Assembly (NCBI GenBank): GCA_947567625.1
Contig: CANONN010000010.1
Span: 1-64,000, forward strand
Source: an uncultured Roseburia sp.
GTDB lineage: Bacteria; Bacillota; Clostridia; Lachnospirales; Lachnospiraceae
Length of the DNA stretch: 64,000 nucleotides
Reading direction: 5' to 3'
The notes beneath the pieces were generated by a model. That model was not told the DNA's origin. It was given only the letters and a program-made list of their open reading frames with translations, and did not search any database. Both the position numbers and the translations under genes were made by a program. This document shows positions 1 to 64,000 of this stretch, piece after piece. The first letter of the stretch is position 1. Each line of letters opens with the position of its first letter.

Positions 1-58
1 AAACTTTAAATGAGCCGGATTCCGTAACTATGAAGCCGAAGGCGGAATAGTTACCAAT
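1..58 (-). repeat. Structured intergenic repeat family A, copy 1 (cut by window edge)
   Basis: The reverse complement of this stretch matches the first part of the repeats at about 31762-31895 and 39498-39640: a stem-loop whose loop contains CGCCTTCGGCTTC, followed by the GGAATCCGGCTC arm. Its first stem is GTAACTA/TAGTTAC where the 39498 copy has GTAACGA/TCGTTAC, so a base pair has changed on both sides. The rest of the element lies outside the window. Positions 120-211 hold a second, more degraded partial copy with the same CCTTCGGCTTC core. Confidence 0.65.
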
Positions 59-236
59 TTTTTGATTTTCATGAAGTTTTGCTTGCGTAATCACGGTAAA
101 TATGTAACAATAGGGGTGGTTACGAAGCGTGTAACAGTTCAGCCTGCAACTGCGCACTTGGCAGCCAGTTATGCCGAATAGCAGGGAAGCCGAAGGCGGA
201 ACGGTTACCGAAGATTAGAAAGAGGAGCGAAGTAAT

Positions 237-593
237 ATGGCGACAGTGATGATTGTGGACGATGCATCGTTTATGCGTCTGGCATTGAAGAATCTGCTGG
301 TCCCACAGGGATATGAGATTGTGGGAGAGGCGGGAAACGGCTTAGAGGCGATAGAGCTCTATAAGGAAGTGAATCCTGACTTCGTTCTGATGGATATCAC
401 CATGCCGGATATGAACGGCATCGAGGCAGTGCAGCGCATCCGGGAGATTGACGACGGGGCAAAGATTATTATGTGCTCCGCGCTCGGGCAACAGTCGAAG
501 ATCTTTGAAGCGATAGACGCGGGGGCGCTGGACTTTGTAGTAAAACCTTTTCAGCCGGAGGATGTGATAGAGGCGTTGAAGCGTCATTCATAA
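237..593 (+). CDS. cheY: CheY-type single-domain response regulator
   Basis: This 118-residue protein is one receiver (REC) domain with no output domain. The acidic pocket (D8/D9), the phospho-acceptor D53 in LMDITMPDMNG, S81 at the Thr/Ser switch position and K103 in VVKPF are all present, so it should be phosphorylatable. An RBS (AGAGGAG) sits before the ATG. CheY proteins carry phosphoryl signals from CheA to a motor or other target. It stands alone here, followed by its own terminator, about 46 kb from the cheA locus in this window, so its kinase cannot be assigned from context. It could equally be a general stand-alone receiver. Confidence 0.9.
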   Translation: MATVMIVDDASFMRLALKNLLVPQGYEIVGEAGNGLEAIELYKEVNPDFVLMDITMPDMNGIEAVQRIREIDDGAKIIMCSALGQQSKIFEAIDAGALDFVVKPFQPEDVIEALKRHS

Positions 594-630
594 GGTGACT
601 GCGTTTGCATATGGATGTAGACGAGAAAGG

Positions 631-656
631 AGATCTCCTGTGGGAGGTCTTTTTTT
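631..656 (+). terminator. Rho-independent terminator after cheY
   Basis: AGATCTCC and GGAGGTCT form an eight-pair stem (one G-T pair) around a TGTG loop, directly followed by a run of T. It isolates cheY from the next operon. Confidence 0.85.
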
Positions 657-702
657 GTGGCGTTCGGATTTATGCCAAAGGCCGTGATTTATTGAGAAGT
701 AA

Positions 703-731
703 TTGAATCTTGCAGTAATAATTGGTATAAT
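703..731 (+). promoter_or_regulatory. Sigma-A promoter of the three-gene HD/HSP90-like operon
   Basis: TTGAAT at 703-708, a 17-bp spacer, and TATAAT at 726-731 preceded by TGG (an extended -10). The predicted start near 738 leaves an ~85-nt leader before the ATG at 824. The consensus -10 suggests constitutive transcription. Confidence 0.75.
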
Positions 732-823
732 TTTAATATATATTTTTCATGGATGATACATAGACAGGAAAGCTAAAACGGAGGATGTTTGCCAAATGAT
801 ATCGGGGGAGGATATGAAAGGTT

Positions 824-3800
824 ATGTCAGAGGGTAAAAGAAAAATATCATATAAAGAGGATATGGAATTTAGTTATGGGAAACTAACAATCGAACGGCA
901 GCTTCAGATGTATGAGCGACATCCCGATAAAAATGTGCGAAGTGCGACGCTCTGGCACGCGTGGCACCAGAATAAGAGCTGGTTAATACGTTTGTTGGAA
1001 CTGACCCTGGCGTCTTTTCCCTCTTATAGCAGGCATGACGCTTCACATGCGGAAGCGGTACTGCACAATATTGAGCGCATTTTGGGGGAGGAGCGGATTG
1101 CCGAACTGGATGCGACGGATTGCTTTGCGATTTTACATACGGTCTATGTTCATGATATTGGTATGGCAATATTGGCCGCAGACCGGGAAAAGATTGTCAG
1201 AAGCGATGAGTTTATCGAGATGCTCGATATGCTGACGGACGGCGCGGATAAAGACTTAAAGAAAGCGGCGCTCCAGTTAAAGAAGAACATTTATTATGAT
1301 GAGTCTAATGAAGAAATCGATTATGAGGGAATAGAATATCATGATAAGAAGAAGCTTTTATACCAGGAAAAACTGAAAACATATTATGCAGTGGTACAGC
1401 TTTTGATGGAGTATCAGAGAAAGCGGCATGGAGAAAAAGCCGCCAGCAGCATTAAGGATTGGCTTTTAGATGGGGATAAACTGCGTTCCGAGTTTTCGAT
1501 GTCCGGAGTTCCGATGCGAATTTTCTTTCGGATTGCGGACTGTGCCAGTCTACATACAGATTGGGATTTCGGTCATATTATGGAGCTGCCGGCAGAAGAA
1601 AACGGCTATGAAAATGATATGCTGCATCCCAGATTCGTTGCGGTACTCTTACAGTTAGGGGATGCGTTGGATATCGATAACGACCGTTTTCATCCGTTTG
1701 CCGAGGCGTTTTTGGGACAATTGCCGATGCAGTCGCAGGCACATTATGATAAACATTTGGCTATCCGTACCTTAAAAATCACCCCGGAAGAAATCCAGAT
1801 CGAGGCGGACTGTAAGACGCGTGAGGCCATGCGTCTGATTAAAAATGAGTGTGACGGGATAGAAAATCTTTTAAAGGCGGCGAGTTATAACTGGTCCAGC
1901 ATTGCGCCAAGAGGGTTCGGCGGCGCCTTGCCTGCGTTTCATACCCCCAAGCTGCTGTTGGATGGAATAGAAATACCGTTAGACTTAGCGATGGCGCGCT
2001 TTAAAATATCACAGCAAAAAGCATTTTCACTCTTACAAGGGGAGAATATCTATTCGGGATATTTCCCGTTTGTGCGCGAGCTGTTGCAGAATGCGATTGA
2101 TTCCACGAAATTGCAATGTTATGAGGATTATAAGACCAGTCCCAAGCTGCGGTTCGCAGAAAAGCAAGATAAGATTACGTTACCGTCTATTGTTAATATT
2201 TCACACATTATCAATCCTATCCAATATCCGATCGAAATTTCCATTCAATGTTGCAAATTGTCGGAATTTGATGAATTTAAAGTGATAGATATTGAAGATA
2301 TCCCCAGGGAAGAGAGTGAAACAGAAAAATATGGAATTCTGTTTTCTATCAGAGATTATGGTACAGGTATTGATTCCAATTCTTTGCGGACAATTTCATC
2401 AGTCGGAACAAGCTATAAAAGCAGAAAAAAATTATTGCGGGAAATACCGGATTGGTTGCGACCTACCGGAGAATTTGGCATCGGACTGCAGTCTGTTTTT
2501 TTGGTAAGCGACAGATTTTATTGTGATACCTATGTAAGAAACGGCGAGCGCTACCGCATAGAATTTCTCACCGGGGCAAATGGGGAGAAAGGCTATATTA
2601 ATATTGAGCCTAAGGATCCTCAGAAAGAACCGATGGCGTTTGGAACAAAATTTGAGGTGTTTATCGGCCATGACAGGAAAAAAGTGCGAAACGAGTGCAT
2701 GGATGCATGGACCGGATTTGATCCGTTTGCGGATGAGTATGATGAAAAAAGAATCAAGCGGGATATCATCGCGCTCGCGGTGCAAATACTAATAGATATC
2801 GACGGGCAGTTAGAAGATTTATTATTTCCGGTTTATGCACATGTGGGATTTGATCTGGGAGAAGAGCAGAGAGAACAAATGCAAAATAAATTGTCCCAGA
2901 TTGTATTTGACGACATAAAAACGAGCGGCTCTTATAATGAAGAAAGTTTAAAGCAGAATGTTTGCTGGATGTACCGGAACCATGATAAGAGCAATTCCGA
3001 TAAAAATGTGGTATCTTTCGATATAGAAAACGGCGCCTGCATGGTAGATTTGTGGAATATGCGGGTGAATATTTGGCTGGAAGATATAGCAGTCAATGCC
3101 TGTATCGGTGTGGATTATTTGGTTGAGGATGGTCTGCAGATGATGAAATCGCCCTGTAGATTATATTATAAAGGGATTTTGATCGAAACGCGTTATATAG
3201 AAAAAAGCGGTAATCTTTTAGAGTATATTGATATTCAAGGAGGAAGGCGGGGAAGAAAGCTTATTCAGCTCAATCGAAATGGCCTTACAAAAGAGGGCGA
3301 GGAATATGTGGATACGATCATCATTCCCAAGATTTATTCCAGTTTGCTGAAGGTGTTAGAGATGCTTGCGAGACAAAGGTTTGTTGGCGATAAAGAAGAT
3401 CAGGTATTAGAGATGGCGGAAAAAATTCAATCTAATATACAAGAAGCTTTACTGATGGAGCAGATTGTCTGGCAGCGCCAATTGGTAGGGGTCAGTCTAT
3501 ACTATCATTTTTATATGTGCAAGCACGAGAAGAAAGATAGTCCCTATTTTTCTGAAAAAGCACAGAGTGAAAAGCAGCAATGGAATAAGGCAGTCAAATG
3601 TGTTAGTCAGGAAGTGAAAAACAGCGTCATAGGGCAGTCACCGGGAATAAGTGGAAACATTGAAGCGATAGAATTATATGCAAATTTAAGGAATTATGAA
3701 TTTAAAGTATTAGGTGTAGTGAACATCAGTATTGCGGATTTTTATGACAGAGATAATAAGTTTGCGGTTGTTTCTATTAGAAGAGGGAGAAGGGATAAAT

Positions 3801-5128
3801 GGATTAACAACCTGATTTGGTTGAGAGACGCAAAAGAAAAAATTGTTGATGAGGACGGGGTAAAAGTGCTCGAGCCAAAGATAATAAAGGCACTGGAAGA
3901 ATCGTTCTCAGAGATCATGCCGTGGGAACGGAAAGAACAGAATCTGGAGAATTGGGCGGAGTTTATTCTCGCAAATATTGGCAATATCGTTGATTTCCAG
4001 CGGGTACAGCAGAGCGATTTTGTGCTGGAATTGCTGCAATCCGTATCGACGCAGGCATGTTTCGCTGCAGCAACAGGCAACCTCAAGGTACATATTTTAA
4101 CCGGTCAGTCATCATGTGGGGTATTTTACAATATTAATTCCAAGTATAAACTGCTCAAGAAAATGTCTGAGAGAAACAGCCATACACACGCAAAAAGATT
4201 TGCCGGAAATGTTTGGATGGGATACGAACCTTTGAGGGTAGACCATATACAGGAGGATGTATGTAATATCAAAGAAAGCTATATTGACCAGAATCAAGAT
4301 TTCATGTTAATGCCCTGCAGCGGCGATGCTGTTTCTGAACTTATACAATTTGCGGAAGGAAGAAAAAAGGATAGGGAAAATGATAAATATAGTTATATTC
4401 AAAGTAAATTGATAAATATTGCACATAGCCTAGATGATTGTTTAGAGTTTGAGATTTACGGAACAAAACATAAAGAACTGTTTGAAAAACAGTATAGTGA
4501 ATTTTATAAAAGAGAGCAGAGGCCAATACGAAAATTAGATTTTGCAAAATATATAGAAAATGGATATTCGTATTTGCTGAGAATGAAATTTGATGAAAAA
4601 CAGGACGAATATAAAGAGAGCGTCAAAACAGAACTGGATAAATTACCTTCAAGAGAATCCATAGAACAGATGACGAAAGAATCTTTTTGGGATAAAATAA
4701 AAGAGAAGCTTTGTACTCTGGTACGAGTACAGGATTTACATGAGCAAATTATGTCTGGTATATTGATAAATACACCACATCTTATGAAAAGCGAATGGTA
4801 TGTAGATGATGAGGAAAACAGATCATTGCATAGGCATCTGGAGGAATTAATCAGGTATTGTTATCGGTGGAAATACTTATGGGACTATTTTGAACAATTG
4901 TATCTGGAGCAAAATATGATGAGCATAAAGCAGCGTTTTTGGAGTAATTCCGGGGAACGGCAGAACATGGTCAGGTGGACGGCCGGACAGATACAGAGAA
5001 GCCCGGAGGTTGTTGAGGAATACTATGATAATATTTGGAATGAATTTAAAAATGTGATAGCATACCATAGAAAAAGTGCGTTATTCCAGTCACATCCGTA
5101 CGAATTTTTGGAATTGCTGAATAGTTAG
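824..5128 (+). CDS. Large HD-domain plus HSP90/GHKL-type ATPase protein (putative defence sensor)
   Basis: The 1434-residue protein starts with an HD-type metal-binding domain: H71-D72 and H75 in SRHDASHAEAVL, H110-D111 in VYVHDIGM, and LLQLGDALDIDNDR further on. From about residue 410 follows a GHKL ATP-binding fold with the N-box RELLQNAIDSTK, the DYGTGID Mg/ATP motif near 511 and GEFGIGLQS near 550, arranged as in HSP90. The remaining ~850 residues match nothing I recognise. It is twice the length of HtpG and lacks HtpG-type ends, so it is not the housekeeping chaperone. It is the first gene of a three-gene operon; the next ATG is 14 bp after its stop. GGAGG at 807-811 lies 12 nt from the ATG, and no earlier in-frame start exists. 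The sequence is noticeably AT-rich, suggesting acquisition. A role as an ATP-driven sensor in phage defence is inference. Confidence 0.7.
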   Translation: MSEGKRKISYKEDMEFSYGKLTIERQLQMYERHPDKNVRSATLWHAWHQNKSWLIRLLELTLASFPSYSRHDASHAEAVLHNIERILGEERIAELDATDCFAILHTVYVHDIGMAILAADREKIVRSDEFIEMLDMLTDGADKDLKKAALQLKKNIYYDESNEEIDYEGIEYHDKKKLLYQEKLKTYYAVVQLLMEYQRKRHGEKAASSIKDWLLDGDKLRSEFSMSGVPMRIFFRIADCASLHTDWDFGHIMELPAEENGYENDMLHPRFVAVLLQLGDALDIDNDRFHPFAEAFLGQLPMQSQAHYDKHLAIRTLKITPEEIQIEADCKTREAMRLIKNECDGIENLLKAASYNWSSIAPRGFGGALPAFHTPKLLLDGIEIPLDLAMARFKISQQKAFSLLQGENIYSGYFPFVRELLQNAIDSTKLQCYEDYKTSPKLRFAEKQDKITLPSIVNISHIINPIQYPIEISIQCCKLSEFDEFKVIDIEDIPREESETEKYGILFSIRDYGTGIDSNSLRTISSVGTSYKSRKKLLREIPDWLRPTGEFGIGLQSVFLVSDRFYCDTYVRNGERYRIEFLTGANGEKGYINIEPKDPQKEPMAFGTKFEVFIGHDRKKVRNECMDAWTGFDPFADEYDEKRIKRDIIALAVQILIDIDGQLEDLLFPVYAHVGFDLGEEQREQMQNKLSQIVFDDIKTSGSYNEESLKQNVCWMYRNHDKSNSDKNVVSFDIENGACMVDLWNMRVNIWLEDIAVNACIGVDYLVEDGLQMMKSPCRLYYKGILIETRYIEKSGNLLEYIDIQGGRRGRKLIQLNRNGLTKEGEEYVDTIIIPKIYSSLLKVLEMLARQRFVGDKEDQVLEMAEKIQSNIQEALLMEQIVWQRQLVGVSLYYHFYMCKHEKKDSPYFSEKAQSEKQQWNKAVKCVSQEVKNSVIGQSPGISGNIEAIELYANLRNYEFKVLGVVNISIADFYDRDNKFAVVSIRRGRRDKWINNLIWLRDAKEKIVDEDGVKVLEPKIIKALEESFSEIMPWERKEQNLENWAEFILANIGNIVDFQRVQQSDFVLELLQSVSTQACFAAATGNLKVHILTGQSSCGVFYNINSKYKLLKKMSERNSHTHAKRFAGNVWMGYEPLRVDHIQEDVCNIKESYIDQNQDFMLMPCSGDAVSELIQFAEGRKKDRENDKYSYIQSKLINIAHSLDDCLEFEIYGTKHKELFEKQYSEFYKREQRPIRKLDFAKYIENGYSYLLRMKFDEKQDEYKESVKTELDKLPSRESIEQMTKESFWDKIKEKLCTLVRVQDLHEQIMSGILINTPHLMKSEWYVDDEENRSLHRHLEELIRYCYRWKYLWDYFEQLYLEQNMMSIKQRFWSNSGERQNMVRWTAGQIQRSPEVVEEYYDNIWNEFKNVIAYHRKSALFQSHPYEFLELLNS

Positions 5129-5142
5129 AAAGAGAGGCAGAC

Positions 5143-5874
5143 ATGGAACCGTTTGATTTAAGAGAGTTTCAGGATTTGAATTTGGGGGAAGGCGTAGAAG
5201 GCATGGCAGATCTCTATTTGAAAGTTGCCAAGGCAGCAGAAAAGCTGGTAGAGGCAAGCTATGCAGAGGCAAGCGGTTTTAAGGCAGGCGACGAAAAGAC
5301 AGCATACTGTAGATACGAATTCCCGATTGATATCGAGCTGATTGCAAGATATCTGGAAATGACAATTGAGAAAAAAAGCCTGAACAGAGAAGAACCCAGA
5401 AGCTTTAGCCGGATTCTTGGAATCATAACCTCGCAAAACGGGAGGGCTGTGGTTGTGGTTGATAATGAAGTCAGTTACAAGACACAGCGGTATACGATTG
5501 CAAATGCGATCGGACGTTTTTTATTGAATCAAACGGAAACCTCGTTAAAGTGCAGCTATGCGATTCCGCTGATACCGCAAAGCATGGAAGAAATAGCGGC
5601 CGACGTAATCGCATTGTTTTTGTTGCTGCCGATGAAAGCGTTCAAGGACGAATTCATGCACTATTTGGAGCGTTGTGGGAATGATCGGCCTTTGGATGTA
5701 GATGCATGGTTGGTGTATTTGGGCAATAAAAGCCAAGTAACGCAATTTAATCTCGCCATTGGCTATCAGCAGATGAAGCAGGTATTGTGTTATCAAAGGC
5801 AGTCTGATTTTAAAAATAGTGGGTTTGATATAAGTATCATATTTGACGACCCTTATGATATCATTTATGCCTAA
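5143..5874 (+). CDS. ImmA/IrrE-fold protein with a lost zinc-peptidase site
   Basis: The 243-residue protein follows the ImmA/IrrE (COG2856) layout: PIDIELIARYLEM near residue 61, a strand before RYTIANAIGRFLLN at 117-129, and EEIAADVIALFLLLP at 149-163, which corresponds to the ExxAxxFAxxLLMP helix that normally supplies the third zinc ligand. Where active members have HEXXH, this protein has N121-A-I-G-R125, so both zinc histidines and the catalytic glutamate are gone. It is therefore likely a pseudopeptidase with a binding or regulatory role. Active relatives cleave repressors in mobile elements and stress responses. It is the middle gene of the operon, with GAGAGG before the ATG. Fold assignment is from motif order; the function is inference. 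Confidence 0.65.
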   Translation: MEPFDLREFQDLNLGEGVEGMADLYLKVAKAAEKLVEASYAEASGFKAGDEKTAYCRYEFPIDIELIARYLEMTIEKKSLNREEPRSFSRILGIITSQNGRAVVVVDNEVSYKTQRYTIANAIGRFLLNQTETSLKCSYAIPLIPQSMEEIAADVIALFLLLPMKAFKDEFMHYLERCGNDRPLDVDAWLVYLGNKSQVTQFNLAIGYQQMKQVLCYQRQSDFKNSGFDISIIFDDPYDIIYA

Positions 5875-5891
5875 GCATATTGGAGGAGAAC

Positions 5892-6380
5892 ATGAGTGAA
5901 TGGAAAGAGGTTCAAAAGCTTTTTGTTGATGATAATATCAGCGCGGTAGAAATATGCCGTATAAGAACGGAATATGCCTTGGAATGGTATATCCGCAAGG
6001 CTATTTGGCATAAGTATTTATTTTACATATTAACAGGTATTAGTATGGTATGCCCGTTGTTAAATGCTGTTGCTGCGGTAGTATGTGACGGGAAATTAGC
6101 AGCAGTAATTTTAGCTTCTGTTACTACATTGGCAACGTCAATACTCGGAATGACCAGGTCTCAGGTGAAATGGAATAATTATCGAACGGCTGCGGAGTAT
6201 CTAAAGTCAGAGTATGTGTTGTTTGAGGCAAAGGTAGAACCATATAATAGTGATGCGCGCGCAGTTGTTTATATGAAAACGATAGAACAATTTATGAGAA
6301 ATATTCATATTAGATGGGAAAACGGATTTCAGAAAAAAGATGAAAAGGATGATAATAGTAAGCCTGAAAAAGTTTCATGA
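5892..6380 (+). CDS. SLATT/DUF4231-like two-helix membrane protein (putative effector)
   Basis: The 162-residue protein has an amphipathic N-terminus, two adjacent membrane helices (about residues 42-64 and 67-86), then a long cytoplasmic helix with WNNYRTAAEYLKSE, ending in a charged tail. This is the pattern of SLATT/DUF4231 proteins, which were proposed as pore-forming effectors in nucleotide- and NAD-related conflict systems. I use ATG 5892, which has GGAGG five bases upstream, rather than the in-frame TTG at 5880. It is the last gene of the operon, with a terminator following. No CD-NTase or SLOG partner is present; the HD/HSP90-like protein occupies the sensor position. The family call is from topology and the conserved post-membrane helix, so it is moderately sure; the effector role is inferred. 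Confidence 0.6.
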   Translation: MSEWKEVQKLFVDDNISAVEICRIRTEYALEWYIRKAIWHKYLFYILTGISMVCPLLNAVAAVVCDGKLAAVILASVTTLATSILGMTRSQVKWNNYRTAAEYLKSEYVLFEAKVEPYNSDARAVVYMKTIEQFMRNIHIRWENGFQKKDEKDDNSKPEKVS

Positions 6381-6399
6381 AATGGAAAAGATAAACCCA

Positions 6400-6449
6400 A
6401 AAACCCTCCAAGCTGAGTAATCCAATCTTACGCCAGTTTGGAGGGTTTT
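6400..6449. terminator. Bidirectional terminator between convergent genes
   Basis: AAAACCCTCCAA (6400-6411) pairs perfectly with TTGGAGGGTTTT (6438-6449). A-rich and T-rich flanks on the two sides let it serve both the plus-strand operon and the minus-strand gene ending at 6485. Confidence 0.8.
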
Positions 6450-6484
6450 CATATGGAACAATTCTTAAAGAAGCCCCCAGTTCC

Positions 6485-7294
6485 TTAGCGACAATCGCTT
6501 TCATTGCCCGCACAGCCGTGCTTATTCTCCCCGCAGTGATGTTCCCCGCAGGCGTGCTCATGGCCGTGATGGTCACAGTGCACGTTAGGGTCATAACCCA
6601 GTTTTCCTGCCAGATAGGCATCAACCGCTTCATCCGCCGGCCCGGTAACGCCGCCGTATAAGCGAATCCCTGCGTCTAAAAGCGCCGCCTTGGCGCCGCC
6701 GCCGATGCCGCCGCAGATCAGTATTTCGACGCCGGCCTGTGACAGAAAACCGGATAACGTGCCATGTCCCTGGCCGTTGGTATCGGCAATCTGTGTTTTG
6801 ACAATCTGTCCATCCAAAACGTCATAGAACTTAAATTGTTCCGTATGTCCAAAATGCTGGAATACTGTTCCGTTTTCATAAGTTACTGCTATTCTCATTT
6901 GCCCCGCTTCCTTTCTGTACATACTTGGTCTCGTATGATCTTTGACTTTGCCGGCGGTTCGATCTGCCTTCTTGCAGTTCCTATTACAGCATAAGAGCGC
7001 TGTCCCATCGCATAGCTGATAGTGGCCGCCCGAAATAGACAGATTTTTTCCATTGACAATGCTGTCCGCAAGCTTATAACGGGCCGTTTCATAGATTTCC
7101 GTCACCGTTGTGCGGGAAATCCCCATCTGGCCTGCACACTGTTCATGGGTGTATTTTTCCAGATCAATCAGGCGTACTGCCTCATATTCATCCAGCGTCA
7201 TGATAACATCTTTCCCGGCCGGTAATCCGTCCGGCCGGAAACTGTCGTATTCCGGTTCTGCGCATATTTTTCTGCATCTGGTTGGCCGTGCCAT
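6485..7294 (-). CDS. DUF134 HTH protein fused to a NifX/NifB-like cofactor-binding domain
   Basis: Residues 1 to about 90 are a DUF134 domain: MARPTRCRKIC start, then a helix-turn-helix in LDEYEAVRLIDLEKYTHEQ...MGISRTTVTEIYETARYKLAD. From about residue 133 there is a dinitrogenase iron-molybdenum cofactor (NifX-type) domain, MRIAVTYENGTVFQHFGH...ICGGIGGGAKAALL. The last ~25 residues are rich in His and Cys (CDHHGHEH, CGEHHC), a likely metal-binding tail. I chose the ATG at 7294 because AGGAGG lies six bases upstream and DUF134 proteins begin MARP; an in-frame ATG ten codons earlier lacks this. Such fusions are common in clostridia and are thought to sense or carry Fe-S or metal cofactors; the target is unknown. 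Confidence 0.85.
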   Translation of the reverse strand: MARPTRCRKICAEPEYDSFRPDGLPAGKDVIMTLDEYEAVRLIDLEKYTHEQCAGQMGISRTTVTEIYETARYKLADSIVNGKNLSISGGHYQLCDGTALLCCNRNCKKADRTAGKVKDHTRPSMYRKEAGQMRIAVTYENGTVFQHFGHTEQFKFYDVLDGQIVKTQIADTNGQGHGTLSGFLSQAGVEILICGGIGGGAKAALLDAGIRLYGGVTGPADEAVDAYLAGKLGYDPNVHCDHHGHEHACGEHHCGENKHGCAGNESDCR

Positions 7295-7336
7295 CGGTTT
7301 CCTCCTGCCTGTCGTTTCCGCCATATGTCGATAACT

Positions 7337-7365
7337 ATTATAGTATATCCGAATTGCAAAATCAA
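7337..7365 (-). promoter_or_regulatory. Sigma-A promoter of the DUF134-NifX gene
   Basis: Reading the minus strand: TTGATT (7365-7360), 17 bp, TATAAT (7342-7337). It lies outside the invertible segment, so it keeps its direction regardless of the switch. Confidence 0.7.
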
Positions 7366-7421
7366 GCTGTTTCTCAAATCAAAATGGGAATGATGGATAG
7401 GAGCTATTTTTGCGCAAAAAA

Positions 7422-7447
7422 ATTCGTAGAACTGCTGCTTCTACGAA
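7422..7447 (+). repeat. Left inverted repeat / recombination site (IRL)
   Basis: A 26-bp sequence that is the exact reverse complement of 8888-8913. Internally it is two 9-bp inverted arms (TTCGTAGAA and TTCTACGAA) around an asymmetric 7-bp spacer CTGCTGC. Two recombinase-binding arms around a short asymmetric crossover region is the usual core-site architecture of tyrosine recombinases. Confidence 0.85.
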
Positions 7448-7484
7448 AGGTCTGCTGATACAAAAATGTAAGATTGATGTGATT

Positions 7485-7513
7485 ATTTTAGCGCGAATGA
7501 AATGATTTTTCAA
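7485..7513 (-). promoter_or_regulatory. Outward-facing sigma-A promoter inside the invertible segment
   Basis: On the minus strand: TTGAAA (7513-7508), 17 bp, TAAAAT (7490-7485). In the present orientation it reads left across the left inverted repeat toward the DUF134-NifX gene. After inversion it would read right across the right inverted repeat into the Tad operon. Confidence 0.6.
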
Positions 7514-7529
7514 TAGATTTTGAAAAAAA

Positions 7530-7558
7530 TGTTAAAAAATGACAGAAATTGTTATGAT
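7530..7558 (+). promoter_or_regulatory. Possible promoter of the recombinase gene
   Basis: TGTTAA, 17 bp, TATGAT with a preceding TGT (extended -10 form). The -35 is weak. It is 60 bp upstream of the recombinase ATG and lies within the invertible segment, so the recombinase would stay expressed in both orientations. Confidence 0.4.
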
Positions 7559-7618
7559 GATGGGCGGAGTTCATCTATTTATGGTCAATTTTTTGGTCAA
7601 TCAAAAGGAGGAATTGGT

Positions 7619-8740
7619 ATGCCAAGAAGGGGAGAAAACATTTATAAGCGCAGAGACGGAAGATGGGAGGCGCGCTATCTGGCAAAGCGGAACGAGGACG
7701 GCAGAGCCGTCTACCGTTCCGTTTATGCAAACACCTACCTGGAGGTGAAAGAAAAACGCGAGATAGCCAGACAGTCAGTGGGCAGCGAAGAGAAAAAGGA
7801 AACGGGCTATCGTTTTTCGTATGTGCTGGACAAATGGCTGGCGTACAACAGCGGATGTTTGAAAAAGCAGACAATCGCGAAGTACAGGCATTGTATCGAA
7901 AAGCACATTTTGCCGGAACTGGGAGAGATTGCGGTCGAAGAGCTCTGTGCAGATACGATCAATCAATTTTATTGCCATAAGTTAGAGCATGGGGGAAAGG
8001 ACGGCTGCGAGCTTTCGAGGAATTATGTCCGCACCATGTCGATTATTATATCTTCTGCGCTGCAATATGCGGTCAGCGAGGGCTGGCGGGAGCCGCTGCG
8101 CGGACAAATCCTGCGGCCCAAAATCGAGAACAAAAAAATTCATGTCATGAGCCGCAAAGAGCAGATGCAGTTAGAAAACATGCTGGGAAATCGGCCGTCG
8201 GGCGCGGCGCTTGCTGTCTATATCAGCCTTCACGCGGGTCTGCGCATCGGCGAGATCTGCGCGCTTAGGTGGAATGACATTGATTTTGCGGAGGGGCTTA
8301 TGTATGTCAACAGTTCCGTGGTGCGCATTAACGAAGAGCATCATGTGATATTAAAAGTTGACGCGCCTAAGAGCGAGACTTCCATGCGTGTGATTCCGCT
8401 GTCAGAGCATCTGCTTGATGTGTTGAAAGAGGAGCGCAGACATGCAAGTTCGGTTTATGTCGTGGCGGGCGTCAGGCAGAAAGAATTTATGAATCCGCGG
8501 ACGCTCGAAAACCGGTATAAAAAAATATTGCGGCAAAGCGGTTTGGAGGATATGACCTTTCACACACTTCGCCATACGTTTGCCACCCGGTGTGTCGAGA
8601 GCGGTATGGACACCAAATCTTTGAGTGAGATTCTCGGACACTCCAAAGTCAATATTACCCTGGACACATATGTACATTCATCCCTGGAGTTAAAGCGCAA
8701 TGCCGTTAAGCGTCTGGATGATATGCTTTTCTGGAGTTAA
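7619..8740 (+). CDS. Tyrosine recombinase (integrase/invertase family)
   Basis: The 373-residue protein has an N-terminal AP2-like arm-binding region (RRDGRWEARY), a SAM-like core-binding domain (residues ~60-160) and a complete catalytic domain: R209 in AGLRIGEICALRW, a Lys in APKSETSMRVIPL, H315 and R318 in HTLRHTF, H341 in LGHSKV, and nucleophile Y351 in TLDTYVH. I chose ATG 7619, which has AGGAGG seven bases upstream; an in-frame start at 7520 adds 33 residues without family similarity. There is no excisionase, phage or conjugation gene nearby. Inverted copies of a recombination core flank the gene, so it probably inverts its own segment instead of integrating an element. Confidence 0.9.
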   Translation: MPRRGENIYKRRDGRWEARYLAKRNEDGRAVYRSVYANTYLEVKEKREIARQSVGSEEKKETGYRFSYVLDKWLAYNSGCLKKQTIAKYRHCIEKHILPELGEIAVEELCADTINQFYCHKLEHGGKDGCELSRNYVRTMSIIISSALQYAVSEGWREPLRGQILRPKIENKKIHVMSRKEQMQLENMLGNRPSGAALAVYISLHAGLRIGEICALRWNDIDFAEGLMYVNSSVVRINEEHHVILKVDAPKSETSMRVIPLSEHLLDVLKEERRHASSVYVVAGVRQKEFMNPRTLENRYKKILRQSGLEDMTFHTLRHTFATRCVESGMDTKSLSEILGHSKVNITLDTYVHSSLELKRNAVKRLDDMLFWS

Positions 8741-8887
8741 AACGCGAAAGCGCAATGCCATATCACCACCGGGAGGATTTTTCCTGAGATGAAAGCAGGC
8801 GATGTGCGGTGCTTTTGGGACATTTCTGGTCAAAAATCTGGCAGGGAGAGCACGGGTCTGCCGGAACAAGGGCAGGGAAACGGTTGA

Positions 8888-8913
8888 TTCGTAGAAGCAG
8901 CAGTTCTACGAAT
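8888..8913 (-). repeat. Right inverted repeat / recombination site (IRR)
   Basis: Exact reverse complement of 7422-7447: arms TTCGTAGAA and TTCTACGAA with spacer GCAGCAG. It lies 58 bp before the first codon of the Tad operon. The 147 bp between the recombinase stop and this repeat hold no gene and no convincing promoter. Confidence 0.85.
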
Positions 8914-8970
8914 CGAACGGCGGCTTTTCAAAATATTTAAGACCAAAGATGCCTGTGATGGAGACGACAT

Positions 8971-10035
8971 ATGAAAATACATCTTGCGTTGTTAGAAAAC
9001 GATAAATCATATCTCAACCGCATTATTTCCGTTTTCAATACAAAATATGCGGATAAATTGGAAATCTACTCCTTTACCGAAAAGCAGACGGCGCTTTCTG
9101 CCTTGCGTGCGTATCGAATCGATGTATTGCTGGCGGGGGAATCTTTTGATATCGAACGGGAAGAAGTTCCGCCGCGGTGCGGTTTTGCCTATCTGGTGGA
9201 TACCGCGGATATCGAGTCTGTGCGCGGGGAAGCGGCTCTGTGTAAGTTTCAGAAAGCGGAATTGATCTATAAGCAGATCTTGAGTATTTTTTCCGACAAG
9301 ACGTCGGCGATCACCGGGGTTGGTTCGGAACATGCGCAGGGGGGAAAAGTGATTGCCTTTTTTTCCGTGTCCGGCGGTACCGGTTGTTCGACCGCGGCCG
9401 CGGCCGGCGCAATATTTCTGGCGAGAAAAGGGAAAAAGGTGCTCTATCTCAACCTCGAGACATTCGGCAATCCGGATCTGTTCTTTCAGGGAGAAGGGCA
9501 CGGGACGTTTGAAGATATTATCTATGCGGTGAAGAGCAAAAAGAGCAATCTTTATCTGAAGCTGGAGAGCGTGGTCAGACGGGATGAGACGGGGGTCTTT
9601 TTCTTCTCAAAGACGCCGGTTGCCCTGGATATGAATGAATTAAAAGAAGAAGAAATCCGGCGGATTGTGGCGGAGGCGCGTACCTCGTGCGAATACGAAT
9701 ATATTATACTCGACATGGCATTTTCTTTTCAGAAAGAACGGCTGGGGCAGTTTTGCGAGTGCAGCCAGGTCGTGATGGTTTCGGATGGTTCCGTGATTTC
9801 AAATAATAAGGCGGAGCGCATGTTAGAAGCGCTGGAAATCATGGAACGGCAGCAGGATAAAAATCTTTTGGGGCGGCTTTGCATATTGTATAACCGTTTT
9901 AGCAGCCATACCTCCGAGAAGTTTAAAAACCGGGATATTCATGAAATCGGCGGTATAAAGCGCTATGAAGGATATGAAATCAAAGATCTGTTGCAGGAAT
10001 TATCGAGGCTCCCGGTTTTTGACAGCATTATTTGA
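8971..10035 (+). CDS. tadZ: TadZ/CpaE-like pilus-localising ATPase
   Basis: The 354-residue protein has an atypical receiver-like N-terminal domain (about 1-105, without a clear phospho-acceptor) and a ParA/MinD-type domain beginning GKVIAFFSVSGGTGCST near residue 127. In ParA-like proteins the second Walker A lysine sits where this protein has cysteine (GGTGCST), as in many TadZ proteins with weakened ATPase activity. The later YIILDMAF corresponds to the Walker B/A' region. TadZ marks the polar site where the Tad secretion machine assembles. It is the first gene of the Tad operon, beginning 58 bp from the right recombination site, with GGAG before its ATG. Confidence 0.8.
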   Translation: MKIHLALLENDKSYLNRIISVFNTKYADKLEIYSFTEKQTALSALRAYRIDVLLAGESFDIEREEVPPRCGFAYLVDTADIESVRGEAALCKFQKAELIYKQILSIFSDKTSAITGVGSEHAQGGKVIAFFSVSGGTGCSTAAAAGAIFLARKGKKVLYLNLETFGNPDLFFQGEGHGTFEDIIYAVKSKKSNLYLKLESVVRRDETGVFFFSKTPVALDMNELKEEEIRRIVAEARTSCEYEYIILDMAFSFQKERLGQFCECSQVVMVSDGSVISNNKAERMLEALEIMERQQDKNLLGRLCILYNRFSSHTSEKFKNRDIHEIGGIKRYEGYEIKDLLQELSRLPVFDSII

Positions 10036-10075
10036 TGGATGAAGCATTAGAGACGGTCTCATGGGAGGTATGTAG

Positions 10076-11314
10076 TTGCATTTTGAGGAAGAACAAAAGA
10101 TTATAGAAGAGATTAAGAAATATGTTACCGAAAACCTGCCGCTTAGGCAGCTTTCCGACGAACAGCTCGAGGAAAACGTGAAAGAAATAACGGAGCGCCA
10201 TCTTACAGGTCAGTATGTGCCGGTCACGCAAAAAGTCTCGATCGCGGAACAGGTGTACAGTAGTATCCGCGGGTTCGGGCTGTTGGACGTGATCATCAAA
10301 GATGAGACGATCACCGAGGTTATGATTAACGGGCCAAAGCACATCTTTATCGAGCAAAACGGACGGTTGTCCCGTCTGGAGAGACAGTTTGAGAGCAAAG
10401 AGCGCCTTGAGGATATTATACAAAGAATCGTCGGCCTGGCGGGGCGGGAGGTCAATCAGGCCAATCCGATCTGCGATACGAGGCTGCCAGACGGGTCTCG
10501 TGTCAATGTGGTGCTGCCCCCGATCGCCCTGTGCGGGCCGACGCTCACTATCCGCAAGTTTTCCAAAACGCCGATGACGATTGAAAAGCTGATACAATAC
10601 GGTTCCATCACGAAAGAGATCGCCGATCAATTGGAGGTGCTTGTCCGGGCAAAATACAATATTTTTATCAGCGGCGGTACAGGGTCGGGAAAAACGACAT
10701 TTTTAAATGCATTGTCCAACTATATCCCCGGCGACGAGCGCGTCATAACAATCGAGGATTCGGCGGAGCTTCAGATTGTCGGCGTGCAGAACCTGGTGAG
10801 CCTGGAGACGCGAAACGCCAATGCCTCCGGCGCGGGACAAATCACGATACGCGATCTCATCAAGTCTTCGCTGCGTATGCGGCCGGAGCGCATTGTGGTC
10901 GGGGAAGTCCGCGGCGGGGAGGCGCTTGATATGCTGCAGGCTATGAATACCGGGCATGACGGCTCGCTCTCCACCGGACATGCAAATTCGACGCAGGATA
11001 TGCTAAGCCGCTTGGAGACAATGGTACTGCAGGGCGCCCCCGGGCTTCCGCTGGAGGCGATCCGGCAGCAGATTGCCTCGGCAGTCGATATTATCATACA
11101 TCTCTCCAGACTGCGCGACAAAACGAGAAAGACCATGGAGATCACGGAGGTGGTAGAGTATCGGGACGGGAAGATTGTGCTAAACCCGCTGTACCGGTTT
11201 GAGGAGAGCGAGGAGAGCAGCTTGACAAAGGTGGTCGGCAGTTTGCGAAGAACAAAAAATCCGCTGCAAAACGATTTTAAGCTGCGTCTGGCAGGTTATC
11301 GTGGAGAGATATGA
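10076..11314 (+). CDS. tadA: TadA/CpaF secretion ATPase
   Basis: The 412-residue type II/IV secretion ATPase has an N-terminal domain ending in TEVMINGPKHIFIEQNGRL, the Walker A motif SGGTGSGKTT near residue 200, the Asp box around ITIEDSAELQ, Walker B in RIVVGEVRGGEALDML, and the His box GHDGSLSTGHANS. It powers Flp pilin extrusion as a cytoplasmic hexamer working with TadB/TadC. The start is TTG at 10076 with GGGAGG seven bases upstream; the nearby ATG at 10070 runs straight into a stop codon. It lies 40 bp after tadZ. Confidence 0.95.
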   Translation: MHFEEEQKIIEEIKKYVTENLPLRQLSDEQLEENVKEITERHLTGQYVPVTQKVSIAEQVYSSIRGFGLLDVIIKDETITEVMINGPKHIFIEQNGRLSRLERQFESKERLEDIIQRIVGLAGREVNQANPICDTRLPDGSRVNVVLPPIALCGPTLTIRKFSKTPMTIEKLIQYGSITKEIADQLEVLVRAKYNIFISGGTGSGKTTFLNALSNYIPGDERVITIEDSAELQIVGVQNLVSLETRNANASGAGQITIRDLIKSSLRMRPERIVVGEVRGGEALDMLQAMNTGHDGSLSTGHANSTQDMLSRLETMVLQGAPGLPLEAIRQQIASAVDIIIHLSRLRDKTRKTMEITEVVEYRDGKIVLNPLYRFEESEESSLTKVVGSLRRTKNPLQNDFKLRLAGYRGEI

Positions 11315-11495
11315 CAGAAAAGTTGCGTTTGACAAGCGGCCGAGCAAGAAAGCAGCCGTACAGAGCCAAGGGATGACGACAAGCGGCTGGTCAAAAAGGT
11401 GTGGCTAAAATAATGGACACCGTCTATAGATTTAGCAGAGAAAGGTATGGTTTAAGAATATGACAGGCGAGGAAACAACACAGGAGAGCGAGCGC

Positions 11496-12401
11496 ATGAA
11501 GACGCTAAAAAAAGGGCAGCAACACAGCGAACAGCAGCGAAAAAGCGATAAGATGCAAAGCAGTGAAAAGCGGCAAAAAGAAAAGATGCGAAGAAGAGAA
11601 AAGAAAGGGAGCAACGAGAAGAAACAAAAAGAAGTGTATGTCCCGATTGCAGGATTAATCGGCGGGGCCACTGATTATCATGTGTATGATATGCAGTGGA
11701 ACGATCGCTTGATCGCGGCTCTGATCGGATTTGGCGCTGCGTTTATCGTCATTTATGTTTTTTTTCGTGCGATTCCTGTGGGAATCTTGGCCGGCGTGTG
11801 CTGCATCGTCCCGGCGCAGAAGCTTTACCGCGATTATAAGATAAAAAAGAGGCAGCAAAATCTGCTGTTGCAGTTTAAAGATCTGCTCGAATCCCTGGCA
11901 GCTTCGTACTCCGCAGGGCAAAATACGATGGGTGCGTTCGGTGACGCAAAAACCGATATGATCTCGATTTATGGGGAGGACGCGGATATTGTCCGCGAGG
12001 TGGAGATGATCGCGGGAGGCATGTTAAATAATATGACGATCGAGGCGCTGCTTGATAATTTCGCCAAGCGCAGCGGCCTTGCGGACGCAGAGAGCTTTGC
12101 CAACGTGTTTGAGGTGGCGAACCGGCAGGGCAGCAATCTAAATCGTGTGATTGCGGAGAGCCGTGAGATGATTAACGATAAGATCGAGATCGAGATGGAG
12201 ATTGCGACGATGCTGCAGGGCAATAAGAACGAGCTCAACGTCATGGCGTTGATGCCGATCGTGATTTTCCCGTGCTTAAACGGCCTGGGCGGGGAGACGA
12301 CGGCCAATACGCCTGTAAATGTGGTGGTAAAAATCGTCTGTATTGCCATTTTTGTGGGAGCTTATTTCCTGGGCAGAAAGCTGGTAGACATAAAAGTGTA
12401 G
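11496..12401 (+). CDS. tadB: TadB-like inner-membrane platform protein
   Basis: About 301 residues. A very charged, Lys/Gln-rich N-terminal tail (~45 residues) is followed by two membrane segments (LIAALIGFGAAFIVIYVFF and IPVGILAGVCCIVPA), a type II secretion F domain (FKDLLESLAASYSAGQNTMGAF...), and C-terminal membrane helices. TadB and TadC form the platform that TadA engages. I prefer ATG 11496, with AGGAG nine bases upstream, over the in-frame ATG at 11460, whose nearest RBS is 14 bases away. The 181 bp upstream of it hold no recognisable gene. Confidence 0.85.
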   Translation: MKTLKKGQQHSEQQRKSDKMQSSEKRQKEKMRRREKKGSNEKKQKEVYVPIAGLIGGATDYHVYDMQWNDRLIAALIGFGAAFIVIYVFFRAIPVGILAGVCCIVPAQKLYRDYKIKKRQQNLLLQFKDLLESLAASYSAGQNTMGAFGDAKTDMISIYGEDADIVREVEMIAGGMLNNMTIEALLDNFAKRSGLADAESFANVFEVANRQGSNLNRVIAESREMINDKIEIEMEIATMLQGNKNELNVMALMPIVIFPCLNGLGGETTANTPVNVVVKIVCIAIFVGAYFLGRKLVDIKV

Positions 12402-12414
12402 AGGGAGGAAGAAG

Positions 12415-13269
12415 ATGCAGTATATGATCATGTCGTTGGCGACGCTTGCCGTGCTTGGCTGGTTTGCATTGTGTGTCAAATACAAAGATGGCTTTGACGC
12501 AGTGATTGCCAGTATAGATGAAGAGAGTTACCGGATGCCGGAATTGTTTTTTGCAGGATTTGGCATCATGGATTTGATTCATTTCGACCTGAGTTCCCGC
12601 AAGGCCAGAAAGCGGATTCATGAGATTGCGGAGATTTACGGAAAGAAATATGCCCAGTATCATTACTATGTGACAAAAGGCGGCGAGTTTACTTATGGTT
12701 ATCTGGCATTTTCGCTGATGAGTCTTTTGGCGGCGCTGGCCGGGAGAATCGAATTGCTTATGGCAGGAATTATATTGGTCGTGCTGGTGGTCGTGCATTT
12801 GGAACAGGATTTGGACAGTAAGCTTTCCGACAGAAGGGACGAGCTGCTGTCGGAATTTCCGCAGGTACTCTCAAAGCTGGCGTTGCTTGTCAATTCCGGT
12901 ATGGTTATGCGGGAGGCGTGGGAGAAAGTGGCGGACGCCGGCGAGGGCGTAATCTATCAGGAGATGAGGACGGCTGTACAGGAATTCCACAATGGGTTAT
13001 CGGAGCTTGAGGTGTACCGCAATTTTGCGGAGCGCTGCGGGTTAAAGGAAATCAGGCGGTTTTCCTCGACGATGATACAAAATCTCCAGAAAGGCAACGC
13101 ACAGATCGCATATTTCCTGCGCGAGATGTCGGATGAGATGTGGGAGGAGAAAAAGCACCTCGCTAAGCGCAAGGGAGAGGCGATCAATTCCAAGCTGATG
13201 CTGCCGACCGGCCTGATTTTTATCGGGATTCTGGTGATGGTGATGGTCCCGGCGTTTACGGCCATGTAG
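12415..13269 (+). CDS. tadC: TadC-like inner-membrane platform protein
   Basis: 284 residues: an N-terminal membrane helix, a soluble stretch, a hydrophobic pair (about residues 96-125), then a type II secretion F domain (DELLSEFPQVLSKLALLVNSGMVMREAWEKV...) and a final helix LIFIGILVMVMVPAFTAM. It partners TadB in the pilus platform. GGGAGG precedes the ATG, which is 13 bp after tadB, so the two are co-translated neighbours. Confidence 0.88.
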   Translation: MQYMIMSLATLAVLGWFALCVKYKDGFDAVIASIDEESYRMPELFFAGFGIMDLIHFDLSSRKARKRIHEIAEIYGKKYAQYHYYVTKGGEFTYGYLAFSLMSLLAALAGRIELLMAGIILVVLVVVHLEQDLDSKLSDRRDELLSEFPQVLSKLALLVNSGMVMREAWEKVADAGEGVIYQEMRTAVQEFHNGLSELEVYRNFAERCGLKEIRRFSSTMIQNLQKGNAQIAYFLREMSDEMWEEKKHLAKRKGEAINSKLMLPTGLIFIGILVMVMVPAFTAM

Positions 13270-13322
13270 GGTTATAATTCATGCAGATGATTATAATAAA
13301 AAAACAATGGAGGTACATAGGT

Positions 13323-13589
13323 ATGAAAAAGGTAGAACAAAAGGCAATGGAGTGGTATGTGAAAGGAAAATGCAGGCTCTTGGGGTTAAAGGACCGTTTT
13401 TTGCATGAGGAAAAAGGAGCCAATACCATGGTGGAAATTGTGGTGGTGATCGCGCTGGTTGTCGTCGTAGCCGGCATTTTCAGGGAGCAGTTGATGGCTG
13501 TGGTTACCTCTGCATTTCAACAGGTGACAGAATTTATTGGAGGCGATGGCGGCGATGCGGGAGGCGTCGCAGGTCTGATCGGACGGTAA
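13323..13589 (+). CDS. flp: Flp1-type pilin
   Basis: The 88-residue protein has a basic leader, the prepilin motif EEKGANTMVE, a hydrophobic assembly helix (IVVVIALVVVVAGIF) and a short Gly/Asp-rich tail, the pattern of Flp1/type IVb pilins. It should be cleaved by the TadV peptidase encoded 4 kb downstream, near the G-A of KGANTMVE, leaving Glu at or near position +5 of the mature pilin. ATG 13323 has GGAGG nine bases upstream; an in-frame ATG at 13281 would add a non-conserved 14-residue extension. Confidence 0.85.
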   Translation: MKKVEQKAMEWYVKGKCRLLGLKDRFLHEEKGANTMVEIVVVIALVVVVAGIFREQLMAVVTSAFQQVTEFIGGDGGDAGGVAGLIGR

Positions 13590-13600
13590 GGAGAGAGAGC

Positions 13601-14323
13601 TTGAGACAACAAACACAGCGCGGCGCGGTCATGGTGGAGGCGGCGATCTATTTTCCCATCGTCATTGGCGTCGCAGTGACCATGATTTATATGGGGCTCT
13701 TCCAGATGCAGGAGAGCGCCTTGGGATATGTGGCGGAGCGCATTGTCACGGAGGCCGCGCGCGAGGAAGCCTATCCGGGGTATTCTGTTTTTGGCATGAA
13801 TGAAGGTCGTGCCGTGGATTTTGCCTGGAGCGGGAACACACCGGCACGATCGGACGTGGAAACGCACTACAGGGAGCGGCACCGCACGCCGGGAAGGCTG
13901 TACCGGGAATTCGGGCAGATTGCGTCGCGCTTTGGCCTAAGCGGCGGCAGGGAGAGCTATTATGAGACAAAATATGCAGCCGCCACAGCCGGCATTACGA
14001 TGATCAGCGCAGGTACCATAAAGACGCCGGAGGTAGCGTTTGATATGGGATTCTTTTCATCTAAGGTGACGGTAAAAATCAGGCACACCTTTGAGGTTCC
14101 CGGCATCATCCGCTATCTGGGCATAGAGGACGAACAATTTACCCTGACGACGACCGCCACAAAAAATATTGTCAATCCCAGCGAGTTTGTGCGCAACACG
14201 GACCTGGCGTGGGATGCGACCAATTATTTGATGGAAAAACTGGGACTGGAAAAAAAGTTTCAGTCGTTCGTGAGCAAGACAGGGGATATCATAGAAAAAA
14301 TATTGAATCCGGGGGCATGGTAA
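13601..14323 (+). CDS. TadE-like pseudopilin
   Basis: The 240-residue protein begins RQQTQRGAVMVEAAIYFPIV, the TadE motif with conserved Glu and an N-terminal membrane helix, followed by an extracytoplasmic domain. It starts at TTG 13601, supported by AAGGAG seven bases upstream. TadE/F proteins are minor pseudopilins processed by TadV. It lies 11 bp after the pilin gene. Confidence 0.8.
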   Translation: MRQQTQRGAVMVEAAIYFPIVIGVAVTMIYMGLFQMQESALGYVAERIVTEAAREEAYPGYSVFGMNEGRAVDFAWSGNTPARSDVETHYRERHRTPGRLYREFGQIASRFGLSGGRESYYETKYAAATAGITMISAGTIKTPEVAFDMGFFSSKVTVKIRHTFEVPGIIRYLGIEDEQFTLTTTATKNIVNPSEFVRNTDLAWDATNYLMEKLGLEKKFQSFVSKTGDIIEKILNPGAW

Positions 14324-14376
14324 GTGAAAAATGTGTCCGTTTTTAAATGGACGCTGCCGGTAGAATGGAGCAAAAG

Positions 14377-17055
14377 ATGAGAGCATGTGGTCGCCACCGC
14401 GGCGCAATTTCTGTATTTTTAACGTTGATACTACTGCCCACTGTCGTGTTTGGCGGCCTTGTGACAGACGCGGTAAGGGTGTATCAGGCCAAAGGGCTGA
14501 TTTCGGAGGCGGGAGAGCTGGCGATGAACGCCGGGCTCTCCTATTATGACGGTGCGCTTAAAAATGCGTACGGATTACTGGCATTGGAAAAAATGCCGGA
14601 GGATTTGGATATCGAGCAATATTTTGTCAATACCCTGCGCGCCTCCGGTTTGGAGGGGGCAAAAGACGTCAAGAGTATGATGGACTTACAGGTAGAAGGC
14701 GGCAGTTTCCAGGTCTACGGTGTCGACGGCTCTAAGATATATGAGACGGAAGCCGAGAAGATGCAGATTTTAGAATATATGAAATACCGGGCGCCGGTCT
14801 GCATCGGGGAACAATTGTTAGAAAAGCTGGGGCAGATCAAAAATTCCAAAAAACAGGTGGAGGTCATAGACGCGCAGCTGGATTTTTCGGATTCTCTGGA
14901 TGACTTGCAGGAGGCTTGCGAGAAAGCGAAGGAGGCGCTCGATTCCTACTGTGATCTGCTCGAGGAGGAACCGGCTCTGACGAGGCAGACGCTGGAAGCT
15001 GAATTTGTATACCTGCAAAGTGAATTGCGGGAGGCGGCGACCTGGATATTCGTGCTCGATGTGATCGATCATGATACCACCGCCGATCATGAGGACGACT
15101 TTATCGCATCAATGGAAAATTTTAACTCCGCGGCGCAGTATCTGCCACTGGAGAGTGAGCTGCCATTTATGTCGGGAGCGGATTTTGCGGCAGCGCTTGC
15201 GGATTATATGAGCTGTGCGTCGAGCATGGCCGGTATTTTGGAAAAAATAGCGCCCTCTAATGATATTGGCGCTGCGGTGGCAAATAGAATCAGCATGGTG
15301 GATGAGGATGAGCAAGAGCAGATCGAAAATATCTACAGCGAATGTATAGAGCTGAATGCGAGATTTTCGGCATTTTATTTTGTGCTTCAGGATAAGGCTG
15401 AAGAAAAATTAAAGGCCGCCTGGGAACATTTGCCCTGGTGGGTAGAGCGCTTGGGATTTGTAATGGAGCAGATCGATAAGGCGTCCCAGTGTCTGGATGA
15501 TTTGAATCAGAAACTTGCGATAGCGCAGGAAAAACATAAGACATGGACGGATAAGGTCGGTGAGCTGCCGGATGGCGGCGGAGAGTTTAAAAGTACCATG
15601 ACAAGCGAGGCCGACGAGACAAAAGATTTACTGGATGAACAAAAGCTTCTGGCATTAAAACAGAAGCTGGCGGACAGCAGAGCGCTATGGGCACAGATGA
15701 GAGGAGAGTTATTGGCAACGTCGTTTTGTCAGCAATCTCTTGGCAGGGAATATGACTACAATTGTTACCCTGCGGCCAGACAGGCGGTGCGAAACTGGCA
15801 TTTGACGAATACACGGTATAACCTGCTGCGGGAGGCAAGCGACGCGGCAATAGATTTCGTGGGGGACGGGAGCCATATCGACACTTATTATCGCGGGCAG
15901 CTTCCGGCCAATATGCCGCCGTCTGTCCGGGACGACGAATTTTATAAAAAGCTCCAGGAAATATGCAGGGAAAAGCGTCCCAAAGACGAGAAATACCACA
16001 ATTATAAAGAGGATACCAACAACTGGCTGAAGAAATTAGGCACATCGGTGACGGGCGACGGGATAAACGGCCTGGCTGATATTGACTGGGACGAAAAACC
16101 CCTGCCGAGCACAGTGCTCAGCCAGTCGGGCGCGGATGCGGAATCTGATTATGATGACCAGAACGATATCAACTGCGAGAAAAAGAATGAACGCAAAAAG
16201 GCAGTCAAAAACGCGAGAAAATCGATCGATTCGGTTGGAAAGTTTTTGACGACGCTCTCGGAGCTGACGGAGGAAGCGATCGAAAATCTCTATCTCACGG
16301 CATATGGCATAGAGATGTTTTCTTATTATACGGTGGATAAAGAACAGACGGAATACGACGGAGAAGTGACGCAACGCGCCGAAGTGAAATCATTGAGCGG
16401 CGATGATCTGACCAAGCATAAGCTCTACCGCTCGGAAGTCGAATATATGCTTTGGGGGCAGAAGAATGTGCAGGAGAATGTCAAAAACACCAGGCTGCTG
16501 CTCTACGGGGTGCGGCTGGTATTTAACATGATCTATGCGTTTAGCGACAGCCAGGTGAGTCTCATGAGCGAAACGATGGCGGCGGCGCTCTCCTGCGGCG
16601 TGGCGTTTTTGATTCCGATTTTTAAAGCGGTTATTAAGGTAGGAATTGCGATCGCGGAGACGGCGCTTGACGTCACAGACCTGATGGCGGGCAAACACGT
16701 CGGGCTGCTGAAGGATAAATATACCAGGCAGGTGGAGGTGCCCGGCTTTTTGACGCGCACCAATCTGGCCGGGAAGAAGCCGATTACGATGAATTACCGG
16801 GAATATCTGACTCTGTTTTTATTGATAAAAACGTTTGGTTCGCTCGAAGCCAAGACACTCGCGCGGATTGCGGACTGTATTCAGTTAAATACCGAGCTGG
16901 ATATCACGCAGTCTTATACCATGCTGGCCGTCTGCGCCAAGGTGAACGTGCGCACGGCCTTTATGAAAAAGGTATCGGCCCTGCCCGACGGCGGCGGTGG
17001 CGGCGCGGTGAGCGGCGAATATACGGTCACATTTAAGAGCGCACTGGGTTATTGA
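14377..17055 (+). CDS. DUF5702-type Tad-locus surface protein
   Basis: 892 residues. The N-terminus, GAISVFLTLILLPTVVFGG, is a TadG-like membrane helix; a long coiled, acidic extracytoplasmic region follows, with a hydrophobic stretch near residues 725-755 (MAAALSCGVAFLIPIFKAV). This matches the DUF5702 proteins found in clostridial Tad loci, probably minor pilus or assembly components. ATG 14377 has GGAG six bases upstream and places RACGRHRGAISV at the start; the in-frame ATGs at 14347 and 14365 lack a good RBS. Its stop overlaps the RBS of the next gene. Confidence 0.8.
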   Translation: MRACGRHRGAISVFLTLILLPTVVFGGLVTDAVRVYQAKGLISEAGELAMNAGLSYYDGALKNAYGLLALEKMPEDLDIEQYFVNTLRASGLEGAKDVKSMMDLQVEGGSFQVYGVDGSKIYETEAEKMQILEYMKYRAPVCIGEQLLEKLGQIKNSKKQVEVIDAQLDFSDSLDDLQEACEKAKEALDSYCDLLEEEPALTRQTLEAEFVYLQSELREAATWIFVLDVIDHDTTADHEDDFIASMENFNSAAQYLPLESELPFMSGADFAAALADYMSCASSMAGILEKIAPSNDIGAAVANRISMVDEDEQEQIENIYSECIELNARFSAFYFVLQDKAEEKLKAAWEHLPWWVERLGFVMEQIDKASQCLDDLNQKLAIAQEKHKTWTDKVGELPDGGGEFKSTMTSEADETKDLLDEQKLLALKQKLADSRALWAQMRGELLATSFCQQSLGREYDYNCYPAARQAVRNWHLTNTRYNLLREASDAAIDFVGDGSHIDTYYRGQLPANMPPSVRDDEFYKKLQEICREKRPKDEKYHNYKEDTNNWLKKLGTSVTGDGINGLADIDWDEKPLPSTVLSQSGADAESDYDDQNDINCEKKNERKKAVKNARKSIDSVGKFLTTLSELTEEAIENLYLTAYGIEMFSYYTVDKEQTEYDGEVTQRAEVKSLSGDDLTKHKLYRSEVEYMLWGQKNVQENVKNTRLLLYGVRLVFNMIYAFSDSQVSLMSETMAAALSCGVAFLIPIFKAVIKVGIAIAETALDVTDLMAGKHVGLLKDKYTRQVEVPGFLTRTNLAGKKPITMNYREYLTLFLLIKTFGSLEAKTLARIADCIQLNTELDITQSYTMLAVCAKVNVRTAFMKKVSALPDGGGGGAVSGEYTVTFKSALGY

Positions 17056-17066
17056 AGGAGGGACAG

Positions 17067-17798
17067 ATGAAAAAGGAGAAGCAGAGGGGTTCTCTGACCG
17101 TGGAGGCGGCATTGTTTCTGGTTTTATTTTTGGCGGCATTTCTGACGCTGTTAAATTTTGCACGGACTGCGCGGGTACAGGTTGTCATGCAGCATGCGAT
17201 CAACAGCAGCGCCATGCAGATTTCCCAGTACGGATATATTCTGTCAAAGACGGGGGTGATCGGTCATATGGGAGCGGCGGCCGATCTCGCGGGAGCGACG
17301 AGAGAGGATGTGGGCAAAATCGTGAGCGCGGCCAATCAGTTTGCCGGGGCCGTGGAGAACGTGGGCACCGGAACAATCGACGACGCCACGATTCAGACGA
17401 TCGCGGATGCGGCTTTGGGTCAGGGGGAGATGGGGGAGGCAGCAGGGATTGCGGAGAATTACTTTAAGGAGCCCAAAGGACTTTTGACCGGCCTGGCTTC
17501 GATTGCCGTCTCCGGCCTGACGGACCGCGCCAATACGTTTGTCATCGGCAAGATTGCCAAGGCGCAGGTGGAATCTTACTTAGAGGAGATTACGGACGAC
17601 CCCGACGAATATTTAAAAGGCATCGGCATTGTGGACGGGCTGTCCGGTCTCAGATTTGAACAGTCCAAGCTGACGACGGCGGGAAACAGCAAAGATCTGG
17701 ATATCACGGTCCGCTTTAAAGTAAAAAACCAGATGTTTCCCATGCTGGATTTTGGAGAGCATGAGATGTGTATCAACGCGTCGACAAGACTTTGGTGA
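17067..17798 (+). CDS. TadE/TadF-like pseudopilin
   Basis: The 243-residue protein begins MKKEKQRGSLTVEAALFLVLFLAAFL, a TadE-type processing motif (GSLTVE) and membrane helix. The mature part contains AINSSAMQISQYGY, typical of this group. Start is ATG 17067, with AAGGAGGG just upstream. It is likely a third TadV substrate of the operon; exact role unknown. Confidence 0.78.
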   Translation: MKKEKQRGSLTVEAALFLVLFLAAFLTLLNFARTARVQVVMQHAINSSAMQISQYGYILSKTGVIGHMGAAADLAGATREDVGKIVSAANQFAGAVENVGTGTIDDATIQTIADAALGQGEMGEAAGIAENYFKEPKGLLTGLASIAVSGLTDRANTFVIGKIAKAQVESYLEEITDDPDEYLKGIGIVDGLSGLRFEQSKLTTAGNSKDLDITVRFKVKNQMFPMLDFGEHEMCINASTRLW

Positions 17799-17811
17799 AT
17801 GGGAGAATACA

Positions 17812-18357
17812 ATGCCAAACATAAAACATAAAATACTGCTCGCGGCGCTGTTTGTTTTTACCGTAAGTTTTCCGTTTGTCGCATATGTACTGCAGTTTGG
17901 GCCTGTCAAGATCGTGCGCAGCTATGTGCTGGTGTACGCGCTGTATGTGCTTTCTGGGATAGACTTGGAGACGAAAACGGTGCCCAACCGCATCTTACTG
18001 GTATTGCTTGGCGTCAGAATCATCCTGTTTGTGCCGGAGGCAGTCTTATATCCTGGGTATCTGGGCAATTTTGTGTTTGCGTCCGCCGCGGGCGCACTGC
18101 TTAGTATGGCGGTCTTAGCGGCCGGCAATCTGATCTGTAAGCACGGAATGGGCATGGGGGATATCAAGCTGTTTGGAGTGGCAGGATGCTATGTGGGCAT
18201 GGGCGGAGTTATCGTTATCATGTTCTTTTCGCTCTTTTTTGCGGCCCTTTGCAGCGGGGTTTTGCTGCTGCGCAAAAGGCTTCGCGCAAAAGATGAGATA
18301 CCGTTTGTGCCATTTATCTTTGCCGGCACGATTGTGACATTTTTGTTGGGAATTTAG
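17812..18357 (+). CDS. tadV: TadV/CpaA-like A24 prepilin peptidase
   Basis: The 181-residue polytopic protein carries the two aspartates of A24 peptidases: D in SGIDLETKTVPN and the GxGD motif GMGMGDIKLFG. Six hydrophobic stretches fit the family. It should cleave the Flp1 pilin and TadE-like leaders at the membrane's cytoplasmic face. Start is ATG 17812 (GGGAG six bases upstream). Its TAG stop codon is the first triplet of a family B repeat. Confidence 0.88.
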   Translation: MPNIKHKILLAALFVFTVSFPFVAYVLQFGPVKIVRSYVLVYALYVLSGIDLETKTVPNRILLVLLGVRIILFVPEAVLYPGYLGNFVFASAAGALLSMAVLAAGNLICKHGMGMGDIKLFGVAGCYVGMGGVIVIMFFSLFFAALCSGVLLLRKRLRAKDEIPFVPFIFAGTIVTFLLGI

Positions 18358-18437
18358 TGTGAGAAGAACTTCTAAAGCTCACGCCAGAGGGCGCTAACGT
18401 GAAACAAGTTCACGCGCTAAGAAGTTCTAAGTCTCAC
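18355..18437 (+). repeat. Family B palindromic repeat, copy 1
   Basis: The first 26 bases are identical to those starting at 37125, and both copies continue with a shared block around AGAGGGCGCTAACGTGAA. The outer ends (GTGTGAG and CTCACAC) pair, as does an inner ACGTGAA/TTCACG hairpin. The element begins at the TAG stop of tadV. It is followed by a separate hairpin at about 18443-18468 (GAGAATCCCC/GGGGATTCTC). Confidence 0.7.
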
Positions 18438-18512
18438 ACCAGAGAATCCCCCAAAATAGGGGATTCTCCGCGTGGATTTGAGACGCGGCAAGGCCGCGAC
18501 ATGGAGGTTAGG

Positions 18513-19847
18513 GTGAAAAATGAAACTGCTCTGACATGGAGGATAGTGAGGTTTGTGATGAGGAAGAAAATATCGCTGCTGCTGGCCGTTTTATTATTGC
18601 TGGGCTGGTATCAGACCATCGATAGCGTGACCGGGACGCCGGCGCGGATCAAGGAGCATATTGCGAACGCGAGGAAGCTGGAGGAAAAAGAGGTCTACGA
18701 GGATGCGCTCGCAGAATATAAGCAGGCGCAGGCGCTGGGGGAGACATCGCCAGAGATTGCGCGGCAGGTCGCAAAAATACAGTTAAAATTGGGCGATGAG
18801 GGAGCATTTTTGTCCGGCTGCAAAAGCCTGATCGAACATGATTTGGACGAGGAAGCGCTGCGGATGCTGACGGATTACTATCGCGCGGACGGCAAACCGG
18901 AAGAAATCGTCGCACTCTTAAAAAAACTGAATAAAGAACATGCGGATAATCCGGCCGTGGCATCTCTGTGGAACGAATATCGCGGCAGCTATGAGGAATT
19001 GCTCTACAGCTATGAGGAGATCGCGCCGTTTTACGGCAATTATGCGGTGGTAAAAAATGAAGAGCAGTACGGGCTGATCAACGCGAAGGGAAGCCGTACC
19101 ATCCGCGCCGCCTATGACGACTGCGGCTGTTACTCCGGGGATTATCAGGTCGTTCCGGTTGAGAATGAGGGAGCGTGGTTTTATCTGAATACAAAAGAGC
19201 ACAAAAAGATTGTTCCCGACGATGCGTTTGAGTGGCTTGGCGTGATTTCCGAAGATGTGGCGGTGGTCAAAAAAAACGGAAAGTACGGCTATGCAGATAC
19301 TGGACTGAACCTGAAGACAGAGTGCGAGTGGGAGGCGGCTTCCGCCTTTTTACACGGCGTGGCGGCGGTGTGCAAAGCCGGGAAATGGGCCTTGATCGAC
19401 GGCTCTTTTTCTCCTGTCACGGACTACAGCTATGAAGAGATCAAGGTCAACGCGGCCGGAATCTGTTCCAACCGCGCGCGCATTTTTGCCAGGACGAAAG
19501 AGGGCTATATCATGTTAAATGAAGCGGGGGAGCGTGTCGGCAGTGATGTCTATGAGGACGTGGTCCCGTTTGAGTCCGGCGCGCTCACGGCAGTGTGCAA
19601 AGCCGGAAAATGGGGGTTTGTCAATACGGACGGCGAGATGGCGCTTGCGTGTCAGTATGAGGGGGCCCAGGCATTTACCCAGGGCATGGCCGCTGTCTGC
19701 CAGGACGGCAAGTGGGGCTATATCGACACTGCAGGGGAGATGATCATTGCGCCTGTTTTTGAGGCGGCCTATCCGTTTACCAGCGCAGGCACTGCGCCGG
19801 TGAAGAACGGATACTGGTATTTAATCCGCTTATACGCCATCTCCTGA
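18513..19847 (+). CDS. Membrane-anchored WG-repeat protein with TPR-like N-region
   Basis: About 444 residues. An N-terminal membrane anchor (KKISLLLAVLLLLGWY) is followed by a TPR-like helical region (residues ~45-150: KEVYEDALAEYKQAQALGE...), then at least six WG repeats (GLINAKG, KYGYADTG, KWALIDG, KWGFVNTDG, KWGYIDTAG) forming a beta-rich C-terminal half. WG repeats are presumed ligand or protein interaction surfaces. I propose GTG 18513 (GGAGG five bases upstream); ATG 18558, directly before the anchor, is the alternative. An ORF extending back to 18399 would run through a repeat and is unlikely. Lies between the pilus genes and the FHA gene. Confidence 0.72.
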   Translation: MKNETALTWRIVRFVMRKKISLLLAVLLLLGWYQTIDSVTGTPARIKEHIANARKLEEKEVYEDALAEYKQAQALGETSPEIARQVAKIQLKLGDEGAFLSGCKSLIEHDLDEEALRMLTDYYRADGKPEEIVALLKKLNKEHADNPAVASLWNEYRGSYEELLYSYEEIAPFYGNYAVVKNEEQYGLINAKGSRTIRAAYDDCGCYSGDYQVVPVENEGAWFYLNTKEHKKIVPDDAFEWLGVISEDVAVVKKNGKYGYADTGLNLKTECEWEAASAFLHGVAAVCKAGKWALIDGSFSPVTDYSYEEIKVNAAGICSNRARIFARTKEGYIMLNEAGERVGSDVYEDVVPFESGALTAVCKAGKWGFVNTDGEMALACQYEGAQAFTQGMAAVCQDGKWGYIDTAGEMIIAPVFEAAYPFTSAGTAPVKNGYWYLIRLYAIS

Positions 19848-19880
19848 CGGATAAAAATAACAGGGAAAGAGTGAGTACAT

Positions 19881-21494
19881 ATGGATGATTTTACATTTGA
19901 AAATCAGGGCACAAGCACCTATCTGGTCTGTAATCTGACAAGACACGAGATCGACAGCATGAGCCTGGGGATGATTACCAATAACCGGATTCCGGGCTTT
20001 GCGGCGGCGCTCTATACGCAGCAGGACGAGCAGAAATATATGAAATATAACGTGACGGCCAGGGTCACGTTACAGCAGTTTTTTAGCGGGATTGTCAATA
20101 AAAAGCAGCTGCTGGGCGTCTTTACCAGCATCGCGGCGGCTTTTTTGGCCGCGGAGGAATACATGCTCGATGCCAATTGTATTCTGCTGCAAAAGGATGC
20201 GGTCTATGTCGATGTCACATCCTGCAAGGCGGAGGTCATCTGCGTGCCGGTCCTTGGGCTGGCCGCGCAAAAAAATGATCTCGGCAGTTTTTTTAAGGAG
20301 ATTATGTTCAATACACAGCTTGACGCAGATGAAAATTGCGGTTATGTCGCGCGGCTGATCAATTATTTAAACAGTGCGCCGTCCTTTTCACTGACTGATT
20401 TTGCGGCGCTGCTTGGCGAACTGTCCAATATGACGGTGGTTCTGCCGCCGAACTCGCCTTATGGACAGCCGGGAGACGGCCGTCCTGCGGCGGCTGCGGG
20501 TGCAAACGCGGGGGAAGCGGTGACACCGCATGGCAGTCAGGCGCAGTCAGGTGCAGGGGAAGCCGCCGCGTATCAGGCAGGCCGCGGGAGCGATGTGTAC
20601 ACCGTGGGGGCTAGGCAGCAAAGCGCGCCGGAATTTATTCCTGCGGGAGGCCGCAAAGCCGCCGGGGGCCAGGCACAGGCAAAAGAGCAAAAAGAGCAGC
20701 CCGGGGATGAGAAAATGTCTCTGTGGTATTTGATGCAGCATTATAACCGAGAAAATGCCAGACGCTATAAGGAGCAGAAAGCCGCGGAGAAAGCGCAGGG
20801 GACGGCAGCAAAAACGCACCCTGCGAAACCGGCAAAACCAGAAAAAAAAGATAAAAAACAGGACAAAAAGAAAAATGGAAAAGTACCGGGAAGCATCGCC
20901 ATACCGGGACAGACTTATGGCCCGGAATGTAACGGGATGGAGAACGGGCAGGTACAGGTTTTGCGAAACACGTCTGTAATCACAGGAGAGGCGGCCATGC
21001 AGCCGCAGGTACAGGTACAAAGCGCCGGTCAGGCTTTCGTTTGGCCGGCAGAAAACAAGGCGCTTGATGCAAATCAAGGCATGGTACAAAGCGCGATGCC
21101 GGCGGAAAGCAATGCAAATTTTGGCGAGACCACCGTGTTGAATCGGTCGAAAATCGGCGAGACCACCGTGTTGAGCGGACTACAGCCTCAGAGTGTAAAA
21201 ACGCCTTATCTGATACGCGAAAGAAACCATGAGAAAATCTCACTCAACCGCCCGGTGTTCCGTATCGGAAAAGAGAAGAGTTTCGTGGACTATTTTGTGG
21301 GTGACAACACGGCGGTGAGCCGCAGCCATGCCAGCTTTCTTGTAAAGGGAGCCGCCTGCTATGTGATGGATACCAACTCTACCAATCATACCTTTGTCAA
21401 TGGCAGGATGATCGAGAGCAATCAGGAGGTCCCACTCTTGGAGGGGGACAGGATTAGCCTTGCGGATGAGGAATTTGTATTCAGGATGTTGTAG
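19881..21494 (+). CDS. DUF6382 and FHA domain protein
   Basis: 537 residues: a DUF6382-type N-terminal domain (~1-170), a low-complexity Ala/Gly/Gln/Lys linker (~190-430), and a C-terminal forkhead-associated domain with FRIGKEKS, VSRSHASF and NSTNHTFVNG, the signature phosphothreonine-binding loops. FHA proteins recognise phosphorylated partners of Ser/Thr kinases; the kinase and phosphatase two genes downstream are the obvious partners. The linker has the repeated phrase GETTVL, whose threonines could themselves be kinase targets recognised in cis or in trans (inference). Confidence 0.85.
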   Translation: MDDFTFENQGTSTYLVCNLTRHEIDSMSLGMITNNRIPGFAAALYTQQDEQKYMKYNVTARVTLQQFFSGIVNKKQLLGVFTSIAAAFLAAEEYMLDANCILLQKDAVYVDVTSCKAEVICVPVLGLAAQKNDLGSFFKEIMFNTQLDADENCGYVARLINYLNSAPSFSLTDFAALLGELSNMTVVLPPNSPYGQPGDGRPAAAAGANAGEAVTPHGSQAQSGAGEAAAYQAGRGSDVYTVGARQQSAPEFIPAGGRKAAGGQAQAKEQKEQPGDEKMSLWYLMQHYNRENARRYKEQKAAEKAQGTAAKTHPAKPAKPEKKDKKQDKKKNGKVPGSIAIPGQTYGPECNGMENGQVQVLRNTSVITGEAAMQPQVQVQSAGQAFVWPAENKALDANQGMVQSAMPAESNANFGETTVLNRSKIGETTVLSGLQPQSVKTPYLIRERNHEKISLNRPVFRIGKEKSFVDYFVGDNTAVSRSHASFLVKGAACYVMDTNSTNHTFVNGRMIESNQEVPLLEGDRISLADEEFVFRML

Positions 21495-21545
21495 AAACAA
21501 ACAAGTTACCAGATAGATTTCTTTACAAACAGAGATGAGGGAGAC

Positions 21546-22313
21546 ATGAATTATATCATTTCCGCGAGCACGGATATCGGAAACACAAAGAAAACAAATC
21601 AGGACAGCTTAAACGTAAAGGTCATAACGATCGGAGGAGAGCAGGTGGCATTTGCCGTGCTCTGCGACGGCATGGGCGGTCTGGAAAAAGGCGAGCTCGC
21701 CAGCGCCAGCGTTGTGCATGCATATGAAAAATGGGTGCTGGAGCGTCTGCCGGCCCTGTTGTCCGCGGGCCTGCGTGATGATATCCTGCGCAAAGAGTGG
21801 GAGGGGATTGCCGGCTTGTGCAATGAAAAGATCAAAGATTACGGCAGACGGTCTGCGATTTCCCTGGGTACGACCGCCGCAGTTTTGCTGCTGACAAGGG
21901 AGCGCTATTATATTATGAATGTCGGCGACAGCCGTGTCTATGAGATCGCAGGACAGTTGTCTGTCTTAACGAGAGATCAGACGGTGGTCGCAAGAGAGGT
22001 AGAACAGGGACTTTTGTCTTTGGAGCAGGCCAGAAGCGACCCGCGCAGGAGCGTGCTCTTACAGTGCATCGGTTCTTCGGAGGAAGTGTATCCCGATTTC
22101 TTTTTCGGGGAACCCAAAGCAGGCGCGGTCTATATGCTCTGCAGCGACGGTTTCCGCCATGAGATCACGGAGGCAGAGATATGGGAAGGTTTTCAGCCGC
22201 AAACGATGCTTCGCGCAGAGCAGATGAAAGAAAATGAGCTTCGCCTGATCGCTCTCAATAAACTAAGGCAGGAGCGCGACAATATTTCGGTCATTACAAT
22301 ACGGACCTATTGA
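21546..22313 (+). CDS. PP2C-family Ser/Thr protein phosphatase
   Basis: The 255-residue protein has PPM/PP2C metal motifs: STDIGNTKKTNQDS, VLCDGMGG with the metal-binding Asp, GTTAAVLLL, NVGDSRVY, LTRDQT and CSDGF. It should remove phosphates set by the kinase encoded by the next gene. Soluble, no membrane segment. GAGGGAG lies before the ATG. Confidence 0.92.
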   Translation: MNYIISASTDIGNTKKTNQDSLNVKVITIGGEQVAFAVLCDGMGGLEKGELASASVVHAYEKWVLERLPALLSAGLRDDILRKEWEGIAGLCNEKIKDYGRRSAISLGTTAAVLLLTRERYYIMNVGDSRVYEIAGQLSVLTRDQTVVAREVEQGLLSLEQARSDPRRSVLLQCIGSSEEVYPDFFFGEPKAGAVYMLCSDGFRHEITEAEIWEGFQPQTMLRAEQMKENELRLIALNKLRQERDNISVITIRTY

Positions 22314-22403
22314 CGAGACGGATACTCGGAAAAGGGGAGATTTTCTGTGCGAGAGAAGATTTCTAAAAAAAGAAAAGATTTTCTGTGAGAGGAGAGGGGT
22401 TGT

Positions 22404-24095
22404 ATGCTGCAGATTGGTTCGCTGGTCGACGGAAAATATAAGATATTAAGCGAGATTGGACATGGTGGGATGAGCGTCGTCTACATGGCGATCAATGAGA
22501 AGGCCAACAAGACCTGGGCAGTCAAAGAGGTGCGAAAAGACGGCATCCTCAATTATGAGGAAGTGCGCCAGGGGCTGATTGTGGAGACTGATATGCTAAA
22601 ACGCTTAAAGCATCCCAATCTGCCCAGCATTATCGATGTGATCGACAGCGAGGACAGTTTTTTGATCGTCATGGATTATATCGAGGGAAATGCGCTCTCG
22701 GAAGCGCTGCTGGAAGACGGCGCGCAGCCGCAGGAGCTTGTGATTGAGTGGGCCAGGCAGCTCTGCGATGTATTAGGGTATCTGCACAGCCGCACGCCGG
22801 CGATTATCTACCGTGATATGAAGCCGGCCAATGTCATGTTAAAGCCGGACGGCAATGTGACGCTGATCGACTTTGGCACGGCCAGGGAATACAAGGAGAA
22901 AAATCTCGAGGATACCACCTGCCTGGGGACGATCGGCTATGCGGCGCCGGAGCAGTTTGGCGGTATGGGGCAGACGGATGCCAGGACGGATATCTATTGC
23001 CTGGGCGCGACGCTCTATCATCTGGTGACGGGCTGCAATCCCTGCGAACCGCCCTATGAGATCAAACCAATCCGGCAGATCAATCCGGCGCTCTCGGGCG
23101 GGCTCGAGCAGATCATCTTAAAATGCGTACAGCGCAATCCCGATGACCGCTATCAGGATTGTGCGGAACTTATGTATGCACTCGAGCATTATATTGTGTT
23201 TGATGAGAGACACCGCGGAGTGCAGAGGCGAAAGCTTGCGGCGTTTGCCGTCGCCGCGGCTTTGACCGTCGCAGCGCTTGCGGGAGGTATAACCACGAGC
23301 GTGCTCGCGAAGCAAAAGGCCACAGACGAGTACGCAAAATTGCTCGAGGAGGCCGGCAAGACTACGGATTATGAGCAGAAGGTAGCGCTCTGCCGGGATG
23401 CGGTGGCCGTGCAGGGCAAAGCGGGAGATAAGACCGCTTATCTGGAGCTGATTGACATATTCAAGGAGGACGATAATCGATTTTCGCCGGACGAACAGAA
23501 AATACTGGTACAGCTCCTAAAGTCGAACCAGGCCGCGTTGCTATCCGATCGGGATGCTTATGTGGAAATCTGTTTCGAGACGGCCAAGCTGTACTGGTTT
23601 TATTACGACGACGGGCAGGAGGGGGAGAGCGATGCGGTATTCCGTATGAAGAGCGCGATTGACTGGTTTGCGGATGTCGTCAAATATGCGCCGGAAACTT
23701 ACCCCAATTTACAGATGGTGCATGTCTATAAGAGTATCGGGGAATTTTACCGCGATATATCCATCAAGACGGTGGAGGCGGCCGACCGCGGAATCTATGC
23801 CCCGTTTTTTGGGGAGCTTTTGGAGCTGACCGATAAGGTATGCCGGGATGAGACGGAAAATGAGATGGTAAAGTTAGAGCTGCTCGAGCTTGCGAGAAAC
23901 GCGATGCAGCAGTATGCCACTAAGTTTAAAAACGACGGCATCACACAGGAGCAAGTGCTGGGATTGTATGAAAGGGTAACAGGATATCTGGGAGAAATCG
24001 AGCCGTCCACGGAGCTTACGGCGCAGAAAAAACAAAAAATCGAACAATTGTTGGACGACACCGATCAGGCAGTTCGTCTGGCATACGAGACATGA
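22404..24095 (+). CDS. Membrane Ser/Thr protein kinase
   Basis: 563 residues. The kinase domain (~10-265) has a glycine-rich loop (EIGHGGMSVVY), catalytic Lys in AVKEV, the catalytic loop YRDMKPANVM, the metal-binding IDFGTAREY and the APE-type APEQF. A single membrane segment (~275-303: LAAFAVAAALTVAALAGGI) leads to an external helical C-terminal domain without PASTA repeats. It therefore differs from housekeeping PrkC/PknB and may be specific for this pilus/FHA module. The start follows GGAGAGG. Confidence 0.92.
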   Translation: MLQIGSLVDGKYKILSEIGHGGMSVVYMAINEKANKTWAVKEVRKDGILNYEEVRQGLIVETDMLKRLKHPNLPSIIDVIDSEDSFLIVMDYIEGNALSEALLEDGAQPQELVIEWARQLCDVLGYLHSRTPAIIYRDMKPANVMLKPDGNVTLIDFGTAREYKEKNLEDTTCLGTIGYAAPEQFGGMGQTDARTDIYCLGATLYHLVTGCNPCEPPYEIKPIRQINPALSGGLEQIILKCVQRNPDDRYQDCAELMYALEHYIVFDERHRGVQRRKLAAFAVAAALTVAALAGGITTSVLAKQKATDEYAKLLEEAGKTTDYEQKVALCRDAVAVQGKAGDKTAYLELIDIFKEDDNRFSPDEQKILVQLLKSNQAALLSDRDAYVEICFETAKLYWFYYDDGQEGESDAVFRMKSAIDWFADVVKYAPETYPNLQMVHVYKSIGEFYRDISIKTVEAADRGIYAPFFGELLELTDKVCRDETENEMVKLELLELARNAMQQYATKFKNDGITQEQVLGLYERVTGYLGEIEPSTELTAQKKQKIEQLLDDTDQAVRLAYET

Positions 24096-24108
24096 ACAGG
24101 AGGGAATT

Positions 24109-24552
24109 ATGTCGGTAGAAACCTTACAGACGATGGCGATCGCATTTTGGGTGGCCGCAGGTATCTTTTGTGTGGCGACGATCGGATTGTTTATTGCCTT
24201 AAAAGTGCCGGAGTTGATCGGCGAGCTGAGTGGGACGACGGCGCGAAAGGGCATCGCCGCGATTCGGCAAAATACAAAGGAACGCGGTATGGCCGGATAT
24301 CGGCAGAGAAAGCGCGCAGGCGGGCGGCAGGATGCAAAGCAGAGTACGGTCAGGGAAGAGAGGCATACGCGCACAGAGAGCGGCGAGACGACAAAATTAC
24401 AGGTTGAGGTGGAAAACAATGAAACGACAAAGCTTGGCAATCAGGCGGCAGTTTGCCAGACGGGGCATCTGTCTGGCAGTGCGGCAGGGCAGATGCCGGT
24501 TGAGGTGAATGTGGAGATGGGATTTTCCGAGAGCAGGGAAATCATACTGTGA
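24109..24552 (+). CDS. Small single-pass membrane protein of unknown function
   Basis: The 147-residue protein has one N-terminal membrane helix (TMAIAFWVAAGIFCVATIGL) and a long basic, Gln/Arg-rich cytoplasmic tail rich in Thr (GETTKLQ, NETTKLG). The TTKL/ETT phrases resemble those in the FHA protein's linker, so it may be a kinase substrate read by the FHA domain; this is inference. It sits 13 bp after the kinase gene and ends at the start region of the giant surface protein. Confidence 0.6.
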   Translation: MSVETLQTMAIAFWVAAGIFCVATIGLFIALKVPELIGELSGTTARKGIAAIRQNTKERGMAGYRQRKRAGGRQDAKQSTVREERHTRTESGETTKLQVEVENNETTKLGNQAAVCQTGHLSGSAAGQMPVEVNVEMGFSESREIIL

Positions 24553-24569
24553 AACAAAGGAGAGCAGGG

Positions 24570-27500
24570 ATGAAAATATTGGGAGAGAGAGGGCGCCGGA
24601 TTGCGGCGTATGTGTTGTCGCTTTTGCTGTTGGCGAATCTTATGCCGCCGGGAAATGTAAAAGCCAATCCGCATGAAAACGAGGCGTATGAAGCGGTAAA
24701 GCGAGAAGTATTGGACAGCGGAACGCTCCAGAGATCAGGCTTGGAGGGGAGAGATGTTTTTGCGGGGGAGAGTGGCGCCGCGCCGCCTGATGCGGAAGCT
24801 GCGCTCACGCAGGAGCAGGGACAAATGTCAGGCACTGGCGGCGTTTGGGAGATGAACGCGGATGACGGTGGACAAACGCCGGATGTCAGCAGCGGAGAGG
24901 GCGAGGGAAAGCCGGACGTCAGCAGCGGAGAGGGCGAGGGAAAGCCGGATGTCAGCAGCGGAGAGGGCGAGAAAAAGCCGCTGCCGGATTTTAGATTTCC
25001 CGAAGAAAAGCAGGAAATCACTTATCAGGAAGGTATTACCCACTGCCAGACGGCGGTCGGTGCAGACGGCGACCAGTATGTGATTGCCTACGCGATATCC
25101 GCCGGGGAGGGCGGGCAGACGGTTGCTAAGATCGACCGCAGCACAGGCGTTGTGACGCCGGAGCGGGCGGGCACGGTGGTAGTTGTCGCAGTCTGCCACG
25201 ATGAGAGCGATACCTATCTGGACACGACGGCGTCCTATGAGCTGACGATTCACAAGGGAACCAGGAAGTTTGTGTTTGCACAGGTGACAGAGGACGGCAG
25301 CCCCATCGAGATCAAATATGGACAATCTTTTAGCAATCCCGTGTTGGACTCGCCGGGCGACGGGGAAGTCACATATGCGGTGGAACCGGCGGGAGATGGT
25401 GTTTTTGTCGAGAGTGGAGGGGCGGTTATCTATCAGACGGTGACGGCAGAACCTGTCACCGTGCGGGCCGTAAAAAAAGAGGATGACTGTTACCTTGAGT
25501 CGGTGGCCGAGTACCGCCTTCGGATTGTGTATCAAGAGCTGCCCAAGGAGGCGTATACGATAGAGGGCGAGGAGGGAGAAAACGGATGGTTTTTGAGCGA
25601 TGTCACCGTGCGGCCGAATTACGGCTATCAAATCGGGCTAAGCGGCGCCCTTGGCGATGACAATTCATGGTATGATTCTTTGACATTTCGGGACGAGGGT
25701 ACAAAAGACCGTTTTTTTTATCTGATTAGCCCCGAAGGGTACATCACCGACCGGGTGACGTTGCCTGCGCTTAAGATTGATAAGACAGCGCCGGACGGAT
25801 TAAAAATCACATACAGCGATCTTCCGGTAAACAGCAGAAAAGAATATGAGGATGATAAGAGCGCAGTCATCGATTACTATAACAAGGACAAGATCGAGGT
25901 CACGCTTACCGTGGGACGGGAGAGCGCGGACGGCTCCGGCATTGCGTCGCTTACCTATTTTACCAATGAAAAAGGCGAGGGAGCCGGCGCCGTTATTCCG
26001 GTTTCCCAATGCAGCAGCAATGCAGACGGTACGATATCGTATACCTTTTCCTGCGCCGCCATTTTCCGCGGTAAGATAGCCTTTGAGGCAAAGGATGTGG
26101 CCGGATGGACGAGCCGCCTTGCGGACGGCAAGGTCATCATAGTGGATAACAGGCAGTCTAAGATTGCGGTGGAGTACGACGACAGTACGCTGGTGCGCGC
26201 CGTCGACCGTATGACACTCGAGGATATCGAGTCTTTTCACCACGTCAGCGATAAAAATGTGAATCTCTATTATGCCCCGGATGTTTTGGGCAGCGGAGCG
26301 GACAGCGGCAGAGTAAAGGTTTTGACCTATACGATAACGGAGGATTTCTTTTATCCGGAGGATGTCAGGTTTACGCTGTATGTAAACGGGGTGGAGGCGG
26401 CAGACTACCGTTCCTACGCGTTTCTGGGAGATGCGGCAGGCGATAACGGGGAGGGCGTCTGGCGGAAAACCGGCTCCAATCAGTGGCAGGCGGACTTAAT
26501 ATTAAAGGCAGGCACGGATTATGTGGCAAAATTATCCTACGAGGACCGCTCGTTAAACGGGGAGGCGGTGGCGTTCAATCAGACCGAGCATATCTATGTC
26601 GATGATGCCCGTCCGTCTGTGGAAGTGTCATATTCCGAGCACAGCGCCGTCATGGATGGCATTACCTATTACCAGGGCCATCCGACGGCGACGATTCTCA
26701 TTCGCGAGACGAATTTTCGGGCGTCGGATGTTGACGTCCGGGTGACGGCAAAGGATGCCAATGGCAGTGAGGTGGACGTGACTGCAGACGGACAGAGCTT
26801 TACGGACTATGTAAAAGATGCTGTACACTGGCAGGCGGCGGACGGCGATGGACATCGCTTGACACTGACGTTTGATGAGGACGCGGCTTATGCGTTTGAG
26901 CTTGCCTATACCGATCTGGCCGGACACGCGGCGGTGTACGGCGCGGACAAAAAAGAAGTTTATCCGCAGGATCATTTTATCGTGGATAATGCTGCGATGA
27001 AGAAAGCATTGCAGCCGGTGAGCGATATGTATGCGCAGAACTTTACGCGTGTCGTGGACGATAAAAACGAGCAGATCATTACGCCGCAAGAGGCGCAGGG
27101 AAGCAGGCGCTGGGTTTATGGCGGCGCGGCGGAGATGCATTTTTTGTTTGAGGAAGCCAATTTCTATGGCAGCGATGTGCGGGCAAATTTGGACGGCTTA
27201 GATACCGTTGGCGATAAGTTCCTTGAGGTGTGGAGGGACAATGTCAAATGTGCTTCTGTAGGCGACGGTTATCAGTTTGTGGACTGGAGTGAGCAGGAGG
27301 ACGGCGATGCCAATCTGCATATGCTCTCGCTCGTCATCGGCACCGATAACGCAGACGGCAGCAAAGACGGAGACTACTACATCAAAGTAAGATATACGGA
27401 CCGCTCCGGCAACAGTATGCAGGAGTACTGCTCCGATGTGATTACGATTGACACTACGGCGCCTGTGATTGCGGTCAGCTATGACAATCACACAGCCAGG

Positions 27501-30500
27501 GGCGGCAGTTATTATAAGAAACAAAGAGTTGCCACACTTCAGGTAACGGACCGCAATATCCGGCCGCAGGAAATGACGGTCGTGGTGAACGCCTATGATA
27601 TCATGGGGAATGAGCTCGCAGTGGAGGGAAAATTGAGTGCATGGAGGCAGGGCGCCGTAAAAAAAGAGAGTTGGACATGCACGTATACCTATGATGTAGA
27701 TGCCAATTACCGGTTTACGCTGGCATGTGTGGATATGGCGGAACATCGGGCTGCCGCCGCTGACGCCTTTACGGTCGATCTCACAAAACCGTCGGCGGGG
27801 GATATCACGATTGACTACAGCACTTCCCTGCTGCAAAAGGTATTGAGCGGCATCACATTCGGATATTATCAGCCGACTGTGACCGTGAGCGTTACGGCGG
27901 AGGATACAACTTCTGGCATCGAATATCTGGAATGGGAATACTTAAGAGAAGAGGATAGCAGCGACAGCAATGTGGCGGAGGAGTCCGGCAGGATTGAGGG
28001 CGGCGCTATCACATACACGGAAGATAAAAAAACGGCGTCTGCCAAGTTTAAAATCAAGGCCACAAAGGCAAAACAGTACGCGGGTTATGTCAGAGTGCGC
28101 GCGACGGACCGGGCGGGCAATACGGGCAATTACCGCACCGACGCCGGAACCCAGATTGTGGTCGATACGATCTCGCCGTCGAGAACGGTCACATACAGCC
28201 CGGCGAAACAGGTGGTAAACAAAAAGACGGGGGCGACCATTGCCGGTTTTAACCCGGTATCCGAAAACAGGAACGCACAGCTGTATTACGATGATGGCAT
28301 GACGGTCACGTTTACGGTGAAAGAGGCCAATTTTTACGCGGAAGATGTGTCTGTTAAAGTCAATGATAAAAAGAGAAAAGTTACCTGGAAGAAATCACAG
28401 GAGGCCGATACCTGGCAGGGAACATTAAAGATTAAAAAAGAGGGAGACTATGTCGTGACGATGGAGTATACCGACCGCTCCGGCAACCAGACGGTTTCAA
28501 AGCTTACCGGAAAGACGAACAGCTACCGTTCCGGTGTGATAACCATCGACAAAGATGTGCCCACGATTGATGTGGATTATAAGCCCTCCATGCCTGTCGG
28601 CATTGTCGAGGGAACTACTTATTATAATAGGGGTGCATCTTCGGTGATTACGATACGTGAACATAATTTCCGCGCCAGTGATGTCAATGCGGTGGTGACG
28701 GCGGTAAATGTCGGCGGTGAGAGTGTTGCGGTGCAGGATTACCAGCAGTATCTAAAGGAGGAGGACAGTTGGATAAGCGACGGCGATATCCATCGTGCGG
28801 CGATATCTTTTCCGGCTGACGCTGCCTACACGCTCCATGTCGACTATACGGATTTGGCGGGGCGCACGGCCTCTTACGGGACGGACAAATTTACCGTGGA
28901 CACCGGGAAGCCGGAAAATCTAAACGTAGCGTACAGCGCAAACATTTTTGAAAGCATATTGGAGACCGTTACCTTTGGATTTTATCAGTCCCAGATGACG
29001 GTGACGCTGACGGCGGAGGATGCCACGGCGGGCGTCCATCAGTTTACCTACAGTTACCTAAAGAGCGAGGGCGTATCGGATGTCAATGCAGAGCTGGTAA
29101 ACGGCGTGATACCGGAAGAAGAGATTGAGTTCTCCAATGGGGGACGGACGGCGACGGCAAGATTTTCGATTCCGAGTGAAGCGCTGCGGGGCGATAATCA
29201 GTTTAACGGCACGGTGGAATTTACGGCGGCGGACCGCTGTGGCTGGAAAACGGAGCTGGAAGACAAAACAAGAATCATTGTCGACAACATATCACCGACG
29301 GCGGATATCGGCTACAACGAGCCGGTGCGAAAGACGGACGGCGTCTCTTATTACAGCGGTCCAATCGAGGCCAATATCGAGATCACGGAGGCCAATTTTT
29401 ATCCGGAAGACGTCAGGGTGGAGGCCGCAAAGGACGGCGGCGCGCCGCAGCAGGTGGATGTCACCTGGGCTGACGCCAGTGTGGACCTGCATGTCGGAAC
29501 ATTTACCCTCTCGGAGGATGGCGACTATCTCGTCACGGTCAACTACGAAGACCGTTCCTCCAATGTCATGGAGGAATATCAGTCCGAGCAGCTCACGATC
29601 GACACCGAGCCGCCTGTGATCACGGTGGAAGGGGTCAAAAATCACTCTGCCAATAACGGGGAATCGATCGGTTTCGTTTTGACAGTGGATGATGTGAATA
29701 TGGACGCTTCGGTGTTTGAACCGGTGCTGATCGCGCAGCTGCGCGATGAGGAGGGCAAGATTTATCAGAAAGATGTATCCGGTGCGGGTACACTCGCTAC
29801 GGTTACATCCGGCAGCCGCTACGCCTATACGGTGACAAATTTGGAACAGGACGGTGTGTATACGCTTTCGTGCCCGGTTGTCGATCTGGCGGATAACCGC
29901 ATGGATTTGATGCGGGCGGAAACGGGCAGTGAGATAGAAGAGCTTGTATTTTCCGTCAATCGCAACGGCTCCACCTATCATTTAGATCATGCGACCGGAG
30001 ATATCAACGGTACGTTTGCCAAGGACGGCGTCGACGCCGTGATTACGGAAATTAATGTCGATGAAGTGACGGACAATAAGGTGACCTTATATAAAAATGA
30101 GGAGACGCGCACGCTGGCCGCGGGCAGCGACTATACGATGAAGAAAGAGGGCGGCGAGGGCACCTGGCACAGTTGTACCTATACCGTTTTAAAGGATAAT
30201 TTTGCGGGCGACGGCATTTACCGCCTGGCGCTGTATTCTAAGGATGCGGCCGGAAATGTGGCGGAAAATACGCTCGACACCAAGAATGTAGAAATATCTT
30301 TTGTCATTGACACGACGCCGCCAAATCTTATTGTGGCCAATCTTGAGAGCGGCAGGACTTATCCTGTGCCTGAACACACGGTCATCATGCAGGCGGCGGA
30401 CAATATGGGACTAAAAGAAATTAACGCCCGGCTTGACGAAAAAGACGTCGATCTGCAAAAGAGAGCGGACGCAGCCGATGGGGCACAAACGGATGAGAGC

Positions 30501-30752
30501 GGCGGAGATTATGAATTTACAGTCGCTGGAACAGATACCGACCCGCATAAGGTAGAGATTGTGTTGACCGATCTGGCGGGAAATGAAACGGTTGAAATCA
30601 TTGAGGATTTTTATGTAACCACGAATAAATGGGTGCGTTTCCGACGAAACAGACCATTGTTTTTCGGCTCGATCGCAGGGCTTTGCGCGCTTGCCGTCTT
30701 GCCCGCGGCCGCGGTGGCTGTCAGGAGGAGAAAAAAGGGCAGGAAGTTATAG
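24570..30752 (+). CDS. Giant membrane-anchored surface protein with Ig-like repeats
   Basis: About 2060 residues. A signal peptide (RRIAAYVLSLLLLANLMPPGNVKA) is followed by an Asp/Gly-rich segment with three 11-residue repeats (PDVSSGEGEGK), then some ten Ig-like modules recognisable by the phrases NFYPEDV, NFRASDV and NFYAEDV, YTDLAG, and interdomain joints such as IDTTAP, VDTGKP and IDKDVP. It ends in a membrane helix (SIAGLCALAVLPAAAVAV) and the basic tail RRRKKGRKL, with no LPXTG motif, so it is membrane-anchored. Two modules share TFGFYQ/TFGYYQ and must be duplicates. ATG 24570 has AAGGAG eight bases upstream; a GTG seven codons earlier is possible. Probably an adhesin or stalk associated with the Tad pilus; ligand unknown. 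Confidence 0.85.
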   Translation: MKILGERGRRIAAYVLSLLLLANLMPPGNVKANPHENEAYEAVKREVLDSGTLQRSGLEGRDVFAGESGAAPPDAEAALTQEQGQMSGTGGVWEMNADDGGQTPDVSSGEGEGKPDVSSGEGEGKPDVSSGEGEKKPLPDFRFPEEKQEITYQEGITHCQTAVGADGDQYVIAYAISAGEGGQTVAKIDRSTGVVTPERAGTVVVVAVCHDESDTYLDTTASYELTIHKGTRKFVFAQVTEDGSPIEIKYGQSFSNPVLDSPGDGEVTYAVEPAGDGVFVESGGAVIYQTVTAEPVTVRAVKKEDDCYLESVAEYRLRIVYQELPKEAYTIEGEEGENGWFLSDVTVRPNYGYQIGLSGALGDDNSWYDSLTFRDEGTKDRFFYLISPEGYITDRVTLPALKIDKTAPDGLKITYSDLPVNSRKEYEDDKSAVIDYYNKDKIEVTLTVGRESADGSGIASLTYFTNEKGEGAGAVIPVSQCSSNADGTISYTFSCAAIFRGKIAFEAKDVAGWTSRLADGKVIIVDNRQSKIAVEYDDSTLVRAVDRMTLEDIESFHHVSDKNVNLYYAPDVLGSGADSGRVKVLTYTITEDFFYPEDVRFTLYVNGVEAADYRSYAFLGDAAGDNGEGVWRKTGSNQWQADLILKAGTDYVAKLSYEDRSLNGEAVAFNQTEHIYVDDARPSVEVSYSEHSAVMDGITYYQGHPTATILIRETNFRASDVDVRVTAKDANGSEVDVTADGQSFTDYVKDAVHWQAADGDGHRLTLTFDEDAAYAFELAYTDLAGHAAVYGADKKEVYPQDHFIVDNAAMKKALQPVSDMYAQNFTRVVDDKNEQIITPQEAQGSRRWVYGGAAEMHFLFEEANFYGSDVRANLDGLDTVGDKFLEVWRDNVKCASVGDGYQFVDWSEQEDGDANLHMLSLVIGTDNADGSKDGDYYIKVRYTDRSGNSMQEYCSDVITIDTTAPVIAVSYDNHTARGGSYYKKQRVATLQVTDRNIRPQEMTVVVNAYDIMGNELAVEGKLSAWRQGAVKKESWTCTYTYDVDANYRFTLACVDMAEHRAAAADAFTVDLTKPSAGDITIDYSTSLLQKVLSGITFGYYQPTVTVSVTAEDTTSGIEYLEWEYLREEDSSDSNVAEESGRIEGGAITYTEDKKTASAKFKIKATKAKQYAGYVRVRATDRAGNTGNYRTDAGTQIVVDTISPSRTVTYSPAKQVVNKKTGATIAGFNPVSENRNAQLYYDDGMTVTFTVKEANFYAEDVSVKVNDKKRKVTWKKSQEADTWQGTLKIKKEGDYVVTMEYTDRSGNQTVSKLTGKTNSYRSGVITIDKDVPTIDVDYKPSMPVGIVEGTTYYNRGASSVITIREHNFRASDVNAVVTAVNVGGESVAVQDYQQYLKEEDSWISDGDIHRAAISFPADAAYTLHVDYTDLAGRTASYGTDKFTVDTGKPENLNVAYSANIFESILETVTFGFYQSQMTVTLTAEDATAGVHQFTYSYLKSEGVSDVNAELVNGVIPEEEIEFSNGGRTATARFSIPSEALRGDNQFNGTVEFTAADRCGWKTELEDKTRIIVDNISPTADIGYNEPVRKTDGVSYYSGPIEANIEITEANFYPEDVRVEAAKDGGAPQQVDVTWADASVDLHVGTFTLSEDGDYLVTVNYEDRSSNVMEEYQSEQLTIDTEPPVITVEGVKNHSANNGESIGFVLTVDDVNMDASVFEPVLIAQLRDEEGKIYQKDVSGAGTLATVTSGSRYAYTVTNLEQDGVYTLSCPVVDLADNRMDLMRAETGSEIEELVFSVNRNGSTYHLDHATGDINGTFAKDGVDAVITEINVDEVTDNKVTLYKNEETRTLAAGSDYTMKKEGGEGTWHSCTYTVLKDNFAGDGIYRLALYSKDAAGNVAENTLDTKNVEISFVIDTTPPNLIVANLESGRTYPVPEHTVIMQAADNMGLKEINARLDEKDVDLQKRADAADGAQTDESGGDYEFTVAGTDTDPHKVEIVLTDLAGNETVEIIEDFYVTTNKWVRFRRNRPLFFGSIAGLCALAVLPAAAVAVRRRKKGRKL
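24879..24977 (+). repeat. Three in-frame 33-bp tandem repeats
   Basis: Three near-identical 33-bp units encode PDVSSGEGEGK three times near the mature N-terminus of the giant surface protein. Unit number could change by slippage without breaking the reading frame. Confidence 0.85.
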
Positions 30753-30865
30753 TCAAATAAGAGATATCACAACATTTAAAGTGCGTTTTACAACAGATCG
30801 GTTGATTTTCCCTTACAAAAAGACGAAGATATGATCAAGAATAAAACTTTTTGGGAGGGATTTGG

Positions 30866-31369
30866 ATGCATACGAAAACAATGGAAGGAATTGTAGGGGC
30901 GAGAGCCAATATGAACCTGCTCAACACGCCGTTTCGGGTCTTTAAAGAAGCCAGACGCAAAGGTGATCAGGCAACAATGGAGAGAGCCATGGGGTATGTC
31001 AATGAATGTTCGGACAGGGCGGTGGAGTATCAGGAAAAAGCCGAAGAGGGCATGAAAGAGGACGCCAAAGCGGCAAAAGAGCAGGCAGAATTTATGCGCG
31101 AGGAGTTGATTGAGAAACGGAAAGAAGAGCGCCAGGAGGTGGAGGACAAGGCGGAAGAAAACAGGTATACGGATACGGTGATCATAAGCGAGGACGGCAA
31201 AGTATTGCTCAAAGAAAATGGCGGCACGGACTCTGTGGATGCAAAATCGCAAGTCCCTGCACAGACGGCGCCGGATACCGTGAAGATGGAGCCTGTCCTC
31301 TATACAAAAGCCGGGGAAGCCAGCCAAAATCCATCAGAACCCGCCGCCAATATCTCGATTGTCGTATAA
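30866..31369 (+). CDS. Small helical protein of unknown function
   Basis: The 167-residue protein is almost wholly alpha-helical and charged in its first 110 residues (EYQEKAEEGMKEDAKAAKEQ and similar), suggesting a coiled coil, followed by TDTVIISEDGKVLLKENGG and a disordered tail. No signal peptide or membrane helix. Start is ATG 30866 with GGGAGGG six bases upstream. It is collinear with and 113 bp after the Ig-like gene. I do not recognise the family. Confidence 0.65.
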   Translation: MHTKTMEGIVGARANMNLLNTPFRVFKEARRKGDQATMERAMGYVNECSDRAVEYQEKAEEGMKEDAKAAKEQAEFMREELIEKRKEERQEVEDKAEENRYTDTVIISEDGKVLLKENGGTDSVDAKSQVPAQTAPDTVKMEPVLYTKAGEASQNPSEPAANISIVV

Positions 31370-31402
31370 TATGATTTCCAATATCGCCTGTGCGGATACC
31401 AG

Positions 31403-31732
31403 CTATTCCTGATCGGATTTATCCCGGAAATTAATCACCCAACGGCTTTCCGACGGGTAATAGATCAGGAATACCCGCACACTCCTGCCATGAAGCGCCA
31501 GTGTGCAGTCATATTCTATGGACGGTATGCCGGCATACCGTTTCTTTTCCTGCGCATGCACCGTGATGTCGCGGATGGTCTGAATCTCACCGTTTTCATC
31601 CTCCACCTTCAGCATGAGGGGCATGATCTTTCCCGTGCTGGTAAACCAGCACTCGCAGGCGATCTTCTGCTGTGTCCCTCTGACGCTGCCCGCATCTGCC
31701 TGGACAGAACCCACACCGATTCCAAAAGCCAC
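31403..31732 (-). CDS. Hypothetical protein, 109 aa
   Basis: A compact protein, likely beta-rich, with a conserved-looking core: CWFTSTGKIMPLMLKVEDE, IPSIEYDC and RVFLIYYPSESRWVI. I choose the GTG at 31732 because AAGGAGG lies eight bases upstream; the ORF runs 45 codons further upstream, but that part would be made of a family A repeat and is unlikely to be coding. It stands alone on the minus strand. The family is known to me only as short hypothetical proteins; no function is proposed. Confidence 0.55.
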   Translation of the reverse strand: MAFGIGVGSVQADAGSVRGTQQKIACECWFTSTGKIMPLMLKVEDENGEIQTIRDITVHAQEKKRYAGIPSIEYDCTLALHGRSVRVFLIYYPSESRWVINFRDKSDQE

Positions 31733-31761
31733 TGCCGTATCCTCCTTACCGCTTGATGTGT

Positions 31762-31895
31762 ATTCAGCCTTCGGCTTTATAGTTGCGGAATCCGGCCTAT
31801 TCAAGTTTGCCTTACGGCAAAGGGGCCGGATTCTATTCCAACCGTTACGTGTTCTTACGCACGTCACAGCGCGTGCAAAGTCCTGGGCTGAATCG
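31762..31895 (+). repeat. Structured intergenic repeat family A, copy 2
   Basis: Nested hairpins: GGAATCCGGCC (31787-31797) pairs with GGCCGGATTC (31824-31833), enclosing TTTGCC/GGCAAA; a later GCACG/CGTGC hairpin is followed by the conserved GCAAAGTCCTG. Compared with copy 3, paired positions change together. It lies just upstream of the hypothetical gene on the minus strand. Positions 31896-32011 contain nothing I recognise. Confidence 0.75.
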
Positions 31896-32011
31896 TTGCC
31901 TTGATGTTACCAAAAATTTCAAACATATGTTCGACTATCTTGCAGAGATTGTAGCAAAGGCAGGTTGTTATTGCAAGCGGTAATTTTTGGATACAGAAAT
32001 GCTTGATTTAT

Positions 32012-32659
32012 CTATTGTTCGTCAGCTCTGGATGCAAATAGGCTTAACTGCTCATAATCCGTCTCTCGCTCCAGCAGGCAGGGGATTTTATGCAAAAGCC
32101 GGCTGGCCGATGCCAAATCGGATATCCATGCAGGGATTTCATCGCGCTCCAGTATCAGGGGCATACGGTCGTGCACCGGCTGCATGGAAGCGTTTGCGCA
32201 GGTGGTGAGAATCACAAAATGTTCTCCATCCTGATACCGCCTGCACAATCCAGCCATGAAGAGAACGGAATCATCTTTCCTGCGGAATGTGTTTTTTTCT
32301 TTTCTGCAATTCCATTCATAAAACCCTGCCGCCGGAACCACAATGCGCCTGTGGCGCACACTGTCCCGGAACAGGGGTTTTTCCAGGACAGACTCACATC
32401 TGGCGTTAAAAATCAACCGCCGGCTCTGCGGCAAAGAAGGCCCCTGCGGCAGGGGAAATCCCCAATGCTGCCATTCGCAGCCGATATGGCGCTCATTTTC
32501 CACCAAAATCGGCGCATCTTTGCCGGGGAAAATATCGCCGGCTGTAATTCTTCTGTCTGTGGGCACACTCGATTTTGCCCGTCCCGTCCTGTCGATCTGA
32601 CGGATCATGTTCTCAATTTCATTTGCCATCTCATCATTCACATAATATCTGCCGCACAT
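32012..32659 (-). CDS. yedK: YedK/HMCES-type SOS response-associated protein
   Basis: The 215-residue SRAP protein begins MCGRYYV; Cys2, exposed when Met is removed, forms the covalent link to abasic sites in single-stranded DNA. Other active-site marks are NARCESV, GFYEWN with the catalytic Glu, and VHDRMP with the catalytic His. It shields abasic sites during replication. The start at 32659 has GGGAGGG five bases upstream; an in-frame ATG five codons earlier would bury the essential Cys2 and can be excluded. Confidence 0.93.
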   Translation of the reverse strand: MCGRYYVNDEMANEIENMIRQIDRTGRAKSSVPTDRRITAGDIFPGKDAPILVENERHIGCEWQHWGFPLPQGPSLPQSRRLIFNARCESVLEKPLFRDSVRHRRIVVPAAGFYEWNCRKEKNTFRRKDDSVLFMAGLCRRYQDGEHFVILTTCANASMQPVHDRMPLILERDEIPAWISDLASASRLLHKIPCLLERETDYEQLSLFASRADEQ

Positions 32660-32688
32660 ATCGCCCTCCCGCATGTCTTATATGGCGT

Positions 32689-32824
32689 TTATTTTATCAC
32701 AAATAAGCGCTGCTTTCTGCGCATTTCTAAAGTGCTGCTTTTGCACTTATTTTATCATAAATAAGCGCTGCTTTCTGCGCATCGCTCAAGTGCTGCTTTT
32801 TGCACTTATTTTATCATAAATTTA
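32689..32824 (+). repeat. 58/59-bp tandem repeat between yedK and the GH36 gene
   Basis: Two full units (32689-32746, 32747-32805) and the start of a third (to 32824). Each unit holds an AAGCGC/GCGC hairpin and an AAGTGC/GCACTT hairpin followed by TTATTTTATCA. On the minus strand each unit start reads TGATAAAAT, an extended -10 form pointing at yedK. It may serve as terminator and promoter tissue for the divergent genes. Confidence 0.7.
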
Positions 32825-32937
32825 TAGTGCAAACGCAAGTTTCGCAGAAATTATATTTTGTGCGTTTGGAAGCAATGTCATACATGGATGTCCGTCTTGA
32901 TTGCGAGGTGCGGTAGAGCGTGTTTGAAAACTCATAG

Positions 32938-32966
32938 TTGCCGTGGGGAGGGAATTATACTAAAAT
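32938..32966 (+). promoter_or_regulatory. Sigma-A promoter of the alpha-galactosidase operon
   Basis: TTGCCG (32938-32943), 17 bp, TAAAAT (32961-32966), about 25 nt before the RBS of the GH36 gene. I see no obvious operator palindrome beside it. Confidence 0.6.
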
Positions 32967-32997
32967 AGAACGTATCAAAACGAAGGAGCGTGCGGCG

Positions 32998-35343
32998 ATG
33001 ATCATAGAAAAAGACAATTACTATATTTTGCATACACAAAATACGACCTACTGCTTTCGCGTACTGGATACCGGGCATTTGGAACATCTGTATTATGGTA
33101 GAAAAATCACGGTTGACATGGAGGAGACGGACCATTGGGCCGCGGAAAGCGGCATGGAGGCGTTCGCGGAGCGGCATACGCATATTGCAGGGAATACCAA
33201 TACCTATGACAGAGAGCATGAACATTTTACACTCGAGGATATGCGTCTGGAGATGTCCTCCTACGGCAAAGGCGATATCCGCGAGCCTTTTGTGGAGCTG
33301 GTGCACGCGGACGGCAGCGCAACCTGTGATTTTTTATTTGAGGGGGCAGAGATTTCCAGGGGCAAAGAGCCGTATCGGACGCTGCCGGGTTCCTATGATG
33401 AGAGCGGCGCAGTGGAGCACTTGACGGTTACGCTTTGGGACAGGCAGTACGGCCTTGCGCTGGAGCTTCACTATTATGTATACGAAGACTGCGATGTGAT
33501 CGCGCGGAGCAGCAGGTTAAGAAACGACAGCGGCAGTGCCGTGGAGGTCAAGCGCCTGTTTAGCACACAGATCGATTTTGACACGCCGGAATATATATTT
33601 ACCACGTTTCACGGCACCTGGGGCAGAGAGATGCACCGCACAGACCTCCTGGTGCAGGCGGGAAAGCATGTCAATGCCTCCTACACCGGCACCTCCTCGA
33701 GCCGCGCCAATCCGTTTGTGATGCTGGCAAAATGCGGGGCCACAGAGGACGCCGGGGATTGTTATGGATGTAATCTGATCTACAGCGGCAACCACTATGA
33801 GGCGGTGGAGGTCAGCAGTTACGGAAAGACGCGTTTCGTCTCGGGCATCAACCCGCAGGCGTTTTCCTGGCAGCTGCTGCCGGGGGAGGATTTTGAGGCG
33901 CCGGAGGCGGTGATGGCATTTTCCGCGCAGGGATATAACGGCATGAGCCAGTGTATGCACCGTTTCGTGCGCAGGCATATCGTCCGCGGGGAATGGCGGG
34001 ATAAGGCGCGGCCGGTCATCTTAAACAGCTGGGAGGCGGCCTATTTCGATATCAACGAGCGCAAATTATTGCAGCTGGCCAGGGCGGGCAAAGCGGTGGG
34101 AATCGAGCTGTTTGTCATGGATGACGGCTGGTTTGGCGACCGCAGCGACGATACGCGTTCCCTGGGCGACTGGGACGCCAATTTAAGAAAATTGCCGCAC
34201 GGCCTGTCGGGGCTGTGCGATAAGATCAACAAGCTCGGCCTTGATTTTGGTATCTGGGTGGAGCCGGAGATGATCAATGTAAACAGCAGATTGTATCAAC
34301 GACACCCGGACTGGGTGATCGACGTGCCGGATAAGCCGCATGCCGAGGGGAGGAATCAGCGCATCCTCGATCTGACAAAGACGATTGTGCAGGATTACAT
34401 CATTGCCAAGATGAGCGAAGTATTTTCGTCGGCCAATATCGCGTATGTCAAGTGGGATATGAACCGCACCTTCAGCGATTACTATTCGAGAGGGCTTGCG
34501 CCGGAGCAGCAGGGGGAGGTCGCGCACCGTTATGTCTTAGGGCTGTACCGCTGTCTGGGCGAGCTTGTCAAGCGCTTTCCAAAGATCTTGTTCGAGGGAT
34601 GCTCGGCGGGCGGCAACCGCTTTGACCTTGGTATCTTAAGCTATTTTCCGCAGATCTGGGCGAGCGATAACACGGATGCGCTCTGCCGGGCAGAGATACA
34701 ATATGGTTATAGTTACGGATATCCGATGTCTGCGGTCAGCGCCCACGTCTCGGCATCCCCCAATCACCAGACATTTCGCGAGACGCCGCTTGACACCAGA
34801 TTTTCTGTGGCGGTTTTCGGAGCGTTCGGCTATGAATGTGATCTTGGCGCTATGACGAGAGAGGAACTCCAAGAGATCGAGACGCAGATTGCGCTCTATA
34901 AACAGTGGCGCGAGGTATTGCAGCAGGGCAGCTTTTACCGGGGAAGAAGTTTCCGTGACCAAACAGACGGCGGCAGTGTGCTGGTGCAGTCGCCCGGCAA
35001 TCATATGGAGTGGACCTGCGTGTCGCCTGAGGGTGACCGGGCAGTGGGCCTTGTGCTGCAAAAGCTGACTATGCCGAACACGCAGTTTGCGTACTATCAG
35101 GCAAAAGGTCTTGTGCCTGGGACAAAATATCGTTTTTACAGCGCTCTGCCTGGCGGACGAGAGGATTATGCCCTGTACGGCGACGCTCTGATGTACGGCG
35201 GCGTCTGCCTGACCCAGGGATTTTATGGCGGCGGCCCGGGCAGGGAGCGCTGCCTGTATCGGGATTTTGACGCCAAGCTGTTTTTTATGGAAGAAATGGA
35301 AGAAAGGGAAAGCAAAGGAAAGATAGAAAGGGAAAGAACATGA
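32998..35343 (+). CDS. GH36 alpha-galactosidase
   Basis: The 781-residue enzyme hydrolyses terminal alpha-galactosyl residues (melibiose, raffinose type sugars). The order of motifs is that of family GH36: NSWEAAYFDINE and FVMDDGWFG in the barrel, nucleophile D487 in YVKWDMNR, FEGCSAGGNRFD, and acid/base D557 in ASDNTDA. No signal peptide, so it is intracellular and acts on imported oligosaccharides. ATG 32998 has GAAGGAG nine bases upstream. Its stop overlaps the ATG of argS (ATGA). Confidence 0.93.
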   Translation: MIIEKDNYYILHTQNTTYCFRVLDTGHLEHLYYGRKITVDMEETDHWAAESGMEAFAERHTHIAGNTNTYDREHEHFTLEDMRLEMSSYGKGDIREPFVELVHADGSATCDFLFEGAEISRGKEPYRTLPGSYDESGAVEHLTVTLWDRQYGLALELHYYVYEDCDVIARSSRLRNDSGSAVEVKRLFSTQIDFDTPEYIFTTFHGTWGREMHRTDLLVQAGKHVNASYTGTSSSRANPFVMLAKCGATEDAGDCYGCNLIYSGNHYEAVEVSSYGKTRFVSGINPQAFSWQLLPGEDFEAPEAVMAFSAQGYNGMSQCMHRFVRRHIVRGEWRDKARPVILNSWEAAYFDINERKLLQLARAGKAVGIELFVMDDGWFGDRSDDTRSLGDWDANLRKLPHGLSGLCDKINKLGLDFGIWVEPEMINVNSRLYQRHPDWVIDVPDKPHAEGRNQRILDLTKTIVQDYIIAKMSEVFSSANIAYVKWDMNRTFSDYYSRGLAPEQQGEVAHRYVLGLYRCLGELVKRFPKILFEGCSAGGNRFDLGILSYFPQIWASDNTDALCRAEIQYGYSYGYPMSAVSAHVSASPNHQTFRETPLDTRFSVAVFGAFGYECDLGAMTREELQEIETQIALYKQWREVLQQGSFYRGRSFRDQTDGGSVLVQSPGNHMEWTCVSPEGDRAVGLVLQKLTMPNTQFAYYQAKGLVPGTKYRFYSALPGGREDYALYGDALMYGGVCLTQGFYGGGPGRERCLYRDFDAKLFFMEEMEERESKGKIERERT

Positions 35344-37127
35344 AAAAGATATTGGATGTGATCACGGAAGAAGTAAAGCAGGCGTTTGCGGCCTGTGGTT
35401 ATGACGCGCAGTTTGGAAAGGTGACGCTCTCGAACCGTCCCGATCTGTGTGAATATCAGTGCAACGGCGCTATGGCGGCCGCAAAACAATACAAAAAAGC
35501 GCCGTTTCTGATTGCGGATGAGGTGGCGGCCAGACTGTCAGAAAACGGTATGTTTGCCATGGCAGAGTCCGTCAAACCGGGATTTTTAAACATCCGGCTC
35601 GACGGGGAATTTCTCGCGGATTATGTGGCGAAGATGCAGGCGGATGAGGGCAGGTTTGGCTGTGACAGGACAGAAAATCCCAGGACGATCATGCTCGACT
35701 ACGGCGGTCCGAACGTGGCCAAGCCGCTTCATGTAGGGCATCTGCGCTCGGCGATCATCGGCGAGAGCGTAAAGCGCATCGGGCGTTTTGTCGGCCATAC
35801 GATGATTGGCGATGTGCACTTAGGCGACTGGGGGCTTCAGATGGGGCTTATCATCACGGAGCTAAAGTGCCGCAAGCCCGAATTAGTCTATTTTGACGAA
35901 GCCTATGAGGGAGAATATCCGGCGGACGCGCCGTTTACCATTTCAGAACTGGAAGAAATCTATCCGACAGCCAGCGAAAAATCAAAGACAGATGCGGCGT
36001 ACAAGGAGGCGGCGATGCAGGCGACGTTTGAGCTGCAGCACGGCAGACGCGGCTATCAGGCGCTGCTTGCCCACATTTTGCATGTGTCGGTGACCGACCT
36101 TAAGAAAAATTATCAGAATCTGAACGTCTCGTTTGATTTGTGGAAAGGAGAGTCCGACGCGCAGCCGTTCATACCGGATATGGTGGAAAAGATGAAAAAA
36201 GACGGCTTTGCCTATGTCAGCGACGGCGCGCTTGTCGTGGATGTCAGGGAGGAGACCGATACCAAGGAAATACCGCCCTGTATGATTTTAAAATCGGACG
36301 GTGCGTCGCTTTACAATACGACGGATCTGGCGACGATTGTCTGGCGCATGAGAGACTATCACCCCGATCAGATCATTTATGTGGTCGATAAGCGGCAGGA
36401 GCTCTATTTTACGCAGGTATTTCGCTGTGCGAGAAAGACAGGGCTTGTGGACGATGCGACAAAGCTGCAATTCTTGGGATTTGGCACGATGAACGGCAGG
36501 GACGGCAAGCCGTTTAAGACGCGCGAGGGCGGCGTGATGCGATTGGAACACCTGGTGGCCGGCATCAACGAGGAAATGCTAAAAAAGATTAACGAGAATC
36601 AAAAAGCAAAAGAAAACTTAGAGATCAGTGCAAAAGAGGCGGAGGAAACGGCAAGGATGGTTGCCTTAGCGGCGATCAAATACGGCGACTTATCCAACCA
36701 GGCGAGCAAAGATTATATCTTTGATATCGACAGATTTACCTCTTTCGAGGGAAATACGGGGCCGTATATTTTGTATACCATCGTGCGTATCAAGTCGATT
36801 CTCCACAAATATTACGGCAGTGGGAAGCGTACAGACGGCGCTAAGATTGCGGCGGCCCATTCCGAGAGCGAAAAAAATCTCATGTTAGAGCTGGTGAAGT
36901 TTAACGCCGTGATCGAAAACGCTTTTGAGGAGACGGCGCCCCACAAGATCTGTTCCTATATCTATGATCTCGCAAACGTTTTCAACAGCTTTTACCATGA
37001 GACGAAGATTATGGCGGAGGAAAACGAGGCGGTGCAGCAGTCTTATATCAGAGTGCTCGAGCTGACAAAGGACATATTGGAGACCTGTATTGACATGCTG
37101 GGATTTTGCGCCCCGGAACGCATGTAG
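35340..37127 (+). CDS. argS: Arginyl-tRNA synthetase
   Basis: The 595-residue class I synthetase charges tRNA-Arg. Visible are the N-terminal Add domain, the HIGH-type motif in GGPNVAKPLHVGHLRSAIIG, the catalytic core through FGTMNGRDGKPFKTREGG in place of a canonical KMSKS loop (common in ArgRS), and the C-terminal DALR anticodon-binding domain (HKICSYIYDLANVFNSFYHE). It starts at the ATGA overlap with the alpha-galactosidase gene, implying translational coupling to it. Its TAG stop is the first triplet of a family B repeat. Confidence 0.95.
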   Translation: MKKILDVITEEVKQAFAACGYDAQFGKVTLSNRPDLCEYQCNGAMAAAKQYKKAPFLIADEVAARLSENGMFAMAESVKPGFLNIRLDGEFLADYVAKMQADEGRFGCDRTENPRTIMLDYGGPNVAKPLHVGHLRSAIIGESVKRIGRFVGHTMIGDVHLGDWGLQMGLIITELKCRKPELVYFDEAYEGEYPADAPFTISELEEIYPTASEKSKTDAAYKEAAMQATFELQHGRRGYQALLAHILHVSVTDLKKNYQNLNVSFDLWKGESDAQPFIPDMVEKMKKDGFAYVSDGALVVDVREETDTKEIPPCMILKSDGASLYNTTDLATIVWRMRDYHPDQIIYVVDKRQELYFTQVFRCARKTGLVDDATKLQFLGFGTMNGRDGKPFKTREGGVMRLEHLVAGINEEMLKKINENQKAKENLEISAKEAEETARMVALAAIKYGDLSNQASKDYIFDIDRFTSFEGNTGPYILYTIVRIKSILHKYYGSGKRTDGAKIAAAHSESEKNLMLELVKFNAVIENAFEETAPHKICSYIYDLANVFNSFYHETKIMAEENEAVQQSYIRVLELTKDILETCIDMLGFCAPERM

Positions 37128-37203
37128 TGTGAGAAGAACTTCTAAAGCTCGTAAACGAGCTTTTGCTCACGCTAGAGGGCGCTAACGTGAACTTGTTCAC
37201 GTT
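37125..37203 (+). repeat. Family B palindromic repeat, copy 2
   Basis: It begins at the TAG stop of argS with the same 26 bases as copy 1 and shares the AGAGGGCGCTAACGTGAA block. An extra hairpin (AGCTCG/CGAGCT) absent from copy 1 is present, and the terminal hairpin is AACGTGAA/TTCACGTT. Confidence 0.7.
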
Positions 37204-37215
37204 GGCTATATTGTG

Positions 37216-37308
37216 CTGGAGCGTTACAAATAGCACGGATGGCGCACGAACTTGTTCGTGATACGCAATAGTTGAGATTTGCGTCGCCCTGTCGCGCAAA
37301 CGCTCCAG
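37216..37308 (+). other. Branched structured element upstream of the GH127 gene
   Basis: Perfect complementary arms nest as a three-way junction: CTGGAGCGTT (37216-37225) with AACGCTCCAG (37299-37308), inside it GGCG (37241-37244) with CGCC (37285-37288), enclosing CACGAA/TTCGTG (37245-37260) and ACGCAA/TTGCGT (37263-37284). It ends 20 bp before the GH127 RBS. It may be a 5' leader RNA or a further palindromic repeat; it matches no riboswitch I know. Confidence 0.5.
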
Positions 37309-37340
37309 AATAGAGATTAGTATGAAACAGGGAGGATGCT

Positions 37341-39455
37341 ATGGTACAGACGGTGAGTATGCCGCTTTCCCTGCGGGATATCAGGGTGACGGATTCTTTT
37401 TGGAAGAGAGAGATGGAGCTGGTGCGGACAAGGGTGATTCCCTATCAGTGGGAGGCATTAAACGACAGGGTGCCTGGCGCTGCGCCGAGCTTTTGTATGC
37501 GCAACTACAGGCTTGCCGGGGCGCTCACAAAAGCCAGGAGAGAGGGAAGAGAGGACGGGCGGAAGCGATATCCCGTGGATGTGCTTGAGACGCTGCCGAA
37601 GGACATGGAACATATGGAGGACCGTTTTTACGGATTTCTCTTTCAGGACAGCGACTTTGCCAAGTGGGTGGAGGCGGTGGCGTATTCCCTGACGCAGCAT
37701 CCCGACGAAGCGCTGGAGCGGCTTGCGGACGGGGCGATCGAGATCGTGTGCGCTGCTCAGCAGGAGAACGGCTATCTCGATACGTTTTATATCATCAATG
37801 ACATGTCAAAAATTTTCACCAATCTCCGTGACAACCATGAGCTCTACTGTTTCGGTCATCTGACCGAAGGGGCGGTGGCGTACTATCAGGCGACCGGCAA
37901 GGATATGCTGCTAAACGCGGCCAAAAGATATGCCGATTTTATTATTTCACTGTTTGGGGAGGAAGAGGGAAAGAAGAAGGGATATCCGGGACATGAGATT
38001 GCGGAGATGGCGCTGGTGCGCCTGTACGAAGTGACCGGCAAGAAAAAATATCTCGATCTTTGCAGATTTTTTCTGGAGCAGAGAGGGGTAAGGCCGTACT
38101 ATTTTGACCGCGAGCATCCCAAAGCGGTGGAACCGGGCAGGGAGGAGGAGCTGCGCTATCAGTATCATCAGGCGCACCTGCCCGTGCGGCTTCAGGAAGA
38201 GGCCGTCGGACATGCCGTGCGCGCGGTCTATCTCTATTCCGGCATGGCGGATTTGGCGAGGATTGCGGGGGATGAGGAGCTTTTTGCGGCCGTCCGGCGC
38301 CTGTGGGAGGACATAACGGAGCGCAAGATGTACATAACCGGCGGTATCGGGGCGACGCACCTTGGGGAAGCGTTTTCGTTTGCGTATGATCTGCCCAACG
38401 ATACCGCCTATGCGGAAACCTGCGCGTCGATCGGCCTGATCTTTTTTGCCAGAAGAATGTTGCAGATGGAAGCGGACAGCCGCTATGCGGATGTGATGGA
38501 GCGCGCGCTCTACAACGGCGTGCTAAGCGGTATGGCGCTTGACGGCGAGAGCTTTTTTTATGTCAATCCCTTAAAAGTTCTGCCCAGGGCGTGCCGCGAG
38601 GATGCGCGCAAATTCCATGTAAAGCCGGTGCGCCAGAAATGGTTTGGCTGCGCCTGCTGCCCGCCGAATATCGCGCGGCTTTTAAGCTCGCTGGCTTCCT
38701 ACGCCTACGGCGTCGGAGCAGACACGCTATTTGTCCATCTGTATCTGGGCGGAGAGATCGATTTTCATGTGGGCGAAAAGCAGATACATTATACCGTCAC
38801 ATCGCAGATGCCCTGGAGCGGCGCTGTCGTCCTTGAGACAGAGACGGCGGAGCCGACAGAGGCAGTGCTCGCGTTGCGCATACCGGACTGGTGCGGCGGC
38901 TATACCATAAACGGCAAAGCGAATCAAAAAGGAGCGGCACGGGTCGATACGGGCTCTTTTGCCGTTTTGTCTGCCGAGATGAAGGACGGCTATCTTTATC
39001 TGCGGAAAACGTGGCGGAGCGGAGACCGTCTGGAGCTTGATTTTTCGATGCCGGTGCGCCTGATGCAGGCCAACGGGCAGGTGGAGGAGGATGCGGGATG
39101 CGTCGCCGTCACCAGAGGCCCTCTCGTGTACTGCATGGAGGAGGCGGACAACGGGCGCGGGCTTACCGGCTTGTCGCTCGATGCCAATGATGACGCGTCG
39201 CTAAAGGAAACAGTAATCTGCCGGGTGGGAGAAAACGGCCATGCCGTCACCCAGATCACGGTGAACGGCAGGCGCCGGATTGAACCTGCGGGGGCAGACG
39301 GACTGTACCGCGTATTTGCGACGCCGGCCTATGAAGCTGCGGTGTTGACGTTTGTGCCCTATTATACATGGGCAAACCGCGGAGAGGGGGAAATGCAGGT
39401 TTGGACGCCCTATTATCTGGCGGATGGGAAGGTAACAGGTGCAGGAAAGCATTAA
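37341..39455 (+). CDS. GH127 beta-L-arabinofuranosidase-like glycosidase
   Basis: The 704-residue protein has the alpha/alpha-barrel of family GH127 (DUF1680): an N-terminal DSFWKREMELV, then GYLDTFY, YCFGHLTEGAVAYYQATG, GGIGATHLGEAFSF, and the Cys-rich active-site loop WFGCACCPPNIARLL, where one Cys is the nucleophile in the characterised HypBA1 enzyme. It lacks a signal peptide. It should cut terminal beta-L-arabinofuranosides, as in hydroxyproline-linked plant glycans. GGGAGG lies before the ATG. Together with GH36 it suggests growth on plant glycans. Confidence 0.9.
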   Translation: MVQTVSMPLSLRDIRVTDSFWKREMELVRTRVIPYQWEALNDRVPGAAPSFCMRNYRLAGALTKARREGREDGRKRYPVDVLETLPKDMEHMEDRFYGFLFQDSDFAKWVEAVAYSLTQHPDEALERLADGAIEIVCAAQQENGYLDTFYIINDMSKIFTNLRDNHELYCFGHLTEGAVAYYQATGKDMLLNAAKRYADFIISLFGEEEGKKKGYPGHEIAEMALVRLYEVTGKKKYLDLCRFFLEQRGVRPYYFDREHPKAVEPGREEELRYQYHQAHLPVRLQEEAVGHAVRAVYLYSGMADLARIAGDEELFAAVRRLWEDITERKMYITGGIGATHLGEAFSFAYDLPNDTAYAETCASIGLIFFARRMLQMEADSRYADVMERALYNGVLSGMALDGESFFYVNPLKVLPRACREDARKFHVKPVRQKWFGCACCPPNIARLLSSLASYAYGVGADTLFVHLYLGGEIDFHVGEKQIHYTVTSQMPWSGAVVLETETAEPTEAVLALRIPDWCGGYTINGKANQKGAARVDTGSFAVLSAEMKDGYLYLRKTWRSGDRLELDFSMPVRLMQANGQVEEDAGCVAVTRGPLVYCMEEADNGRGLTGLSLDANDDASLKETVICRVGENGHAVTQITVNGRRRIEPAGADGLYRVFATPAYEAAVLTFVPYYTWANRGEGEMQVWTPYYLADGKVTGAGKH

Positions 39456-39497
39456 ACAGGCGGGATTTTGTCACAGGGAAGCCGCAGGCTAAACTGT

Positions 39498-39640
39498 GTA
39501 ACGATTCAGTCTTCGGCTTCATCGTTACGGAATCCGGCTCATATAAAGTTTGTCTTCGACAAAGAGCCGGATTCCCGCTTGGCTAGATATACGCGTTCTT
39601 ACGGACTTTGCAGCGAGTGCAAAGTCCTGAGCTGAACGGA
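39498..39640 (+). repeat. Structured intergenic repeat family A, copy 3 (most complete)
   Basis: Three successive structures: GTAACGA/TCGTTAC around the CTTCGGCTTC loop; GGAATCCGGCTC (39529-39540) with GAGCCGGATTCC (39564-39575), enclosing TTTGTC/GACAAA; and GGACTTTGCA (39603-39612) with TGCAAAGTCC (39618-39627). It follows the GH127 gene and may also end its transcript. The rest of the 344-bp gap holds the promoter of the next gene. Confidence 0.75.
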
Positions 39641-39671
39641 TACTAAACTGTTGCAGCGTCACAAGAAAAAT

Positions 39672-39700
39672 TTGCAATTACAGGGACAAAGTGCTATAAT
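39672..39700 (+). promoter_or_regulatory. Sigma-A promoter of the first hybrid kinase
   Basis: TTGCAA (39672-39677), 17 bp, TATAAT (39695-39700), about 100 nt upstream of the start codon. Confidence 0.75.
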
Positions 39701-39799
39701 TTATGGAATATGGAAAAAGAAATTTGGCCCTGATAGAACGCAGCAGAAAAAGGGGCGATGAGCAAGGCTGATTATGTCCCAAAAGGAGGAGCTGCCGTA

Positions 39800-41368
39800 T
39801 TGGAACGTTATTATTACAGAGAAGAGATATTTTTTGTAGATCACAGCGACAGGGAGTTTTTGGAAGAAAATAATAATAAAGTGATCGAATTGCTGAACAA
39901 CAACAGCGCTGTCGGTGTAGTGGGCGGCTTTTATGATGAGGGCTACCCGCTTTATTTTATCAGTCAGTTTGCGCTTAAGAGTCTCGGCTATACATTTGAC
40001 GAATTTATGAAGATGACAGAGGGAAAGTTTATCGAGGCTGTCTGCCCGGAAGACCGCAACTTTTATTGCGCCGGCATGGGCGAGGAAGGCGAGAGCGTGC
40101 GGGAATTCCGTATGCTGCATAAAAACGGGGAGAATATCTGGGTCGGAGAGGTGCGGATGGAGTCTGTGACGGCAGACGGGAGAAGGCTCTGGCTTAGCTC
40201 AATTCGGGTCGTGCATAATGAGCATCTTGCGAGGCGGGAGTTTATCTCGACGATTTCCCACGATATACGGACGCCGCTCAACGCCATTATCGGCATGGCG
40301 AAGCTGGCGAGTATCAACAACCATTCACCGGAGCGCCGGCAGGAATATTTGAATCATGTCATCAAGTCCGGCTATCATCTGCTCAATCAGATCGGTCAGG
40401 TGCTTGACATGAACAGCATCGAGACGGGCGTTATGCATCTCGAGGACAAACCATTCCACTTAAAGCACTTTGTGGGGGAGATTGAGCGGATGTTTTCGCA
40501 GGAACTGACGAGCAGGAAACAGTGCCTTAAGGTACGCTATGTGAATGTCGTGCACGAAAATCTGCTGGGGGACAAAATGAACCTGCAAAAAGTGTTTATC
40601 AATTTGCTGGCCAACGCGTCCAAGTATTCGGCGGACGGTCAGGAGATTGAGCTGGTGATTATCGAGATGCCGCTGCCTAAGGAAGAATGTGCAAGCTTTG
40701 AGATACGCTTTATCGACCACGGAGTCGGCATCGCGCGCAATATGGTGGAGCATATCTTCGAGCCGTTTGAGCGGATAGAGGACAGCAGGATTACCGGTGA
40801 TATTCCCCATATCGGGCTGGGGCTTGCCCTCACACGTAAGATCGTTTCGATGATGGGCGGCAAGCTAAGCGTCAAGAGCAGGCTGCACGAGGGTTCCTGT
40901 TTTATGCTGGTTCAGAAGTTTAAGATACAGGAGGAGAATTATCCGCAGGGAAGCGCGCTGGCGGTAGACGACCTGACGGGTATGCGTGTTTTGGTGGTGG
41001 AGGACAATGAGTTAAATCAGGAGATTATGGCGGAACTGCTCGGCATAGAACATGTGGAGACGGAGATCGCCGCCAACGGCCTGATGGCCGTGCAGATGTT
41101 TCAGGGACATGAGAAGGGCTATTATGACGCGGTTCTCATGGATATCCATATGCCGGTGATGGACGGGTATGATGCGGCCAATCTCATACGCTCTTCGGCG
41201 GATTTGGGCGGGGAAGATATCCCCATTATCGCCGTCACGACAGACGCGATGCCGGAGGATGTTGAGCAGGAGTTGCGCTATGGCATGAACGGACATATGT
41301 CAAAGCCCATTAATTTTGAAGAATTAAAGGCGATTTTGTCCTTTTGGAAAAATAAAAGATATTCATAG
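39800..41368 (+). CDS. PAS-containing hybrid histidine kinase with receiver domain
   Basis: About 522 residues, soluble, with no membrane helix. A PAS-like sensor region (~20-140) leads to a HisKA domain with phospho-acceptor H154 in STISHDIRTPLNAIIG, a HATPase domain (LLANASKYSADG, DHGVGI, GLGLALTRKIV), and a C-terminal receiver with D448 in VLMDIHMPVMDG. Signals would pass from His to the receiver and on to an Hpt protein; a free Hpt gene follows immediately. I favour TTG 39800 (AAAGGAGG ten bases upstream); the in-frame ATG at 39758 is the alternative. Confidence 0.85.
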   Translation: MERYYYREEIFFVDHSDREFLEENNNKVIELLNNNSAVGVVGGFYDEGYPLYFISQFALKSLGYTFDEFMKMTEGKFIEAVCPEDRNFYCAGMGEEGESVREFRMLHKNGENIWVGEVRMESVTADGRRLWLSSIRVVHNEHLARREFISTISHDIRTPLNAIIGMAKLASINNHSPERRQEYLNHVIKSGYHLLNQIGQVLDMNSIETGVMHLEDKPFHLKHFVGEIERMFSQELTSRKQCLKVRYVNVVHENLLGDKMNLQKVFINLLANASKYSADGQEIELVIIEMPLPKEECASFEIRFIDHGVGIARNMVEHIFEPFERIEDSRITGDIPHIGLGLALTRKIVSMMGGKLSVKSRLHEGSCFMLVQKFKIQEENYPQGSALAVDDLTGMRVLVVEDNELNQEIMAELLGIEHVETEIAANGLMAVQMFQGHEKGYYDAVLMDIHMPVMDGYDAANLIRSSADLGGEDIPIIAVTTDAMPEDVEQELRYGMNGHMSKPINFEELKAILSFWKNKRYS

Positions 41369-41381
41369 TGGCGACAATCAC

Positions 41382-41410
41382 TTGCAAATTCCTTTTGCAT
41401 TTATTATAAT
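41382..41410 (+). promoter_or_regulatory. Sigma-A promoter of the Hpt gene
   Basis: TTGCAA (41382-41387), 17 bp, TATAAT (41405-41410), with an overlapping second TATAAT at 41410-41415. A strong-looking promoter that could drive the downstream signalling genes. Confidence 0.75.
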
Positions 41411-41498
41411 ATAATCTGGTATAGGTGTACAAAAGTACCATGTGTAAACTACATGTATTCATATTTCATATTGTAACATCAATATATTGGGGGACAAA

Positions 41499-41873
41499 AT
41501 GGAAGAAAGCTTAAAGCGGGAATTAACAGATTACGGGATTGACCTTAAGATGGCGATCTATCGTTTTTTGGGAAATGAAGAAATGTATGAAGAACTCCTG
41601 CGCGATTTTGCGGAGGATGAGAATTATTTCGGGCTCCTGGAGACGATACCGCAGAAGGAGTACGAAAAAGCTTTTCGCCATGCCCACACGTTAAAAGGCG
41701 TTGCGGCAAATCTTGGCGTTGACCGTGTAGAGGCTGACGCCGGACAGATTACAGAAGCATTGCGCGGCAAAAAGCCAGAGGAAGTAGACCGCACCGTTTT
41801 GGACGATTTGGTCAAAAAGCTGGAGGAACATTATGCCGGCCTGCGGGCGATTCTGGAAAAGTACGCAGTGTAG
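41499..41873 (+). CDS. Free-standing Hpt phosphotransfer protein
   Basis: The 124-residue helical protein carries the Hpt motif with acceptor His in FRHAHTLKGVAANLG. Hpt proteins shuttle phosphoryl groups between receivers, so it can link the hybrid kinases around it to separate regulators. ATG 41499 follows a G-rich RBS; a TTG at 41487 is less likely. Confidence 0.88.
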   Translation: MEESLKRELTDYGIDLKMAIYRFLGNEEMYEELLRDFAEDENYFGLLETIPQKEYEKAFRHAHTLKGVAANLGVDRVEADAGQITEALRGKKPEEVDRTVLDDLVKKLEEHYAGLRAILEKYAV

Positions 41874-41959
41874 AAAAGTGACGAAGCAGAAACGTTTGGT
41901 TGCTTTTCTTTTTGTTCAATGCTATAGATTGAATCAGACGAGACAGAAAGAGGACACAG

Positions 41960-43408
41960 ATGGAATGGAAAAGATTGTATAGGTATTTGGATGAAGACGC
42001 GCTGGAGATGGTGTTTATATTCGATGAGAGCGGTAAGATTACTTATGCAAACCGGACGGCGAAGCAGTTGCTGGAGTACGGAGAGGAGCTCCCTGGAAAG
42101 TACATATACCACATTTTCCACAATGTATTTGCGCAGACGGACCAGGGATTTTCCACTGAGTTCCAGATTGACGGCAGCGTGCAGGACATCATGGCTTACC
42201 GCAAAAATTTGACCTGTTTTCCGGCGAGCGCAAAGATCATCAAAACGGAGGATTCGCCGATTTGCTACCTGTGCATGGCAAATGATGTCTCCAAACAGAA
42301 TTTTTTGGAGAAGCAGGTCAACCAGGTCGAGCATGAGGCGGAGGATGCCATGAAAGTTAAAAATGAGTTCGTGGCAAACGTTACGCATGAGCTGCGCACC
42401 CCGGTCAACGGTATCCTGGGAAATACAAAAGAGCTGCTGGAGAGGGAGCAGTCGGAGGATAAGCTGAAAATACTGCGCCTGATCGAGCGCGGCTGCCGTG
42501 ACATGAATTCCATTATCAACAATATATTGGACTTCTCGAAGCTGGAGGCCGGGAAGTTCACACTGGAACCGCGCAAGTTTGAGTTCCGCAGCATGATCGA
42601 TTATGTGAAAGCCAATCACAGCAATAAGATTACCGAGAAAGGGCTGGAGTTTTTTGTGACCATATCTCCCGAGGTGCCCCAGTTTATGATCGGCGATGAG
42701 CTGCGCATCGTGCAGGTCTTAAATAACCTGCTCTCCAATGCCACGAAGTTTACGGCAGTAGGCAAGATCGTGCTGGAGATTGTGAAAACGGCGCAGGTGG
42801 GCAACCGTGCGGAGCTGTTTTTCCTGGTCATCGACACCGGTATCGGTATCGACAAATCGCAGCAGGATAAGCTGTTTAAAAGCTTTTCCCAGGTCGACGC
42901 TTCCATCTCCAGAAAGTATGGCGGTACGGGCCTTGGTTTAAATATATCCAAGCAGCTGGTCGAGCTGATGGGGGGGTCCATCACCGTGCAGAGCGAGCTC
43001 AACAAGGGAACGATGTTTTCCTTTTCCATCTGGCTGGAGCTGCCGGAGGAAGAGCTGCATGAGCAGACGGCAAACAATGATATTTTTTCTGTGATTGAGC
43101 GCGCAAAGAGCATACAAAACAACCAGGAGGGCGCGGACAGCGTTCACCAGTTTGGCTCTGAGAAGAATATAGAAGAGCGCGAGAAGATCATGGCGAAGCT
43201 GATACTTTCCGTCGAGATGGGCAACTGGGAAAAAGCAGAGATGTTTATGGACACGATGAAGCAGTTGACGGAGGAGGCGCCGCGGGAAGTAAAGACCGCG
43301 ACACTCAAGCTTCGGATGGCAGTACAAAAGGAAAACTATGACAAGACAGTGGCTGCCTACGAGGCATTGGAAGCGTTGTTTCAGACGATAACGGAGGGTG
43401 GCATATGA
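41960..43408 (+). CDS. PAS-type sensor histidine kinase
   Basis: The 482-residue soluble kinase has an N-terminal PAS domain (~10-110: FIFDESGKITYANRTAKQLL), HisKA with H143 in VTHELRTPVNGILG, and a HATPase (LLSNATKFTAVG, DTGIGID, GGTGLGLNISK). There is no receiver; instead, the last ~110 residues form a helical tail (EREKIMAKLILSVEMGNWEKAEMF...) that may bind a partner. Its stop overlaps the ATG of the next gene (ATGA), so the two are co-translated and the regulator is the likely target. Confidence 0.88.
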   Translation: MEWKRLYRYLDEDALEMVFIFDESGKITYANRTAKQLLEYGEELPGKYIYHIFHNVFAQTDQGFSTEFQIDGSVQDIMAYRKNLTCFPASAKIIKTEDSPICYLCMANDVSKQNFLEKQVNQVEHEAEDAMKVKNEFVANVTHELRTPVNGILGNTKELLEREQSEDKLKILRLIERGCRDMNSIINNILDFSKLEAGKFTLEPRKFEFRSMIDYVKANHSNKITEKGLEFFVTISPEVPQFMIGDELRIVQVLNNLLSNATKFTAVGKIVLEIVKTAQVGNRAELFFLVIDTGIGIDKSQQDKLFKSFSQVDASISRKYGGTGLGLNISKQLVELMGGSITVQSELNKGTMFSFSIWLELPEEELHEQTANNDIFSVIERAKSIQNNQEGADSVHQFGSEKNIEEREKIMAKLILSVEMGNWEKAEMFMDTMKQLTEEAPREVKTATLKLRMAVQKENYDKTVAAYEALEALFQTITEGGI

Positions 43409-44478
43409 ATCAGGACAAAAAAATGACAGATGTACCACGCATCCTGATCGTGGACGATGTCAAGGCAAACCGTTTTGTACTTAAAAATATAATCGCCGAC
43501 ATGGGATTTGAGCCCGTGCTGGCGGAAAACGGCGTGCAGGCGCTAAAGCTGCAGCCGGTGTGTAATCCACAGTTGATTTTGCTCGATATCTCCATGCCGG
43601 AGATGGACGGCTATGAATTTTGCAGTATTATGAAGAATAACCCTGCCACCAGGGATATTCCGATTATTTTTATATCGGCGTTTGACGAACCGCAGGATAT
43701 CATTAAGGGTTTTAACCTGGGCGGAGAAGATTATATCACAAAGCCTTTTATTCCCGAGGTGGTAAAAGCGCGCGTCGGCGTTCACCTGAAGCTCTCCGAA
43801 GCCAACAAGGCCATGATGGAGAACAACCGCAGGCTGCAAGCGTTAATCAGTGAGCAGTTAAAACAGATCGAGCAGGAAAAGAAAAACGTGCTGTACGCGC
43901 TCGCGCATGTGGCGAGGGAAAATTCCTGCTATGAGGACGGCCATATGGAGCGCCTCAGTTATAACTGCAAAATATTGTCACAGGCGATGCAGCTTTCCCC
44001 TTTATATGAGCATATCATATCCGATACATATGTAGAGACGATCGAGCTGGCGGCGCCTCTTTGCGATGTCGGCAACGTGGCGATTCCGATGGAGATCTTG
44101 ATGAAAGATGAACAGCTTGACAAGGGAGAGCGGGAGATGATGCAGAAGCACACGGTGATCGGCTCGAAGCTGCTCAAAGACATTCGCACTTCCGGGGATT
44201 ACAATGATTTTATCCAGATGTCCGTGGATGTGGCGTACTATCATCATGAAAACTGGGACGGCAGCGGTTATCCCTGCGGCCTGGCGGGGGATGATATCCC
44301 GCTGTCTGCACAGATTGTGGCGCTTGTGAGCTGTTACTGCGCACTGACGGAGAAACGTCTTTATCGGGAGGCATACAGCCGAGCGGATGCGCTCGCAGAG
44401 CTTGAGCGCGAGGCGGGCATAAAATTTAATCCTGACATATTCAAAATTTACAGCAAAATATCAAGACAGCTGCATTAG
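43405..44478 (+). CDS. Response regulator with degenerate HD-GYP domain
   Basis: The 357-residue protein has a receiver (acceptor Asp in LILLDISMPEMDG) and a C-terminal HD-GYP-like domain. It keeps the KHTVIGSKLL histidine and the HHENWDGSGYP signature, but the HD pair that binds metal, usually LHDVGK, reads LCDVGN. With the ligand His replaced by Cys, c-di-GMP hydrolysis is doubtful; it may bind rather than cleave. It is translationally coupled to the kinase upstream. Confidence 0.85.
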   Translation: MNQDKKMTDVPRILIVDDVKANRFVLKNIIADMGFEPVLAENGVQALKLQPVCNPQLILLDISMPEMDGYEFCSIMKNNPATRDIPIIFISAFDEPQDIIKGFNLGGEDYITKPFIPEVVKARVGVHLKLSEANKAMMENNRRLQALISEQLKQIEQEKKNVLYALAHVARENSCYEDGHMERLSYNCKILSQAMQLSPLYEHIISDTYVETIELAAPLCDVGNVAIPMEILMKDEQLDKGEREMMQKHTVIGSKLLKDIRTSGDYNDFIQMSVDVAYYHHENWDGSGYPCGLAGDDIPLSAQIVALVSCYCALTEKRLYREAYSRADALAELEREAGIKFNPDIFKIYSKISRQLH

Positions 44479-44549
44479 CTTAACCGTCCGTTTGCGCGGG
44501 AGAGCGCATGGGACAGTGTGCCTGCGGCATAAAATGTAAGAGGTAATAT

Positions 44550-45359
44550 ATGAGGCTATCAGATAATGAATTTCAAAGGATTTACAAATTTTTAAAAGCC
44601 AGATACGGCATTGATTTGAGCAGAAAAAAAGAGATCGTCAACGGACGGCTCGGCAATTACATACGCAACGGCGGCTGGAAAAGCTACGGTGATTATATGG
44701 ACGCCGTGGAGGCGGATACGTCTGAGAAACTGGAAAAAGAGCTGGTGAATCTTCTGACGACGAATCACACATACTTTATGAGGGAGTCGGAACATTTTGA
44801 TTTTTTGCGCAAAGAGGTGCTTCCGTGGCTGAAACAAAAGGAGGCGCGAAAAAAAGATCTGTGTATCTGGTGCGGCGCTTCCTCGAGCGGGGAGGAGCCG
44901 TATACGCTGGCGATACTGATGAAAGAGTTTTTTGGACTGGAGCATAAGGATTGGGACACGAAAATACTTGCCACTGATATTTCCACCGAAGTATTACAGC
45001 ATGCGATGGCCGGCATTTACACGAAAGAGCAGGTGTCGCCGCTGCCGGCGCAGTGGAAGCGGCGTTTCTTCCGGGAGCTGCCGGGAGGAGAACAGTATCA
45101 GGTGACGGCCGAGCTGAAAAAAGAAGTGATCTTTCGCAAGTTCAATCTGATGGAACCATTTCCGTTTAAGAGAAAAATGCATGTAATCTTCATGCGCAAC
45201 GTCATGATCTATTTTGATGACGTGACAAAAAAGCAGTTGATTCAAAAAATATACAATGTGCTGGAACCGGGCGGTTATCTGTTTTTGGGGCAGACGGAGA
45301 CGATGGACCGAAGCAATGTGCCGTTTCAGTTGATTCAGCCCTCTATATTTAGGAAGTAG
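44550..45359 (+). CDS. cheR: CheR chemoreceptor methyltransferase
   Basis: The 269-residue protein has the CheR N-terminal helical domain and an SAM-dependent methyltransferase domain (CIWCGASSSGEEPYTLAI for SAM binding; ILATDIS; FMRNVMIYFD). It methylates receptor glutamates in adaptation. It opens the chemosensory genes, followed within 20 bp by cheB. Confidence 0.95.
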   Translation: MRLSDNEFQRIYKFLKARYGIDLSRKKEIVNGRLGNYIRNGGWKSYGDYMDAVEADTSEKLEKELVNLLTTNHTYFMRESEHFDFLRKEVLPWLKQKEARKKDLCIWCGASSSGEEPYTLAILMKEFFGLEHKDWDTKILATDISTEVLQHAMAGIYTKEQVSPLPAQWKRRFFRELPGGEQYQVTAELKKEVIFRKFNLMEPFPFKRKMHVIFMRNVMIYFDDVTKKQLIQKIYNVLEPGGYLFLGQTETMDRSNVPFQLIQPSIFRK

Positions 45360-45377
45360 GAAAGAAAGCAGGTAGGT

Positions 45378-46403
45378 ATGAAGCAGATAAAAGTATTGGT
45401 TGTGGAGGATTCGCTGGTTTTTCGGGAGCTGCTCGTTTCAAATCTGAATAATGATCCGGCGTTAAACGTCGTGGCGGCCGTGCGGGACCCCTATGAGGCA
45501 AGGGATGCGATACTGACCTATGAGCCGGACGTCATGACATTGGACATTGAGCTGCCGCGCATGGGGGGCATTGAGTTTTTGCGGAAACTGATGCCGCAGT
45601 ATCCGCTTCCGGTGGTGATGATCAGTTCCCTCAGCGACAAAGTGTTTGACGCGCTGTCCGCAGGGGCCGTGGATTTTGTCGCCAAGCCAAACACGTCGGA
45701 TCGGGCGCAGATCGAAAACTTTATCAACTCGGAGCTGCCCGTCAAACTAAAGATCGCGTCTACGGCCAAGATCGGTAATATCAAAAAGAGCATACTCACG
45801 GCGGAACGGCCAAGCGATGCGGGCGGCGGAAAGATCGTGGCGATCGGCGCGTCAACGGGCGGAACGGAGGCGATCGCCGAGGTGGTGAAGGAGTTTGGCA
45901 CCGACATACCGGGCACCGTCATCGTACAGCATATGCCGGCCGGGTTTACGGAGATGTATGCGAGGAGGCTCAATGACCAGTGCCGCGTCAAAGTGAAAGA
46001 AGCGAGAAACGGAGACAGGGTGCACGGCGGGGAAGTTTTGATCGCTCCCGGGGGCGATGCGCAGATGCGGCTGATTAAGGCGAACGGGGTCTATCAAGTG
46101 GATATCCGCAAGGGCCCCAAAGTAAACGGGCATTGTCCGTCGGTGGATGTGCTGTTTGATTCGGTCGCGAGTGTTGCGGGGTCCAATGCGATCGGTGTGA
46201 TTTTAACCGGCATGGGAGGCGACGGAGCCAAGGGATTGCTCGCCATGAGGAAGGCGGGCGCACTGACGATCGGTCAGGACGAGTCGACCTGTATCGTTTA
46301 CGGCATGCCCAAGGTTGCCCATGATATCGGGGCCGTGCAGTATCAGGAGAAGCTTCACGATATCACCAAAAAGATCTATCATTTGTTAGGCAAGATCAAG
46401 TAG
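45378..46403 (+). CDS. cheB: CheB receptor methylesterase/deamidase
   Basis: The 341-residue protein has a receiver with D56 in MTLDIELP and a methylesterase domain with the complete catalytic triad: S159 in GASTGG, H185 in VQHMPAGF and D282 in GMGGDGAKG. It reverses CheR methylation when phosphorylated by CheA. Confidence 0.95.
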   Translation: MKQIKVLVVEDSLVFRELLVSNLNNDPALNVVAAVRDPYEARDAILTYEPDVMTLDIELPRMGGIEFLRKLMPQYPLPVVMISSLSDKVFDALSAGAVDFVAKPNTSDRAQIENFINSELPVKLKIASTAKIGNIKKSILTAERPSDAGGGKIVAIGASTGGTEAIAEVVKEFGTDIPGTVIVQHMPAGFTEMYARRLNDQCRVKVKEARNGDRVHGGEVLIAPGGDAQMRLIKANGVYQVDIRKGPKVNGHCPSVDVLFDSVASVAGSNAIGVILTGMGGDGAKGLLAMRKAGALTIGQDESTCIVYGMPKVAHDIGAVQYQEKLHDITKKIYHLLGKIK

Positions 46404-46443
46404 TTTCATCTAAATAAGATAAATATTAAAGGAGGATTTTGGT

Positions 46444-46836
46444 ATGCGTATATTATTGGCGGAGGACGATTTTGTCACCAGAAAGTTTATGATGAATTTT
46501 TTATCCAAATACGGAGAGTGCGATGTGACCGTGGACGGTATGGAGGCAGTGGACGCGTTTATGATGGCGTTAGAAGAGGAGGAACCTTATGATCTCGTCT
46601 GCCTCGACGTGATGATGCCGGTGATGGACGGTTATCAGGCGCTGGTCGGCATCCGCAATCTGGAGAAAGAGCGCAATGTGCCGGATGACAAGGCGGTGAA
46701 AGTGATTATGGCGACCGCGTTAAACGACGAAAAAAATGTCAAGATGGCATTTGATCTCGGATGTACAATCTATTCCGGAAAGCCGATCGACCAGGAGCGT
46801 TTTGATCAGGCGCTGAAAAAACTGGGACTTGCATAA
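46444..46836 (+). CDS. CheY-like response regulator
   Basis: The 130-residue single receiver domain has the acidic pair (EDD at 7-9), acceptor Asp in CLDVMMPVMDGY, Thr in ATALND and Lys in SGKPID. AAAGGAGG precedes its ATG. Placed between cheB and cheA, it is the likely phosphoryl output of this CheA. It differs clearly from the CheY at 237. Confidence 0.88.
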   Translation: MRILLAEDDFVTRKFMMNFLSKYGECDVTVDGMEAVDAFMMALEEEEPYDLVCLDVMMPVMDGYQALVGIRNLEKERNVPDDKAVKVIMATALNDEKNVKMAFDLGCTIYSGKPIDQERFDQALKKLGLA

Positions 46837-46898
46837 ACAGGGCGTTTCATTGTATAATGAAATGACGCATAAGATTGTAGCGAAAGAAGGAGAAAAAT

Positions 46899-49055
46899 AT
46901 GGCCGAGGAGTTTAATACAGAAGGCATGCTGGACATGTATCTCTTCGAGAATACGCAGCTTCTGGAACGTCTGCAGGACATTGTCCTGGAGAAGAAGGAT
47001 GAGGAGTATTTTGACGAGGACAGCATCAACGAAATTTTCCGTACCATGCATACCATCAAGGGTTCCTCCGGCGTCATGATGTTTGACGAGATCACGGCGA
47101 TTGCGCACAAGCTGGAGGACGTATTCTACTTTTTGAGAGAGTCGCATCCCCAGAATGTCCCTCATCTGGAATTAGTGGAGCATGTACTGGAAGTTTCCGA
47201 TTTCATTATGGGTGAGATGGATAAGCTGCAGAACGGTGATGCTGCGGATGGCGACGCCAGTGAAATGTTAAAAAATCTTGACGCTTTTTTGACAAACCTT
47301 AAAGGTGGCGGCGGTGGAAAAGACGGAGCGAAGAAAGAGGGCGCGGTTGCGGAGAATAAGCATGAAGAGCCTAAGCAGTTCTACATAGCGCCGATGGCAA
47401 CGAATGCCAGTCATTTCTATAAAATATATATTACGTTTTATCCGGAGACGGAGCTGGCCAATGTACATGCATATAAGGTAGTCTATTCGTTGAAAGAGGT
47501 TGCCGAGGATATGCTGTATCAGCCGGAAGATATTATTTCTGATGAGGACAGCGCCGAGGAGATCTTAGAGAACGGTTTTAAGATTCTTCTGCAGGCCCAG
47601 ACCGGCGAAGACGAGCTCAGACAAATGATCGGTATCGGTTACGATATCAAGCAAGTGGATATTGTGGAGTGCTCCGCGCAGGAGTATCAGCGTGGATTTG
47701 ACAGCTTTGGCAGCGAGATCCGCATCGACTTAGAGTCCAGTGTCGAGGAGATTCAGGAGAAAGCGGTCAACGCGGAGAAGCTTGCAGAGAAAAAGCAGGA
47801 AAAGAAGATTGCGCCGGGCGATTTTGTCATCCAAAAAGAACCGGGCAAGTCAAAGAAGCTTGCCAAAGATAAGCCAAAAAAGGCGGAGAAGACAACATTT
47901 ATCAGTGTGGACGTCAGCAAAATGGATATGCTGATGGACTTAATCGGAGAGCTGGTTATCTCCGAGTCTGTCGTGCTGCAGAATCCCGATCTCAAAGTAC
48001 CTGGGTTAAAGCTTGACAATTTCAACAAGGCGGCTGCCCAGATGTCGAAGATCTCCACCGACCTGCAAAATGTTATCATGTCCATGCGAATGGTTCCGCT
48101 GACCAACACATTCCAGAAGATGAACCGTATCGTCTTTGACGTTTCCCGCAAGCTCGGCAAAGACATCGAGTTTGAGATGGTGGGCGAGCATACCGAGGTT
48201 GACAAGAATATCATCGAGCACATTTCCGACCCGCTGATGCATATGGTCCGCAATGCCGTAGATCACGGGATTGAGACCAAAGAAGAGCGGGAGGCTGCCG
48301 GCAAGTCGGAGCGCGGAAAAGTGACGCTGGCCGCCAAGACAGAGGGCGGTAAGGTTTGGATTAGCGTGCAGGATAATGGTAAGGGCCTTGACCGCAATAA
48401 GATCATGGAGAAGGCGAAGAAACAGGGTATTCTCGACGAGGGAAGGTCGGAGAGTTCTTACACCGACAAAGAGGTATACCAGTTTATCACACTGCCCGGT
48501 TTTTCCACCAACGAAAAGGTGACCGAGTATTCGGGCCGAGGCGTCGGTATGGATGTTGTAGTGCAGAATATCCAGTCAATGGGCGGCAATTTGGAGATCG
48601 AGAGTACGCCTGGACAGGGCAGTACCATGAACCTGAAAATACCGTTGACTCTCGCCATTATAGACGGCGTGGTGATGGAAGTCGGCGCGTCCTCGTTTGT
48701 CATGGAGGCGAGCGTAGTCAAAGAATTTGTCAGCGTCACGGACGAGATGATGATTCATGAGCCGAGCGGCGAGGAGTATGTCATGATTCGAGGAGCATGT
48801 TATCCGGTGCTGCGCCTGGGAGAGTGGTATCACATGAACGGATATCACACCAAGGTTGAGGACGGCATGATGGTGATCATCGAGATTGACGGAGAGACGA
48901 TGTGTATGTTTGTCGATCGTCTGGTAGGAAAACAGGAGATTGTTGTAAAACCGATTCCTTCCTATGTGAAAAAAGTTAAAGGTCTGTCCGGCTGTACGCA
49001 GCTGGGCGACGGCAGTATCGCATTGATTTTGGATGCGGCCGGATTGATTAAGTAA
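46899..49055 (+). CDS. cheA: CheA chemotaxis histidine kinase
   Basis: 718 residues in CheA order: P1 with H51 in MHTIKGSSG; a P2-like region (~170-290); a charged Lys-rich linker; P3 dimerisation (~320-400: SKMDMLMDLIGELVISES); P4 ATPase (VRNAVDHGIE, VQDNGKGLD, GRGVGMDVV); and P5, the CheW-like receptor-coupling domain. It phosphorylates the CheY-like protein and CheB in receptor arrays. Confidence 0.95.
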   Translation: MAEEFNTEGMLDMYLFENTQLLERLQDIVLEKKDEEYFDEDSINEIFRTMHTIKGSSGVMMFDEITAIAHKLEDVFYFLRESHPQNVPHLELVEHVLEVSDFIMGEMDKLQNGDAADGDASEMLKNLDAFLTNLKGGGGGKDGAKKEGAVAENKHEEPKQFYIAPMATNASHFYKIYITFYPETELANVHAYKVVYSLKEVAEDMLYQPEDIISDEDSAEEILENGFKILLQAQTGEDELRQMIGIGYDIKQVDIVECSAQEYQRGFDSFGSEIRIDLESSVEEIQEKAVNAEKLAEKKQEKKIAPGDFVIQKEPGKSKKLAKDKPKKAEKTTFISVDVSKMDMLMDLIGELVISESVVLQNPDLKVPGLKLDNFNKAAAQMSKISTDLQNVIMSMRMVPLTNTFQKMNRIVFDVSRKLGKDIEFEMVGEHTEVDKNIIEHISDPLMHMVRNAVDHGIETKEEREAAGKSERGKVTLAAKTEGGKVWISVQDNGKGLDRNKIMEKAKKQGILDEGRSESSYTDKEVYQFITLPGFSTNEKVTEYSGRGVGMDVVVQNIQSMGGNLEIESTPGQGSTMNLKIPLTLAIIDGVVMEVGASSFVMEASVVKEFVSVTDEMMIHEPSGEEYVMIRGACYPVLRLGEWYHMNGYHTKVEDGMMVIIEIDGETMCMFVDRLVGKQEIVVKPIPSYVKKVKGLSGCTQLGDGSIALILDAAGLIK

Positions 49056-49080
49056 TCAATATATAGAAAGGAAGATTTTC

Positions 49081-49626
49081 ATGGATGAAGCAAATGTATT
49101 AGCGGAAGTGACCGATGTGCTCCAAGAAGGGCGCGATACGCAGAAAGACAAGTACGTTACCTTTAAGTCCGGAAGTGAGCATTTCGCATTAAAAATCGAG
49201 TATGTCAGTGAGATCATTGTATATCAGGACATTACGCCCATTCCCGAGAGCGAAGATTTTATCAAGGGATTGATTAATCTGCGCGGTAAGATTATACCGG
49301 TCATTGATGTGCGGCTGCGTTTTAATCAGGAGCCGTTTGAATATAACGACAGAACCTGTATTATTGTGATCAATTATAAGTCTACGGTAGTGGGACTGAT
49401 TGTGGAAAAGATTGCTGAAGTAGTAGAGATTCAGGAATCAAATATCTTGGCGTCACCATCACTGGGTAAGGGAGATAAGACCCAGAACAAATATGTTTAT
49501 GCTATTGGTAAGGTGGGAGACGCGGTAAAACTTTTACTCGACCCAGATAAGCTGTTGAATGACGAAGAGACATTAGCAATCGAGAAAGCAAGCAATGGGG
49601 CCGGTGAGGCAGAGGAAGAAGAATAG
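49081..49626 (+). CDS. cheW: CheW receptor-kinase coupling protein
   Basis: The 181-residue CheW domain protein ([55 protein letters not shown]) is extended by an acidic tail. It links CheA to the methyl-accepting protein encoded 15 bp downstream. Confidence 0.95.
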
Positions 49627-49640
49627 GAGGATATCATACA

Positions 49641-50978
49641 ATGAAAGTTAGAACAAAAATGATTTTGGGATTTGCAATTCTTGATGTTTTAATGCTTATT
49701 GCCATTATTATAGGCGCTTCGTCGTCATCCAGCATTGCACATGCAGCAGATCCTGTTTCGTATGCGAGACATTATAAGATGTTTATGGCTGGCTTGCTGA
49801 TTACATTTCTGTGTATCTCGGTTGGCATCTCTGTCTATCTGACGAAGCTGATCGCAAGGTCTGTGCGCGGATTGACACATGCCGCAGTGGAGATCGCGGA
49901 GGGCAAGGTTGATGTGGAAATGGGTGAGTACACAAACGATGAATTCGGCGATCTAGCGGAAGAATACCGCAAAGTAGTGGAGAATATGCGGCATCAGGCG
50001 GAGGTTATGGGAGAGATTGCCAACGGCAATCTTATGGTGAACGTGATGCCAAGGAGTGATTCCGACGTCACGACCAATGCTCTGCGGAGGCTTGTGGAGA
50101 AGAATTTCCATGCGCTCTCCAACATCAATGACGCGGCGAACCAGGTTGCCAACAGCTCTTCCCAGGTGGCGAGCGCAAGCGAGTCTCTGGCGCAGGGTTC
50201 CACGGAACAGGCGAGCGCGATCGAGCAGATTACGGCTTCGATCGACGATATTGCGCAGAAGACAAAACAGAATGCTACCGAGGCTAACTCTGCGGCTGAT
50301 TTGGTATCACAGGCGATTTCCAACGTGGAGATGGGCAATAACCAGATGCAGGATATGATGGCTGCCATGCAGGATATCAACAAGTCCTCTGAGAGTATTT
50401 CAAAGATTATCAAGGTAATTGACGATATTGCGTTCCAGACGAATATTCTTGCGCTCAATGCGGCGGTAGAGGCAGCGAGAGCAGGAGAGGCGGGAAAAGG
50501 CTTTGCGGTTGTGGCTGAGGAAGTCAGAAATCTCGCGGCAAAGAGCGCTTCCGCCGCTTCCGAGACGGCAGAGCTGATTGAGAACTCGATCGGCAAGGTG
50601 GAGTCCGGTTCTAAGATTGCGGATGAGACGGCCAGGGCTTTGGAGGAGATCACTAAAGTGGTCACCGAGAGCGAGGCGATCATCAACGGTATTGCGGAGG
50701 CATCCAACTATCAGGCGACAGCGGTGGCTCAGATTGATCAGGCGATCGGGCAGGTATCACAGGTTGTGCAGACCAATTCTGCAACTAGCGAAGAGTGTGC
50801 GGCGGCCAGCGAAGAGTTATCGAACCAGGCAGGCAGAATGAAAGAGCTTCTTTCGATCTACAATCTTGGCAGTGCCAGCTACTCAGCGGGAAGCAGTGTT
50901 GCACAGGATATACCGGAGTCGAATGTGTCCAGAAACGAACAGGTGATTTCTCTGGGAGACGGTTTCGGTAAATATTAA
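49641..50978 (+). CDS. Methyl-accepting chemotaxis protein with almost no external domain
   Basis: 445 residues. Membrane helix 1 (~9-26) and helix 2 (~46-68) are separated by only about 20 residues, so there is no ligand-binding domain outside the cell. A HAMP domain (~68-120), a second HAMP-like stretch and a cytoplasmic signalling domain with the conserved hairpin tip ([20 protein letters not shown]) follow. It must sense membrane state, a cytoplasmic cue or a partner protein. It closes the chemosensory unit, with a terminator after it. Confidence 0.92.
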
Positions 50979-50992
50979 ATGGTTTCGGTAGA

Positions 50993-51032
50993 CTGCTATG
51001 TTTGCGATTGGAGTGAACATAGCAGTTTTTTT
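50993..51032 (+). terminator. Rho-independent terminator after the MCP gene
   Basis: CTGCTATGTT (50993-51002) pairs with AACATAGCAG (51016-51025), followed by seven T. It ends the chemosensory transcript. Confidence 0.9.
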
Positions 51033-51042
51033 GTTTCAGAAA

Positions 51043-51071
51043 TTGATTTTTGCCCCATATTATTTTAAAAT
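51043..51071 (+). promoter_or_regulatory. Sigma-A promoter of the two large hybrid kinases
   Basis: TTGATT (51043-51048), 17 bp, TAAAAT (51066-51071), 32 bp before the ATG of the next gene and directly after a terminator. Confidence 0.7.
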
Positions 51072-51103
51072 ATACTTAGGTATGAATGGTCGGGAGGAAT
51101 GTC

Positions 51104-53842
51104 ATGGAGTTTTTAGAATACCAGAGGCTCAATCAGGCAAAATTTGAAAAGATTATTCTCTTTATTTATACGATCTATGATCTGGGTATGACAATGGTGG
51201 CGGTCAACAATGGCTGGAATACATGGTATGTGCTGGCTATGAATATAGGCATGATTCTAAGTTGGGTGGTGTATGCCGGACATTACTGGAATTACCGCAT
51301 CAGAGCGCTGTTTACGGCCTGTGTGATGCAGCTTGCCGTGGTACTGTTCCTGCTGCGGATGCCTAATCTGATGGCGGCCCTGCCGACGTTTATTGCGATG
51401 GTTATATTGCTTGGTCTTTATGGGGTGCCGGAGATTATCTATGTGCCCGCAGTTACGTCCACCTTTTTGATCTTATATCATGGCTATTATCTGGGCAAGT
51501 ATCACTCCGGTTCTATCAAAGATGACCTGCCTCTGATCTTGCAGATTGCATCCCTCTATTTTGTGGAATATATGGTGCATTATCTGGTAAAGAAGCAGAT
51601 GGAGAGCAACGAACAACTGCTCAAGACCATCGTTGAACTGCAGGAGGCAGAGATCAGCAAGGACGATTTTTTGGCGAATGTCAGCCACGAAATCCGCACA
51701 CCGATCAACACCATCTGCGGCATGAGTGAGCTGATGCTGCGTGAAAAACTGCCGGACGACGTCAGAGATAATATTATGCAGGTGCAGACAGCGGGCAGAA
51801 ATTTGATGGCGGCCGTCGGCGATATCCTCGATTTTTCCGAGCTTCAGTCAGACAAGGTCGAGGTGGTGGAGGAGGTATATAACATCACGTCCACGGTCAA
51901 CGATGTCATTAATCTGACGCTCGCGCGTATGAGCGGAAAAAATATCGAACTGATCATTGACTGTCAGGCAGATATTCCCTGTGGATTGATTGGCGATGAA
52001 CAGAAGATTCGCCGTGTGATCATGAATATTGTCAGCAATGCGGTCAAATTTACGGACAAAGGCGGCGTGGGAATTTACATAGAGTTCCGGGAGACCGGAT
52101 ATGGCGGTAATCTCTGTATTCGTGTCACGGATACCGGCATCGGCATCAAAGAAGAAACCATGGAAAAGATCTTTTCAGAGTTTGGGCAGGCGGATGCCAG
52201 AAGGAACCGCAAGGACGGTGGACTGGGATTAGGGCTTGCCATCTCTCAGGCGATTGTCAGCAAAATGGGCGGTTTCATTACGATTCACAGTGAGCCGGCC
52301 AAGGGGAGTGAGATACAGTTTGTCGTGCCGCAGAGAGTGGAGAACGACGAACCGATCGCGGAAGTCGTCTACCGGGAACAGACGAAGGTGGCGGCTTACA
52401 TCAATATGGAACAGTTTGAGCTGATGGAGATCCGCGACGAATATGCAAACAATTTGATACATATGTTTACACAGCTCGAAGTGCCGTTCCACATGTGCCG
52501 CAATTTTGCGGAACTGACGCGCCGCATCGAGCGCGAGAATTTTACGCATATTTTTATCAGTATGTTTGAGTACCAGGAGGAGAAAGCATATTTTGACGAT
52601 CTGTCGCTGCACACGAAGCTGACGGTGATCATCGACAAGCAACAGGAGAGTGAGCTCGATAATCCGCATCTTCTGCGCATTTACAAACCGTTTTATATCA
52701 TGCCGATCGTGCGTCTCTTAAACGGCGAGCTGCCGCAGACAACCAATGTATCCAACCCTTATCACAAAGATAAGTTTATCGCACCTGACGCCCATATCCT
52801 GGTGGTGGATGACAACATGATGAATATCAAAGTCCTGGAGGGACTGCTAAAGCCCTACCAGATCAGGGTAACCAAGGCGCTCAGCGGCCGGGAGGCATTA
52901 CAGAAGATCGATTCTATGGACTATGATTTTGTATTTATGGATCATATGATGCCGGAGATGGACGGCATTGAGACATTGCACCGTATTCGCCAGAAAGGCG
53001 GAAGCTATTTTGAGAACCTCCCAATCCTTGCGCTGACAGCCAACGCCGTCGCCGGTATGCGGGAGATGTTTATCAATGAAGGCTTTTATGATTTTGTGGC
53101 AAAGCCGGTGGAGTCCTCCGTGTTGGAGCGTGTGCTGAGCCGGACACTGCCGTCCAATAAACTGCTGCCTGTGACCGCGGTGCATGAACCGCCGGCGCCC
53201 GAAATTCAGTCGATGGGAGTGGGCGAACAGATGGATTTTGGAGATCTCGATGTTTCAGCCGGCGTCACTTACTGCGGCAACATGGAAAATTATATCGAGG
53301 TGCTAAGGATGCACTGTGTCGACGGTGAGGATAACAAGGCCAAGATCGAAGACTTTTTTGTCAAAAAGGATTGGAAAAATTATACGATTCTGGTGCACGC
53401 GCTCAAAAGTTCGATGAAAAGTATTGGCGCGCTGCCGCTCTCGGAGATGGCAAAGGCACTGGAGATGGCAGGGAAAGAAGACAATGCGGATTACATTTTG
53501 GAGAATCATCATCCGATGATTGACGAGTATGACCGCATCTTAAAGATGCTGTGCGAAAATCGTCAGATCAATCCCGCCGGCGGGGAGGAAGATAACGTTG
53601 AGGGTATGCCTGTCTTGAGCGACAGCGACTTTGAGAAGTTGTTGAAAGATTTTGAGGACGCCGTGTTTACGTTAAAGGCCGAAAATGTACAGCGGGTGCT
53701 GGATGAGATGCAGCGTTACAGTTATCGGAAACATTCGCTCAAAAAGCTATTGGAGCCGTTAAACGAGAAAGTGGAAATGTGCGATTTTATGTCAGCTTAC
53801 GAAGCCGTGTGTCATATAGAAGAGAGCCTCAAAGAGCAGTGA
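51104..53842 (+). CDS. Six-helix membrane hybrid histidine kinase with receiver and Hpt domains
   Basis: 912 residues. About six membrane helices (residues ~8-165) without a large loop are followed by HisKA with H195 in NVSHEIRTPINTICG, a HATPase (IVSNAVKFTDKG, DTGIGI, GLGLGLAISQ), a divergent pseudo-receiver (~425-545), a true receiver with D613 in VFMDHMMPEMDG, and an Hpt domain with H765 in LVHALKSSMKSIG, then a helical tail. It can thus run a full internal phosphorelay. ATG 51104 has GGGAGG six bases upstream. Confidence 0.9.
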   Translation: MEFLEYQRLNQAKFEKIILFIYTIYDLGMTMVAVNNGWNTWYVLAMNIGMILSWVVYAGHYWNYRIRALFTACVMQLAVVLFLLRMPNLMAALPTFIAMVILLGLYGVPEIIYVPAVTSTFLILYHGYYLGKYHSGSIKDDLPLILQIASLYFVEYMVHYLVKKQMESNEQLLKTIVELQEAEISKDDFLANVSHEIRTPINTICGMSELMLREKLPDDVRDNIMQVQTAGRNLMAAVGDILDFSELQSDKVEVVEEVYNITSTVNDVINLTLARMSGKNIELIIDCQADIPCGLIGDEQKIRRVIMNIVSNAVKFTDKGGVGIYIEFRETGYGGNLCIRVTDTGIGIKEETMEKIFSEFGQADARRNRKDGGLGLGLAISQAIVSKMGGFITIHSEPAKGSEIQFVVPQRVENDEPIAEVVYREQTKVAAYINMEQFELMEIRDEYANNLIHMFTQLEVPFHMCRNFAELTRRIERENFTHIFISMFEYQEEKAYFDDLSLHTKLTVIIDKQQESELDNPHLLRIYKPFYIMPIVRLLNGELPQTTNVSNPYHKDKFIAPDAHILVVDDNMMNIKVLEGLLKPYQIRVTKALSGREALQKIDSMDYDFVFMDHMMPEMDGIETLHRIRQKGGSYFENLPILALTANAVAGMREMFINEGFYDFVAKPVESSVLERVLSRTLPSNKLLPVTAVHEPPAPEIQSMGVGEQMDFGDLDVSAGVTYCGNMENYIEVLRMHCVDGEDNKAKIEDFFVKKDWKNYTILVHALKSSMKSIGALPLSEMAKALEMAGKEDNADYILENHHPMIDEYDRILKMLCENRQINPAGGEEDNVEGMPVLSDSDFEKLLKDFEDAVFTLKAENVQRVLDEMQRYSYRKHSLKKLLEPLNEKVEMCDFMSAYEAVCHIEESLKEQ

Positions 53843-53863
53843 GAAGGAGTGGAGAAAACAGTT

Positions 53864-56536
53864 ATGCGAAGAGATATGTGGCGTCAGTATATATTGGGAA
53901 AAGATCTGGAGGCAAAAGAACAGATTTTCCGTATTATATTGCTTGTGGGCACCTTAGTATCGTCCGTTGTAATTATAGAAGGTCTGCTGACCGACAGTAC
54001 CGGCGGTGTGACGCTTCCGCTTTTTGGCCTGATGCTGGTAATGGTTTCCGCGCTGCTTCTTACGTTTAAATATCAGAAAATTAAGGTTGCGGCAGTCATC
54101 ATGGGCACCTATCTCATCTGTGTCATGTTTCCGCTGGTCTTTTTTATGAGCGGGGGTATCGAGAGCGGCAGTATGGTCTGGCTGGTGATGGGTATCCTGT
54201 ATGTATTTTTGATGTTTTCAGGGAAATTGCTGGTATTTTATTCGATTCTCGCCGCGCTCGAGTACATAGCGCTATATGGCATCGGTTACCATTATCCGCA
54301 ATATATTATTCCCATGGCTTCTACGGCCGCTGTGTATGTGGATTCCCTGTTTGCCGTGCTGGTGGTCGGGTTTTCCGTGGGCGCGATCATGAAGTTTCAG
54401 GTTGAGGTATTTGAAAAGGAGCGGCAGAAAGCGCTAGAACAGCAGAAAAGAGTTGAGGAAGTCAGTCATTACCGGGAGGCGTTTTTTGCCAATATGAGCC
54501 ATGAGATCCGCACGCCGATCAACACCATCGTCGGGCTAAACGAGTTGATTCTGCGCGATGATATCTCAGAAGAGGTGGCGGAACACGCGGTTAATATTCA
54601 AAATGCCAGCAAGATGCTGCTGTCGCTGATCAATGATATCCTCGATTTGTCGAAACTGGAAAACCAAAAAATGAGCCTCGTGCCGACAAAGTATGAGACC
54701 CAAAAATTATTTTTAGATGTCGTGCATTTGATGCAGGTACAGGCGCAGAAAAAGAAGCTGGAATTTTATGTGGATATCGACAGCAAGATACCGACGGCCC
54801 TCTACGGGGATGTCAAGCGGATTCGCCAGGTGCTCATCAATCTTTTGACCAATGCCATCAAATATACCCGCAAAGGTTCGGTCACACTGGCAGTTGGCAT
54901 AGATCAGATTTACCGGGAGACGATTATGCTGCGCATTTCCGTCACGGATACCGGTATCGGGATTAAAAAGGAGGACTTGGATAATCTCTATGATTCCTTT
55001 CAGCGCGTCGATGAGGAGAGAAATGCAAAGGTAGAGGGCAGCGGATTGGGGCTTTCGATCGTGAAACAGCTGGTGGAGCTTATGAACGGTGAGATTACCG
55101 TGGACAGTATCTACACGAAAGGCTCTGTATTTACGGTAGTGTTTGAACAGAAGATATCGGATGCGGCGCCGATTGGTAATGTCGCATTTCTGGCGAGCGC
55201 TTCCAATCGCTACCGAAGCGCTTACCATCAGACGTTCGAGGCGCCGGAGGCACGCATCCTGATTGTGGATGATGATGCCATGAATCTTATGGTGGTCAGC
55301 AGACTGCTGCTGCCGACAAAGTTGCAGATCGACACGGCACGGGGCGGAAAAGAGTGCCTGGAGATGACGTTGAATAAATACTATGATATTATTCTGCTGG
55401 ACTACATGATGCCGGAGATGGATGGCATCGAGACCTTGCGCGCGATTCGCAAGCAGGAGAACGGGCTCTGCCGGGATACCTCTATTATTGCGCTGACCGC
55501 GGCGTCGGAGGTGGAGAGTGAGCAGCGCTATGAGGTGGCAGGGTTTGACGGTTATGTGGCAAAACCGATCGACGCGATGCTTTTGGAGGCCGAAATCCTG
55601 CGCTTTTTGCCGTCGGATGTGGTCGAATACCGCGTCGATGCTGTGACGGAAGAGGACGACGATAATATCCAGATTCTGTCTGGGCATAAGAGAAAGAAGA
55701 TCTATATTGCGACCGACTGTGTCTGTGATCTGCCCAGGGAGATGATCGAACAGTTTGATATTAGGCTGATCTATCTGTCGATACAGACAGATCAGGGCAT
55801 ATTTCGGGATACAAAAGAGATTGAGATCAACCATTTGTCGAGATATCTGACGGATTCCTCCTGCGCCGCGACAGCGATCGCCGCTTCGGTGGAGGAGTAC
55901 GAAGCCTTTTTTGCGGAGATGGTATCGCAGGCTGAGGAGGTTATCTATATCTCGCTGGCGCGTCATGTGGGAAATACATACGATAATGCTATGATGGCGG
56001 CCAGGGGGTTTGGCCATGTGCATGTCGTGGACGCGGGACATATTTCCAGTGGCCAGGGGATTATGGTTTTAAAGGCGGCCCAGATGGAGCGCGACGGAAA
56101 GAGCGTGCGGGAGATCACACAGGAGCTTGAGCGTCTGCGCAAGAAGATTGATACCACATTTTTGCTGCCGTCCGTGCAGGTCTTTTATCAGAACGGTTAT
56201 ACAAAGAAAAGAATCAGAAATGTGTTTCATTTTCTGCAGCTTCATCCGGTGCTGCGGATGTACCAGAGCCGATTGTTTCTCTGTGGCGCGGAATTGGGAA
56301 AGCTCGAGCGCTCATGGAGGCGCCATATACAATTGCGTATGTTCCATAAAAAGAAAATTGACAACTCTATTGTCTATATCACGCATGCGGGATGCAGTGT
56401 CAAACAGCAGGAGTTGATCTTGCGGGAAGTGAATAAACATATCAAGTTTGAACACATAATAATGCAAAAAGCGTCTGTGACGAGCTGCACGAAATCGGGG
56501 CTGCGGACGGTCAGTATCGCTTTTGTGACAAAATAA
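53864..56536 (+). CDS. Membrane hybrid histidine kinase fused to a DegV domain
   Basis: 890 residues. Six hydrophobic helices (~25-185) lead to HisKA with H213 in NMSHEIRTPINTIVG, a HATPase (LLTNAIKYTRKG, DTGIGI, GSGLGLSIVK) and a receiver with D513 in ILLDYMMPEMDG. From about residue 608 the protein continues as a DegV-type fatty-acid-binding domain: IYIATDCVCDLPREMIEQ, IRLIYLSIQTDQGIFRDTKEI, a TAIAASVEEYEAFF segment where the family has its Ser/Thr loop, ISLARHVGNTYDNAMMAA, and VDAGHISSGQGIMVLKAA. DegV/FakB proteins bind acyl chains and usually stand alone. ATG 53864 is preceded by GGAG nine bases upstream; a GTG at 53849 is possible. Confidence 0.85.
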   Translation: MRRDMWRQYILGKDLEAKEQIFRIILLVGTLVSSVVIIEGLLTDSTGGVTLPLFGLMLVMVSALLLTFKYQKIKVAAVIMGTYLICVMFPLVFFMSGGIESGSMVWLVMGILYVFLMFSGKLLVFYSILAALEYIALYGIGYHYPQYIIPMASTAAVYVDSLFAVLVVGFSVGAIMKFQVEVFEKERQKALEQQKRVEEVSHYREAFFANMSHEIRTPINTIVGLNELILRDDISEEVAEHAVNIQNASKMLLSLINDILDLSKLENQKMSLVPTKYETQKLFLDVVHLMQVQAQKKKLEFYVDIDSKIPTALYGDVKRIRQVLINLLTNAIKYTRKGSVTLAVGIDQIYRETIMLRISVTDTGIGIKKEDLDNLYDSFQRVDEERNAKVEGSGLGLSIVKQLVELMNGEITVDSIYTKGSVFTVVFEQKISDAAPIGNVAFLASASNRYRSAYHQTFEAPEARILIVDDDAMNLMVVSRLLLPTKLQIDTARGGKECLEMTLNKYYDIILLDYMMPEMDGIETLRAIRKQENGLCRDTSIIALTAASEVESEQRYEVAGFDGYVAKPIDAMLLEAEILRFLPSDVVEYRVDAVTEEDDDNIQILSGHKRKKIYIATDCVCDLPREMIEQFDIRLIYLSIQTDQGIFRDTKEIEINHLSRYLTDSSCAATAIAASVEEYEAFFAEMVSQAEEVIYISLARHVGNTYDNAMMAARGFGHVHVVDAGHISSGQGIMVLKAAQMERDGKSVREITQELERLRKKIDTTFLLPSVQVFYQNGYTKKRIRNVFHFLQLHPVLRMYQSRLFLCGAELGKLERSWRRHIQLRMFHKKKIDNSIVYITHAGCSVKQQELILREVNKHIKFEHIIMQKASVTSCTKSGLRTVSIAFVTK

Positions 56537-56579
56537 ACGCAGCGGGGAAGGCGTGGATAGGAGGGCGGCATTGCGATAA

Positions 56580-58205
56580 ATGATGAGACAAAACGAGACA
56601 GTGATCCGGGCTTTTGATCAAAACAATCATACCTTGGCAGAGCTTTTACAAAAACAGCAGATTTTTCTTGACGCCCCCTGCGGCGGCAAAGGCGTCTGCG
56701 GCAGGTGTAAGGTTCGGTTTTTGGAAGGGGCGCCGGAGGCCGCCAAGCAAGAGACTGAGATTTTAACGCCCGGGGAGCTGGCAGCGGGGTATCGTCTGGC
56801 GTGCCAGACGAAACCCCGCTGTGACTGCCGTGTGATATTGCCGGAGAGCATTACCGACCATATAGCGGTCATGGACAAGGCAAAACGAGAGGGCGGCGGC
56901 GTGTCATGCGGCAACGTAGGACATGAGCCGCCGGCAAGCAAAGCAGCAAGGGAACAGCCGACCGCTTCCGAGAAATTGCGGGGCGGTTTTGTGGCGCAAA
57001 CGGCTGCGTGCGGTCTTGCAGTCGATATCGGCACCACGACACTTGTGATGGCGCTGTATGAGTTGTCTTCTGGCAGGCAGCTTGGTGTCAGAACTTCCGT
57101 CAATCACCAGCGGGCATATGGCGCGGATGTGCTTGCCAGGATTACGGCGGCCGGCCAGGGGCGCGCGGCAATGCTTAAAAAAATGATTCAAAATGATCTG
57201 CGCCGGATGGTGATTGGCCTGCTGCAACAGTGCCGGGTCTCACCGTCGCAGGTGCAGCATATGGTGATAGCCGCAAATACGACGATGTGCCATCTTCTGT
57301 TGGGATACGATACGGCGGCGCTGGGCAGCGCTCCGTTTACGCCGGTCAATATCGGATGGATTGAGCGCTCCTATGCAGATGTTTTTGAGAGCACGGAGAT
57401 CGCGGCGCCCGTCACCATCCTGCCGGGCATCAGCGCATTTGTAGGGGCAGATATTGTCGCCGGCATCTATGCCTGCGGCATGGCAGAGCGAAAGGAGAGC
57501 GCCTTATTTCTGGATGTGGGCACAAACGGAGAGATGGCAGCCGGCGGCAGCGACGGTATTTTTGTGACCTCCACCGCCGCAGGACCGGTATTTGAAGGCG
57601 GCGGCATCGCAAACGGGATGCCTGGGGTGCCGGGAGCCGTGAGCCATCTAACGCTTACAAAGGACGGGGAGATCGGGCGGTTAGAGACGATCGGCGATAG
57701 GGCCCCGATTGGCCTTTGCGGCAGCGGCGTCGTTGATTTGGTCGGGGAGCTTGTGAGGCATCGGTTCGTGGACGAAAACGGCACGTTGGCACAGCCGTGG
57801 TTTTTGGATGGAATTCCGGCGGGCGAGCCCAAGCTTTGTCTCTGTCAGAATGATATACGGGAGTTTCAGATGGGCAAGGCTGCGATTCGCGCCGGGATTG
57901 AATGTTTGACCGCTCATGCGCAGGCGTCGGGTGTTCCCGTAGAACAGATTTTTTTGGCCGGAGGCTTTGGGTATGGACTTTCGGTGGAGAGCGCGATGCA
58001 AACTGGCCTGTTTCCGGCGGATTTTGCGGGCAGAGTGCAGGTGCTTGGAAACAGCGCCCTTGCAGGTGCGGCGCGCTATCTGCTTAAGCGGGAGGATGAC
58101 AAAATAAATCGGATTCTTGCGCAGGCGCATAGTATCAATCTGGCCGAGGAACCGGGATTTTATGACCGTTATCTGGCCGCAATGCAGTTTGAGCAGATGG
58201 ATTGA
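56580..58205 (+). CDS. Ferredoxin-ASKHA protein (RACE/DUF4445-type activase)
   Basis: 541 residues. The N-terminal [2Fe-2S] ferredoxin domain has C34, C40, C43 and C75 (APCGGKGVCGRC...RLAC). After a linker, an ASKHA nucleotide-binding domain follows (AVDIGTTTLVMALYEL, LDVGTNGEMAAG, FLAGGFGYGLS). Such proteins use ATP and a reductant to reactivate corrinoid proteins of methyltransferases. No corrinoid protein or methyltransferase gene is in the window, so its partner is elsewhere. AGGAGG is 14-15 bases from the ATG, longer than usual. Confidence 0.88.
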   Translation: MMRQNETVIRAFDQNNHTLAELLQKQQIFLDAPCGGKGVCGRCKVRFLEGAPEAAKQETEILTPGELAAGYRLACQTKPRCDCRVILPESITDHIAVMDKAKREGGGVSCGNVGHEPPASKAAREQPTASEKLRGGFVAQTAACGLAVDIGTTTLVMALYELSSGRQLGVRTSVNHQRAYGADVLARITAAGQGRAAMLKKMIQNDLRRMVIGLLQQCRVSPSQVQHMVIAANTTMCHLLLGYDTAALGSAPFTPVNIGWIERSYADVFESTEIAAPVTILPGISAFVGADIVAGIYACGMAERKESALFLDVGTNGEMAAGGSDGIFVTSTAAGPVFEGGGIANGMPGVPGAVSHLTLTKDGEIGRLETIGDRAPIGLCGSGVVDLVGELVRHRFVDENGTLAQPWFLDGIPAGEPKLCLCQNDIREFQMGKAAIRAGIECLTAHAQASGVPVEQIFLAGGFGYGLSVESAMQTGLFPADFAGRVQVLGNSALAGAARYLLKREDDKINRILAQAHSINLAEEPGFYDRYLAAMQFEQMD

Positions 58206-58289
58206 ATGATGGGAAAGAACAGGATGCGGGCGATAGGGACGCTGTCCGCCTGAAAAAGTGCCGTTTACGCGGCGGAATGAGAGGAAATT

Positions 58290-58793
58290 ATGTACGACCA
58301 ATTGACAGAACAGGATATCCAAAAAATGAAGGAGGAAATCGAGTACCGCAAGCTCGTGGTGCGCAAAAACGCGTTGGAGGCTGTGAAAGAGGCGCGTGCA
58401 CACGGAGATTTGAGTGAAAATTTTGAGTACCATGCGGCCAAGAAAGACAAGAACCAGAACGAGAGCCGCATCCGTTACCTCGAGAAAATGATTCGCACGG
58501 CCAAAGTGATTTCCACGGATTCGGCGGACGACGAGGTGGGAATGAACAATACGGTCACGGTCTATTTCGAGGAAGACGACGAGGAGGAAGTGTATCGCAT
58601 TGTCACGACCATCCGCGGCAATTCCCTGAAGAATCTCATCAGCAATGAGTCGCCGCTGGGAAAAGCTTTGATGGGGCATAAAGTCGGCGAGCGTGTGGAA
58701 GTGATGGTGGACGACAGTTACAGCTACTTTGTGCAGATCAAAAAAATTGAAAATACCGTGGATGAGGGTGATGACCAGATCAGGAAATTTTAA
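58290..58793 (+). CDS. greA: GreA/GreB family transcript cleavage factor
   Basis: The 167-residue protein has an N-terminal antiparallel coiled coil with the acidic tip (HGDLSENFEYHAAKK) and a C-terminal FKBP-like domain (SPLGKALMGHKVGERVEV). It rescues stalled RNA polymerase by stimulating RNA cleavage. GAGAGGAAA precedes the ATG. Confidence 0.92.
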   Translation: MYDQLTEQDIQKMKEEIEYRKLVVRKNALEAVKEARAHGDLSENFEYHAAKKDKNQNESRIRYLEKMIRTAKVISTDSADDEVGMNNTVTVYFEEDDEEEVYRIVTTIRGNSLKNLISNESPLGKALMGHKVGERVEVMVDDSYSYFVQIKKIENTVDEGDDQIRKF

Positions 58794-58863
58794 ATTATAA
58801 AATTTAACAAAAAAATGAATCTGCGGTAGCAAACCGCAGAGAACAGAAAGGCAGGGGATACGA

Positions 58864-59595
58864 ATGAGGTTAATGATCATACGCCACGCGGAGCCTGACT
58901 ATACCATTGATTCTCTGACGGAGAAAGGCTGGCGGGAGGCAGAGCTTTTGGCGGAACGCATCGCAAGGATTCCGGTTCGCGCATTTTATGTTTCTCCGCT
59001 GGGGCGGGCGCGCGATACCGCCTCGGTGACTTTAAAAAAGATGGGGCGCACGGCGGTGGAATGTGAATGGCTGAAAGAATTCTGCCCGGAAATCAACCGG
59101 CCGGACCGAACCGACCGCAAGAAATGTGCCTGGGACTGGCTGCCGCAGGACTGGACGGGGGAGGAGGACTTTTTTCGCCGCGAACTGTGGGCGTCCAACG
59201 CAGTCATGCGGGAGGGAAACGTCTGGGAAGAATATCAGCGGGTGATCGCGCACTTTGACGCTCTGCTGGGGGAGCACGGCTATGAGCGGGAAGGAGAATA
59301 TTACCGGGTAAGGCGGGCAAACCGGGATACGATCGTATTTTTCTGCCATTTTGGGTTAGAATGTGTACTGTTGAGCCGATTGATGAATGTATCTCCGATG
59401 ATTTTGTGGCACCATTTCTGTGCGGCGCCCTCCTCAGTCACAACGGTCTATACGGAAGAGCGCAGGCGCGGAATCGCTTCATTTCGAGCGGCGTCGTTCG
59501 GCGATATCTCACATCTGTATGCGGGCGGAGAGGAGCCCTCGTTTGCCGCGCGGTTTTGCGAGACATTTGACTGTGAAAACGAGCGTCATGACTGA
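58864..59595 (+). CDS. Histidine phosphatase superfamily protein
   Basis: The 243-residue protein begins MRLMIIRHAEPDY, the RHG motif with catalytic His8, then YVSPLGRARDTA with its phosphate-binding Arg, and a second His in VFFCHFGLECVLLS. It is in the phosphoglycerate-mutase-like branch; its substrate (phosphosugar, phosphoprotein or nucleotide) cannot be told from sequence. Convergent with the AraC gene 29 bp away. Confidence 0.88.
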   Translation: MRLMIIRHAEPDYTIDSLTEKGWREAELLAERIARIPVRAFYVSPLGRARDTASVTLKKMGRTAVECEWLKEFCPEINRPDRTDRKKCAWDWLPQDWTGEEDFFRRELWASNAVMREGNVWEEYQRVIAHFDALLGEHGYEREGEYYRVRRANRDTIVFFCHFGLECVLLSRLMNVSPMILWHHFCAAPSSVTTVYTEERRRGIASFRAASFGDISHLYAGGEEPSFAARFCETFDCENERHD

Positions 59596-59624
59596 GAGGC
59601 GGTGACGCCCGAAGCTTTTGCGAT

Positions 59625-60467
59625 TTAAGAGATGCTTTCATGTTTGTGGGCTTCCCTGTACTGCTTGGGCGATATGCCTTTTTGCTTGTGGAACGTCTTG
59701 GAAAAATAGAGACTGTTGTCAAAGCCAAGCGAGTTTGCGATCGCGGTGACGGACAGCTGTGAGTGCTCCAACAGGTAACATGCCTGTTTCATGCGAAAGT
59801 CGGTCAGATATTCTTTTGGCGACTGGTGCAGTACGGTTTCAAAGGAGCGGAAGAGATGGCTGCGGCTCACGCCCACATAATCGGCAATATCCTCCACGGT
59901 GATCGCGTACGAATAATTGGCCGAGATATATTCGATGCCTTTTTGCACATAATTGTTCGTGGAGTTCTGGGAGCCGTTCTGGTTGGAGCCGTGCATAAAA
60001 AGAGCCAGCATCGTATAGAGATGCCCGGTCATTTCCACGGCGTGTTCAAATTCATTGCCGCGGGCATCATAGATGTGCAGAATCTGTCTGCGGATGGATT
60101 CCCCCATCGGCGTATTTTGGATACAGGGAGCTTCGGGGGAAAAATCTGTGGCCGTCAGAATCATCGAGGCGTCGCTGCCCGTAAAGCCGACCCATGCGTA
60201 TTCCCACGGGTCATTGCCGTCGGCGTAATAGACGACTTCCGAGTTGGGGTAAACAAGAAACGTATCTCCCGCGTGCAGCGCATAGGTGTGCTGGCTGACG
60301 CGGTAGAAACCGCTCCCGGATATCACATAGTGTATCAGATAGTGGTCGCGGATGCCGGGTCCCCACTGATAGTGCGGTTCGCATTTTTGAAAGCCGACGT
60401 TGTAGACGGAGAGGGAAACCAGTTCCTTGCGGGTGACGATGTAGGAGTTTTTATAATTATCTTGCAT
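59625..60467 (-). CDS. AraC family transcriptional regulator
   Basis: The 280-residue protein has an AraC-type cupin sensor domain (HYLIHYVISGSGFYRVSQH...LHAGDTFLVYPN) and two C-terminal helix-turn-helix motifs (ITVEDIADYVGVSRSHLFRSF and LSVTAIANSLGFDNSLYFSK). This domain arrangement usually senses sugars. I start at the ATG at 60467 (GAGG five bases upstream), as the 21 residues from an earlier in-frame ATG look non-conserved. Its regulon is not evident; no transporter is adjacent. Confidence 0.9.
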   Translation of the reverse strand: MQDNYKNSYIVTRKELVSLSVYNVGFQKCEPHYQWGPGIRDHYLIHYVISGSGFYRVSQHTYALHAGDTFLVYPNSEVVYYADGNDPWEYAWVGFTGSDASMILTATDFSPEAPCIQNTPMGESIRRQILHIYDARGNEFEHAVEMTGHLYTMLALFMHGSNQNGSQNSTNNYVQKGIEYISANYSYAITVEDIADYVGVSRSHLFRSFETVLHQSPKEYLTDFRMKQACYLLEHSQLSVTAIANSLGFDNSLYFSKTFHKQKGISPKQYREAHKHESIS

Positions 60468-60595
60468 AGGGGCCTCGTTTCGTGATAGTTTGACGGTAGA
60501 ATAGGTTAGTGTGAAAAATAAACTTTTCACACAGCGATTTGTGTCTGCGCGTTGCTTGCCATAAAGTCGCTTGTTAGATTTTTATAGATATCAAT

Positions 60596-60624
60596 ATTAT
60601 AATTTGTGCCCGCGGATAATGCAA
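60596..60624 (-). promoter_or_regulatory. Sigma-A promoter of the AraC regulator
   Basis: Minus strand: TTGCAT (60624-60619), 17 bp, TATAAT (60601-60596), giving a ~120-nt leader. The rest of the 330-bp gap (60468-60797) contains no gene I can recognise. Confidence 0.7.
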
Positions 60625-60797
60625 CATAATCCCATGTGGTTTCAGATATTTTTTGTGGCCCTTGGTCCCGTTACGATCTTGGTTCCACGCCAATGGGCGG
60701 AGTGATTCCAACATCATTATCCTGTGTCAATGGGGCACAAGCTTATTTTTTGCTGTACGAAAGAAACGAAAACAGAATAGGAAGGAGGATATTGCCG

Positions 60798-61151
60798 ATG
60801 CAATGTCTATTTGTTGAATACCCTGCGTGCAGTACCTGCAAGAGGGCAAAAAAATGGTTGGAAGAGCGCGGTGTGTCATTTTCGGACCGCAATATCAAAG
60901 AATTAAACCCTGCGAAAGAAGAACTCAAAGAATGGCATGAGAAAAGCGGGCTGGACATCAAACGTTTTTTTAATACCAGCGGCACGCTGTACCGGGAAAT
61001 GAACTTGAAAGACCGTCTGCCTGCTATGTCTTTGGAAGAAAAATATGACTTGCTCTCGACGGACGGGATGCTGGTGAAACGTCCGATTTTGGTGACCGAA
61101 AAAGGAATTGCCACCGGTTTTAAGCAGGAAGAGTGGGAGAAATTGCTCTAA
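60798..61151 (+). CDS. Spx/ArsC family protein
   Basis: The 117-residue protein opens with a thioredoxin-like strand and a CXXC motif ([20 protein letters not shown]), followed by the ArsC/Spx fold (LKRFFNTSG... LVKRPILV). Spx binds RNA polymerase under thiol stress, while YffB/ArsC relatives are reductases; the sequence does not decide between them. Start is ATG 60798 with AAGGAGG nine bases upstream. Confidence 0.85.
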
Positions 61152-61164
61152 TCCATATGGTAAT

Positions 61165-61194
61165 TTGCAAGAGTGCAACATAAATGCATATAAA
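61165..61194 (+). promoter_or_regulatory. Possible promoter of galE
   Basis: TTGCAA (61165-61170), 18 bp, TATAAA (61189-61194), about 95 nt upstream of the galE start codon. Confidence 0.45.
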
Positions 61195-61287
61195 TTATAC
61201 ATTTTCAAATGTACAATTGCATGGATTTCATTTATGATAGTAGCAACCAATCAAAAAGAGAGCAAGAAACGGAAAGGTGGGAATATT

Positions 61288-62304
61288 ATGGCTATTTTAG
61301 TGACAGGCGGCGCCGGTTATATCGGCAGCCACACGTGTGTGGAGTTATTAAACGCGGGATATGAGGTGGTCGTGCTCGATAATCTTTGTAATTCTTCCGA
61401 GAAATCTTTAGAGCGCGTCAAAGCGATCACCGGAAAAGAAGTAACGTTTTATCAGGGAGATATCTTAGACCGTGGCATCCTAAATAAGATCTTTGCGGAG
61501 CAAAAGATTGACAGCTGTATTCATTTTGCAGGGTTAAAGGCTGTGGGTGAGTCGGTGGAAAAGCCCTGGGAGTACTACAATAACAATATCGCAGGCACCC
61601 TGACGCTGGTGGATGTTATGCGTCAAAACGGCTGTAAGAATATTATTTTCTCTTCCTCCGCTACCGTCTACGGCGACCCGGCGCAGATTCCGATCACCGA
61701 GGAGTGCCCCAAAGGACAGTGCACGAATCCTTACGGCTGGACGAAGTCCATGTTAGAGCAGGTGCTCTCCGATCTTCAGAAGGCGGACACAGAGTGGAAT
61801 GTCATCCTGCTTCGCTACTTTAACCCGATCGGCGCCCACAAGAGCGGTACGATGGGCGAAAATCCCAACGGCATCCCCAACAACCTCATGCCGTATGTCA
61901 CCCAGGTCGCAGTCGGCAAGTTAAAAGAGCTCGGCGTGTTCGGCGACGATTACGATACCCCGGACGGCACGGGCGTCCGCGATTATATCCATGTGGTAGA
62001 CCTGGCAGTCGGCCATGTAAAGGCTTTAAAGAAGATCGAGGAGAAAGCGGGACTTTGCATTTACAATCTGGGAACCGGCCACGGTTACAGTGTGCTTGAC
62101 ATTGTAAAGAACTTCGAGGAAGCCAACGATCTGAAGATTCCTTATGTGATAAAGCCAAGGCGCGCCGGCGATATCGCCACCTGTTACTGCGACCCGTCGA
62201 AGGCCGAGAGAGAGCTTGGCTGGAAGGCACAGTACGGTATCCGCGAGATGTGCGAGGATTCCTGGAGATGGCAGAAAAATAACCCCAATGGGTATGAGGC
62301 GTAA
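61288..62304 (+). CDS. galE: UDP-glucose 4-epimerase
   Basis: The 338-residue SDR enzyme interconverts UDP-glucose and UDP-galactose with bound NAD. It has the [11 protein letters not shown] motif at the N-terminus, FSSSATVYG with catalytic Ser/Thr, and the YxxxK pair in NPYGWTKSM. It completes galactose use from the alpha-galactosidase and supplies UDP-galactose. Start is ATG 61288, preceded by AAAGGTGGG; upstream in-frame codons belong to the leader. Confidence 0.95.
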
Positions 62305-62872
62305 AGAAAAGATACTGTGCTTTGCGCTGCTTATAGGTTTAGGTGTCAGCCTGACAGAGATTGAAAAAATCAAAGAGCAGCTTCTTTTTTCTGTTGGATT
62401 TAAAAGCGATAAATAAGGCGCAGGGCCTTTCTTGGAAATAGAGGCGCTGCACTTTTTACGGTCAAATTTTAATGCCAAAGAACCTTGATAATTGCATAGG
62501 CTCGAACCTTGAAGCTTTCGGTATTGACACAAGTGATCTGGATATTAAAAAGTAATTGGGCAAATATATTACACAATTCAAGGTGCAAAGTCTATTGAAT
62601 GATTGAGGCTTTGCACCTTTTTCATATACGCCCAGCGGCGCACAAAGGCTACAGAAAAATGAAAAAAATTGTTGCAAAATTCAGAAAGATTTACAATTAA
62701 TTCCTGATAAAGATTCGGATATTTATAAAGAAATAAAACGACGCTATGATGAACTCTAAAGTCTATATCTGGTTTTGATTTATCTATATTGGCAGAACTT
62801 GACAAGATTGAAGAATAAAGCAATACATTAAAATAAAAGAGTGTAAACAAAGTCTACACGGATTATAGTTAA
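62305..62872. other. Gene-poor, AT-rich stretch with degraded coding remnants
   Basis: Three plus-strand fragments look faintly coding. A 42-codon ORF starts at 62288, overlapping galE, and ends at 62416. A 27-codon ORF (62472-62555) encodes NLDNCIGSNLEAFGIDTSD. After the terminator, a stretch ends in LIPDKDSDIYKEIKRRYDEL and, one frame over, continues SISGFDLSILAELDKIEE (about 62640-62817), which suggests a frameshifted gene. None is convincing alone. Confidence 0.3.
62580..62622 (+). terminator. Rho-independent terminator
   Basis: AAGGTGCAAAG (62580-62590) pairs with CTTTGCACCTT (62609-62619), followed by T residues. It lies after the small 27-codon fragment. Confidence 0.7.
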
Positions 62873-62903
62873 TAAAAATGCCAGAAAACGCAGGTTTTCT
62901 GAC
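62873..62903 (-). terminator. Terminator of tRNA-Glu
   Basis: On the minus strand GTCAGAAAAC and GTTTTCTGGC (one G-T pair) enclose CTGC and are followed by ATTTTTATT. It is about 35 nt beyond the tRNA 3' end. Confidence 0.7.
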
Positions 62904-62936
62904 ATTTCAGGGTTGGGCTATTCTCTAAAGAATAAG

Positions 62937-63008
62937 CAGTTCCTAGGGGAATCGAACCCCTGTTTCCGCCGTGAGAGGGCGGCGTCTTAACCGCTTGACC
63001 AAGGAACC
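62937..63008 (-). tRNA. tRNA-Glu (anticodon CTC)
   Basis: On the minus strand the 72-nt sequence folds as a cloverleaf: acceptor GGTTCCT/AGGAACT (first pair G-T), D-arm with TGGTCAAGCGGTTAAGAC, anticodon stem CCGCC/GGCGG with loop CTCTCAC (anticodon CTC) and T-arm CAGGGGTTCGATTCCCCT. The 3' CCA is not encoded. Confidence 0.93.
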
Positions 63009-63019
63009 GGACAAGTGAT

Positions 63020-63048
63020 ACTATATCATGTCTTTTCATAAAATGCAA
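63020..63048 (-). promoter_or_regulatory. Sigma-A promoter of tRNA-Glu
   Basis: Minus strand: TTGCAT (63048-63043), 17 bp, TATAGT (63025-63020), twelve bases before the mature tRNA. Confidence 0.7.
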
Positions 63049-63190
63049 GTACTTTTACAAATTTTTACAAAAAAAATTTTTATGTCCGGAAATAGCAAGC
63101 TTTTGGAAATTTCTGTAGCATTTCGCGGTGAAATATGATAGGTTACTATTAGAGTACTATGGTTATCACAGGCGCGGAATGGAGATAGAG

Positions 63191-64000
63191 ATGATAAAAC
63201 GAAGGTATGTGAGGACAAGACAGTTACAGGAGGGGATGCGAATCGACCAGGCGATCAAAGACCGGCTGGATCGGACTCTGATTGCCAGGGGAACCTTTTT
63301 GGATACCTATATGATCGAAAATCTGATACATCTCGGAGTTCCCGCCGTTTACATACGCGAGGGGGAAGAGGACCCGGAGCCGGAGAAACCGAAGGTTGAA
63401 TTAAAGCCGGAGGTCAAACATAAAGTCGAAAAAATGCGGCGGGAGGACCCTGTAAAAGTCAGCTTAAAGGAGAGCGTGAAAAAACGCGTCTCCGAGGGAA
63501 TCCAATATCTGTACAACAATACGGATTCCAGCAGCTTTTCCGACATGACGACCAACATCACGGACGAGCTGATGCGCGCCATCAATGACAACAACGCGAT
63601 CGCGGTCGATATCAACGTATTAAAAACGAGCGACGAGTATACATTTAAGCACAGCGTGGATGTGGCGACGCTTGCCATGATTGTGGCCAAAAAGCAGGGA
63701 ATGGGCAGGGAGGATATCTATAATATCGGGATTGCCGGCCTTTTGCACGATATGGGAAAGTCCAAGATTCCCAATGAAATCTTAAACAAACCGGCGAAGT
63801 TGGACGACGCAGAGTTTGCGATCATGAAACAGCATCCGCTGCTTGGGTATGCGATCTTGAAGGATAAAAAGGAATTCCCGACGACGGTTCCGCTCGCGGT
63901 GCTGCAGCATCATGAGAAGATGAACGGCAGAGGGTATCCTTTGGGGGTGACGGCGGAGAAGATCACGCCGTATGCGAAGATTTTGTCGGTGGTGGATGTC
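63191..64000 (+). CDS. HD-GYP domain phosphodiesterase (3' end beyond the window)
   Basis: The first 270 residues are present. An N-terminal DUF3391-like segment (RRYVRTRQLQEGMRIDQAI) is followed by a charged linker (~60-95) and an HD-GYP domain with the full signature: KHSVDVATLAM, LLHDMGKSKIPNEILNKPAKL, KQHPLLGYAIL and HHEKMNGRGYPLG. It should hydrolyse c-di-GMP, in contrast to the degenerate protein at 43405. GGAG precedes the ATG. The reading frame stays open to the window edge. Confidence 0.9.
   Translation, partial: MIKRRYVRTRQLQEGMRIDQAIKDRLDRTLIARGTFLDTYMIENLIHLGVPAVYIREGEEDPEPEKPKVELKPEVKHKVEKMRREDPVKVSLKESVKKRVSEGIQYLYNNTDSSSFSDMTTNITDELMRAINDNNAIAVDINVLKTSDEYTFKHSVDVATLAMIVAKKQGMGREDIYNIGIAGLLHDMGKSKIPNEILNKPAKLDDAEFAIMKQHPLLGYAILKDKKEFPTTVPLAVLQHHEKMNGRGYPLGVTAEKITPYAKILSVVDV

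Follow-up and report, generated by a model that had tools for sequence, protein, structure and literature searches.

A cassette with its own recombinase and a predicted outward promoter probably switches a clostridial Tad pilus operon by DNA inversion

Ahead of the tad genes in the 64-kb stretch of DNA analysed here (hereafter the window), a recombinase gene lies between two inverted copies of a short sequence, which raises the question of whether this arrangement controls the pilus operon and, if so, in which orientation the operon is transcribed. An earlier note on this DNA had described perfect 26-bp inverted repeats with 9-bp arms and an asymmetric 7-nt spacer, enclosing an intact tyrosine recombinase as the sole gene. 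The repeat search of the window confirmed the repeats, and a 373-aa ORF was the only clear gene inside (Table 1). The left and right sites are 26 nt long, are 100% complementary as inverted repeats and have 1440 nt in between; both follow the architecture TTCGTAGAA-N7-TTCTACGAA, with the spacers CTGCTGC and GCAGCAG. Allowing up to three mismatches, 0.02 site-like matches were expected by chance in the window, where two perfect ones are present, and at the same tolerance a third copy was absent from the window's own genome (3.42 Mb, 110 contigs, 93% complete). The segment is bounded by inverted repeats, as a promoter-inversion switch requires, and the sites are not the direct att-type repeats that would go with the integrase of an integrative element. 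As judged from sequence, this cassette of about 1.5 kb, which encodes an enzyme for its own inversion and has a predicted outward promoter, probably turns the pilus operon behind it on and off by flipping.

Table 1. Features of the cassette, its surroundings and the TnpB-like genes found beside related cassettes. Coordinates without a locus code refer to the window.
Feature	Coordinates	Strand	Basis or remark
DUF134/dinitrogenase-cofactor-like gene	6485..7324	-	Flanking gene; points away from the cassette
Left-site hairpin with T7 outside	7416..7447	-	Terminator-like; hairpin -10 kcal/mol
Left recombination site	7422..7447		TTCGTAGAA-CTGCTGC-TTCTACGAA plus one base
Predicted outward promoter, TTGAAA-17-TAAAAT	7485..7513	-	37 nt inside the left site; z 2.3
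Tyrosine recombinase, 373 aa	7619..8740	+	ATG start, AAAGGAGG ribosome site upstream
Recombinase stop to tadZ	8741..8970	+	No promoter toward tadZ (z -0.47), no terminator-like site
Right recombination site	8888..8913		Perfect inverted copy of the left site
tadZ, first gene of the target operon	8971..10035	+	PF21194 (Pfam)
tadA, secretion ATPase	10076..11314	+	T2SSE (Pfam)
tadB and tadC	11460..13269	+	tadC T2SSF (Pfam); tadB named from position, without Pfam match
flp prepilin	13281..13589	+	PF16982 (Pfam)
tadE/tadG-like genes	13601..17798	+	Named from position; two of three scanned, both without Pfam match
Prepilin peptidase	17752..18357	+	Peptidase_A24 (Pfam)
TnpB/Cas12f-like genes	L037:1524-2897, L100:6289-7710, L180:8618-9970, L185:5682-7040, L151:5908-7176		TNB domain

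The end of the right repeat (8913) and the ATG of tadZ (8971) are 57 nt apart. Pfam matches to TadZ, TadA, TadC, Flp prepilin and the A24 peptidase are all present, as in a Tad (type IVc) pilus locus, and judging by strand and gaps the tad genes form one operon; those of the tadB and tadE/G-like genes that were scanned gave no Pfam match, and other tad operons have homologues of these genes arranged in this order. At another place in the window's genome (G000:C83:8743-9924) there is a further homologue of tadA (53%). On the other flank we do not think that the DUF134 gene is the target of the cassette; a homologue (65%) of that gene was seen near another cassette, in genome G083 (L096:9136-9921), where the target differs. 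The recombinase of the window matches Phage_integrase (E 1e-29, Pfam), that is, the tyrosine and not the serine family, and R209, H315, R318, H341 and Y351, which we take to be its catalytic positions, were invariant in 14 aligned recombinases, that of the window included. The ORF list begins the gene at a TTG (7520), a less likely start than the ATG at 7619, and no clear candidate for the recombinase's own promoter was found.

Genomes with a homologue of the recombinase (32-47% identity) numbered 19 of 63 in the genus (E 1e-45) and 48 of 392 in a sample of the order (E 1e-55), the window's own genome being counted in both; judged by gene content, the group is taken to be Clostridia. Inverted repeats with a score of at least 16 enclosed 79 of the 115 recombinase genes (111 loci, the window among them), while 36 were not enclosed at this score, some of them truncated by contig ends. 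When only genes with adequate flanks were considered, inverted repeats at this score were found in 75 of 102 and direct repeats in 14; some direct-repeat matches are expected, since the sites are near-palindromic. Mismatched flank pairs (n=502) gave inverted repeats at the score threshold in 1.2%. Removal of six near-duplicate cassettes left 73, of which 47 had site pairs differing at 0 or 1 positions and 68 had identical spacers within the pair, as against 0.6% of comparisons between different cassettes. Mismatches within pairs fell at 96 of 1152 arm positions and at 1 of 448 spacer positions, a contrast that is somewhat inflated because the repeat search seeds on matching words and so favours the centre. 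None of the 49 well-formed spacers was palindromic, and of 13 genomes carrying two or more cassettes, 11 had spacers that were all different. Viral contigs supplied 78 loci, of which 30 were examined; in 15 of these (L229, L230, L233-L245), with more distant integrases, no enclosing repeat scored above 11, which indicates that enclosure is not general to such integrases, and five loci with closer ones (L216, L217, L219, L220, L222) likewise lacked such a repeat.

Some arrangements within the family were unusual. In L174 (5635-9518), and also in L038 and L156, the cassette lies between long inverted copies of flanking sequence, and the flanking genes of L174 are 41% identical to each other, suggesting a promoter that alternates between two versions of a gene. 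Loci L106 and L107 represent a near-identical cassette-bearing stretch in two genomes of different genus codes, which suggests recent transfer. The 15.8-kb exact inverted duplication that holds L135 and L136 in a single contig (G277:C1) is probably an assembly artefact.

Promoters were predicted by weighted consensus scores, and z values are relative to dinucleotide shuffles. These predictions gave the family a sigma-A-type promoter (TTGACA-17-TATAAT-like) that diverges from the recombinase gene and reads outward through the upstream site, which mostly lies 170-250 nt from the recombinase. The outward score exceeded the inward score in 69/69 scored cassettes, with mean z values of 3.75 and 0.32, respectively; an outward z of at least 2 was reached in 63 of them and an exact TTGACA was present in 46, at a median distance to the site of 34 nt. 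Sixteen previously unused cassettes from plasmids and viral contigs gave mean z values of 3.54 outward and 0.01 inward, two of them having an outward z below 1 and one (L226) an inward score of 3.8 that exceeded the outward 3.5. The outward signal upstream of recombinases without enclosing repeats was weaker (mean z 1.9, n=32). In the window itself the predicted outward promoter falls below the family mean (z 2.3 vs 3.75) and the best inward site has a z of 0.0. A simple promoter scan of the window returned three promoter-like sites against 2.8 in shuffles, which is not above chance, and a simple terminator scan returned two terminator-like sites against 1.8, so that these sites taken alone are not above chance either; they include a plus-strand site at 7559-7575, within the recombinase leader. 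Since the simple scans do not exceed the shuffles, the case for the promoter and for its polarity rests on the cassette family.

On the fixed side, between recombinase and target, the mean promoter z was 0.09 in 25 of the 30 target-facing cassettes. Where the fetched stretch of a tad operon contained no recombinase, z values of at least 2 toward tadZ were seen in 6/6 cases and then in 7 of 16 more, that is, in 13 of the 22 cassette-free operons scanned; the 16 further operons had a mean z of 1.9 toward tadZ and of 0.0 on the opposite strand, where 0/16 reached 2. With nine of these 16 below z 2, the absence of a fixed promoter carries less weight than it seemed to on the first six operons. An insulating T-run was tried as a general feature of the cassettes and rejected, the two sides being alike in the 30 target-facing cassettes (Wilcoxon p 0.48); an asymmetry stood out only in 22 cassettes with outward genes on both sides (11 vs 1).

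The outward promoter, together with the lack of a promoter on the fixed side, suggests that a target is ON when the recombinase points away from it and OFF when the recombinase faces it. As the predicted promoter of the window diverges from a recombinase that faces tadZ, the orientation seen here is predicted to be OFF. The recombinase would pair the two inverted sites and exchange strands within their identical 7-nt spacers, thereby inverting the 1.44 kb of DNA in which it is itself encoded. With the recombinase pointing away from tadZ, the predicted promoter near its 5' end, which reads outward and away from it, would transcribe the tad operon; adding the distances puts its minus-10 box some 120 nt away from the start of tadZ in that orientation. 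With the recombinase toward tadZ, as in the window, the promoter would fire leftward into the site hairpin and T7, which would stop it before the DUF134 gene, and the tad genes, lacking a recognizable promoter of their own, would be silent apart from leakage. The cassette-specific spacer would keep several switches in one genome from recombining together. We consider it quite likely that the locus is such a self-contained promoter-inversion switch, with the polarity and the present OFF state given above.

Among the 73 de-duplicated cassettes the recombinase faced the target in 30 and pointed away from it in six; 25 had outward genes on both sides, 10 were cut or not assessable and two had no outward gene. 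By gene direction alone the window was counted among the 25, and its tad genes were taken as the target for what they encode. Opposite orientations were found at an operon encoding a helicase-associated domain, where the recombinase points away in L099 and faces the operon in L040, L047 and L161, with site-to-gene distances of 40 nt in L099 and 36-45 nt in the others. Nucleotide matches place target and recombinase on opposite relative strands in L099 as compared with L040, L047 and L161, and L103 agrees with the latter set by protein only. The cassettes of L037 and L100 are likewise oppositely oriented at a TnpB-like gene. The orthologous cassette sets compared showed no difference in orientation, the copies on Enterococcus raffinosus plasmids agreed in orientation at each of three loci (4, 3 and 2 strain records), and two identical pairs among the 30 of 78 viral-contig loci examined showed no flips. 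The comparison of related genomes proposed in the earlier note turned up both orientations at homologous operons and a single one within orthologous sets and strains. As homologous operons differ between species while orthologous sets and strains do not, inversion appears, from these sequence comparisons, to occur on the scale of species, and the uniformity of the orthologous sets and E. raffinosus copies indicates that many lineages may invert the segment seldom or have it locked. For the window locus, a second copy was absent from its own genome and the exact site pattern from the viral contigs, and a search of named genomes for a close orthologue returned two distant integrases only. Enrichment of cassettes at contig ends (9 of 74 on contigs of at least 20 kb vs 1.41 expected; 16 of 114 vs 10.56 over all contigs) was considered as a sign of mixed orientations and set aside as weak, since it could reflect repeats; contigs C12 and C16 of G396 overlap in one orientation.

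The same observations can be read in other ways. The polarity could be the opposite, the operon being ON as seen, by read-through from a promoter before the recombinase, and OFF when flipped. This would fit the lack of a terminator-like site between recombinase and tadZ, the predominance of the facing orientation (30 vs 6) and an extended minus-10-like TGTTATGAT at 7550-7558 that was spotted by eye. However, the inward scores lie near background in both sets of cassettes while the outward ones are strong, the best inward site of the window does not rise above its shuffles, and the terminator-like site in the recombinase leader, itself not above chance, would stand in the path of such read-through; we therefore regard the opposite polarity as unlikely.

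Alternatively, the switch may once have been functional and inversion may have ended, leaving the tad genes silent or weakly expressed. The single orientation in orthologous sets and Enterococcus strains, and the five Tad-head cassettes that all face their operon, are what such a relic would leave behind, but its sites are perfect across 26 bp, its reading frame is intact with the motif residues invariant, spacer matching in the family is near perfect and homologous operons show opposite orientations, so that we give this reading little credence. That the cassette is a small mobile element or integrase remnant, its repeats being the ends used in transposition or excision and its placement due to chance, seems to us very improbable. 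The closest solved structures to the recombinase are indeed transposon-type Int proteins (E 3e-28), presumably Tn1549 Int, and one cassette lies inside a near-identical stretch of at least 10 kb common to G410 and G430. Against this, the sites are inverted and not direct, most pairs differ at one position at most, cassettes with an outward promoter are found repeatedly at operon heads, and enclosure is not general, as the distant viral-contig integrases show. The promoter-inversion switch remains the reading that we prefer.

Cassettes of the family head Tad operons at five loci, in genomes that span three coded families (f1, f11 and f5): the window, L034 (G026), L153 (G321), L160 (G275) and L187 (G305), and in 5/5 the recombinase faces the operon. 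The cassette of L034 precedes FHA, phosphatase and kinase genes, which are followed by tadZ; in L153 and L160 the first gene is judged tadZ-like from Pfam matches that are weak or close to threshold and from the tadA, tadB and tadC genes that follow it. In L187 the contig ends inside the recombinase, leaving one site visible, and the last 60 bases of that contig end appear to us to resemble Illumina adapter sequence. The association is uncommon, given that tadA was found in 190 of the 392 genomes of the order and a recombinase homologue upstream at one (L187) of 20 tadA places fetched, several of which were truncated by contig ends. A quick maximum-likelihood tree was built from 105 recombinases, including four that are Tad-linked and leaving out L187. 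The four scored members fall in three places, and their grouping in a single clade was rejected (p-AU 1.2e-5). On this tree the Tad label must change at least three times, and not every change has to be a gain; this fits repeated recruitment of cassettes to Tad operons, as read from the sequences, and does not prove three gains.

Targets of other kinds were also found. A chemoreceptor signalling domain was present in 10 of 64 first downstream genes (duplicates included), the target of L128 is an EssC type VII ATPase, and that of L113 has an adenylation domain by a match below the curated cut-off. Type VII secretion (EssC) operons headed by cassettes were noted at L128:2792-7366 and, with homologous first genes, in L135 and L147. 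TnpB-like genes are the targets of L037, L100, L180, L185 and L151; these TnpB/Cas12f-like genes with a TNB domain adjoin cassettes in five genomes and in both orientations, and possibly represent phase-variable RNA-guided regulators. The recombinase family extends, with repeats, to megaplasmids of E. raffinosus; on an E. gilvus megaplasmid the recombinase stands beside WxL-domain genes, with a repeat score of only 12, and further members are found on plasmids of E. faecalis, Vescimonas and Ruminococcus albus. We favour, with some reservation, the view that these cassettes form a large and portable 'plug-in' family of phase switches, in which a unit of about 1.2-1.6 kb combines a recombinase, a promoter directed outward and a pair of sites that the spacer makes private to it. 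Such units would have been recruited, in Clostridia and on Enterococcus plasmids, to positions ahead of genes for Tad pili, chemoreceptors, type VII secretion, polysaccharides, peptide-synthetase-like proteins and TnpB-like proteins, the 7-nt spacer serving as an address that separates the switches of one genome, and promoter duty at Tad operons would have been taken over more than once.

In Salmonella, Hin is a serine recombinase and a promoter in its segment drives a surface-appendage operon outside, and in E. coli the fim promoter is inverted by a tyrosine recombinase before an adhesive-appendage operon. Like the H segment of Hin, the cassette of the window has its recombinase gene inside the inverted segment and a promoter predicted to drive an appendage operon outside; unlike it, the cassette has a tyrosine recombinase, 9-7-9 sites and a divergent promoter at the recombinase 5' end. 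With fim it shares a tyrosine recombinase and, as predicted, promoter inversion ahead of an adhesive-appendage operon, whereas its recombinase lies inside the segment and not outside a promoter-only element, and the pilus type is different. The proposal of a fim-type phase switch for this Tad pilus is therefore supported as far as an invertible switch ahead of the tad genes is concerned, and not supported as fim-type in the strict sense, as the recombinase is inside the segment; the predicted promoter and the ON/OFF polarity go beyond the earlier note. The C. difficile RecV switches, as far as the descriptions at hand go, resemble the proposed switch in combining a tyrosine recombinase, DNA inversion and surface genes, and differ in that RecV acts at several genomic sites while the window has one recombinase and one site pair.

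In the portion of the literature available to us, the hin gene is placed within its invertible segment, the fim element is given as 296 bp with a promoter only, and Clostridia inversions are described as often lying near signalling and chemotaxis genes (PMC5903667). The same portion describes a putative 844-bp invertible segment of Providencia stuartii that, like the cassette, is a larger segment enclosing a recombinase gene near a fimbrial locus; by that description it differs in having imperfect 14-bp repeats and the fimbrial locus of another phylum (PMC5903667). A clostridial inverton group (139) has been linked to a tyrosine recombinase (invertase group 35) and changes orientation in culture; in the excerpts consulted it resembles the cassette in its recombinase and inverted repeats, which are 26 bp by coordinates in one example, and differs, by description, in that two examples with coordinates span about 205-230 bp, too short for a recombinase (PMC11892184). 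From the parts of these two reports that were available, the inversion switch is established as a principle; its use at a Tad target, the layout with a divergent promoter and a family of this breadth were not found in the literature searched, and no report of Tad pilus phase variation by DNA inversion was among the matches listed, which covered few subscription papers or preprints.

If the switch operates as proposed, some clostridial Tad, chemoreceptor and secretion operons would be governed by a two-state switch, set mostly to OFF in assembled genomes, and the state of the switch would be readable directly from long-read data. Self-contained cassettes with differing spacers would serve as ready-made genetic toggles. 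Tad pili are adhesion organelles, and in the window the orientation of one such cassette would set whether their operon is transcribed.
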